The position numbers and the translations under genes were made by a program. This document shows, in pieces, positions 1 to 33,243 of a stretch of DNA of 33,243 nucleotides. The notes under the pieces are model-generated. The model ran no database searches. It was not told the DNA's origin and saw only the letters and a program-made list of their open reading frames with translations. The stretch is from a virus. The stretch is taken from positions 1 through 33,243 of IMG/VR virus record IMGVR_UViG_3300005581_000073; one strand, given 5' to 3'. Every line of letters begins with the position of its first letter. Position 1 is the first letter of the stretch.

Positions 1-1
1 G

Positions 2-583
2 TTTCTTTCTTCAACAAATACTTCACTAGCAACAAAAAGACAATTAGTTAACTACATTGCCGCTAATTATCCTGCTGTCAACATTTCTGCTGTTTACGAT
101 ACTACTAACTCTGCTGGCAATCTTTTGTTTGCAACCGCTGCGGCACCTGGATATGTAACCATTGCTGTTGCTCAAAGTGATGGCACAACACTGGGTTCAA
201 CCATCAAAAACGCACTTCAGGCAGATGTAGCAGGAAAAGCAATAGCTGGCTTAAATGTCGGAGTGATTGACATCACCACATTTTCATGCTCAATAGCAGT
301 TTCAATTGCTGTTGTTTCTGGATATACGCCCGCAACTGTTCAAGCAAGCGTTGCTGACGCTGTTGAGTCATACATTTCACCTTTGGGGTGGGATCAGGAG
401 CAAACAATTAACCCCAACAAAATTGTTGCCTTAATCGCTGTTCTTCCAGGGGTTGGATATGTTTCCAGTGTTACCTTAACAATTCCTACATCTCCAGCAA
501 ATGTGACACTAGCTTCAAATGTAATAACCATTGCAAAAAAAGCATATTTTCCGGTAGGAATTGCCACCGTAACGGTGATCTAA
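2..583 (+). CDS. Baseplate J-like tail protein, C-terminal part (5' end outside window)
   Basis: The frame is open from the first bases of the window, so only the C-terminal 193 residues are visible. They fit the C-terminal half of the Baseplate_J/gp47 family, which forms the baseplate wedge of contractile tails. The visible pattern is a P-G-Y-V-T-I-A-V strand, then a region for helix-strand pairing, then V-A-D-A-V-E-S-Y-I-S-P-L-G-W, and finally I-V-A-L-I-A-V-L-P-G-V-G-Y-V before the last strands. The 'yi.PLgW ... GV.yV' arrangement is the usual family ending. A TTG at 125 is internal to this open frame and is not taken as a start. The next gene begins one base after the stop, which suggests one late operon. 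Family call likely; exact baseplate role inferred. Confidence 0.72.
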   Translation, partial: FLSSTNTSLATKRQLVNYIAANYPAVNISAVYDTTNSAGNLLFATAAAPGYVTIAVAQSDGTTLGSTIKNALQADVAGKAIAGLNVGVIDITTFSCSIAVSIAVVSGYTPATVQASVADAVESYISPLGWDQEQTINPNKIVALIAVLPGVGYVSSVTLTIPTSPANVTLASNVITIAKKAYFPVGIATVTVI

Positions 584-584
584 A

Positions 585-1841
585 ATGGGTTTCACTACCA
601 CTTTAATGAACACTGGGAGCAGTGTATTCACTTCTTCGGTTGTGCCACCATCTTTTAGATGGTCTTTTACTAACGCAACTTCAACAATAGATTTGAATGA
701 ATACAAAACAGCCGGATACGGTTCAATCTTTGTGGAAGCAGTTTCTTCCAGCACTTACACCTGCACGTACAACAAAGCGTTTACGACTGGTTGGACAACA
801 ACAAGCCTAACTACTGATGGTGTGCGCGGATCAAAAATTGATTTTTTTTGTTTTATAAAAACATCAGAAACAATATCTATTGCGGCACAAGTGAACCTTC
901 ATCAAATTACTTCTGGAGGTAGTGAAGTCAACTTAATTTCTGGAGAAGTATTCAATACCAATGTTTTATCTGGTGACTGGACACTAATAAGAGCAATGAG
1001 CGGTTTTGTTCCCGAAGATTTGAATACGTATTCAATTGAAGTGGTTCTTTCAGTAACGGCCACAACTACCAATAGTGATATTTATATTCATAGACCCGTA
1101 ATTTATAACAGATATGCATTTCTTGGAAATAATGCAATGGTGGACACGGTGGATAATGTTCCAAGAGTTTTTCATGAAGACGACTCTATTTACAACGATT
1201 CTTTGTTATCACATCCGTTTTACAGACTCATGGACATACTCACAGCCTCAATGGATGACATACTTTCATTGGTAACCTCAATACAGTACAACGATATTTC
1301 AGATGGTTACGATGTTGCTGTCCCCGAAACAAAAAGTATTTTAATTGATGCAGACGTGGTGGCTCGTGGTTACACGGATTGGTTAGCGCAATTTGTTGGA
1401 GTAAAACTACAAAACCCTTCTGGTGTAGCAACCCCTTGGGAGAACTTGCCAGGAACATGGAATGGTATTGACTTAATTGACTCGGTTGATTCAGCCGGTG
1501 ACTCTGTTCAATGGAAACTTCTTGAAGCGTACAATCCTGAACCTTCTAACCTTTTAGAATTTTTACGTTGGCAAATAAAATACGCATATACGGGAATTAA
1601 TGCAGGTTCAAGAGACTCTGTTATTAATGCCGCAAAATGGATGTGCACGGGGACTAAGCAAGTTAATTTAACCTGCAATGTTGCGACGACTCCGTTTGTT
1701 CTTGCGGTTACAACAAAATTATCTGAATTTTCAATTCCAGATACCGACTATGTTGTCGGTGACGACTCTCAAGAGATAATAGACATTTTAAATGAAGTTA
1801 AGCCTTTAGGCTACACAATTACCCATAGTTTTATTTCATAG
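585..1841 (+). CDS. Baseplate/tail protein, tail-protein-I-like, with a possible carbohydrate-binding N-terminal part
   Basis: The 418-residue product starts at an ATG one base after the baseplate-J stop. The N-terminal half (about residues 20-180) is rich in beta strand, Ser and Thr, and ends in Y-I-H-R-P-V-I-Y-N, as in jelly-roll binding modules attached to tail proteins. From about residue 205 (H-P-F-Y-R-L-M-D-I-L) it changes to a helical part resembling phage tail protein I: a W-L-A-Q-F-V-G-V segment, then L-L-E-F-L-R-W-Q-I and A-G-S-R-D-S-V near residues 325-350. In P2-like phages gpI is encoded directly after gpJ, the same order as here. No catalytic motif is visible. The tail-I call rests on order and a weak pattern match; the binding module is inference. 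Confidence 0.55.
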   Translation: MGFTTTLMNTGSSVFTSSVVPPSFRWSFTNATSTIDLNEYKTAGYGSIFVEAVSSSTYTCTYNKAFTTGWTTTSLTTDGVRGSKIDFFCFIKTSETISIAAQVNLHQITSGGSEVNLISGEVFNTNVLSGDWTLIRAMSGFVPEDLNTYSIEVVLSVTATTTNSDIYIHRPVIYNRYAFLGNNAMVDTVDNVPRVFHEDDSIYNDSLLSHPFYRLMDILTASMDDILSLVTSIQYNDISDGYDVAVPETKSILIDADVVARGYTDWLAQFVGVKLQNPSGVATPWENLPGTWNGIDLIDSVDSAGDSVQWKLLEAYNPEPSNLLEFLRWQIKYAYTGINAGSRDSVINAAKWMCTGTKQVNLTCNVATTPFVLAVTTKLSEFSIPDTDYVVGDDSQEIIDILNEVKPLGYTITHSFIS

Positions 1842-1850
1842 TTGTATACT
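1833..1850 (+). promoter_or_regulatory. Promoter-like element: ATTTCATAGT motif followed by a TATACT -10 box
   Basis: The decamer ATTTCATAGT (1833-1842) is followed by TATACT (1845-1850) about 20 bases before the start codon of the tail-fibre gene at 1871. The motif overlaps the stop codon of the preceding gene. No good -35 box is seen at the usual spacing. The same decamer occurs ahead of the genes at 3840 and 22636. An AGGAGA ribosome-binding site follows. Confidence 0.45.
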
Positions 1851-1870
1851 AGGTAAGTTCAGGAGAATAT

Positions 1871-3019
1871 ATGGCAGCAACACAAAGCAACTCACCTCGG
1901 TTCAGTTTATACACATGGGCATCAAGCTCTGACGACTTCACTCGTGAACAAATGACTTTATCGCATGAAAATGTTGAATCATATGGTGCACTATTCTTGA
2001 CAGCAGCTGGTGCTCCGAGCACTGCAAACAACACGACAGAGCGATCCATATTCTGGGATTCATCCAACTCTCATCTTTACTTTCGCGGAACAACCGGAAC
2101 AGCCTGGACGAGAATACCTTTTTCTTTCGGTACGGGAATAGTTCAAATAACAGCCGGAGCCTCCCTTAGTGGTGGTTCGGGTTTTGATCTAGCACGAGCC
2201 AACCATGTTCATAGCGTTTCTACAGCCGCAGCTTCAAGTCTCGGTTCAGCAAACGCAGAGGGTTCATCTTCTTCTCTTGCTAGAGCTGACCATGTTCACA
2301 TAATTGCGGCCGGCCACATTGTTGACGCAATGGTTTCTGCATCTGCAGCTATTGCTGGTTCAAAAATATCTGGCGCAGTTCCTTCTGCAAGTGCTTGGGC
2401 GACAGGAAGAACCATCACCCTTGCGGGGGATTTAACTGGCTCTGTCACTCTTGACGGAAGCGCAAACGTCACGCTTACAGCAGTTGTCGTTGATGAAAGC
2501 CATGCTCACGCAGCCCAATATCAGCCTGTTGATGCAGACCTGACGGCACTTGCAGCGCTCTCCACTACGGGAATTGTTACACGAACAGCATCTAACACTT
2601 ATGTTCCACGAAGCATTACAACTTCTGGAACTGGTATAAGTATTTCTAACGGTGATCTTGTTTCCGGCAATGCAACAATCACCCTCAACAGCGATACTAC
2701 GGCAACCATAAACACAATCGTTTTACGAGATTCGGCTGGTCGGTTCCGTGCGGTAGATCCATCACATGTGTCAGATGTGGCTACAAAAAACTACACCGAC
2801 ACAGCAGACGCCCTCAAAGCCAACTCAGCAGATGTTTACACAAAAACAGCAGTAAACAACGCAAAACTTTACCAGTATGGAAACACCACAAGTGGTATGG
2901 GTGTAGGGCTTCCGAGTGATGCCGCTCGCGTCACGCCACGCATATATGTCCAAGCAACCGAGCCAACATACCCATCGGGTCAGGTTGCGGTAACTGGCGA
3001 CATTTGGTTTGAAATCTAA
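1871..3019 (+). CDS. Tail-fibre protein with repeated L-A-R-A-[ND]-H-V-H motifs
   Basis: The 382-residue protein starts at ATG after AGGAGA. It is rich in Ser, Ala, Thr and Gly with short strand-like repeats, as in trimeric phage tail fibres. Two L-A-R-A-N-H-V-H / L-A-R-A-D-H-V-H motifs near residues 110-145 and an S-H-A-H-A-A-Q-Y segment near 217 resemble the H-x-H elements that bind metal along fibre axes. Before residue 300 comes a V-A-T-K-N-Y-T-D-T motif, a common fibre module. The last stretch (Y-V-Q-A-T-E-P-T-Y-P ... G-D-I-W-F) resembles tip-proximal sequences of other phage fibres. The stop overlaps the next start by one base (TAATG). Its role in host recognition is inferred from composition and position. 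Confidence 0.7.
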   Translation: MAATQSNSPRFSLYTWASSSDDFTREQMTLSHENVESYGALFLTAAGAPSTANNTTERSIFWDSSNSHLYFRGTTGTAWTRIPFSFGTGIVQITAGASLSGGSGFDLARANHVHSVSTAAASSLGSANAEGSSSSLARADHVHIIAAGHIVDAMVSASAAIAGSKISGAVPSASAWATGRTITLAGDLTGSVTLDGSANVTLTAVVVDESHAHAAQYQPVDADLTALAALSTTGIVTRTASNTYVPRSITTSGTGISISNGDLVSGNATITLNSDTTATINTIVLRDSAGRFRAVDPSHVSDVATKNYTDTADALKANSADVYTKTAVNNAKLYQYGNTTSGMGVGLPSDAARVTPRIYVQATEPTYPSGQVAVTGDIWFEI

Positions 3020-3201
3020 TGCCCGCCTGCCGCGTTTTCATTGATAATGAATGGAAACTAGTTAAGAATTTCTATATTAATAAAGATGGTTTTGGATTTG
3101 TTCCTCTTGAGTCAATTAAAGTTATGTCTGATACTGGATGGGTTATTGTCCAGTCAGAAGGATGGACAACGCTTCTGTCTAGCGAACTTGTTGGCATCTA
3201 A
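3019..3201 (+). CDS. Small hypothetical protein in the tail-fibre operon
   Basis: A 60-residue product starting on the ATG that overlaps the preceding fibre stop and ending with an overlap to the next start (TAATG again). This indicates translational coupling on both sides. It has alternating hydrophobic and aromatic residues (F-I-D-N-E-W-K-L-V, G-W-V-I-V-Q-S-E-G-W) that suggest a small beta-rich appendage domain. No recognised family, no membrane segment and no Cys pair. Its coding status is supported mainly by the perfect overlaps. A tail-tip or fibre-attachment role would fit the position but is inference. Confidence 0.6.
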   Translation: MPACRVFIDNEWKLVKNFYINKDGFGFVPLESIKVMSDTGWVIVQSEGWTTLLSSELVGI

Positions 3202-3548
3202 TGGGAGACACCGCAAACACTATTTTTACGATTGTTGGGTTAATTACCGCAACCATTTCGGCGTTTGTAGTTTTGAGAGGTCAAAATCTTAATTTCAGAA
3301 CATCCCTACACGGGAACAGTAATCAGGAAATGAAAACAATTTTTGACGCTTATTCTTTAGTTGTTGAAGAATTAAGAAGTGAAGTTGAAAGACTTAATGT
3401 GGTTGTTTTAGAGCACCAGGAAGCATTATTTGAACAGGGCGAAGAAGTCATTAGATGCGAACAAAGAAATAATGAATTTATAGATTTGATTAATGTATTA
3501 CAGGACAGAATAAGCGTACTGGAGGCCACTAATGGCGGACAACAATGA
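3201..3548 (+). CDS. Membrane-anchored coiled-coil protein (function unknown)
   Basis: 115 residues. A hydrophobic segment at about residues 7-27 (T-I-F-T-I-V-G-L-I-T-A-T-I-S-A-F-V-V-L) is followed by a long Glu-rich heptad pattern from about residue 45 to 110, with V-V-E-E-L-R-S-E-V-E-R-L-N-V-V-V in the middle. One N-terminal transmembrane helix plus a soluble coiled coil is the layout of inner-membrane spanins and of some small phage membrane proteins. It lies among tail genes, far from the endolysin at 26251, so a spanin role is only a possibility. Its start is coupled to the previous stop. Its last 17 bases overlap the next gene. Confidence 0.6.
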   Translation: MGDTANTIFTIVGLITATISAFVVLRGQNLNFRTSLHGNSNQEMKTIFDAYSLVVEELRSEVERLNVVVLEHQEALFEQGEEVIRCEQRNNEFIDLINVLQDRISVLEATNGGQQ

Positions 3549-3774
3549 GGAAACTGTTCTTAAAACATTTCTAGATCTTATGAAAAATTCAATGCCCGAT
3601 TCTTTAATCTCTAACTATGTGGTTATTGCTGAAGTTGTTGGCAATGAAGCAAATCAACTTTCTATCCTTACAAGCCCTGGTATGACGCCGTGGTTAGCGC
3701 AGGGGATGTTGCAATCTTCCATAGACATGATTATGTCTGGGCAAGAAACATATTTTGAAGACGAAGACGAATAG
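3532..3774 (+). CDS. Small acidic hypothetical protein
   Basis: 80 residues, starting inside the end of the previous gene with a strong GGAGG ribosome-binding site at 3521-3525. It is mostly helical, with a hydrophobic core (S-L-I-S-N-Y-V-V-I-A-E-V-V) and an acidic tail ending F-E-D-E-D-E. I do not recognise the family. A 65-base non-coding gap with a promoter-like element follows, so this gene probably closes the first tail transcription unit. Small acidic proteins in this position may be chaperones for fibre assembly, but nothing in the sequence proves it. Confidence 0.6.
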   Translation: MADNNEETVLKTFLDLMKNSMPDSLISNYVVIAEVVGNEANQLSILTSPGMTPWLAQGMLQSSIDMIMSGQETYFEDEDE

Positions 3775-3798
3775 CACATTTACTTACCCTGATACGCT

Positions 3799-3815
3799 AT
3801 TTCATAGTCTAAAAT
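3799..3815 (+). promoter_or_regulatory. Promoter-like element: ATTTCATAGT plus TAAAAT box
   Basis: The gap 3775-3839 holds ATTTCATAGT (3799-3808), then one base, then TAAAAT (3810-3815), and a GGAGG ribosome-binding site just before the ATG at 3840. Imperfect inverted arms (taccctgat at 3785-3793 and atcaggta at 3820-3827) flank the element and could form a weak hairpin or an operator. No TTGACA-like box is present. Confidence 0.45.
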
Positions 3816-3839
3816 TAGCATCAGGTAACCGGAGGAACC

Positions 3840-4193
3840 ATGATTGCTGGAATTTATAATATAACTTGCGAACAGGGTGCTACATTTACACGAACTTTCA
3901 CAATAACTGACCCAGATGGTGACATTGTTAACTTAACTGGTTACACAGGCCGTATGCAGGTTCGTAGAGATATTGACTCTACAGCGACACCACTAGTAGA
4001 ACTGACTACAGCTAATGGAAGACTTGTAATAGTTCCATTGTTGGGTGAAATAACCATCACCTTGACGCCACAATTAACAGCACCAATTACACGTGATGGT
4101 GTCTATGACCTTGAAATAGTTAACACAAGTTCTGGGGTTGTTTACCGCGTACTAAAAGGTTCATTTAAGATTGACAAAGAGGTTACTCGATGA
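3840..4193 (+). CDS. Tail/baseplate-associated beta-sandwich protein (BppU-like)
   Basis: 117 residues after a GGAGG site. The opening pattern Y-N-I-T-C-E-Q-G-A-T-F-T-R-T-F-T-I-T-D-P-D-G is typical of small Ig-like or BppU-N-like phage proteins that sit between baseplate and receptor-binding proteins. It continues with Y-T-G-R-M-Q-V-R and D-G-V-Y-D-L-E-I-V, and closes with R-V-L-K-G-S-F-K-I. All of this fits one beta-sandwich. The stop overlaps the next start by four bases (ATGA). The family resemblance is by pattern only; the adaptor role is inferred. Confidence 0.6.
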   Translation: MIAGIYNITCEQGATFTRTFTITDPDGDIVNLTGYTGRMQVRRDIDSTATPLVELTTANGRLVIVPLLGEITITLTPQLTAPITRDGVYDLEIVNTSSGVVYRVLKGSFKIDKEVTR

Positions 4194-4369
4194 CTCTTCC
4201 TCTTGACCCGGCTTTTGATGTAACCGTAGAGGAACTGCGGAATACGGTAACAATTGATCAGGCTGCTCCAAATAATGTAAATGTTCAGGTAAACACAACA
4301 CTTAAATCTGGATCCGTTGCCATAGGTTATGGTTCAGGTGCGCCTTGGACGATAGTGGTGGATATCTAA
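4190..4369 (+). CDS. Small hypothetical tail-operon protein
   Basis: A 59-residue frame that fills the space between two tail genes. It starts on the ATGA overlap with the preceding gene, and its TAA is directly followed by the ATG of the next. The product begins M-T-L-P-L-D-P-A-F-D and contains a Val/Asn-rich strand region (N-N-V-N-V-Q-V-N-T-T-L) and a Gly-rich end. It has no hydrophobic helix or recognisable motif. Tight packing on both sides is the main evidence that it is real. A short appendage peptide is a reasonable guess. Confidence 0.6.
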   Translation: MTLPLDPAFDVTVEELRNTVTIDQAAPNNVNVQVNTTLKSGSVAIGYGSGAPWTIVVDI

Positions 4370-4705
4370 ATGCCAAACATTGCAAGCGATTATGGTGAAG
4401 TTGGCGATTACTACATAGATGTTGACAGTGGAGACTTTTACGGTCCCAAAACAGCAGCTGGGTGGCCCGACACTCCATTCTTTACGGCCGTTACAACAGA
4501 TACTCAGCAAAACGAGCGACACATTCACACACAAAGCACATCAAGTACCATATGGACAATAAATCATAGCCTTGGAGGTCGTCCGTCGGTTACCGTAGTT
4601 GATTCTTCTGATACTATGGTAATTGGTGAGGTAACATATGTGAACAGCACACAAGTACGTGTTTCTTTCTCAGCAGCATTCTCCGGAAAAGCATATCTCA
4701 CATAG
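4370..4705 (+). CDS. Tail appendage protein with a C-terminal H-S-L-G-G-R-P-type tip domain
   Basis: 111 residues. The N-terminus (Y-G-E-V-G-D-Y-Y-I-D-V-D-S-G-D-F-Y-G-P) is the phage-fibre motif 'G-d-Y-Y-id-..g-.-fY-Gpk' also seen in unrelated tail genes. The C-terminal half runs W-T-I-N-H-S-L-G-G-R-P-S-V-T-V-V-D, then G-E-V-T-Y, then V-R-V-S-F-S-A-A-F-S-G-K-A-Y-L. This is a known small beta domain at the ends of fibres. A diverged version ends the next gene product (4716-6020). The protein probably forms or attaches to a receptor-binding tip; which receptor cannot be read. Confidence 0.65.
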   Translation: MPNIASDYGEVGDYYIDVDSGDFYGPKTAAGWPDTPFFTAVTTDTQQNERHIHTQSTSSTIWTINHSLGGRPSVTVVDSSDTMVIGEVTYVNSTQVRVSFSAAFSGKAYLT

Positions 4706-4715
4706 GTGGCATTAA

Positions 4716-6020
4716 ATGGCAACAAAATTTTTAACAAACCTTGACCTTAATCAAAACCAACTACTTAACGCCACGTTTGAAGTATTGGCCACCGACCCTA
4801 GTTCTGGCAACTTTGAGGGCAGGTTAATCTACAACTCAACAACTGACACGATTAAGGTTTATGCCAATAGTGCTTGGCGCTCACTTCCTCATTCAATCGT
4901 TTCTGGTGGCGGAGCCGGAATCGCTGAAGCCCTTACTGTTTCTGAGTCAAACGGTACAGTTACTCTCACTCTTAATGTTGCAGATACCGACAGTGCTGGT
5001 TTGCTCCCAGCCGCAATGTGGAACATGCTTACGGACGCAACTCCTGATGCAACTGCTTCTAAATTGGTCAAAAGAGATTCAAGTGGTAATGCCAAAGTTG
5101 CCACCCCGACAGATGCGGCACATATTGCTACCAAGGGTTATGTTGACGCTGCCCGCCAGGGTCTTGATGTCAAGGCTTCAGTAAGGGTTGCCACCACTGC
5201 AGCAATTAACCTTTCAACCGATCTTCAAAACGGCGATGTACTTGACGGGGTAACACTCGTTACTGGTGACCGCGTTCTTGTCAAGGATCAAGGTTCTGCT
5301 TCCGAAAACGGCATCTATGTTGTCGTTCCTTCTGGCGCAGCTTCTAGATCATCAGACGCAAACGGAACTCCCGACACTGGTGAACTCACAAGCGGAACCT
5401 TCACTTTCGTAGAACAAGGAACTGTCAACTTTGACTCTGGTTTCGTGGTTTCAACAAACGGAACAATCACTGTCGGTTCTTCAAGTATCGTTTGGACACA
5501 GTTCTCTGGTGCTGGTTCATTTGAAGCTGGCGACGGACTCTCAAAGTCTGGTACGACAGTAAATGTCAATGTCACCGCCAACAGAACAGCAATTACCGCT
5601 GACGCGATTGATATTGCATCAACATATGTGGGTCAGTCTTCAATCACGACCCTTGGAACAATCACCACTGGTGTTTGGAACGGTACAGATGTTGCGGTCG
5701 CAGACGGTGGTTCTGGTGCATCCAACGCCTCAGACGCCCGTACAAATCTTGGATTTACAACAACCTCTGGTCAAACAACTTCTACCGCAGTTCTTGCTCG
5801 CGTCGTTAATCAGCAATGTGCGGCTTCAGTTGGTACAAACTCAGTAACAACAGTTACGCACAACTTTGGTACTAAAAATGTCACTGTGCAGATTTACGAA
5901 GTTTCTTCTGGCGCAACCGTCATTGGCGATGTTGTTAGAAGCACAAATGATTCGGTGACCGTAACAATGAACGGTTCTTCAATATTGTTAAACGATTACA
6001 AAATCGTTGTAACAGGATAG
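4716..6020 (+). CDS. Tail-fibre protein, modular, 434 residues
   Basis: Starts after an AGGTGG site. The N-terminus (L-D-L-N-Q-N-Q-L-L-N-A) and the segment R-L-I-Y-N-S-T-T-D-T-I-K-V-Y are standard fibre motifs. Residues about 138-145 carry A-A-H-I-A-T-K-G-Y-V-D. Next comes a D-V-K-A-S-V-R-V-A-T-T module with G-D-R-V-L-V-K-D-Q and E-N-G-I-Y-V-V, common in tailed-phage fibres. Further on are G-T-I-T-T-G-V-W-N-G-T and A-D-G-G-S-G-A repeats like those of T4-type cyanophage fibres. The last 70 residues (V-T-H-N-F-G-T-K-N-V-T-V-Q ... V-I-G-D-V) match the tip-domain pattern of the preceding gene. Fibre identity is well supported; receptor specificity is unknown. Confidence 0.8.
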   Translation: MATKFLTNLDLNQNQLLNATFEVLATDPSSGNFEGRLIYNSTTDTIKVYANSAWRSLPHSIVSGGGAGIAEALTVSESNGTVTLTLNVADTDSAGLLPAAMWNMLTDATPDATASKLVKRDSSGNAKVATPTDAAHIATKGYVDAARQGLDVKASVRVATTAAINLSTDLQNGDVLDGVTLVTGDRVLVKDQGSASENGIYVVVPSGAASRSSDANGTPDTGELTSGTFTFVEQGTVNFDSGFVVSTNGTITVGSSSIVWTQFSGAGSFEAGDGLSKSGTTVNVNVTANRTAITADAIDIASTYVGQSSITTLGTITTGVWNGTDVAVADGGSGASNASDARTNLGFTTTSGQTTSTAVLARVVNQQCAASVGTNSVTTVTHNFGTKNVTVQIYEVSSGATVIGDVVRSTNDSVTVTMNGSSILLNDYKIVVTG

Positions 6021-6026
6021 GAAAAT

Positions 6027-6215
6027 ATGAAAATCACAGCAGAACAAAAAGCAATGGCAGCATCATACGCAAGAAGCGTCCTCGGTGCAGCAGTCGCAGT
6101 TTACGCTTCAACAGGAGATATAAAGATGGCAGCAAATGCTCTCTGGGCAGCAGGCCTTCCTGTTATCATGCGTTATCTGAATCCAAACGACAAAGCATTC
6201 GGCAAAAAGGCTTAA
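6027..6215 (+). CDS. Small holin-like membrane protein among the tail genes
   Basis: 62 residues after an AGGA site. It has a hydrophobic stretch (Y-A-R-S-V-L-G-A-A-V-A-V-Y-A) and a second, weaker one (N-A-L-W-A-A-G-L-P-V-I-M-R-Y), and ends L-N-P-N-D-K-A-F-G-K-K-A. The ending L-N-P-N-D-x-A-F-G recurs in small phage proteins often labelled holin or putative holin. The endolysin lies about 20 kb away, beside two other holin-like proteins, so this copy may instead help tail or membrane contact. The stop codon lies inside the left arm of an 8-bp hairpin. Confidence 0.6.
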   Translation: MKITAEQKAMAASYARSVLGAAVAVYASTGDIKMAANALWAAGLPVIMRYLNPNDKAFGKKA

Positions 6216-6238
6216 TGCCTTGCCCTGAGGGGCATTAA
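6212..6238 (+). other. Hairpin overlapping a stop codon, possible attenuator or RNA-processing site
   Basis: TTAATGCC (6212-6219) and GGCATTAA (6231-6238) are perfect inverted arms, and the CCC/GGG within the loop can add pairs. The TAA stop of the holin-like gene is in the left arm. No T-run follows, so this is not a classical intrinsic terminator. The next gene (GTG at 6259, after GAGG) lies 20 bases downstream. Confidence 0.5.
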
Positions 6239-6258
6239 CAAAGAAAGCGATTGAGGTC

Positions 6259-6708
6259 GTGGCACAGAAATTTACAGTTCCCGTAACTATACGCAACCTA
6301 ACTTCTGCCAGCTCCGAAGCTTTCACAATATACGTTGACCAAGATGCTCATCCACGCCTACAAGTTCAGGCTGGTGGTCGTCTTGTTTGGGGTACTGGTG
6401 GGGTAACTGGAGATGTGAACCTTTACCGTTCTGATACAAATGTTTTGACAACAGATGATTTGTTTAAAGCAGTATCTGGTCTTGTCACCCTGACTACCAA
6501 TGGTGCTCCAACAGCGGTTCTCCCTGATGGGACTTTAGCGGTTGACACCCTTAATGATGATTTTTACTTCCGTTCTGGTGGTGAATGGAAACTTACTAGT
6601 GGTGGAGCAATAGCGGGAGACATTGATGGTGGAAACGCACTTAATGATATTCTTGAGGCAGAAGTTTCAAATTATGCGATAATGACATTTGACGGAGAAG
6701 AACTATAA
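6259..6708 (+). CDS. Tail appendage / short fibre protein
   Basis: 149 residues starting at GTG after GAGG. The first half (V-P-V-T-I-R-N-L, then Y-V-D-Q-D-A-H-P-R-L-Q-V-Q-A-G-G-R-L-V-W-G) resembles fibre segments that describe per-sample labels in other phage adhesins. The middle has V-D-T-L-N-D-D-F-Y-F-R-S-G-G-E-W-K, a fibre 'D-..-Y-f-r-.-gg-W' motif. The acidic end (A-I-M-T-F-D-G-E-E-L) overlaps the next start by one base. It probably works with the large fibre that follows as an adaptor or short fibre. No enzymatic motif. Confidence 0.6.
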   Translation: MAQKFTVPVTIRNLTSASSEAFTIYVDQDAHPRLQVQAGGRLVWGTGGVTGDVNLYRSDTNVLTTDDLFKAVSGLVTLTTNGAPTAVLPDGTLAVDTLNDDFYFRSGGEWKLTSGGAIAGDIDGGNALNDILEAEVSNYAIMTFDGEEL

Positions 6709-9700
6709 TGGCTGGTGCAAGAATACAATTAAAGCGCGGTTTAGCAGCGCAGTGGACTGCCGCCAATACGGTTTTACTTTCTGGTGAAATCGGATACGAG
6801 ACAGATACCGATAAGTTTAAAATTGGTAACGGTAGTGCGGTATGGACATCTCTTCCCTATTTCAACGGCAATTTAACTGGATCAAATCTTAACGACCTTG
6901 CTGATGTAACTATTACCTCTGCTGCAAATGGCGATTTTCTTCGTTGGAATGGTACGGCATGGGTTAATGATGCTGTCAACCTTTCAACAGACACTGTTGG
7001 CGACTATGTTGGTTCTCTTGTTGCTGGAACCGGTATCACTCTTGCAAATAACTCTGGTGAAGGCGCAACACCTACTGTCACCGTTAACACATCGGTAATT
7101 CAAGCAAGGGTTGCAAATGTAACAGACACAGAAATCGGCTACCTTGATGGTGTCACCTCTGCCATTCAAACACAGTTGGATACCAAATCACCTACTAGCT
7201 CACCGACGTTCACAGGGACAGTAACCCTTCCAGATAACACTGTTGCTCTTGGAACCAAAACAAGCGGAGACTATGTTGCATCTTTGGTTGCTGGAACAGG
7301 TGTAACGCTCACCAATAACTCAGGCGAAACAGCAACACCAACTGTTGCAATTGGACAAGCAGTAGCCACAAATAGCAATGTTACTTTTAATGACGTAATT
7401 GTTTCTGGAAACTTGACTGTTAGTGGATCTACAACATCAATAAATACTGAAATACTTACCGTTGATGACAATGTTATTGTTCTTAATAATAATGTAACTA
7501 CTGCGCCAACAGAAAACGCTGGAATTGAAATTGAGCGCGGAACATCACCAAATGTTGTTGTTCGTTGGAATGAAACAACCGACAAATGGGAAACAACCAA
7601 CGACGGAACTACTTATGGAAACATAGTTACAACTGCGGATTCTGGCACTGTCACTAGCACAATGATTACTGACGGAACTATTGTTAATGGCGATATTAAC
7701 GCTTCCGCCGCAATCGCTCTTTCAAAGCTTGCTTCTGGAACATCCGCACAAGTCATTGTTGCTGACGCTTCAGGTGTTCCAACCTACGCAACTCTTACTG
7801 GAGATGTCACCGTTTCCAATACTGGAGTTACCACAATTACGGCCAACTCGGTTTCTCTCGGAACGGACACAACGGGTGACTATGTTCAAAACCTTGTTGC
7901 TGGAACTGGAGTTACCTTAACTAACAATACTGGTGAAAGTGCTACACCTACCGTTGCAATCGGGCAATCTATAGGAGCTGGCGACTCTCCGACATTTACT
8001 GGTCTTACCATCAATGGTGCGAGCGTTGTCTTTGAGGGTGCAACGGCAAACGATTTTGAAACGACTCTTGCCGTCACTGATCCAACTGCCGACCGTACGG
8101 TAACTTTTCAAGACGGTACAGGTACTGTTGCTTTTACTTCTGACGTCACAACTCACGCAAACTTAACGGAAGCACATGGTGCAACTGGTGCAGTTGTTGG
8201 AACAACAAATACCCAAACTCTCACAAACAAAACTCTCACATCACCAAAAATAAATGAAGATGTTGTACTAACTGCAACAGCAACAGAATTAAATGTTCTT
8301 GATGGAATCACTTCTTCAACAGCTGAACTAAACATTCTTGACGGCGCAACGCTTACAACCACAGAACTTAACTATGTAGACGGTGTAACAAGCGCAATTC
8401 AGACACAAATGGATTTGAAATCACCACTTGCGAGTCCAACATTTACAGGAACAGTAACCGTTCCCGACAATACTATTGCTCTTGGAACTAAAACAACTGG
8501 TGACTATGTAGCAACAATAACTGGCGGAACTGGTGTTAGTTCAACAGCCGCAACAACTGGTGAGGGAACAACCCACACGCTGTCTATCGGTCAAGCCGTA
8601 GGGACTGGAGACAATGTTACTTTTGCTGGTGTAACTGCTGCTTTAACAGGAAACGCAAGTACTGCAACAACTCTCCAAACTTCACGCAACATTGCTGGCC
8701 AAGCATTTAATGGTTCGGCAAATATCTCTATTGCGCCAACGGATCTAACCGGCGTAACCTCAACTGCAGCAGAACTAAATATTCTTGATGGTGCAACACT
8801 TACTACTACTGAACTAAATTATGTAGATGGTGTTACGAGCGCAATTCAAACACAAATTGATACTAAGGCACCTGCTGCCTCACCAACATTTACGGGAACA
8901 GTAACCCTTCCTGACAATACAGTCGCCCTTGGAACCAAAACGACCGGAGACTATGTAGCGACGATAACCGGTGGAACTGGCATCACCTCAACAGCATTAA
9001 CCACTGGGGAAGGCACGACTCATAGTCTCTCAATCGGTCAAGCCGTAGCAACAACAGACAATGTTACTTTTGCTGGCGTAACCGCTGATGCAATCAGGAT
9101 TGGTGTTACAGCCGCAGGAGAAATTGATACAGCTAGTGGCAATCTAACCATTGACTCCGCTGGAGGAACAGTCACAATTGATGACAACCTTACGGTAACT
9201 GGTGACTTAACGGTTTCGGGAACCACTACATCAATCAACACAGAAACACTCACGGTTGACGATAATATTATTGTTCTCAACAATAATGTAACTGGATCAC
9301 CAACAGAGAACGCAGGCATTGAAGTTGAACGCGGAACTTCAGCGAATGTGCTTGTTCGCTGGAACGAAACATCCGATAAGTGGGAAGCCACAAACGACGG
9401 CACGACATATGGAAATATAGTCACTTCAGCAGATAGTGGAACCGTGACATCTGCCATGATTGCTGACGGAACGATTGTTGATGCGGATGTAAATGCTTCA
9501 GCGGCAATTGCTCATTCAAAACTTGCTAATGCAACTGCTGGTCAAATTCTTCTTGGTACAACCACGACGGGTGTTGTAACTGCAACTACTCTGTCTGGTG
9601 ATGTGACCGTAACGGGTGCAGGTGTAACAGCAATCGGTTCTGGCAAAGTAACCAGTTCTATGATTGTTGACGGAACAATAGTTGATGGCGACATTAATGC

Positions 9701-10232
9701 TTCTGCTGGTATTGCATTATCAAAACTAGCAACAAGCACCGCTGGAAATATTATTGTTTATAACTCGGCTGGTGTCCCTACTGCTGTTGCTGAAACGGGA
9801 GATATAACCATCTCGGATACTGGCGTCACGGCGATTGGTTCTGGAAAAGTAACCAGCACGATGATTCTTGATGGAACTATTGTCAATGGTGACATCAACG
9901 CTTCCGCTGCGATTGACCTATCAAAACTTGCTTCAGGAACGTCTGCTCAGGTAATTGTTGCCAATGGTTCTGGTGTCCCAACATATGTAACACTTTCTGG
10001 TGATGTCACCATCTCAAACACGGGTGTTGCCACAATTCAAGCCAACTCGGTGGCTCTCGGAACGGACACGACAGGTTCTTATGTAACCTCACTTGTTGCA
10101 GGAACTGGTATAACATTAAGCAACAACTCTGGAGAAAGCGCCACTCCAACAGTTGCTGTAACGGCAAACACTTATGACGCATACGGTTCCGCACGGAATC
10201 TTGAGATTAAATTCCTTATGGAGGTTATGTAA
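6708..10232 (+). CDS. Large modular tail-fibre protein with Mtd-like N-terminal domain
   Basis: 1174 residues, the largest product here. Residues 1-50 (R-I-Q-L-K-R-G-L-A-A-Q-W ... G-E-I-G-Y-E-T-D-T-D-K-F-K-I-G-N-G) match the N-terminal domain of the Bordetella-phage major tropism determinant, used by many fibres. The rest is a mosaic of repeated modules: 'S-P-T-F-T-G-T-V-T-.-P-D-N-T' three times, 'T-T-T-E-L-N-Y-V-D-G-V-T-S-A-I-Q-T-Q' at least twice, a module ending 'D-K-W-E-.-T-N-D-G' twice, and 'D-G-T-I-V-.-G-D-I-N-A-S-A' four or more times. Such modules build long trimeric shafts. The C-terminus overlaps the next start. No chaperone or enzyme domain is visible. Recognition specificity probably depends on downstream genes or the tip. 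Confidence 0.85.
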   Translation: MAGARIQLKRGLAAQWTAANTVLLSGEIGYETDTDKFKIGNGSAVWTSLPYFNGNLTGSNLNDLADVTITSAANGDFLRWNGTAWVNDAVNLSTDTVGDYVGSLVAGTGITLANNSGEGATPTVTVNTSVIQARVANVTDTEIGYLDGVTSAIQTQLDTKSPTSSPTFTGTVTLPDNTVALGTKTSGDYVASLVAGTGVTLTNNSGETATPTVAIGQAVATNSNVTFNDVIVSGNLTVSGSTTSINTEILTVDDNVIVLNNNVTTAPTENAGIEIERGTSPNVVVRWNETTDKWETTNDGTTYGNIVTTADSGTVTSTMITDGTIVNGDINASAAIALSKLASGTSAQVIVADASGVPTYATLTGDVTVSNTGVTTITANSVSLGTDTTGDYVQNLVAGTGVTLTNNTGESATPTVAIGQSIGAGDSPTFTGLTINGASVVFEGATANDFETTLAVTDPTADRTVTFQDGTGTVAFTSDVTTHANLTEAHGATGAVVGTTNTQTLTNKTLTSPKINEDVVLTATATELNVLDGITSSTAELNILDGATLTTTELNYVDGVTSAIQTQMDLKSPLASPTFTGTVTVPDNTIALGTKTTGDYVATITGGTGVSSTAATTGEGTTHTLSIGQAVGTGDNVTFAGVTAALTGNASTATTLQTSRNIAGQAFNGSANISIAPTDLTGVTSTAAELNILDGATLTTTELNYVDGVTSAIQTQIDTKAPAASPTFTGTVTLPDNTVALGTKTTGDYVATITGGTGITSTALTTGEGTTHSLSIGQAVATTDNVTFAGVTADAIRIGVTAAGEIDTASGNLTIDSAGGTVTIDDNLTVTGDLTVSGTTTSINTETLTVDDNIIVLNNNVTGSPTENAGIEVERGTSANVLVRWNETSDKWEATNDGTTYGNIVTSADSGTVTSAMIADGTIVDADVNASAAIAHSKLANATAGQILLGTTTTGVVTATTLSGDVTVTGAGVTAIGSGKVTSSMIVDGTIVDGDINASAGIALSKLATSTAGNIIVYNSAGVPTAVAETGDITISDTGVTAIGSGKVTSTMILDGTIVNGDINASAAIDLSKLASGTSAQVIVANGSGVPTYVTLSGDVTISNTGVATIQANSVALGTDTTGSYVTSLVAGTGITLSNNSGESATPTVAVTANTYDAYGSARNLEIKFLMEVM
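7392..7628 (+). repeat. Tail-fibre module, copy 1
   Basis: This copy encodes about 79 residues including S-I-N-T-E-I-L-T-V-D-D-N, T-E-N-A-G-I-E-I-E-R-G and V-R-W-N-E-T-T-D-K-W-E. It matches copy 2 (9180-9422) closely in protein but differs at many third codon positions. Confidence 0.75.
9180..9422 (+). repeat. Tail-fibre module, copy 2
   Basis: Second copy of the module with S-I-N-T-E-T-L-T-V-D-D-N, T-E-N-A-G-I-E-V-E-R-G and V-R-W-N-E-T-S-D-K-W-E. Amino acids are largely conserved relative to 7392-7628, while synonymous positions have drifted. This is the pattern of an old duplication under protein-level selection. Confidence 0.75.
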
Positions 10233-10591
10233 TGGCATTGACACAAAAGCGACTTGCTGGTCCCGCGCAGTTAACGGCATCTTCTGCTGTTTACTACACA
10301 GTTCCAATCAGCACAACGACAATTGTTAAACAGATTATTTTGACAAACACAACAGCATCGGCCAAAACCGTAACCGTTCGTCTCAAACCGGCAAACGTCA
10401 GCGAAGCAGCAACTCACGACATCGTTAGCGCAATGTCCCTTGCAGCAAATGAAACTATGTCTTTTAACTGTTCATTAGTTTTAAACAACAACGGATCAAC
10501 AGCAAATGCTACGAATAGTGATCAATTGACTGCTCTTTGTAGTTCTGCTACTTCTGTTAATATAACCGTGGTTGGTGTAGAAGAGGCATAA
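10232..10591 (+). CDS. Tail-associated beta-rich protein
   Basis: 119 residues, one-base overlap with the large fibre stop. The pattern L-A-G-P-A-Q-L-T-A-S-S-A-V-Y-Y-T-V-P at the start and V-K-Q-I-I-L-T-N-T-T-A-S-A-K-T-V-T-V-R-L in the middle belong to small phage proteins, encoded near fibres, that form one beta-sandwich. The second half contains L-A-A-N-E-T-M-S-F-N-C and ends V-N-I-T-V-V-G-V-E-E. It probably decorates or caps the fibre assembly. I know the pattern from other phages but not a proven function. Confidence 0.6.
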   Translation: MALTQKRLAGPAQLTASSAVYYTVPISTTTIVKQIILTNTTASAKTVTVRLKPANVSEAATHDIVSAMSLAANETMSFNCSLVLNNNGSTANATNSDQLTALCSSATSVNITVVGVEEA

Positions 10592-11301
10592 TGGCTGGAA
10601 TGGTTCGCTACCCTGCGGCTAACGCAATGGCGTCATTTATTGATGCTCCAGATCCTGTTTACGGAACAGGATCTGATGGTGATGCAACCCTTGATGGAAC
10701 TACAACCGTTTTGAGCATGGCACCGTCGTCTAGTGTTTATTCAATGACGCAAGATTTGTATTTTAATAACTTGATAATCAATGCTGGCGTTACATTAAAA
10801 CCAAACGGTTACAGAATCTTTGTAAAGAATTTATTAACTTTTGGTGGAAACAACTCAACAATTGGTTTCACGACTGGATACGCAACTAGCGGATCAATCT
10901 TTCAAGGCGGAGCCGCCGCCACTGCTGTCACGCACAGTCTTGGTGGATCAGCAACTGGTTTTACGGCAACTGCACCAACCGCGGGTACTGGCGGTAGCGC
11001 ATACTACACAATTCCACGACAAGCAATTCAGGGATACTCTATAACAGCATCAGGAGGCCCTACATGGCTTCGTGGGGGTGCTGGTGGCACTGCGCAGGCT
11101 GGTGGGGCTGTAATCATCCTTGCAGCTCGTTACATTGCGGCTCCACCTTCGGGGACTGGATACATTAAAGCTCCAGGTACAGCACCTGCGGGTGGTGGAG
11201 TTATTTTAATTGTTTCATCTGCGGCTACTTTGCCTGCTGGCGTCTCTACGGACGTTACAGGTCAAAACGCTGGAACAGTGAATTACATGCAGTTGGTATA
11301 A
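10591..11301 (+). CDS. Glycine-rich tail adhesin-type protein
   Basis: 236 residues overlapping the previous stop. It begins with a segment shared in style with the next product: Y-G-T-G-S-D-G-D-A-T-L-D-G-T-T here, Y-G-N-G-A-D-G-D-V-T-I-S-G-T in the next. Both then have D-L-Y-F-N-N-L-I-I-N-A-G / D-K-Y-Y-N-S-L-T-V-P-L-G and Y-R-I-F-V-K / F-R-V-F-V-K. The second half is rich in Gly and Ala with G-G-A-G-G-T-A-Q-A-G-G-A-V-I-I-L-A-A and a G-G-G-V-I-L-I-V strand. This looks like a parallel beta structure with glycine loops, as in phage adhesins. It is a shorter paralogue of 11303-12724 without the His-rich insert. Confidence 0.65.
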   Translation: MAGMVRYPAANAMASFIDAPDPVYGTGSDGDATLDGTTTVLSMAPSSSVYSMTQDLYFNNLIINAGVTLKPNGYRIFVKNLLTFGGNNSTIGFTTGYATSGSIFQGGAAATAVTHSLGGSATGFTATAPTAGTGGSAYYTIPRQAIQGYSITASGGPTWLRGGAGGTAQAGGAVIILAARYIAAPPSGTGYIKAPGTAPAGGGVILIVSSAATLPAGVSTDVTGQNAGTVNYMQLV

Positions 11302-11302
11302 A

Positions 11303-12724
11303 ATGGCGGGAATTCAAAAAAGTGGATCGTTAGTAAAAGTACAGCGTGCAGGAAATGATCAGCTTTATGGAAATGGCGCTGATGGTGATGTGACAATCTC
11401 TGGAACAGTCACATTAACTAGTGACAAGTATTATAATTCTTTAACCGTCCCATTGGGAACATTTCTATACACCGCTGGTTTCAGAGTATTTGTTAAAACG
11501 ACAGCCGTAATCAACGGTGTTGTCGGTGTCTGCACACTCACGGGAAACTCTGCTGGCGTATCCAACGGCACCATCACTAGTCCTGGATCTTTAATATCAA
11601 CAGGAACAGCACCAGGCCACACCAACTCTTCAATTACATACCGTTTAGGTGGTGAAGGCGGAGGAGCAACTGCTCCCGGAACTTCAGTTCTTCCTTCTTT
11701 CCTGATTAAAAAATTTGAAGCTTTAACTGGAACAATAATTGATGCCACATACGCGTCTACACCTATTGCGCTTGCTGGTGGTTCAAAAGGAACAACAGGG
11801 ACAGTCGGAACAACCACCCCGATTGTTACGGGAACATGGCCCGGGAAGTCCGGTTCAGTAGGTACGGCTGGCGGACACCCAACAGACAGTGGAACGGTTG
11901 GTGCCGCTGGAGGAAGAGGTGCTACGGGCGCTGATGGAACAACAACTGGGGCTACTACTGGCGCAGGTGGCGCAGGTGGCGCTGGCGCTGCAGGTGGCGC
12001 AGTGGTTATTTTGATTGCTAAAACAATCACAGGAACCGGAACAGTTGCTTCTCTCGGGATGATTGGTACTGTTGGATCTGCTGGTGCTACAGGAAACCCT
12101 GGAACCGCAGGCGCAGCAGGCGCGGCCGCCCCTAACTACACGGTTACTCCGCATTCAGCTTCACCAACGCATCACCATACACCGAATGGACATGTGCATC
12201 CGCATGTGCATACACACCCACATCATACTACTCACCCACATCATTTGGTGTACCCACATCATCACGTAAACCATACGCATACGGTGCATCCGCATCACCA
12301 CTACAACACCGGTTATTCCGACATACATGACCATACCCCTGGTGGGCACCATCATGTGGGTCATCACCATACGACCTATAACCACCACCATACACCAGGT
12401 GGGCATCACCATACACCAGGTGGACATCACCATACGCCCGCTGGACATGCACACCCACATAGCCATGTACAAAGTCACGCACATCATGTTGCCAATCCAA
12501 CTATTCATTATGCAGGTGGTGCAGGCGGTGCAGGCGGTGCAGCTTCTCCTGCGGTGACGGGTGGAACTGGAAAACGCGGTGGTGCAGGCGGGGGCGGATC
12601 AATAATTGTTCTTACTGAAACGACACCATCTGGGCTAAACTATGATGTACGCTCAGGTACGACAGCAGATTCTGATACTTTTTCAGGTTCTTCTGGAACG
12701 ACCTATATACTTTTAAACGCCTAA
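11303..12724 (+). CDS. Glycine-rich tail adhesin with a histidine-rich insert
   Basis: 473 residues. Residues 1-75 match the N-terminal pattern of the preceding gene product. Residues about 180-282 form Gly/Ala collagen-like or polyglycine stretches (G-A-G-G-A-G-G-A-G-A-A-G-G-A-V-V-I-L). Residues 284-402 hold about 48 His in about 119 residues, in H-x-H, H-H-H-T-P and G-G-H-H-H units. Gly-rich sequence (A-G-G-A-G-G-A-G-G-A) and a final strand follow, so the His block is an insert between two glycine-rich parts. H-x-H motifs in the T4 long tail fibre coordinate iron; dense His here suggests metal-stabilised structure or metal-dependent binding, which is inference. It starts two bases after the preceding stop with little ribosome-binding sequence. 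Confidence 0.7.
   Translation: MAGIQKSGSLVKVQRAGNDQLYGNGADGDVTISGTVTLTSDKYYNSLTVPLGTFLYTAGFRVFVKTTAVINGVVGVCTLTGNSAGVSNGTITSPGSLISTGTAPGHTNSSITYRLGGEGGGATAPGTSVLPSFLIKKFEALTGTIIDATYASTPIALAGGSKGTTGTVGTTTPIVTGTWPGKSGSVGTAGGHPTDSGTVGAAGGRGATGADGTTTGATTGAGGAGGAGAAGGAVVILIAKTITGTGTVASLGMIGTVGSAGATGNPGTAGAAGAAAPNYTVTPHSASPTHHHTPNGHVHPHVHTHPHHTTHPHHLVYPHHHVNHTHTVHPHHHYNTGYSDIHDHTPGGHHHVGHHHTTYNHHHTPGGHHHTPGGHHHTPAGHAHPHSHVQSHAHHVANPTIHYAGGAGGAGGAASPAVTGGTGKRGGAGGGGSIIVLTETTPSGLNYDVRSGTTADSDTFSGSSGTTYILLNA
12152..12508 (+). repeat. Histidine-rich coding repeat region
   Basis: An in-frame stretch encoding about 119 residues with about 48 His. The clearest tandem units encode H-H-H-T-P-G-G, repeated around 12388-12440. 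The DNA is built from CAC/CAT runs and short CCA-GGT-GGG type linkers. The frame stays open, so this is coding repeat and not CRISPR. Confidence 0.85.
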
Positions 12725-12737
12725 AATTGGAGACATC

Positions 12738-12965
12738 ATGGAATTTGAACTAACAGCAGAACAAAAAATAAGTGCTTTGAATAATGTCAAAATACAAGTT
12801 ACCAATGAAATGTATTCAATGATTTTGTTTCTTGGTCTTGATCCAGATACTTTTGATTCATCAACATGGGTGCACGATGACACCCCAACAGGTAATGAGG
12901 CACGACTGATTTCTCTTCTTTCTACCGTTGCTATGGTTGATGCAAAGATTGCTGCACTCTCATAA
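12738..12965 (+). CDS. Small hypothetical protein after the adhesin genes
   Basis: 75 residues with a GGAG ribosome-binding site. The sequence is mostly helical: L-T-A-E-Q-K-I-S-A-L-N-N-V-K at the start and L-I-S-L-L-S-T-V-A-M-V-D-A-K-I-A-A-L at the end, with a D-P-D-T-F-D-S turn and an S-T-W-V-H segment between. It resembles short helical phage proteins encoded after fibre genes, but I cannot name a family. It lies at the border between the fibre block and the A+T-rich accessory block and could belong to either. Function unknown. Confidence 0.55.
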   Translation: MEFELTAEQKISALNNVKIQVTNEMYSMILFLGLDPDTFDSSTWVHDDTPTGNEARLISLLSTVAMVDAKIAALS

Positions 12966-12980
12966 TTTTAAAAGGTATAA

Positions 12981-14081
12981 ATGAGTGATATCTCAACAAT
13001 AGACACTTCCCTGTATGAATACTATTATTTAGTTGATACTCAAGAAGATTTTAAACTATACACAAGAACGCCCAATGGCGATATTGAGTTTACGGATTAC
13101 ACTAAATTTTTAAGTGGTGAAAAAACAATTATTGCTTTTGGTAAAAATATAAAATCACCAGTTAATAATCATAATTATTTTCTCAAAACCATAAATGATG
13201 AATATGTCATAAACTCTATAGATTATGAAGATTACAATTCTATTGTAAAGCAAGAAGATTTTTATAATAAAAGTTATTTTAATTTTTTAAATTTTATAAC
13301 AGCCGAAGCACACAGACAAAGAACAGATGCATTAATATTATCAAATAGCAAAAGATGCGATACTTCTTATTTTTCATTTATTCCATATCAAATATATGAT
13401 GGTGTAAAAACGACAACCAGCGATCCGTCAGTAATCAATCAACAGACAATTGAAAGATTAATATCAATCTTTTGTGTAACTGGGACATCTGCACTCACTC
13501 TGACTACCGTGCCGGGGATGGGGACATCTTTTCGTGACTGGCCGGCGGTAACCCGATGTGCTAAAACACTTATGGGAGCAATGAAACAAGTGATTGAATG
13601 GGCTTCGTTGTTGGATGAACCATTTAATAGCTCCGATGAGTTACCACGAGATGCAAAAAATTGGATTAATTCTTTAAAAATACCACAAGCAGTTCTTAAT
13701 GAAATATCAACAACGCAAGAAGACATGCCTCTTTACAGGTATTTAAAAGGCATACCCAATTCACGTCATGGATTCATTGAACAAGAAGAGTTATCGCCTC
13801 TTTTTGCTGAATGGCTTTACAAGCAAATGCTGTTTAGAACCCTTAACTCAATGGCTTTAAATCATCCCGATACTCCAAATTTTCCAGAAGAAGTGCTTAA
13901 CTTGGAAAAAGCAAAAATAGAAGCAATTATTTATGGTGCCTGCATCCTGTATGGACTAGATTATGAAACAGCAACACCTGACCAAATTATCAGTGCCCTT
14001 CCTCTTGAATCCGAAATATCTCAAGTAGAAACTCTTAAAACCGTCAAGGATGCAATAAACAATCGCAACGCATACCTGTAG
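12981..14081 (+). CDS. Unknown 366-residue protein, first gene of the A+T-rich accessory cassette
   Basis: Starts after AAAGG. No family recognised. The N-terminal 100 residues are rich in Tyr, Asp, Asn and Phe (S-L-Y-E-Y-Y-Y-L-V-D-T, Y-F-N-F-L-N-F-I-T-A-E-A-H-R-Q-R). The middle (about residues 150-190) switches to I-E-R-L-I-S-I-F-C-V-T-G-T-S-A-L-T and P-G-M-G-T-S-F-R-D-W-P-A. The C-terminal 120 residues look helical, with L-A/L-Y repeats. Base composition is strikingly A+T-rich; only 12 of the 60 bases at 13261-13320 are G or C. It sits six bases before the halogenase start, so a function linked to the halogenase (substrate carrier, partner) is possible but unproven. Confidence 0.7.
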   Translation: MSDISTIDTSLYEYYYLVDTQEDFKLYTRTPNGDIEFTDYTKFLSGEKTIIAFGKNIKSPVNNHNYFLKTINDEYVINSIDYEDYNSIVKQEDFYNKSYFNFLNFITAEAHRQRTDALILSNSKRCDTSYFSFIPYQIYDGVKTTTSDPSVINQQTIERLISIFCVTGTSALTLTTVPGMGTSFRDWPAVTRCAKTLMGAMKQVIEWASLLDEPFNSSDELPRDAKNWINSLKIPQAVLNEISTTQEDMPLYRYLKGIPNSRHGFIEQEELSPLFAEWLYKQMLFRTLNSMALNHPDTPNFPEEVLNLEKAKIEAIIYGACILYGLDYETATPDQIISALPLESEISQVETLKTVKDAINNRNAYL

Positions 14082-14086
14082 GAAAA

Positions 14087-15592
14087 ATGAATAACAAAAT
14101 ATCTTTTGCAATAGTTGGTTCTGGCACGGCAGGATTAGTGGCCGCATTAATGCTAAGAAAAGCTTTTAGAGATGCAGACATAACCGTTATCTCATCTTCT
14201 CAAATTGGGATAGTTGGTGTTGGTGAAGGGTCAACAGAGCATTGGAAAATGTTTATGGAATCTTGTGATATTCCAGTAGAGGAACTAATTGTAAATAGTT
14301 CAGCAACCCATAAAAATGGAATACGATTTGAAAACTGGACTAATCATACTCCTGACTATTTCCATAGCGTTGGTGGAATAGATGAAATTTTTGCTAACGG
14401 ACTTTATGCCTCCTATATGGGTATGATTGAAAATAAACAATTAATTACTAGTCAGACATCAAGTGTTGGATTGGTAACTAACAAAATTGGACGCCACAAT
14501 ATACATAGAACAGTAAATCAATTTCACTTTGATACATATCAACTTAATGACTATTTAATGGGTATATGTTTTAATAGAATGATTAAATTTGTTGAAGGAA
14601 ATGTAGATTCGGTTAATCTAGATTCTGAAAATGGAACAGTCAAATCAGTCAATGTGAATAACGGAACCATGATTGATGCTGATTTTTGGTTTGACGCAAG
14701 TGGTTTTTCCCGCGTAATCATGAATTCCCTAGAGAATACTGAATGGGAATCTTTTTCTCCTTACCTATTGGCGGATTCTGCAATCGCATTCCCAACAGAG
14801 TCTGACCCAAATGGCCAGATACGACCATACACACGCGCCCGTGCGGCATCTTCTGGTTGGATGTGGGAAATACCAACACAAGAGCGGCGGGGAAACGGTT
14901 ATGTATTTTCGTCTGCGCACATATCTGTAGATAAAGCAATAGAAGAAGCTGAGAAGATTAGTGGATACAAGGTTAAAGACAATCCACGAACATTCAAATA
15001 TGATGCTGGTTATCTAAAAAATCAGTGGGTTAAGAATTGTGTTGCCGTTGGTCTTGCAGGTGCTTTTGTTGAGCCACTAGAAGCGACAAGTATTGGTAGC
15101 ACGATAATTTTAATGAAGTCTTTAATGCAAAGCCTTTCTTCATATACTAAAGAGTCTGAAAAAATGCAGACTGCATACAACAAGATGACTAAAGAAACAA
15201 TGAGAAACATACTAACGATGATAAGACTTCATTATGTTTCCGATAGAAGAGATACTCAATTTTGGATAGATCAATCAAACATGCCAATCAATGATGAATT
15301 GCAAGAGCTGATTGATTTATGGTCAGAGCGTCCACCATCTCGGTATGATTCATACAATCAACAACATCTAATGTTTCAAACCCCTCATCTGGCTCATGTA
15401 ATGCAAGGACAAGGACTAATACCTCCTGAACCTTCCTCAATCGCCCTAGACAGACTCAACATAAGAGATATTGTACGTGCGGAAATTGATAAAATCAGAA
15501 ATTCACGACACGCACATGAACTTATTGACCATAGAGTAGGGTTAATGGAAATCAAACTTATTGACGAGGAGTACAGCAATGGAATTCAATAA
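14087..15592 (+). CDS. Flavin-dependent tryptophan halogenase family protein
   Basis: 501 residues, normal family length, with AGGA before the ATG. The FAD-binding G-x-G-x-x-G motif is V-G-S-G-T-A-G at residues 10-16. The family motif W-x-W-x-I-P is seen as W258-M-W260-E-I262-P263. Lysine 76 (A-T-H-K-N-G-I-R-F-E-N-W) lies where the catalytic Lys of PrnA/RebH-type enzymes lies, and E329-P-L-E332-A-T-S-I is the family's second active-site motif. These enzymes use FADH2, O2 and halide to halogenate an indole or another aromatic substrate; the substrate cannot be read here. Similar genes are known in some marine phages. It overlaps the next gene by 14 bases and heads a cassette with two oxygenases. 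The active-site residues look intact. Confidence 0.88.
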   Translation: MNNKISFAIVGSGTAGLVAALMLRKAFRDADITVISSSQIGIVGVGEGSTEHWKMFMESCDIPVEELIVNSSATHKNGIRFENWTNHTPDYFHSVGGIDEIFANGLYASYMGMIENKQLITSQTSSVGLVTNKIGRHNIHRTVNQFHFDTYQLNDYLMGICFNRMIKFVEGNVDSVNLDSENGTVKSVNVNNGTMIDADFWFDASGFSRVIMNSLENTEWESFSPYLLADSAIAFPTESDPNGQIRPYTRARAASSGWMWEIPTQERRGNGYVFSSAHISVDKAIEEAEKISGYKVKDNPRTFKYDAGYLKNQWVKNCVAVGLAGAFVEPLEATSIGSTIILMKSLMQSLSSYTKESEKMQTAYNKMTKETMRNILTMIRLHYVSDRRDTQFWIDQSNMPINDELQELIDLWSERPPSRYDSYNQQHLMFQTPHLAHVMQGQGLIPPEPSSIALDRLNIRDIVRAEIDKIRNSRHAHELIDHRVGLMEIKLIDEEYSNGIQ

Positions 15593-16343
15593 AAAAGTGA
15601 AACCTGGTCAAGTAAGAATAACACCAGAAGACAATCGCTTAATGACAATGCCCCCATATCTTAATGGTCCAACAAGCATGCCTAAATGGTACAGAGCATT
15701 AAGCAAGTCTCGTGGAATGAAGAAGTGCGCAGCAATAAACGACTATTTGTCTCTGGGGATGACAATGCCTCTTTGGAGCAATATCTTTTTTAGACCGTCT
15801 CCAGAAGGTAATTTTTGGGAATCACGAATTGAAAATATGCAACCCCCTCTTCACAGCCTTAAAATTGATGGTTTCAATTATGAACAACATGGGCAATGTC
15901 CAATAACTGGAGTGCGCAAAATTGAAAATGCACAAATTCCTAAAATAGTAACTCCTTGGAGAATAGAAACAGCACCAGGTTGGTCTTGTTTGTTTCTTCC
16001 AGTTCTATGGGAACCAAACAACGACTATGATGTTCTTCCAAGCATTGTGCATACTGATTTTTATCACACTGTAAACATTGTTTTAAATATAAAAACAAAT
16101 ACCGATTTTATGATTCCATATGGAACATCGATGTATCACATTATTCCATTTAAAAGAACAAGTAATTTCAAAGAAATTAAATTTGAAGATGAATCACGTT
16201 TTAAGTATGTTGATGTTACTGGATTTGGATCTGGATTCTTAATGCCAAGCACTGGAACAGCCGGACCATATAGGCGCGCCAAACACAAAATTGATTTAGG
16301 GTTAGAAAACAAAAAATCCAAATGGTGGAATTTTAATAAATAA
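15579..16343 (+). CDS. DUF6065-like protein of the halogenase cassette
   Basis: 254 residues. The ATG at 15579 is preferred over an in-frame TTG at 15561 because GAGGAG lies seven bases before it; it overlaps the halogenase end. The product has a Pro-rich N-terminal region (M-P-P-Y-L-N-G-P, S-M-P-K-W-Y), then P-W-R-I-E-T-A-P-G-W-S-C-L-F-L-P-V-L-W near residue 130. A central strand pair follows (V-L-N-I-K-T-N-T-D-F-M-I-P-Y-G-T) and ends with I-I-P-F-K-R. From memory this recalls the DUF6065 family, whose members occur near halogenases and oxygenases; its biochemical role is not established. I see no HxD iron motif. A partner role in the same modification pathway is inference. Confidence 0.6.
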   Translation: MEFNKKVKPGQVRITPEDNRLMTMPPYLNGPTSMPKWYRALSKSRGMKKCAAINDYLSLGMTMPLWSNIFFRPSPEGNFWESRIENMQPPLHSLKIDGFNYEQHGQCPITGVRKIENAQIPKIVTPWRIETAPGWSCLFLPVLWEPNNDYDVLPSIVHTDFYHTVNIVLNIKTNTDFMIPYGTSMYHIIPFKRTSNFKEIKFEDESRFKYVDVTGFGSGFLMPSTGTAGPYRRAKHKIDLGLENKKSKWWNFNK

Positions 16344-16363
16344 AACAAGGTATTGTCTTGTTT
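16343..16363 (+). other. Hairpin between the DUF6065-like and oxygenase genes
   Basis: AAACAAG (16343-16349) and CTTGTTT (16357-16363) are perfect 7-bp arms around a 7-base loop, directly after the stop codon at 16341-16343. There is no long T-run, so it is a weak terminator at best. The right arm overlaps the -35 box of the promoter at 16353-16381, so an operator role is also possible. Confidence 0.45.
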
Positions 16364-16381
16364 GCAATAAAGAAATATAGT
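16353..16381 (+). promoter_or_regulatory. Sigma-70-type promoter for the first 2OG oxygenase gene
   Basis: TTGTCT (16353-16358), a 17-base spacer and TATAGT (16376-16381) form the best two-box promoter in the window. The start codon at 16390 lies 8 bases after the -10 box, so the transcript would begin at or next to the ATG (leaderless or nearly so). No ribosome-binding site is visible. Confidence 0.6.
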
Positions 16382-16389
16382 TGTTTATT

Positions 16390-16971
16390 ATGAATGAAAT
16401 TTTTCCATCAATCTGGGTCTATGGACAGATATTTCAAAATTCGCAGCTAGTAATTGATTCGCTAGAAAAAGCGATAGATGAAAATGTTTTACTTAATTGG
16501 GTTTATGCAAGTACTGGAAATTATCAAACTGATGGAAGTGTGAAAAACCCTTACAGGAGCAATAAGACCATCTCTCTGCCAAACGATATTAATACTGCCG
16601 ATGGTTCCGGAAATCTTGATTCATTTATTTTTAATCAGGTAACAGAACTAACTAATGAATATTCGTCTCATTTTGGTTTAGGGGGAATGAAAGACGAAGG
16701 ATATTCTGTTTTAAAATATGTTGATGGGGCGGAATATAAACAACATTTTGATTGTGGCGGGGATCACAAAGATCGAGTTGCTTCAATGATTCTGTATTTG
16801 AATGATGATTACGAGGGTGGGGAACTTGAGTTTCCATTTTTTGGAATCAAATACAAGCCCTCTGTCGGTGATGTGATTTTTTTCCCTTCTTCCTATACTT
16901 TTGCCCATATTGCACATCCAGTTACGAGTGGAACAAAGTATGCTCTCGTAACATGGTTGGCCTATGAATAA
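16390..16971 (+). CDS. 2-oxoglutarate/Fe(II)-dependent oxygenase, prolyl-4-hydroxylase type
   Basis: 193 residues from the ATG at 16390; a TTG nine bases upstream is less likely. The fold motifs are clear: H119-F-D121 (iron ligands in Q-H-F-D-C-G), H173 in F-A-H-I-A-H-P-V as the third iron ligand, and K183 (S-G-T-K-Y-A-L-V-T-W) as the 2-oxoglutarate-binding basic residue. The segment L-Y-L-N-D-D-Y-E-G-G-E-L-E-F-P is the prolyl-4-hydroxylase family signature. It would hydroxylate a side chain or small molecule using O2 and 2-oxoglutarate. It overlaps the following, different oxygenase gene by 8 bases. Substrate unknown; in this cassette it may act on the same substrate as the halogenase, which is speculation. 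Confidence 0.85.
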   Translation: MNEIFPSIWVYGQIFQNSQLVIDSLEKAIDENVLLNWVYASTGNYQTDGSVKNPYRSNKTISLPNDINTADGSGNLDSFIFNQVTELTNEYSSHFGLGGMKDEGYSVLKYVDGAEYKQHFDCGGDHKDRVASMILYLNDDYEGGELEFPFFGIKYKPSVGDVIFFPSSYTFAHIAHPVTSGTKYALVTWLAYE

Positions 16972-17545
16972 TGTAGACACATTCCGCCAAAACAATTTTG
17001 TCTACCTTGGGAATATTATTTCACAAGATCTTGTTTCTGCCATTTCTGGATACGCCCTCCTTCAGGAAACATACGCTTTTACTCCTGACACTGAACAGGT
17101 AATAAATGCCCACGCTGTGTATTCAGACTTTTTAATGGAGTCACTATTGGTTCAGTACAAACCGATAGTTGAAGAAGCAACTGGTTTGTCCCTTCTGCCA
17201 ACTTATTCTTTTTATAGGGTTTACAGAAGAGGTCAAGAACTGGTTCCACATATTGATAGACCGGCTTGCGAAATATCAATGAGTGTCTGTTATGACTTTG
17301 ACTATATGGGTAAAGATTACGACTGGCCACTATATATGGAAGACGATCCGCTGGTTATGAAACCGGGCGATGCGGCTATTTACCGCGGTATGGACTTAAA
17401 CCACTATCGGCCAATATTTAATGTTCCTCAAAACTCATACCATATTCAGGCTTTTTATCATTATGTTGATGCAAACGGTCAATATGCCGAATATGCATAT
17501 GATAAAAACAAAAACTCTCATCTGAAAGTAATAGAAACAAAATAA
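16964..17545 (+). CDS. Second 2-oxoglutarate/Fe(II)-type oxygenase
   Basis: 193 residues, start overlapping the previous gene. It is not a close paralogue of that neighbour. The iron motif is H96-I-D98 in E-L-V-P-H-I-D-R-P-A-C-E-I-S; the third ligand is probably H147 in R-G-M-D-L-N-H-Y-R-P. P-G-D-A-A-I-Y at residues 134-140 is the strand-turn before the distal His in cupin-like oxygenases. The start of the product (M-N-N-V-D-T-F-R-Q-N-N-F-V-Y-L) is typical of enzymes of this set that begin 'f-..-gfv-v'. Two consecutive oxygenases next to a halogenase suggest a multistep tailoring pathway or modification of a surface polymer. Substrate unknown. Confidence 0.78.
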   Translation: MNNVDTFRQNNFVYLGNIISQDLVSAISGYALLQETYAFTPDTEQVINAHAVYSDFLMESLLVQYKPIVEEATGLSLLPTYSFYRVYRRGQELVPHIDRPACEISMSVCYDFDYMGKDYDWPLYMEDDPLVMKPGDAAIYRGMDLNHYRPIFNVPQNSYHIQAFYHYVDANGQYAEYAYDKNKNSHLKVIETK

Positions 17546-17546
17546 T

Positions 17547-17837
17547 ATGTTTTTTAAGAAAATTATTTCCGCCATTAAGACCATGAGTTCTAAGGATTAC
17601 TGGACACGGGTTAACACCGTTGAAGCGTGGGGTTTTTCTACCAAGATTGCCATCATTTTTCCAGGCCTGCTGCTGGGGAAGCAATTTTGGTGGCTTTATA
17701 TCTTTGCTATCGTTTCCAGCGTGGCTCTTATTTGGACTTCCACGAAGAAAACTCTTCCGACAATTATTTTGTTTAATGTCTTGTGGGTGATACTCGCAAG
17801 TTTGTCAATTATTAAACACTTTTGGTGGTTTGGCTAA
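17547..17837 (+). CDS. Small integral membrane protein
   Basis: 96 residues, starting two bases after the oxygenase stop with no strong ribosome-binding site. The N-terminal part is basic (M-F-F-K-K-I-I-S-A-I-K). Two to three hydrophobic segments follow: I-A-I-I-F-P-G-L-L-L, L-Y-I-F-A-I-V-S-S-V-A-L-I-W, and I-I-L-F-N-V-L-W-V-I-L-A-S-L. Aromatic residues (Trp, Phe) cluster at the segment ends. It resembles the small Trp-rich membrane protein encoded at 32573-32809 only in general character. It may anchor or transport something for the cassette. Family unknown. Confidence 0.55.
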   Translation: MFFKKIISAIKTMSSKDYWTRVNTVEAWGFSTKIAIIFPGLLLGKQFWWLYIFAIVSSVALIWTSTKKTLPTIILFNVLWVILASLSIIKHFWWFG

Positions 17838-17867
17838 ATAATACCTTTCCATCAAAAGCCTTATAAA

Positions 17868-17876
17868 TGCTAAAAT
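17868..17876 (+). promoter_or_regulatory. Extended -10 promoter (TGC-TAAAAT) for the thermonuclease gene
   Basis: TGC (17868-17870) plus TAAAAT (17871-17876) ends five bases before the ATG at 17882. Transcription from it would start at about the ATG, giving a leaderless message. No ribosome-binding site or -35 box is seen. It fits the group of extended -10 boxes seen elsewhere in the window. Confidence 0.5.
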
Positions 17877-17881
17877 AGGCC

Positions 17882-18289
17882 ATGGAACGATTCTGGTATG
17901 GGGCAACCCTTAATAAAGTAATTGATGGGGACACCATCGAGTTAATGGTTGATCTTGGCTTTAATGTTCATCATAAAATCCGCGTTCGTCTATATGGTGT
18001 GAATACCCCAGAATCACGTACTAAAGATTTGGCCGAGAAGGCTATGGGGCTGAAAGCTAAACAATTTACTCAAGAATGGTTGACGAACCATAAGTGGGTA
18101 TTTGTTAACACCATCCCAGACAAGAACGATAAATACGGCCGAGTCTTGGCTCGCATATTTTCTTCCGATGATATTAATAACCCGACTACCGCCTGTCTAA
18201 ACATAGACATAATAGAATCTGGACTAGCCAGAGAATACTATGGCGTTGGCGACAAGACTTGGGATGAATACAAGAAGGAAACAAAGTGA
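17882..18289 (+). CDS. Thermonuclease (staphylococcal-nuclease-like)
   Basis: 135 residues, about one SNase domain with no signal peptide, so it acts in the cytoplasm or virion. Family motifs: V-I-D-G-D-T-I-E-L at residues 13-21, R36-L-Y-G-V-N41-T-P-E44 (Arg and Glu correspond to catalytic Arg35 and Glu43 of the staphylococcal enzyme) and D-K-Y-G-R87-V-L-A (second catalytic Arg). The Asp40 calcium ligand position is Asn41 here, a substitution seen in other family members. The ATG seems leaderless, five bases after an extended -10 box. The stop overlaps the next start (TGATG). In phages it may cut host DNA or recycle nucleotides; the target is not known. Confidence 0.85.
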   Translation: MERFWYGATLNKVIDGDTIELMVDLGFNVHHKIRVRLYGVNTPESRTKDLAEKAMGLKAKQFTQEWLTNHKWVFVNTIPDKNDKYGRVLARIFSSDDINNPTTACLNIDIIESGLAREYYGVGDKTWDEYKKETK

Positions 18290-18654
18290 TGTCAGAAGAA
18301 AAATCAATATTTAGTATGATGATGGCCGGGGTCCCAGTAAGAATCATGGACAGAACCGAAGCTTTCCAGCATCCTCTTGCTCCTGAAGAAAAAGAGTTAG
18401 CAGACGCCCTTGTTGGGATTGCCGAAAGATATGGCAAGTTTAATGAAGACAAAAAAGGAATCTGGGCAGGCTACGACGATGCTTCCAGTAATACTGTTGC
18501 AAGAATTGGTGTTAAGTGCGCAAATTGTGTTTTGTATGTGGGTAACGGACAGTGCCGTATAATCCTTCAAACCGTTGAACCTGAAGGAAAATGTAGATTT
18601 GCTGTCATTCCTGATGGTGTCGTACAAGCGACAATGAATGACCAGATTATTTAA
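18289..18654 (+). CDS. Small Cys-motif protein, related to 19437-19883
   Basis: 121 residues from ATG 18289 (one-base overlap with the thermonuclease; AAGGA ten bases upstream). A GTG three bases earlier is less likely. The helical N-terminal half ends before V-K-C-A-N-C-V-L-Y-V, then G-Q-C-R-I-I-L and G-K-C-R-F-A-V-I-P-D-G. Four Cys form a possible metal- or Fe-S-binding site. A related C-x-N-C-x-L-[YF]-V core appears in 19437-19883. In phages, short proteins with this pattern occur near structural genes. Function unknown. Confidence 0.65.
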   Translation: MSEEKSIFSMMMAGVPVRIMDRTEAFQHPLAPEEKELADALVGIAERYGKFNEDKKGIWAGYDDASSNTVARIGVKCANCVLYVGNGQCRIILQTVEPEGKCRFAVIPDGVVQATMNDQII

Positions 18655-18666
18655 TAAGGAAATAGA

Positions 18667-19437
18667 ATGACATTTTTTAATGAACTCTTAGGAGAAATTA
18701 AAGGTTTTAGGTTTGAGAAAGACCTCAAAGCTCTTGGTAAACCAATAAGACCCAGAGGTCCTGATATTCCATTAGATGGTGATGGTGATGGTTTCGTTGT
18801 TGATCCAATTACTGGAGACGACAATATTCCTTTTGTTCCCGATGTTGTTCCAGGGTCAATATCAATTAGAAAAAACCACAAACCAGCACCAGCAATGGTT
18901 GATAAGTGGCAAAAAGACTTAGAAGACATGACACCTGTCTGGCGCGAAGATCCAATGAAAGCAGCTGATGGGTCGTATTATGACTGGGAATGGGCTGATG
19001 AAACTGTCTACAAACTTAGTCAAAATCCGGATGGTTCTACGCTTTCTAAATATGACTTAGAGGGCATAAAGGCTCACTACAAAAAAGAAGTTGATGACCA
19101 TAATCGCCGTGATCCGGAGAATAAGAGTAAATCTGAATTGGCTGAATCGCAAGCAGCGCTTGATGAGGTTCAAAAAATGATTGACGATAAGCCTCAAACC
19201 GACAAACGAACTCCTGATCAAAAGTTAGATGCACTATTTTTTCAAACAAGAAAAGATAAAACTGGCCCTCCTGGAAAACAAGTCAGAACAAGAGAAAATG
19301 ACCGTCAAATACAACAAGATGCTGACAATATAAAATTTCTTCAAGAGCAATTAAAGCGCTTTGAGAAAGACCCAGAAAAGACAAAGCTAATCAACGAATC
19401 AATATCTCACCTTCAAGAATTCAAGAAGAAGAAATAA
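18667..19437 (+). CDS. Protein with shared N-terminal leader and an EF-hand-like loop (possible internal virion protein)
   Basis: 256 residues after AAGGA. Residues 1-17 (M-T-F-F-N-E-L-L-G-E-I-K-G-F-R-F-E) match the leaders of the next two products in pattern and length. Residues 36-42 (D-G-D-G-D-G-F-V-V-D-P) look like a calcium-binding EF-hand or dockerin-type loop. The rest is highly charged: Asp, Glu and Lys with helix-forming repeats (K-E-V-D-D-H-N-R-R, I-Q-Q-D-A-D-N-I-K-F-L-Q-E-Q-L-K), ending in a run of Lys. No enzyme domain is seen. Charged, helical, with a leader ending in F-R-F-E, it could be an internal head or scaffold-type protein; this is inference. The stop overlaps the next start. 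Confidence 0.7.
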   Translation: MTFFNELLGEIKGFRFEKDLKALGKPIRPRGPDIPLDGDGDGFVVDPITGDDNIPFVPDVVPGSISIRKNHKPAPAMVDKWQKDLEDMTPVWREDPMKAADGSYYDWEWADETVYKLSQNPDGSTLSKYDLEGIKAHYKKEVDDHNRRDPENKSKSELAESQAALDEVQKMIDDKPQTDKRTPDQKLDALFFQTRKDKTGPPGKQVRTRENDRQIQQDADNIKFLQEQLKRFEKDPEKTKLINESISHLQEFKKKK

Positions 19438-19883
19438 TGGCAATCTGGGAAGACTATACGGGATCAATTGTGGGGTTCAGATTTGAATCAAAAGCAGATA
19501 AAGAAAATTGTCCTCGCGCAACTCAAGACATTGGTGTAAATATTAAGAATCGCCAAAAAGCGATAGAGACTGCCGACTACGGCCCTTTAAACCCCAAAGA
19601 AGCAAACGATGCTTTCTGGAAGAAAAAAGGTGATCGTTGGGACGTTTCTCCAGAAGAAGCGAAGAAGCAAAAGTGTGGCAACTGTATTCTCTTTGTTCGT
19701 TCTCCACGAATTCTTAAATGTATTGAGGGCGCTCTCGGCAATGAGTCAGGTTCTACTTGGGACATCGTTGATGCTGGTCAAATAGGATACTGCGAAGCCT
19801 TTGACTTTAAGTGCCACTCAGAGCGCACATGTGATGCTTGGGTTGTTGGAGGCCCGACTGTTACAGACGGTAAAGAAAAGTAA
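19437..19883 (+). CDS. Cys-motif protein with the shared N-terminal leader
   Basis: 148 residues. Leader: M-A-I-W-E-D-Y-T-G-S-I-V-G-F-R-F-E (residues 1-17). Body: K-C-G-N-C-I-L-F-V at residues 81-89, then C-I-E-G, Y-C-E-A-F-D-F-K-C-H, and T-C-D-A-W-V-V-G-G-P near the end; eight Cys in total. The cysteine part resembles small high-potential-iron-sulfur-like or zinc-binding phage proteins; I recall the pattern but not a proven ligand. The C-N-C core is shared with the gene at 18289, and the leader with 18667 and 19891. So this product joins the two small families of the block. Confidence 0.68.
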   Translation: MAIWEDYTGSIVGFRFESKADKENCPRATQDIGVNIKNRQKAIETADYGPLNPKEANDAFWKKKGDRWDVSPEEAKKQKCGNCILFVRSPRILKCIEGALGNESGSTWDIVDAGQIGYCEAFDFKCHSERTCDAWVVGGPTVTDGKEK

Positions 19884-19890
19884 CCACATA

Positions 19891-20502
19891 ATGCTTTGGA
19901 AAGATTATAAAGGAAGCATCAAGTCTATAAGATTTGAAAATAGTGAAGATTCTTTTGCTCATAACGAAAAATCATTAAAAGAATGGTTTAAGGAAAAATG
20001 GGTTGACTTGTCTAGACCTAAAAAAGACGGTGGCTTTGAGCCTTGCGGTAGGGACGACGCAGACAAAGGCAAATACCCTAAATGTGTTCCGGCTTCCAAA
20101 GCAAGCAAAATGACTGCTGAAGAAATCCGTTCTGCTGTGTCTAGAAAAAGAAGAGCAGAATCAACTCAAGTCCGAGACGGCAACAAACCCATCAATGTCT
20201 CAACAGACAAAAAAGACGGTTCTGATATTGAAGAAAAATCAGCCATACCCACCGACGCTGTTTTGTATGCGCGGGTAAAAGCGGAAGCAAAAGCCAAATT
20301 TGATGTTTACCCTTCTGCTTATGCCAACGCCTGGCTGGTTAGGGAGTACAAGAAAAGGGGTGGCGGTTATCGTTCTGAAAAGGCAGATAACGGCGAATAC
20401 GAAGAGTCGCTTCAAGACCTCACGGAAATTCAATTGTCTGATTTCTTTGACTGGGTTGATGAAAACGATAAGACTGCTAGGCTTCAAGTTCCTAACCCAT
20501 AG
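19891..20502 (+). CDS. DUF5872-like phage protein with the shared leader
   Basis: 203 residues from the ATG at 19891; an upstream in-frame start at 19801 would overlap the previous gene by 83 bases and is rejected. The leader is M-L-W-K-D-Y-K-G-S-I-K-S-I-R-F-E. Residues about 30-75 carry W-F-K-E-K-W-V-D-L-S-R-P-K-K-D-G-G-F-E-P-C-G-R and Y-P-K-C-V-P-A-S-K-A, a signature I associate from memory with DUF5872. The C-terminal part contains L-Y-A-R-V-K-A-E-A-K-A-K-F and P-S-A-Y-A-N-A-W-L-V, its usual second element. The family is widespread in marine phages and has no settled function. The ribosome-binding site is weak. Confidence 0.72.
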   Translation: MLWKDYKGSIKSIRFENSEDSFAHNEKSLKEWFKEKWVDLSRPKKDGGFEPCGRDDADKGKYPKCVPASKASKMTAEEIRSAVSRKRRAESTQVRDGNKPINVSTDKKDGSDIEEKSAIPTDAVLYARVKAEAKAKFDVYPSAYANAWLVREYKKRGGGYRSEKADNGEYEESLQDLTEIQLSDFFDWVDENDKTARLQVPNP

Positions 20503-20519
20503 TTTCGTTGAGGTATAAT

Positions 20520-20684
20520 ATGTCAGAACAACTTAATCCACAGTCAATTATTGATGAACTTATTAAAAGAGTAAATGCATTAACTCTTGAAAACGTCGTG
20601 CTCGCTGCACAACTTCAAGATCACCGCAATCATCACGCTTCTAGCCAAGTAATTGCCAAGGATGATGTATTTTCGGAGGATTAA
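20520..20684 (+). CDS. Small hypothetical protein (54 residues)
   Basis: ATG at 20520 follows GAGG (20509-20512) at normal spacing; the intervening TATAAT is probably chance. The product reads M-S-E-Q-L-N-P-Q-S-I-I-D-E-L-I-K-R-V at the start and ends D-D-V-F-S-E-D. It is hydrophilic and helical, with leucine spacing (I-I-D-E-L-I-K-R-V-N-A-L-T-L-E-N) that suggests a short coiled coil. The stop is directly before the strong GGAGG-led start at 20688. Real coding is supported by its ribosome-binding site and spacing to the neighbours. Function unknown. Confidence 0.6.
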   Translation: MSEQLNPQSIIDELIKRVNALTLENVVLAAQLQDHRNHHASSQVIAKDDVFSED

Positions 20685-20687
20685 CAT

Positions 20688-22118
20688 ATGGCGGCTAAAA
20701 CAGTACACGCCTATACGGGCGCAGCTTATGTAGCCGCTACTCCCCGAAGCGCATCAGCGTCAGCAATTAAAAGAATATTTCATCCTTTTGCGACCAATAT
20801 CTGGGAAGGTTTCGCAAATGCCGTTACTTCAGTATCCGGTTCAAACACTGCTACAGGAACTTTTCCAAACAAGGCAAGCAATGTAACCGTCTCGTGGAGC
20901 AACCCAGCTGATACTGGTTTAACTTCTTATTATGATATTTATTATGATGTTGGTAGTTCTGGAACATTCATAAAGCACAACTCAACAAATGTATCAAAGT
21001 CTTCTACTTCATATACTTTTGGTGCTATTCCTGCCGCAACAAACTATAGATGGTTTGTTAGGGCTATTTCGGTGGCTGGATTAGCTACAGATTCTGCAAC
21101 TTCTAGCGTTTTCTCTATATCTGCGCCGGCTTCACGACCATTAACAACAAACACTGATGTTTTAACAAACGGAATATCATGGACTGCTACTGCTGGTGTG
21201 TATCAAAGATTTTATGTTTATTATTCTTCAAACAACAGTACATGGACTGGCCCTGTAGAAGTTGCTTCCAGTATTAGCCAAACTTCATACGCATACCAAA
21301 TATCAACTGATGAATATGTAAATAGATATTGGCGCGTAACAGGACAAAACACAAACGCACACTGGAGTCCTGAAGCAACACTCACAGTAACGACCCCTGT
21401 TGACTGTCGTCAGCTAGGAAACGATACGAACGGATTTGTTGCAGGAACACCAGTAGCTAACACAGCCACAGGAACATGTGGAAACAGGGTTTACACAACT
21501 ACTACAACATGGACAAAAACATCACCTGGTGGTGGATGTGCTCCTTACACAACAACAAGCGGAAACATATCGGCCCCTAGTTGTGTTGATAATTGCTATG
21601 ACGAAACAAATAACCCCGGTACCGCGGCGTGTGGATGTAGTGGTTCTAAAACTAGCAATTATGTTTCCTACGCAGCGAAAACAGGTTCAAACTGTGGAGC
21701 CAAAGCGAACAGTGCTACCACCTATGGTTCGTGTACTGGCGACTGCCTAAAAACAGACACCGACTGTTATACGCAATCTGCTGTTAACTGCGATGGTTGC
21801 GGATCAGCAACCGCATATACGCGAGTTGCAAATGCGGCTGACGGTGGCGGTTTCTGTGCGCTAACTGGCAATACTGGTGCATGTGGAACATGGCAATTAG
21901 TTAGCCCTTTCGGGGGGAACCAAGACAACTTCTTGGGTGATGGCGTAAACTGGGATGCTAGTTATGCAGGTATTGGGTGCTATGGTTTTGTTCCAAGCAA
22001 CGACTACTGGTGTAACTACCCTTACGGTGTTAATCAGTGGGATTTATATACATGTTCCAATACGGGGGCACGCAAGGCGGTAAACCAAAACTACTGCTGT
22101 TCCCCTAGTTGCTGTTAA
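20688..22118 (+). CDS. Fibronectin-III / cysteine-rich putative virion surface protein
   Basis: 476 residues after a GGAGG site. Residues about 60-150 and 150-235 look like two fibronectin type III-type domains (V-T-V-S-W-S-N-P-A-D-T-G-L-T-S-Y-Y, Y-R-W-F-V-R-A-I-S). The second half, from about residue 240, contains 22 Cys and none occur before it. It has repeated C-x-x-C and C-C elements, ends C-C-S-P-S-C-C and is rich in Asn, Thr and Gly. There is no signal peptide. The Cys-rich part suggests disulfide-bonded or metal-bound adhesin modules that mature after lysis; this is inference. It may decorate the capsid or tail. Confidence 0.65.
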   Translation: MAAKTVHAYTGAAYVAATPRSASASAIKRIFHPFATNIWEGFANAVTSVSGSNTATGTFPNKASNVTVSWSNPADTGLTSYYDIYYDVGSSGTFIKHNSTNVSKSSTSYTFGAIPAATNYRWFVRAISVAGLATDSATSSVFSISAPASRPLTTNTDVLTNGISWTATAGVYQRFYVYYSSNNSTWTGPVEVASSISQTSYAYQISTDEYVNRYWRVTGQNTNAHWSPEATLTVTTPVDCRQLGNDTNGFVAGTPVANTATGTCGNRVYTTTTTWTKTSPGGGCAPYTTTSGNISAPSCVDNCYDETNNPGTAACGCSGSKTSNYVSYAAKTGSNCGAKANSATTYGSCTGDCLKTDTDCYTQSAVNCDGCGSATAYTRVANAADGGGFCALTGNTGACGTWQLVSPFGGNQDNFLGDGVNWDASYAGIGCYGFVPSNDYWCNYPYGVNQWDLYTCSNTGARKAVNQNYCCSPSCC

Positions 22119-22139
22119 TTAATTTTAAGGAAACAATAA

Positions 22140-22337
22140 ATGCATAATTTTGTAATGATAATAGGTGATGAGGTTGTCGGGAATGTAACATTTTCAGACG
22201 ACCTAGAAAGCAAAATGGATGTCAGTAAATATATTGCCATCTATAGCAGTGGACCTCAATATATTCCGCACCATGAAGGAAGAATTCCAGAAGGCTATAT
22301 TTGGGATGGACAAAACTTTAATCCTCCTGTAGAGTAA
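22140..22337 (+). CDS. Small phage protein with G-Y-I-W-D-G-Q end
   Basis: 65 residues. The start is 21 bases after the previous stop, with AAGGA as ribosome-binding site. It is mixed strand-helix, with V-V-G-N-V-T-F-S-D-D and Y-I-A-I-Y-S-S-G-P-Q-Y, and ends R-I-P-E-G-Y-I-W-D-G-Q-N-F-N-P-P. Short proteins with this Gly-Tyr-x-Trp-Asp-Gly end accompany fibre or decoration genes in other phages. No catalytic residues. It may form a small tip or linker protein; unproven. Confidence 0.55.
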   Translation: MHNFVMIIGDEVVGNVTFSDDLESKMDVSKYIAIYSSGPQYIPHHEGRIPEGYIWDGQNFNPPVE

Positions 22338-22341
22338 CTGT

Positions 22342-22587
22342 ATGACATCACCTTGGCAAGAATGGAAAAAAAAGAATCTAGAACGTCAGGAAACTGGCGT
22401 CGTACGACCGTGGGATGTAGTAAATCCTGAAACGGAGTACATGGCACCTGAGGACTCTAAGGCTCGTCTTGATATCTGTAACAGTTGCGAGTTCCTTAAT
22501 GCGTTGCATCAGTGCCAGAAATGTGGCTGCTTGATGCCTGTGAAGGTCACGCTAAAACATGCAACTTGCCCAATAGGAAAATGGTAG
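22342..22587 (+). CDS. Zinc-ribbon-like small protein
   Basis: 81 residues, with weak ribosome-binding sequence, directly downstream of the preceding gene. The second half carries I-C-N-S-C-E-F, C-Q-K-C-G-C-L-M and A-T-C-P-I-G-K-W, six Cys in all. This is the form of a small phage zinc-ribbon protein ending C-P-x-G-K-W. The metal is probably zinc. The first half is charged (W-Q-E-W-K-K-K-N-L-E-R-Q). Function unknown; it could bind nucleic acid or be a structural clip. A promoter-like element lies just after its stop. Confidence 0.65.
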   Translation: MTSPWQEWKKKNLERQETGVVRPWDVVNPETEYMAPEDSKARLDICNSCEFLNALHQCQKCGCLMPVKVTLKHATCPIGKW

Positions 22588-22600
22588 CCACTTAAAAACT

Positions 22601-22616
22601 GGTATAATTTCATAGT
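22601..22616 (+). promoter_or_regulatory. Extended -10 (TGG-TATAAT) with overlapping ATTTCATAGT motif
   Basis: TGG-TATAAT (22600-22608) is a near-consensus extended -10. The decamer ATTTCATAGT starts within it (22607-22616), and TACTTT follows at 22620. GGGA precedes the ATG at 22636. This is the third occurrence of the decamer close to a start codon. Confidence 0.55.
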
Positions 22617-22635
22617 CACTACTTTAGGGAAGACT

Positions 22636-25600
22636 ATGAAGAAATTCGCAAGCTTAACAAGATTGCTTATATTTATTCCTGTTTTGTTTTTTGGGCTTAG
22701 TAGCCCTCCTGCTAAAGCCTCAACCATTACGGACACCTTTGACAACCTAGATGGTTGGACTATTAATAGCGGGAATCCAATTGCTAACGGATCACTACGA
22801 TTCACTTACTTCTACAGTTCAGTTACAAAAACAATTTCGGTTCCAGGGGCGGGAACCCTTACGGCGTCCATAGATGTAGACAACTCCGAAACAAACTGCA
22901 TAGGAAACTGCACTCCAGTTCCCGACACATACGCATTCCATCTAGGTGACGCACACATAGATTCCTCAACTGCCCATGCAGTAACTAGGCTAACCCAAAG
23001 CGTGACTACGACTAGTGCTGGTGATGTAGTGCTCTACCTTGGCGGTATTGACAACGGGTTCTGGGGTGGACATTACGGACCTGTTATGGACAACCTGTCT
23101 TACGAGTTTGTCCCTGCAGCCCCGGTTGCGACTGGATATCCAGCAGATCAGAACTGGGAAGCCGTCACTTACGGGGATGGAAAATTTGTTGCTGTCGCCT
23201 CGTCTGGCGACGGTAATCGCGTTATGACATCAACAAATGGCAACTATTGGGTTTCAAGAACTTCTGCTTCTAATAGCAACTGGCAAGGAATTACATACGC
23301 CGATAGTCAATTCGTTGCCGTCGGATCAAATGCGGTAATGACATCTCCTGACGGAATTACATGGACATCAAGAACTGCACCAACAGGAGAATGGCAAGCA
23401 ATCACAAACTGCGGTGGTCTTTTTGTTGCTACTGCAACATGGGGAAACAACTATATTATGTCCTCGCCCGACGGAATTGATTGGACGGTTCGCTCCCCAT
23501 CTACCGCATGGTCACACGATGCAGTCGCTTGTAGCGCAACAGTTCCACGGTTTGTTTCTGTATCAATGTTTGGTAGGGGCTGGTCTTCTGCTAATGGCAC
23601 CACTGGTTGGTCAACACAAAACCCTGGTGCAATAGTAGATATCCGAACAGTTGCGTTTGGCAACGGTCGTTTCTCATGGCTTGAGTACAGCACGAATACG
23701 GGAAACAGATACGGCGGTTACTCCACAAATGGAGTCAACTGGTCTGCTGGTTTTACCCCAGCTAACCAGTGGAAATACATTACATATGGTGGAAACAAGT
23801 TTATTGCCGTAGCAGAAGGTGGAGTTAATTCACGCTCTGCTTATTCAACAGACGGCGCGAACTGGACAGTTGGTTCTGGGGTTCCAAACAACTCATGGCA
23901 AGGTGTTGCTTATGGTGCAGGAAAGTATGTTGCTGTAGCAAACTCTGGCACAGGAAACAGAGTAATGACGTCCTCTGATGGGCAATCATGGGAAAGTCTT
24001 TCTGTTGCTTATTTCAACGCTGTGCAGAACTTAACTGCGGTAGCGAACGAAGACGGAAGCGTAACTCTTAATTGGGACGCACCAGAAGCAAGCAACACTG
24101 AAATATATGGATACTCAGTGAATTTTGTTGACTACGACGATGGCGTTGAGCGTGGTGGTTGGGGTGTTTGGACAACTGCTGCGAACACTGGTTATTTGCT
24201 TAGTCATGGAATGTTTGATGGAGGCAACCCAGTAACAACTGGATATGGATCTGTTCGTTTTAAGGTCTACGCAATGAATGGGCCATGTGCTGGAGTCGGT
24301 AGCGGTTCTTGTTTATATGGTCCTAGTACGAGCGCGGATGCGATTGTTTTGGAACCAACTGTACCTACTACGACTACTAGTACTACCAGTACGACAAGTA
24401 CATCATTACCGCCCACAACGACCACAAGCATAATAGTAATTTCACCTATTAATAATACAACAACTACTACCGAGCCAGTGGTTGTTCTTCCTCCAACAGA
24501 CAACACCACTGTCTCGATTCCCGAGTTAGACCCAACTCCAGTTTTAACTCCAGAACTAGAAACAACAGTTACAACAATTTCGCCAACTACTACAACTCTT
24601 ATTGAAAAAATATTTGACACACCAGTGGAGGTAACCCCAGTTGAGACACCCGCGAGCGAAGGTAACACCGAAGGCGATGGACCCGCCACCTCGATACCAC
24701 AATATGCCCCAGAACAAGAGACAACAACACAAACGGATGAACCGCCGGTAGTTGTTCCAGAAGCGGTACAAGACGCAGCAGATGCTGCTGTTGAAGACAT
24801 TTTTGACGGCCCTATGTCTAATGCAGGACTTGCAAATGCCGTAGATGATTTAGTCGCAGACGCCGAGACCCCAGAACAACTGACAGCAGTTGTTAATTCT
24901 CTTCTTGATCAAGAACTAACGGATACCCAGTTTGCGACCGTTATTGATTCAGTTTTCTCTGAGCCTTTAACAGACGAGAACTTTGCTGCTGCCGTAGACA
25001 CTGTGTTTGAAGACCCAACTCAACTGTCTGATGCCCAGTTTGAAGATGCCGTTACTGCCGTCTTTGATGGTCCATTGTCTGATGCTCAGTTTGAAGACGC
25101 GGTAGAAGCCGTCTTTGAAAACACTAAGACCCTTAGCGATGAGCAGTTTGACGCTGCGGTGCAGGCAGTCTTTGACGAGCCACTTACTACGGAACAATTC
25201 ACCGAAGCTCTTAGTGCCGTCTTTGACGAGCCAATCACTGACGAGAAGTTTGATGCAATCATTGATGCGGTTTTGGATGAGCCACTTACTGAAGAGCAGT
25301 TTGAAGAACTGGTTAATGTCCTGGAATCAGAAACAGTTACAGAAGAACAGGTTGCGGCCGCAGTTGATTCGGTTATTGAAAATGGCGTTACCGAAGACCA
25401 AGCAACGGATCTTGCTACTAGCGCAAAAGTCTTGGAGAGCATTGACGGCGACCAAGCCACAGAAATCTTTGACGCAGTTGAGATAACTAATGTCACCCCA
25501 GAAGAAGCAGCACAACTTGTAGAGGCAGTTCAGAATGCCCCAACCGAAGTTAGAGAATCAATGGAATCTGAAATTAACGTCTTCTCGGGCCCGATTGACA

Positions 25601-25707
25601 CATACGTGCCTATCGGTAGTTCCATTCCTGTCTCCACAAGAAGAGTGCTTATAGCAATGGCCGCATGCGCAATGGTTGCTCCTGTTTCAATTAGGCGCAC
25701 CTTGTAA
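22636..25707 (+). CDS. Large secreted modular surface protein of actinobacterial type
   Basis: 1023 residues. Residues 1-28 are a signal peptide (M-K-K-F ... L-L-I-F-I-P-V-L-F-F-G-L, cut near A-K-A-S). Then come a beta-rich domain to about 160 and, from about 166 to 455, repeats of W-x-x-x-x-Y-G-x-G-x-F-V-A-V and M-T-S-x-D-G that form a beta-propeller-like region. A fibronectin-III-like domain spans about 462-575 (S-V-T-L-N-W-D-A-P). A Thr/Pro linker with T-T-T-T-S runs from about 575 to 715. About 9-11 short helical repeats around 725-930 (L-S-D-A-Q-F-E-D-A-V) are followed by a C-terminal hydrophobic anchor ending R-R-T-L. This layout is like surface proteins of aquatic actinobacteria and unusual in a phage. 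It could be a host-derived gene, displayed on infected cells or made before lysis; the role is unknown. Confidence 0.72.
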   Translation: MKKFASLTRLLIFIPVLFFGLSSPPAKASTITDTFDNLDGWTINSGNPIANGSLRFTYFYSSVTKTISVPGAGTLTASIDVDNSETNCIGNCTPVPDTYAFHLGDAHIDSSTAHAVTRLTQSVTTTSAGDVVLYLGGIDNGFWGGHYGPVMDNLSYEFVPAAPVATGYPADQNWEAVTYGDGKFVAVASSGDGNRVMTSTNGNYWVSRTSASNSNWQGITYADSQFVAVGSNAVMTSPDGITWTSRTAPTGEWQAITNCGGLFVATATWGNNYIMSSPDGIDWTVRSPSTAWSHDAVACSATVPRFVSVSMFGRGWSSANGTTGWSTQNPGAIVDIRTVAFGNGRFSWLEYSTNTGNRYGGYSTNGVNWSAGFTPANQWKYITYGGNKFIAVAEGGVNSRSAYSTDGANWTVGSGVPNNSWQGVAYGAGKYVAVANSGTGNRVMTSSDGQSWESLSVAYFNAVQNLTAVANEDGSVTLNWDAPEASNTEIYGYSVNFVDYDDGVERGGWGVWTTAANTGYLLSHGMFDGGNPVTTGYGSVRFKVYAMNGPCAGVGSGSCLYGPSTSADAIVLEPTVPTTTTSTTSTTSTSLPPTTTTSIIVISPINNTTTTTEPVVVLPPTDNTTVSIPELDPTPVLTPELETTVTTISPTTTTLIEKIFDTPVEVTPVETPASEGNTEGDGPATSIPQYAPEQETTTQTDEPPVVVPEAVQDAADAAVEDIFDGPMSNAGLANAVDDLVADAETPEQLTAVVNSLLDQELTDTQFATVIDSVFSEPLTDENFAAAVDTVFEDPTQLSDAQFEDAVTAVFDGPLSDAQFEDAVEAVFENTKTLSDEQFDAAVQAVFDEPLTTEQFTEALSAVFDEPITDEKFDAIIDAVLDEPLTEEQFEELVNVLESETVTEEQVAAAVDSVIENGVTEDQATDLATSAKVLESIDGDQATEIFDAVEITNVTPEEAAQLVEAVQNAPTEVRESMESEINVFSGPIDTYVPIGSSIPVSTRRVLIAMAACAMVAPVSIRRTL
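24870..25430 (+). repeat. Tandem 17-19 residue acidic helical repeats
   Basis: In-frame repeats inside the large secreted protein, with the consensus (L/I)-(S/T)-(D/E)-x-Q-F-x-x-A-V-x-A-V-F-(D/E). The DNA copies diverge at third positions. They probably form a helical spacer between the Thr-rich linker and the C-terminal anchor. Confidence 0.7.
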
Positions 25708-25713
25708 TTAAAA

Positions 25714-25722
25714 TGATACAAT
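25714..25722 (+). promoter_or_regulatory. Extended -10 (TGA-TACAAT) before the lysis block
   Basis: TGA-TACAAT lies 32 bases before the ATG at 25755. A short inverted repeat ACAAT (25718-25722) / ATTGT (25727-25731) overlaps it and could be an operator. No -35 box is seen. The run of genes from 25755 to 26778 (two holin-like proteins and the endolysin) may depend on it. Confidence 0.4.
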
Positions 25723-25754
25723 ATGTATTGTCCCTATGCATTTAATGAGGTTGC

Positions 25755-25925
25755 ATGTTTAGTCATTTAAGAGATGAACTGGTAGCTACGATTTGGACCC
25801 TTGCTGGCACAGCATTGGTTCTAATTACCCTGAGTGGGGACACTCAAAAAAAGGGATTACTCATTTCGGGTGGTGCCTTTGTGCTTCACGTGTTCGGGTT
25901 GATGTTCACAAAAAGCGAAGAATAA
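25755..25925 (+). CDS. Holin-like two-helix membrane protein (56 residues)
   Basis: Short gene starting at ATG 25755 after a GAGG site. Product: a charged N-terminus (M-F-S-H-L-R-D-E-L), a first hydrophobic segment (A-T-I-W-T-L-A-G-T-A-L-V-L-I-T-L), a short polar turn with G-D-T-Q-K-K-G, a second segment (L-L-I-S-G-G-A-F-V-L-H-V-F-G-L-M-F), and the tail T-K-S-E-E. Two helices with a short loop and a charged tail fit small class II holins. It lies just ahead of a second holin-like gene and the endolysin, which supports a lysis role; the role is inferred. Confidence 0.62.
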   Translation: MFSHLRDELVATIWTLAGTALVLITLSGDTQKKGLLISGGAFVLHVFGLMFTKSEE

Positions 25926-25949
25926 AAACACTTTAATTAGTAACGGACG

Positions 25950-26207
25950 ATGAAAAACATGGCAATGATTAAAAACATTTTACTTAGAATTATCGCAGTC
26001 TTTGCTGCGTCAGGTCTTGGCGTCATAGGAGCCGGAGCAATAGCGGGAATCCCTCTCTGGAAAGCATGCTTTATGGCGGGCATGGCGGGCGTTGCCACAG
26101 TCGTAGAAGGGCTTTCACGAGCATTCCTTGATGACGGCAAGATAGACGCCTCAGAAATAAACGACGTATTTGCCAAGGTTGACAAAAAGAAAGCTGCTGC
26201 GCAATAG
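25950..26207 (+). CDS. Second holin-like membrane protein
   Basis: 85 residues. ATG at 25950 is the first of two in-frame options (the second is three codons later); the ribosome-binding site is weak. Hydrophobic segments: I-L-L-R-I-I-A-V-F-A-A-S-G-L-G-V-I-G-A-G-A-I-A-G and C-F-M-A-G-M-A-G-V-A-T-V-V. After these comes F-L-D-D-G-K-I-D-A-S-E-I-N-D-V-F, the charged 'D-G-k-l-t-.-e-E-i' end seen in phage holins of the r1t-like group. The N-terminus is basic. It stands between the 56-residue protein and the endolysin gene, so the two may act as holin and antiholin. Confidence 0.65.
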   Translation: MKNMAMIKNILLRIIAVFAASGLGVIGAGAIAGIPLWKACFMAGMAGVATVVEGLSRAFLDDGKIDASEINDVFAKVDKKKAAAQ

Positions 26208-26216
26208 GTTCTACTG

Positions 26217-26222
26217 TATAAT
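26217..26222 (+). promoter_or_regulatory. TATAAT box before the endolysin gene
   Basis: TG-TATAAT (26215-26222) stands 28 bases before the GTG at 26251, and an excellent AGGAGG ribosome-binding site follows. There is no clear -35 box. A separate promoter for the endolysin is plausible. Confidence 0.4.
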
Positions 26223-26250
26223 ATAGTTATCCAATTAGGAGGACTTTATC

Positions 26251-26778
26251 GTGGCACGTAAGTACAGCTATTATCCCGCATTTGACGGTAAGGGCGCACA
26301 GCCTGGCACGGAAAAATTAAACGCACTTTGTGCGGCACGTTGGAAAACCCGCAATCTGGGGATTTATTCCGCACGTCTTATGCGCAACTCCCACACAGAG
26401 GGTAAGAAAATTGGCGATCCAGGCATGGAAAAGTGGCTATCAGTTCACGCAACTGGGGCTGCCATAGACATCGGATATACGGATCGCAAGGTTGGCGTAG
26501 CAATGTGGGATTGGTTCTTGGCCAACACCGCAGCTCTCGGTATTGAAGAAATTCACGACTATGCCTTTGATGCAAATGCAAAAGACAAGAACAAAGGCTT
26601 CGGAAGAGGCTTCCGCTGCAGCCGCGGCGAAGGGGCTAAGGGCGTAAAAATTTTCACCGCCGATGACAATGCCGGAAGTTTCGGCGGCCTTTGGTTGCAC
26701 GTAGAGCTTTCTCCAGAAATGGCAAAAGACGCAGCTAAATTTGAAGCTGCCTGGCGTGCCCTTCCAAAGCCTGCATAA
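26251..26778 (+). CDS. M15-type peptidase endolysin (D-Ala-D-Ala or L-Ala-D-Glu type)
   Basis: 175 residues starting at GTG, with a near-perfect AGGAGG nine bases before. The zinc-peptidase motif S64-V-H66-A-T-G-A-A-I-D73 is the S-x-H-x-x-G-x-A-x-D pattern of the M15 family, and W149-L-H150-V-E152 supplies the third ligand and catalytic Glu region. No cell-wall-binding domain or signal peptide is visible; single-domain endolysins depend on a holin. It would cut peptidoglycan peptides at the end of infection. It follows two holin-like genes with its own TATAAT box. Exact cleavage specificity cannot be decided. Confidence 0.85.
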   Translation: MARKYSYYPAFDGKGAQPGTEKLNALCAARWKTRNLGIYSARLMRNSHTEGKKIGDPGMEKWLSVHATGAAIDIGYTDRKVGVAMWDWFLANTAALGIEEIHDYAFDANAKDKNKGFGRGFRCSRGEGAKGVKIFTADDNAGSFGGLWLHVELSPEMAKDAAKFEAAWRALPKPA

Positions 26779-26858
26779 ATAAAACATTTATCTTGTTGTC
26801 TGGGTACCACCCAAAAAATAAGATTTATCGGAATTAGCCTAATAAACAACGCCTAAAG

Positions 26859-26867
26859 TGCTACTTT
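26859..26867 (+). promoter_or_regulatory. Extended -10 (TGC-TACTTT), probable leaderless start for the gene at 26874
   Basis: TGC (26859-26861) and TACTTT (26862-26867) lie six bases before the ATG at 26874, and no ribosome-binding site is present. This fits a leaderless message. The -35 region has no match to TTGACA. Confidence 0.45.
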
Positions 26868-26873
26868 ACTTGT

Positions 26874-27212
26874 ATGACTGCTCAAACCGATGAACTCATA
26901 TGGCATAAAGATGGCCACAAAATTGAGTTATTGATCCAAAAATCAACTCTTTTGATTGTTAATGTGCACTGCCCTTTTCAAGGTACCGAAGATGCCCCAT
27001 GTAGTCACTGGGAAACTTCATGTGTGGTTAAGTGGTTTATTGACATATACGCCTTTGAATGCAATGTCGGGGTGTGTGTGCCTCAGAAAGAGTTAGAAAT
27101 TGCTTGGTCTTTCGCCGGCTCTAAGGAAAAAGACATTGCTCAGTGTCAGGTGTGGTTCATTCCTACCGAAGATGAGGCTTTTGCTGCTTGGCTTGTCACT
27201 CAGGTTGAGTAA
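26874..27212 (+). CDS. Unknown Cys-containing protein, probably leaderless
   Basis: 112 residues with a mixed strand/helix pattern. It starts M-T-A-Q-T-D-E-L-I-W-H-K-D-G-H and contains V-N-V-H-C-P-F-Q-G-T-E-D-A-P-C-S-H-W-E, V-V-K-W-F-I-D-I-Y-A-F-E-C-N-V-G-V-C and Q-C-Q-V-W-F-I-P. Six Cys and several His/Trp might bind a metal, but the spacing does not match a named zinc finger. No family recognised. It is the only plus-strand gene between the endolysin and the early-type genes, and its 3' end overlaps the convergent regulator gene by 17 bases. Confidence 0.55.
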   Translation: MTAQTDELIWHKDGHKIELLIQKSTLLIVNVHCPFQGTEDAPCSHWETSCVVKWFIDIYAFECNVGVCVPQKELEIAWSFAGSKEKDIAQCQVWFIPTEDEAFAAWLVTQVE

Positions 27213-27645
27213 TTATCTTACTGATAAAGGAAATTAAGCGCCGTATATCGCTGTGGTTTTCGGCGTTTTCAAAGACTATTGAGTATTCAAACCGACCGTT
27301 GACTTTTGTTCTTGCTATGAGGTCTTCTGACTGAAGCTTTGTAATTGCTTTAGTGATGTTTGTTTCAGTAACCCCAAGGAATACAGACATTTCTCTTACT
27401 GTTAGTCCTGGTCTTTCAATCAGCAGAATCAACACTCTTCCGTATGGGGTGAGTAGTGACACTATGTTTTGAGGCATATATGAAATTATGTTCTGCTCGT
27501 CAAGAGATGTAAGAATATTCTCAACCAACAGTTTCACATCTGCCGTGTCGCCAATAACCGACCTCACTGTGTTCTCAAGAGGTGTTCTTAAAACATGATC
27601 GCGCTTTGACTGATGACGAGATTGTTTTGGTTTGGGTCTAGACAC
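27196..27645 (-). CDS. Winged-helix (MarR-like) transcriptional regulator
   Basis: 149 residues on the minus strand, GTG start at 27645. The N-terminal 30 residues are basic (R-P-K-P-K-Q-S-R-H-Q-S-K-R-D). The middle to C-terminal region has the winged-helix order: helix Y-G-R-V-L-I-L-L-I-E-R, P-G-L-T-V-R-E-M-S-V-F-L-G-V as second helix and turn, T-E-T-N-I-T-K-A-I-T-K-L as recognition helix, then L-I-A-R-T-K-V-N-G-R-F-E-Y-S-I as wing. The start sits three bases from a perfect 8-bp palindrome shared with the divergent operon, as in autoregulated MarR-type repressors. It converges with, and overlaps by 17 bases, the gene at 26874. Its effector ligand is unknown. Confidence 0.75.
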   Translation of the reverse strand: MSRPKPKQSRHQSKRDHVLRTPLENTVRSVIGDTADVKLLVENILTSLDEQNIISYMPQNIVSLLTPYGRVLILLIERPGLTVREMSVFLGVTETNITKAITKLQSEDLIARTKVNGRFEYSIVFENAENHSDIRRLISFISKIITQPE

Positions 27646-27667
27646 GAGACTTACTGTACTCTATAGT
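27639..27667 (+). promoter_or_regulatory. Promoter of the operon at 27711 (TAGACA - 17 - TATAGT)
   Basis: TAGACA (27639-27644), a 17-base spacer and TATAGT (27662-27667) fit a sigma-70-type promoter. The palindrome at 27648-27672 lies across the spacer and -10 box, so bound repressor would block it. GGAG precedes the ATG at 27711. Confidence 0.55.
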
Positions 27668-27672
27668 AAGTC
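27648..27672. promoter_or_regulatory. Palindromic operator between the regulator and the phosphoesterase operon
   Basis: GACTTACT (27648-27655) and AGTAAGTC (27665-27672) are perfect 8-base inverted arms around a 9-base centre. The site lies between the regulator GTG (27645, minus) and the operon start at 27711 (plus), and covers the spacer and -10 box of the plus-strand promoter. A dimeric winged-helix protein encoded next door would fit it. Confidence 0.65.
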
Positions 27673-27710
27673 AAGTTAGCAAACAAACTGCACTACAAAA
27701 ATGGAGTCAC

Positions 27711-27950
27711 ATGTCAGAACTGTCCGAAAGACTAAAAACAATTTCGTCTGGTTCAAAAACCCCCTGTCCTTTGGGGAAGATACTTTTAGATCTTGATAAA
27801 GAAACATCAGAAGCGCTTCAACTTGCTTTGGAAAGCAGAGTAGCAACAAGAATAATTCATCTTGAACTATCTGGTGCTGGCATGAAAATTGGAAGAGACA
27901 CAATAACTCAACACCGCAATGGTTGGTGCAGATGCGGAAAGGGTCAGTAA
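27711..27950 (+). CDS. Small phage DNA-binding-like protein, start of the operator-controlled operon
   Basis: 79 residues. GGAG lies eight bases before the ATG. The sequence has C-P-L-G-K-I-L-L-D-L-D at residues 19-29, helices (E-A-L-Q-L-A-L-E-S), then I-H-L-E-L-S-G-A-G-M-K-I-G-R-D-T-I-T-Q-H-R and the C-R-C-G-K-G end. The 'L-...-G-..-I-.-R-.-T-I-..-H-R' section looks like a helix-turn-helix, and the paired Cys at the end may hold a metal. I recall similar small early proteins in phages, without a proven role. It ends in a one-base overlap with the phosphoesterase start. Confidence 0.6.
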   Translation: MSELSERLKTISSGSKTPCPLGKILLDLDKETSEALQLALESRVATRIIHLELSGAGMKIGRDTITQHRNGWCRCGKGQ

Positions 27951-29146
27951 TGACTACAAACAAAAAAACACCCGGACTATCAAATCGTCTCACAGAAGCC
28001 GCTGGAAGTATCAACAAAAAAGAAGCTAACGCTAAACTTCTTGGTTCAATTGCAGAAATGCTAGAACGTAAAAATATTGATATCACCGAAATCGGAGATA
28101 TTAAACGTGTTTCTCTTTATCAATCAATGATTAAAGATGACCAAGGCGAAGCGCAAATTCACGACCTTGCCGCAATTCAATTTTCACCAAAATGGGAGTC
28201 TGGTCCAGAGTGGCCCGTTGTACAGCAAGGGAAACCAGTACAACTACAAAAGACAACGACAAAACCCAAAACAGCAACAGACTTCAAAACGTGCATTGTG
28301 GTACCCGATATACAGTTCGGTTTCTTTAGAAACAAGAACGGTGAACTAGAACCAACACACGACGATGCGGCAATTGCAATTTTGTTAGCAATGATTAAAG
28401 ACGTAAAGCCGGATTTGATTGCCTGTGTTGGTGACAACCTTGACCTTCCAGAAATGGGCAAGTACATCAACTATCCGTCGTATGCACAAACAACACAAGC
28501 ATCAATTGACCGAGCAACAATGTTCTGCGCTCAAATGCGAGACGCTGCACCACACGCACGGATTGTTTGGCTTGCCGGAAACCACGAAGAAAGAATGCCG
28601 AAGTATCTAGTTCAAAACGCTGGAGCGGCATATGGATTGAGAAAAGGAATGACACCAGAGTCATGGCCTGTTCTTTCAGTTCCATATCTTTGCCGTATGG
28701 AAGATTACGGTGTTGAGTACAAGCCTGGATATCCAGCAGCTGACCTTTGGATTAATAAAAAGTTAAAAATTATTCATGGTGACAGAGTTAAGTCCAACGG
28801 CTCTACTGCACATGTATATTTGAATGCAGAGAAAGTATCGGTTATTTATGGGCACATCCACCGCATTGAAACGGCGTTTAAAACACGCGAAGACTACGAT
28901 GGTGCTAGGACAATCATGGCTGCATCTCCTGGGTGTCTTGCTCGTATTGATGGTGCTATTCCTTCTACCCGAGGTGGGGTAGACCTAGACGGTCGTCCTT
29001 TAACACGTTTTGAAAACTGGCAACAAGGCATTGGTGTAATCACCTATGAAGAAACCGGTGATCACAAGTTCTCATATGAAGTTGCAACTATCTATAACGG
29101 ATGGTGTATGTATCGTGGCAAAGAATACATCGCTGAAAGAAGCTAA
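27950..29146 (+). CDS. Metallophosphoesterase family protein
   Basis: 398 residues from the ATG at 27950 that overlaps the previous stop (TAATG); an in-frame start at 27923 would overlap by 28 bases and is less likely. Calcineurin-like motifs in order: P-D120-I-Q122, G-D162-N-L-D, G-N211-H212-E-E-R, H276-G-D and G-H302-I-H304-R. The first motif is usually D-x-H; here the position is Gln, as also seen in some phage members. The N-terminal 110 residues form an extra region with no match. Such enzymes hydrolyse phosphodiesters or phosphates with two metal ions. The gene sits in the operator-controlled early-type operon. Substrate (nucleic acid, signal nucleotide) not known. Confidence 0.82.
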   Translation: MTTNKKTPGLSNRLTEAAGSINKKEANAKLLGSIAEMLERKNIDITEIGDIKRVSLYQSMIKDDQGEAQIHDLAAIQFSPKWESGPEWPVVQQGKPVQLQKTTTKPKTATDFKTCIVVPDIQFGFFRNKNGELEPTHDDAAIAILLAMIKDVKPDLIACVGDNLDLPEMGKYINYPSYAQTTQASIDRATMFCAQMRDAAPHARIVWLAGNHEERMPKYLVQNAGAAYGLRKGMTPESWPVLSVPYLCRMEDYGVEYKPGYPAADLWINKKLKIIHGDRVKSNGSTAHVYLNAEKVSVIYGHIHRIETAFKTREDYDGARTIMAASPGCLARIDGAIPSTRGGVDLDGRPLTRFENWQQGIGVITYEETGDHKFSYEVATIYNGWCMYRGKEYIAERS

Positions 29147-29410
29147 ATGTCCTTGAGGCGCAAATCAAAGCAGAAAACAGATGTTGATCTGTTGGATGAA
29201 ATAAAGTATTTGACTTCCGAGTTGAGAATCATGTCTTCAATGTGTCTTGAAGAAACAGCCCTTGCTGACCTCATGCATCAAACCATTGTCAATATTTTAA
29301 ACAAACTGCCTGTTGATTGGCGCATGGAAATACTTCCTGAAATTAAACACGCTGTTCTTTATTACGAAAACCGTAGAGATGGAGAAGAAGACGACCCAGA
29401 TGATTGGTAG
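29147..29410 (+). CDS. Small acidic/charged hypothetical protein
   Basis: 87 residues, ATG immediately after the phosphoesterase stop. It starts basic (M-S-L-R-R-K-S-K-Q-K), continues with helices (L-L-D-E-I-K-Y-L-T-S-E-L-R-I-M) and ends strongly acidic (D-G-E-E-D-D-P-D-D-W). No recognised motif. Its place as third gene in the operator-controlled run suggests a helper to the phosphoesterase or an early function. Coding status supported by exact spacing and codon-like composition. Confidence 0.55.
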   Translation: MSLRRKSKQKTDVDLLDEIKYLTSELRIMSSMCLEETALADLMHQTIVNILNKLPVDWRMEILPEIKHAVLYYENRRDGEEDDPDDW

Positions 29411-29424
29411 TCAATACCGACTAT

Positions 29425-29595
29425 CTATTTTTTGGTTTTCTTATCTATGGTTTTAGATTCAAGAAACTCATCAAGCGCTTGCCTTATAATGGAACCGCGC
29501 GAGAGTTTAAGTTGATCTGCGATTGAATCAAGTTTTTCTGCCCGTTCCCGGGAAATGTGGATTACTAGTTTCTCAAAATCTTTATTTTCAGACAT
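29425..29595 (-). CDS. Ribbon-helix-helix (CopG-like) DNA-binding protein
   Basis: 56 residues from the ATG at 29595, with AGAGG ahead of it; longer in-frame starts would run into the tRNA gene and are rejected. Pattern: a short N-terminal strand (K-L-V-I-H-I-S), then helix R-A-E-K-L-D-S-I-A-D-Q-L, turn K-L-S-R-G-S, then helix I-I-R-Q-A-L-D-E-F-L. This is the canonical RHH/CopG layout. RHH proteins are dimeric repressors or antitoxin-like regulators; no partner toxin is next to it. It lies just downstream of a tRNA-Arg gene and may be cotranscribed with it. Confidence 0.75.
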   Translation of the reverse strand: MSENKDFEKLVIHISRERAEKLDSIADQLKLSRGSIIRQALDEFLESKTIDKKTKK

Positions 29596-29613
29596 TTTGC
29601 CTCTTTGTTGTAG

Positions 29614-29689
29614 TGGTGCCTTCGGTTGGACTTGAACCAACGACCTGCGGATTAGAAGTCCGTTGCTCTATCCGCTGAGCTACGAAGGC
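29614..29689 (-). tRNA. tRNA-Arg (anticodon UCU), with encoded CCA
   Basis: The minus strand gives a complete 76-base cloverleaf. The acceptor stem GCCTTCG pairs with CGAAGGC, followed by A and an encoded CCA. The D-arm is GCTC/GAGC. The anticodon loop CTTCTAA reads TCT (plus-strand positions 29654-29656). The anticodon stem has one A-C mismatch at its outer pair. The T-arm GTTGG/CCAAC contains TTCAAGT. It would read AGA codons. Confidence 0.93.
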
Positions 29690-29735
29690 TTAATTGTTTT
29701 ATATTATCAGGCGCAAAAACGCTATGCTTCTGTTT

Positions 29736-30395
29736 ATGGAAGAAATACAAAAAGAAAACCTCATGCAGGAATACAACGATTCAATAAATGCTCCAGATAG
29801 CAAATACAAACTTTCTGAAACCGTAAAAACAATGACTGCCAGTCTGCGTAGAATCATGACCAATATTTATTTTATTGATCCACTGTATGAGAATGAAGAA
29901 TTGTCAAATACCGTAAAACATCTAGAACACTTAACAGAAGAAGCCAAAATAGACGAACTTCTTCCACCTTGGCGCAGTCTTCGCTACAAGAATCCTTTGT
30001 CTGGTTTAATGAATCCACTAGCACCACCATTGATTTGTCCACAAAATGGTGAAACATCTTTCCGTGTTTCTTTCAACAAAGCCCACCAAGGAATAGCCAA
30101 TGCCGCGCATGGCGGAATTATCTCTTCTGTTTTTGACGATGTAATATTAAGAACAAGTCAACAAACAGGAAAATACTGCGCCACGGCAGAAGTAACTACG
30201 GTCTACAAAAGACCTACACCAATCAATACGGAATTAATTATAAATAGCAAAATAGTTGATGTTCAGGAAAATAAAATTATTATATTTGCCGAAATGATAT
30301 GTAATGAAGCTGTCACTGCTACAGCAACGGCAATAGTAATTCCTGTTAATCCTGAGAAAATGAAAAATTCAATTTCTAAAACCTTAAAATCCTAA
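29736..30395 (+). CDS. PaaI-like hotdog thioesterase family protein
   Basis: 219 residues from the ATG at 29736; seven bases upstream is TATGCT, so it may be leaderless, and longer TTG/ATG starts at 29694 and 29724 are less likely. The first 100 residues are helical and unusual for the family. The hotdog core runs from about residue 105: F-R-V-S-F, A-H-Q-G-I, then H125-G-G127-I-I-S-S-V-F-D134-D135 (the family's His-Gly-Gly and acidic helix), and A-T-A-E-V-T-T-V-Y-K-R-P-T-P. It would hydrolyse acyl-CoA-type thioesters. It lies between a tRNA gene and a minus-strand gene block and reads like a metabolic gene taken from a host; that origin is inference. Confidence 0.7.
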   Translation: MEEIQKENLMQEYNDSINAPDSKYKLSETVKTMTASLRRIMTNIYFIDPLYENEELSNTVKHLEHLTEEAKIDELLPPWRSLRYKNPLSGLMNPLAPPLICPQNGETSFRVSFNKAHQGIANAAHGGIISSVFDDVILRTSQQTGKYCATAEVTTVYKRPTPINTELIINSKIVDVQENKIIIFAEMICNEAVTATATAIVIPVNPEKMKNSISKTLKS

Positions 30396-30418
30396 GATTT
30401 TGTCGTAAATGCTGGTTC

Positions 30419-30490
30419 TTAACCAATAAGAGCGATGGCTGCAATTAGAACGACTGCTGACCATGCAATAAACTTAACTATGAATTTCAT
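30419..30490 (-). CDS. 23-residue membrane mini-protein
   Basis: A short minus-strand frame, ATG at 30490 with a good AAGGA ribosome-binding site about seven bases upstream, ending TAA at 30419. The product starts M-K-F-I-V-K-F-I-A-W and continues S-A-V-V-L-I-A-A-I-A-L-I-G: one basic start and one hydrophobic helix. An extended -10 box (TGC-TAACTT) lies about 35 bases upstream on the same strand. The length makes coding less certain, but the site, start and composition agree. Single-helix peptides of this form may act in membrane-linked regulation. Confidence 0.5.
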   Translation of the reverse strand: MKFIVKFIAWSAVVLIAAIALIG

Positions 30491-30524
30491 TTTAATCCTT
30501 ATTTTTGTGGTTCGCACTAAACCA

Positions 30525-30533
30525 AAGTTAGCA
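30525..30533 (-). promoter_or_regulatory. Extended -10 (TGC-TAACTT) before the 23-residue gene
   Basis: On the minus strand the bases read TGCTAACTT, of extended -10 type, about 35 bases before the start at 30490. No clear -35 box is visible. It lies in the gap just past the methyltransferase stop at 30547. Confidence 0.35.
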
Positions 30534-30546
30534 TGGTGAGTTCCAA

Positions 30547-31746
30547 TTAAAACAATGTATCAGTTTTTGCGTGAGCAACCCTGGCTTCAATAATCGGCAA
30601 ATACTCATCTGTCATTTCTATGCCAATACAGTCAAATTTTTCTATCGTTGCTGCTACAAGTGTTGAACCTGAACCTGCAAACGGGTCAAGCACAAGACCG
30701 TTGGGTGGTGTTACCAGTCGTACCAGGTAACGCATTAGGGCTATTGGTTTTACTGTGGGGTGAAAGTTTTTATTACCCGTAGTTCTGCCTGCGCCTGCTC
30801 GTGGATTTTGTAATCCAGCCGAACCCTCTTTGCGATTTGTAACTTCGCCAGCCGATTTGTTTTCAAATCCATCTAGTCCTGCGTTCCGTTCAGCCTTGCT
30901 TGCTTTAGCGCAATAAAAGAATCGCGCAGCATTACCTAACAGTTCAGTCACTTCTTCTGAACCATCGTGGATAAAGTTAGCGGGGAAACGACCAGTTGGG
31001 TCGTAGTTGGCTGGTTGCATCATTGAATAATCACCATAAACATTGTTATTGGTCATTGGTTTAGTCCCAAAATCTTGATGTTGATTCTTTGTGGTGCTTT
31101 CATTTCTGTCTTCGTCTGACACAAAGTCCACTCTGCAATCATCAACATTTATACCGCCTGTACCGTGCGTCAATACGTTGTTGGCAACAGTCCCATCTAA
31201 CGGTTTGCGAGCCATCACAATTGGTTCATGCGCTGGTTTCAACGCTGTACCCCAACCATCCCATTGTTTGGCCCCATCCGTAGCAGGGGTAGTGATATCT
31301 CCCATTCGTGCTTCACCAAAAGCACCTGCCCCAATAGTGGTTCTTTCCTCTGCGGAAGCGACACCTTTTCGTGCGTGCAGTTTCTGTCCGATCACTTCTC
31401 GTTCTGCACCAGCAGCCTTATCAATTGCTTTACTAATGTTATGTGACTTCGGGAACCCTGACCCATACACCCACATAATCTGGTCACGAACATCAAACCC
31501 TGCATCCTCAATAGCGCAAGCAAGGCGATGATAAGTGCGACTTCCACCAAACGCCAGCAAATGACCGCCAGGCTTTAATACCCGTAAACATTCCTGCCAC
31601 ATCTTCATATCGTAAGCAACGCCCGTGGAATCCCAAGACTTACCCATAAACCCAAGTTCGTATGGTGGGTCGGTAACAATGCTGTCCACCGAAGCATCAG
31701 GCAAACTTTTTAGTATTTCTCTACAATCGCCGTGTAATAGTTTCAT
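30547..31746 (-). CDS. DNA methyltransferase, beta-type motif order (N6-adenine or N4-cytosine)
   Basis: 399 residues. D26-P-P-Y29 lies in T-D-P-P-Y-E-L-G-F-M-G-K-S-W near the N-terminus (catalytic motif IV). D-P-F-A-G-S-G-S-T-L-V-A-A starts at about residue 354 near the C-terminus (SAM-binding motif I). The order IV before I is the beta class. The middle, about residues 115-330, is a long variable insert that should contain the recognition region. No restriction endonuclease is adjacent, so a solitary enzyme that protects phage DNA or marks it is likely. The gene's start overlaps the upstream gene's stop by four bases (ATGA). The target sequence cannot be read. Confidence 0.85.
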   Translation of the reverse strand: MKLLHGDCREILKSLPDASVDSIVTDPPYELGFMGKSWDSTGVAYDMKMWQECLRVLKPGGHLLAFGGSRTYHRLACAIEDAGFDVRDQIMWVYGSGFPKSHNISKAIDKAAGAEREVIGQKLHARKGVASAEERTTIGAGAFGEARMGDITTPATDGAKQWDGWGTALKPAHEPIVMARKPLDGTVANNVLTHGTGGINVDDCRVDFVSDEDRNESTTKNQHQDFGTKPMTNNNVYGDYSMMQPANYDPTGRFPANFIHDGSEEVTELLGNAARFFYCAKASKAERNAGLDGFENKSAGEVTNRKEGSAGLQNPRAGAGRTTGNKNFHPTVKPIALMRYLVRLVTPPNGLVLDPFAGSGSTLVAATIEKFDCIGIEMTDEYLPIIEARVAHAKTDTLF

Positions 31747-31943
31747 AAAAATATCCTTTTATTTTTAAAGCCTATCTGGTAATAGGGATTATTTTTGTGG
31801 TGTACGAGAGTTGCGTACCCTGCCTGAAGGTAATCGCCCCAATTGTCGTTCATGTACTTGAACCATGCTTTACGATCAGATTCTGACATATCTTTCCAGA
31901 CTGCAAAGTTGGCCCCTATTTCAGGTTCGCTACCAATCGCCAT
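31743..31943 (-). CDS. Small hypothetical protein before the methyltransferase
   Basis: 66 residues on the minus strand; its stop overlaps the methyltransferase start (ATGA), so the two are probably translated together. Sequence: I-G-S-E-P-E-I-G-A-N-F-A-V-W-K, then S-D-R-K-A-W-F-K-Y-M-N-D-N-W-G-D-Y-L and H-H-K-N-N-P-Y-Y-Q-I-G-F. Rich in Trp, Asn and Tyr; no recognised domain or membrane segment. It may be a partner of the methyltransferase or just a coupled early gene. Confidence 0.55.
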   Translation of the reverse strand: MAIGSEPEIGANFAVWKDMSESDRKAWFKYMNDNWGDYLQAGYATLVHHKNNPYYQIGFKNKRIFL

Positions 31944-31952
31944 TACAAAACC

Positions 31953-32576
31953 TTACGAAAATACTGTTGGGATAGTTGCGAGAACAACAGCACCAAACAA
32001 CCATATGAGTACTGAAAAGGTTGATAGATAAGCAACAAGGTTTTTCATCTTCATGACGGTTGTGATACCTAGAAGAAACAAAGAAACAGCGAATAGTCCT
32101 GTGAGCATCTGAAGTTGATTGCTGTGTTTTCCCTCAGTATCGGACAAGTTTGTCCAATACTCGCTGCTTTTGTGCGTTTCGGTGTACGGGTTATATAGTT
32201 CGTCCATATAAGCCTTGCAGCCTGGTAGAAACCCTTTTGGATTTTCATAAAAACACGGCATAGCAAACACATACAACTCGTAAGACCCATTGGCTGTCTT
32301 TATGTCGGAGTAAATGTCATCCATACTAACACCGTCCACCAACACACGAACTTGTTTGTCTTTCCATACAGACAGGTCGTCTCGGTATTTTACTTCAGCT
32401 GTAATCCACATATTGTTCGCTTCAGACAGGATTAGTTGATACTCAGAACCGGCATCTGACGATCTACCCCCATGAAGAGATGATTGAATTGCTGTCCAAG
32501 CGGTAGTGGTGGAAACCAAACCGAGCATTACGACAATAAACAGGTCGCCCGAGAATTTTTGAATTATTTTGTTCAT
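31953..32576 (-). CDS. Membrane protein with an N-terminal and two C-terminal helices
   Basis: 207 residues from ATG 32576, which overlaps the upstream stop by four bases (ATGA); an upstream GTG at 32597 is less likely. A hydrophobic helix at about residues 13-33 (L-F-I-V-V-M-L-G-L-V-S-T-T-T-A) is followed by a soluble domain with two Cys (C-F-Y, P-G-C-K-A). Two hydrophobic helices near the end (L-F-A-V-S-L-F-L-L-G-I-T-T-V and F-S-V-L-I-W-L-F-G-A-V-V-L-A) complete it. It resembles DUF4337-type membrane proteins only in general layout. It may modify the host membrane during early infection; not proven. Confidence 0.62.
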   Translation of the reverse strand: MNKIIQKFSGDLFIVVMLGLVSTTTAWTAIQSSLHGGRSSDAGSEYQLILSEANNMWITAEVKYRDDLSVWKDKQVRVLVDGVSMDDIYSDIKTANGSYELYVFAMPCFYENPKGFLPGCKAYMDELYNPYTETHKSSEYWTNLSDTEGKHSNQLQMLTGLFAVSLFLLGITTVMKMKNLVAYLSTFSVLIWLFGAVVLATIPTVFS

Positions 32577-32809
32577 TTGTTGCTTTCTTTTTTCCACTTA
32601 AACATATTTCTTAAATGAACACCCTGCCAAAGGAACCACATAGCCATGAATCCTGGCTTGTCAAAGATAATTGCGTAGGCAAGCCACGGGTACGAGTGAA
32701 GGGCGACTATCAGATGCCCATACCACTTACTGTTACCCACTATGAAGCTTCCAGCGACCCCTACAAGCTCCATAGCGAACAAGAGCCATGTCCAAGTCTG
32801 CTCAGTCAT
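32573..32809 (-). CDS. Small Trp-rich membrane protein
   Basis: 78 residues on the minus strand. Three hydrophobic stretches: W-T-W-L-L-F-A-M-E-L-V-G-V-A-G-S-F-I-V-G, L-I-V-A-L-H-S-Y-P-W-L-A-Y-A-I-I-F, and P-G-F-M-A-M-W-F-L-W-Q-G-V. It ends in a basic tail (R-N-M-F-K-W-K-K-E-S-N-K). The layout resembles a shortened PnuC-like transporter fragment, a weak comparison. It overlaps both neighbours by a few bases. Membrane location is clear; function is not. Confidence 0.58.
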   Translation of the reverse strand: MTEQTWTWLLFAMELVGVAGSFIVGNSKWYGHLIVALHSYPWLAYAIIFDKPGFMAMWFLWQGVHLRNMFKWKKESNK

Positions 32810-32975
32810 GTGTAAGCCTTAGGGTCTCTGTGAGTGTAGCCATAAGACGTCTTGAGTCTTTGGATTCAGCATCAATCTGCGCTGCGAGAGTTTCTGCTTT
32901 TGCACGCCACTCATTGCGGTCTTGTTCTAGTTCGCCGGCTCTGTCAATCCACCATTTAATAGTTGTTCTATCCAT
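32802..32975 (-). CDS. Small coiled-coil protein
   Basis: 57 residues from ATG 32975; alternative ATGs at 32981 and 33023 are less well spaced from the GGAAG site. The product is almost all helix with heptad-like spacing: R-T-T-I-K-W-W-I-D-R-A-G-E-L-E-Q-D-R, then A-E-T-L-A-A-Q-I-D-A-E and L-M-A-T-L-T-E-T-L-R. It would form a coiled coil, possibly a dimer. It overlaps the membrane-protein gene downstream and the helix-turn-helix gene upstream by eight bases each. Partner unknown. Confidence 0.52.
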   Translation of the reverse strand: MDRTTIKWWIDRAGELEQDRNEWRAKAETLAAQIDAESKDSRRLMATLTETLRLTHD

Positions 32976-33192
32976 TTTCATTATCTTCCATACTACTGTA
33001 AAAACCGCTTCCCCATATTTCAATCGGGTGTATCCCCAACTTTACACACCAGGCATCAGCCCTATACAAATCAATAGTTCCTACGCGCTTCCAATGCCTA
33101 ACAACATCACGAGATACAAGTTCCTTATACGAAGTGTCCTCTTGTATGTACCTGATCAGGGGAGCAACATCTAGGCGAATGCTCTTTACCAT
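32968..33192 (-). CDS. Helix-turn-helix protein of actinophage type
   Basis: 74 residues, ATG at 33192 with AGG before it. The second half (D-V-V-R-H-W-K-R-V-G-T-I-D-L-Y-R-A-D-A-W-C-V-K-L-G-I-H-P) resembles short phage DNA-binding proteins that end in 'l-y-.-A-d-.-.-A-..-l-G-.-H-P'. Such small proteins are common in actinobacterial phages. It is the first gene seen of the minus-strand run (33192 to 30547), whose genes overlap one another or nearly so. The A+T-rich bases upstream on the minus strand contain TATATA-like sequence that may be its promoter. It may regulate that early run; target unknown. Confidence 0.6.
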   Translation of the reverse strand: MVKSIRLDVAPLIRYIQEDTSYKELVSRDVVRHWKRVGTIDLYRADAWCVKLGIHPIEIWGSGFYSSMEDNENG

Positions 33193-33243
33193 CGTATTAC
33201 CTGCAAAACAAGGGAAAAAACATCATATATATCACGCATAGAT

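Follow-up and report, generated by a model that had tools for sequence, protein, structure and literature searches.

A recurrent N-terminal leader on six kinds of phage protein, a putative signal for loading into the prohead

Comparison of a 33,243-base virus record (the window, meaning the whole stretch of DNA analysed) with related phages revealed a short N-terminal peptide, the tag, that opens proteins with six different kinds of body, is under selection at the protein level, and is absent from several forms in which the same bodies are fused to other proteins. We propose that this leader is probably a transferable peptide for loading proteins into the prohead, functionally like the capsid-targeting sequence (CTS) of phage T4 or the packaging signal of P1 DarB. 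Prohead targeting explains the data best because the peptide is transferable, because some of the bodies also occur as parts of the prohead protease or of a capsid-adjacent protein, and because the genes usually lie in the head block.

An N-terminal tag on six body types

The three leaders given in a preliminary description of this DNA are present as written, starting at 18667, 19437 and 19891. The features needed here are as follows.

17882..18289, + strand: staphylococcal-nuclease-like (SNase) protein (Pfam SNase, 6.6e-13)
18286..18654, + strand: gene for a free C4 (four-Cys) module, with a leader of its own that is not the tag
18667..18717, + strand: tag 1, MTFFNELLGEIKGFRFE, a variant without W and Y
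18667..19437, + strand: tagged protein 1, 256 aa, an acidic DGDGDGF loop followed by a charged region
18775-18804, + strand: the EF-hand-like acidic DGDGDGF loop of protein 1
19437..19487, + strand: tag 2, MAIWEDYTGSIVGFRFE
19437..19883, + strand: tagged protein 2, 148 aa, Cys body, found in 27 viral loci
19891..19938, + strand: tag 3, MLWKDYKGSIKSIRFE
19891..20502, + strand: tagged protein 3, 203 aa, DUF5872 (Pfam E 3e-15; best Pfam stretch 20248-20385)

Pfam thereby bore out the DUF5872-like label that the preliminary description had given the third body; Pfam and PHROG searches with proteins 1 and 2 returned no significant match. Several phage records annotate relatives of protein 2 as 'high potential iron-sulfur protein', a putative identity for which we use the neutral name Cys body. 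The mechanical ORF list opens the frame of protein 3 with a TTG at 19801; the ATG at 19891, used here, is favoured because the homologues in loci L151 and L183 likewise open with ML ahead of a tag of this kind. A near-identical longer record, G001 (88,775 bases), has 99% matches to proteins 1 and 2 and, within protein 3, to the DUF5872 part, and full-length matches to protein 1 were limited to three loci, all 99% identical. AlphaFold2 produced a poor model of protein 2 (pLDDT 52) and a model of protein 3 (pLDDT 70) with a partly confident body and a tag region at ~50, a low value that is compatible with a flexible peptide without being evidence for one. The protein 3 model had no match in the PDB at E 0.001 or better, and the family profile of protein 2 found nothing better than E 0.07 among PDB sequences.

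The main form of the motif, W..Y.G.I..[FILV]R[FI]E, was scanned as a DNA pattern in IMG/VR and matched 49 stretches at 52 places, which together with two in the window gives 54 places, or 34 distinct tag-plus-body starts; several of the contigs are near-identical phages from different samples. The tag is N-terminal in all 54, a start codon putting its last residue at position 16-27. As a control, bacterial and archaeal genome sequence amounting to 257 Gb was scanned and yielded 13 matches. In 10 of these the 13 codons upstream contain no start codon; the other three have one, and upstream of them the frame is open for 27, 48 and 103 codons. Loosening the pattern by dropping W and Y added the form seen in window protein 1 and six matches (L194, L197-L201) that look like chance: five have no nearby start codon and one is internal to a long frame that stays open for 476 codons up to the motif. 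We also trained a position matrix on the tags, taking tag 1 as the lowest scorer of the training set (28.7), and applied it to the N-termini of 1,947 genes in 16 records. The scores formed two groups, with 15 at 28 or above and none between 8 and 28; no shuffled N-terminus out of 116,820 reached 20 (maximum 15.8). In the sequence examined of G015 and G016, neither the exact pattern (a search that also missed the tag of G008) nor the matrix found a tag. Among 50,697 phage records, tblastn with a 23-residue tag query gave no match, the method being weak for queries of this length.

The tagged proteins distinct in sequence number 56, a count to which some genes contribute truncated or near-identical copies: 35 with the Cys body, 7 with C4 (the module that also makes up the window's gene at 18286), 6 with DUF5872, 6 with an acidic DxDG body, 1 with DUF6321 and 1 with RYW, a module that we named after a conserved tripeptide. 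The search for the leader on other bodies suggested by the preliminary description has turned up six body types. Sorting was rule-based, and the 5 of 56 proteins left as 'other' were assigned by eye (2 to the Cys body, 3 to C4). The acidic type consists of three copies of window-type protein 1 and the proteins of L154, L155 and L184, joined on alignments; in these three relatives a W..[YF] form of the tag precedes the same kind of body as in protein 1. A leader like tag 3 stands on the DUF6321 protein of L151 and on the DUF5872-DUF6321 protein of L183. At least two tagged proteins occur together in the window, L001 (the same phage), L155 and L181, and the phage of G005 (L270) has two. All 17 tagged frames in the 16 records are module genes.

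The codons at the tag vary freely: all six Arg, all four Gly and all three Ile codons occur, and W, Y, G, I and R remain nearly constant while synonymous codons are scrambled, so selection acts on the peptide and not on the DNA. The expectation that the leader would be more conserved than the bodies failed within the Cys-body family, where mean column entropy is 1.04 bits in the tag vs 0.83 bits in the body (32 sequences), and stood across the six body types, of which the tag is the only common part. Because the tag is only about as conserved as the body in the Cys-body family, the case for the leader rests on body exchange.

A ferredoxin was considered as a seventh tagged body, since the matrix matched at about 15 upstream of a ferredoxin gene in L234, L251 and L257. 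It was rejected because our start-site rule places the beginning of 31 of 32 ferredoxin frames at the N-terminus conserved among ferredoxins, the tag-like letters being translated upstream DNA. The idea that the tag is a copy of a segment of the capsid protein was likewise discarded, the best score of the major capsid protein (MCP) consensus being -3.3 (59 sequences). By eye, the tag resembles a segment of DUF6321 proteins, YDEYYGS..V.

Exchange of bodies and their fusion to head or neighbouring proteins

We compared tagged, fused and free forms of the bodies among relatives, the family counts covering the loci and records fetched (for another search, the best 80 of at least 580 matches). The capsid clade was represented by the best 80 of 426 loci, some of them near-copies, with flanks limited to 10 kb. 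The Cys body is encoded in 41 of these 80 loci and is tagged in 28 of the 41 (in one case also fused to DUF6321); all 13 untagged Cys bodies are fused to DUF6321 or C4. A tagged module is absent from 51 of the same 80 loci within their 10-kb flanks. Untagged free-standing Cys bodies are represented by four distinct proteins from loci outside this set. Several untagged Cys-DUF6321 fusions open directly with the body and would therefore, if they are head proteins, be placed by something other than the tag. Among distinct free-standing frames, some of them truncated, untagged vs tagged forms number 20 vs 7 for C4, 40 vs 1 for RYW, 67 vs 1 for DUF6321 and 10 vs 5 for DUF5872.

Two comparisons bear on how leader and body are joined. 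A tree of 50 Cys bodies requires six changes of the tag label, three of them forced by well-supported branches. The DNA of L151 and L183 matches across 200 bases upstream, the tag and the linker, and an in-frame internal stretch that holds DUF5872 in L183 is missing from L151; the body has therefore changed while the tag stayed. Many untagged DUF6321 proteins carry, instead of the tag, a different leader (leader B), for which we built a matrix from 17 N-terminal helices of DUF6321 proteins. It matched 31 of 4,842 N-termini, compared with 12 matches in 1.03 million internal windows. All 31 fall on genes of the module set, five of them on bodies other than DUF6321 (two Dps-like, two Cys body, one DUF5872). 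These sequence matches support the view that the leaders of these phages are interchangeable elements.

The phage's prohead protease, which the preliminary description had singled out as worth locating, was found in G001 as a Peptidase_S78 protein (4.8e-12). There it is fused to an RYW module that matches the free tagged RYW protein of G005 at 63% over 176 aa. In 9 of the 14 records showing the S78 protease, its polypeptide includes the C4 module; in the other five the module is free in G001, G015 and G024 (tagged in G024), fused to the Cys body in G016, and was not found in the sequence examined of G025. In the sequence examined (8 of the 16 records whole, all possibly fragments), no record shows C4 both inside and outside the protease, and seven distinct relatives have a free C4 module with the tag. 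In DSL-LC01, which encodes the nearest annotated relative of protein 2, a protein annotated 'capsid maturation protease' has C4 at its C-terminal end. A different phage group has DUF6321, joined by DUF5872 or a Dps-like domain, behind a region whose match to Peptidase_S78 narrowly misses the Pfam cut-off (20.8 and 19.1 of 21 bits). ArdC-N, MPTase-PolyVal and UvrD domains also occur in the protease polypeptides of G003, G011 and G016.

Counterparts of all three window bodies occur in a single 1080-residue protein encoded just upstream of the capsid gene in L033. It matches protein 3 at 77% over 176 residues and protein 2 at 66% over 134 aa; its residues 493-545 correspond to the acidic loop region of protein 1 at 40% over 53 residues, a weak and short match. 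The statement that the three bodies differ completely is thus right in that they are unrelated to each other, and needs qualifying in that a relative holds them in one polypeptide.

The common order of the head block is portal - S78 protease - (p927) - RYW - p673 - CSGAH - MCP - DUF6321 - SNase - tagged gene (p673 and CSGAH are also names coined here), drawn from the 16 records with gaps and some exceptions. The capsid protein is of HK97 type (Phage_capsid, 7.7e-41 in L004). In most relatives whose head genes were examined the tagged gene lies within this block; the SNase gene is a frequent upstream neighbour, and the tagged gene often keeps its place near SNase while the bodies change. In G001 the tagged genes, at 50.7-52.6 kb, lie downstream of halogenase and oxygenase genes and ~38 kb from the portal and protease genes (8.8-13.2 kb), and the capsid gene is outside the contig.

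Known packaging signals and competing explanations

The CTS of the T4 internal proteins IPI-IPIII and Alt is described, in the passages cited, as an N-terminal peptide of ~10-20 residues on different bodies; the internal proteins vary among related phages, which have other CTS-like proteins (PMC9026906, PMC7411985). The leader studied here is likewise a short N-terminal peptide common to different bodies. It differs in sequence, ends in R-[FI]-E and lacks the L/I-X-E motif reported for cleavage by T4 gp21 (PMC9026906). The tag-bearing phages also differ from T4 in having an S78 and not an S77 protease together with an HK97-type capsid protein, and in that the bodies are also found fused to head or neighbouring proteins. 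For P1 DarB, an anti-restriction protein, the cited account places the packaging signal within the N-terminus, at more than 9 and at most 30 residues, and likens the P1 capsid to that of HK97 (PMC9024508). Our tag falls within the same 30 residues, in phages with an HK97-type capsid protein. The likeness to DarB is one of description. The authors found no consensus among the N-termini of the Dar proteins in the part of the work cited (PMC9024508), unlike the conserved motif on six body types here.

Polyvalent proteins of phages and conjugative elements are, as summarized in the source, multi-domain proteins thought to be packaged and injected, with ArdC-N and MPTase-PolyVal among the domain types described (PMC5512222). 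The protease polypeptides of G003, G011 and G016 resemble them in combining two or more disparate domains, and by this analogy their ArdC-N, MPTase-PolyVal and UvrD domains would fit head cargo destined for the next host. Unlike polyvalent proteins, the tagged proteins are small and contain no known enzyme domain in the six scanned, window proteins 1-3 and the tagged relatives in L154, L160 and L270 showing at most DUF5872 as a Pfam match at cut-off. DSL-LC01 (OQ999401, an Actinomycetia phage) is like the phages studied here in that C4 ends its maturation protease and a Cys body gene lies between its portal and protease genes; it differs in that no tag was found there by exact pattern (whole record) or by matrix (40 kb examined).

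The preliminary description had likened the leader's end, F-R-F-E, to a T4 cleavage site, and a related explanation is cleavage by the S78 prohead protease behind the final Glu, which would free the body inside the head. Glu ends 54 of the 56 tags, a variable linker follows it, and the S78 protease is encoded in the same phages. The T4 motif has L or I at P3, yet 53 of the 56 tags have Arg as third-last residue (two have Val and one Lys), the two tags that lack the final Glu end in Val or Leu, and the consensus of the capsid protein, the expected substrate of an S78 protease, contains no tag-like segment by the matrix score given above. A search of 14 related records, which may be fragments, for Peptidase_S77, the gp21-type protease, gave no match with E 1 as the limit. 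T4-type processing as first stated is rejected on the motif and the protease type, and because both the L/I-X-E site and an S77 protease were looked for and neither was found, the leader is not a T4 CTS by sequence. Cleavage by the S78 enzyme we regard as unlikely. Of the capsid-targeting idea, the transferable N-terminal peptide, the fused bodies and, from comparison with relatives, the head-block position hold; the T4 parallel in its details does not.

The leader could instead dock its bodies onto an intracellular partner, such as a host polymerase or a replication or late-gene complex, and have nothing to do with the virion. The remote position of the tagged genes in the window's phage, downstream of halogenase and oxygenase genes and away from portal and protease, would suit such a role, as would the lack of a tag on most free C4 and RYW proteins. 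Against it, every tagged frame in the 16 records is a module gene, several modules form part of the prohead protease or of the capsid-adjacent protein in relatives, and the tagged gene sits inside the head block in most relatives whose head genes were examined; we judge docking improbable. It would be more surprising still if the peptide were idle, a by-product of recombination in which new bodies are captured behind a conserved gene start, as the fixed place of the tagged gene near SNase with changing bodies and the upstream DNA and tag common to L151 and L183 might suggest. The scrambled synonymous codons around nearly constant W, Y, G, I and R speak against this, as do the DNA upstream of the window's three tagged genes, which by eye is unlike from one gene to the next, and the match of window protein 3 to L183, which begins only at the start codon. 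Such an origin seems to us very improbable.

A possible route into the head and its meaning

Under prohead targeting, the leader would bind a component of the assembling head late in infection and carry the small body behind it into the capsid, where the body would be packaged alongside the DNA, with ejection into the next host the probable outcome. The sequences themselves show the tag, its N-terminal position, the exchange of bodies, the fused alternatives and selection on the protein; incorporation into the head, a binding partner, ejection and any cleavage are inferences. The bodies would form an interchangeable set of modules (Cys body, C4, DUF5872, DUF6321, RYW and acidic DxDG), and a module built covalently into the prohead protease or into the large capsid-adjacent protein would need no tag. 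The free Cys bodies of the phage group are tagged, and free C4, RYW and DUF6321 proteins only sometimes; most of the latter have other leaders, which may serve the same purpose. That the small bodies act in anti-defence or bind DNA is a guess.

A broader reading, which we put forward tentatively and as a whole, is that a small set of N-terminal address peptides makes up a sorting code for head cargo. It would comprise tag A (W..Y.G.I.GFRFE) and a helical tag B, carried by proteins with DUF6321, a Dps-like domain, the Cys body or DUF5872. A third member may be a block that, in cultured Gordonia phages, stands on an ADP-ribosyltransferase and on its neighbour gene. Such tags would let modules move between fusion to the prohead protease and existence as free tagged passengers.

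The hosts are probably actinobacteria, judging from two sequence comparisons: DSL-LC01 is nearest to protein 2, and the capsid proteins best listed in named phages are those of Brevibacterium and Gordonia phages, 45-52% identical. The DSL-LC01 genome is metagenome-assembled, and its authors, in the text cited, call the phage highly likely to be an actinobacteriophage (PMC10611076). In a search with most subscription journals outside its reach, we found no description of the leader in titles or the opening of abstracts; DUF6321 is named in no paper and DUF5872 in one. By analogy with the T4 CTS and P1 DarB, the leader would be a known kind of signal that differs in its sequence and in having a common motif. 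If the proposal is true, a capsid-loading signal can be read from sequence alone in HK97-type phages, probably those of actinobacteria. It would then predict which unknown phage genes encode head cargo and provide a peptide ready for use in filling heads of this type with chosen proteins. The proposal would also suggest why DUF5872 and DUF6321 travel together, namely as alternative passengers of the head.

Protease polypeptides and Dps/ferritin-like proteins

The S78 prohead protease forms the N-terminal part of a polypeptide of 2,916-4,736 residues in three related phages (G003, G011 and G016), whose S78 protease polypeptides also contain ArdC-N, MPTase-PolyVal metallopeptidase and UvrD helicase domains. 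Dps/ferritin-like proteins occur at three loci, two of them in head blocks.

S78 protease polypeptides and Dps/ferritin-like proteins
L123:6121-16227, minus strand, S78 protease polypeptide of G003
L136:10750-19497, minus strand, S78 protease polypeptide of G011
L349:1472-15679, plus strand, S78 protease polypeptide of G016
L004:10453-10992, Dps/ferritin-like, head-block gene; carries the second helical leader
L011:7417-7956, Dps/ferritin-like, head-block gene; carries the second helical leader
L061:562-2907, minus strand, Dps/ferritin-like, fused, preceded by DUF6321 and a protease-like region

Other genes of the window

Upstream of the SNase gene, window 14087-16971 codes in turn for a tryptophan halogenase (Pfam, 2.4e-105), a product without a Pfam match and a 2OG-Fe(II) oxygenase (Pfam, 5.6e-16). 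A 473-aa protein (window 11303-12724), whose gene lies downstream of a tail-fibre-like gene, carries a long histidine-rich repeat stretch (HHHTPGG-like) and had no match in a Pfam search. Among window 18286-18654 and its free four-Cys (C4) relatives, many proteins share a leader ending in G.PVRIV (e.g. MLMSGVPVRIV); it is unlike the tag and, by eye, was noticed on C4 bodies only.

An N-terminal block in cultured actinobacterial phages

By eye, the adjoining head-block genes 26 and 27 of Gordonia phage Chidiebere (L358:1731-5734) share the N-terminal block VRD.E[YF]WG.PYGTPITPG on unlike bodies, a VIP2-like ADP-ribosyltransferase and an HTH protein. A 45-residue query matched 26 phage records, with two matches apiece in 13 Gordonia records; mycobacteriophage proteins, some annotated as capsid maturation protease-MuF fusions, matched weakly (E 0.004-0.01). 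Gene 11 of Brevibacterium phage Cantare (L357:7662) also resembles the block by eye. The block is possibly a further head leader, here in phages that can be cultured.
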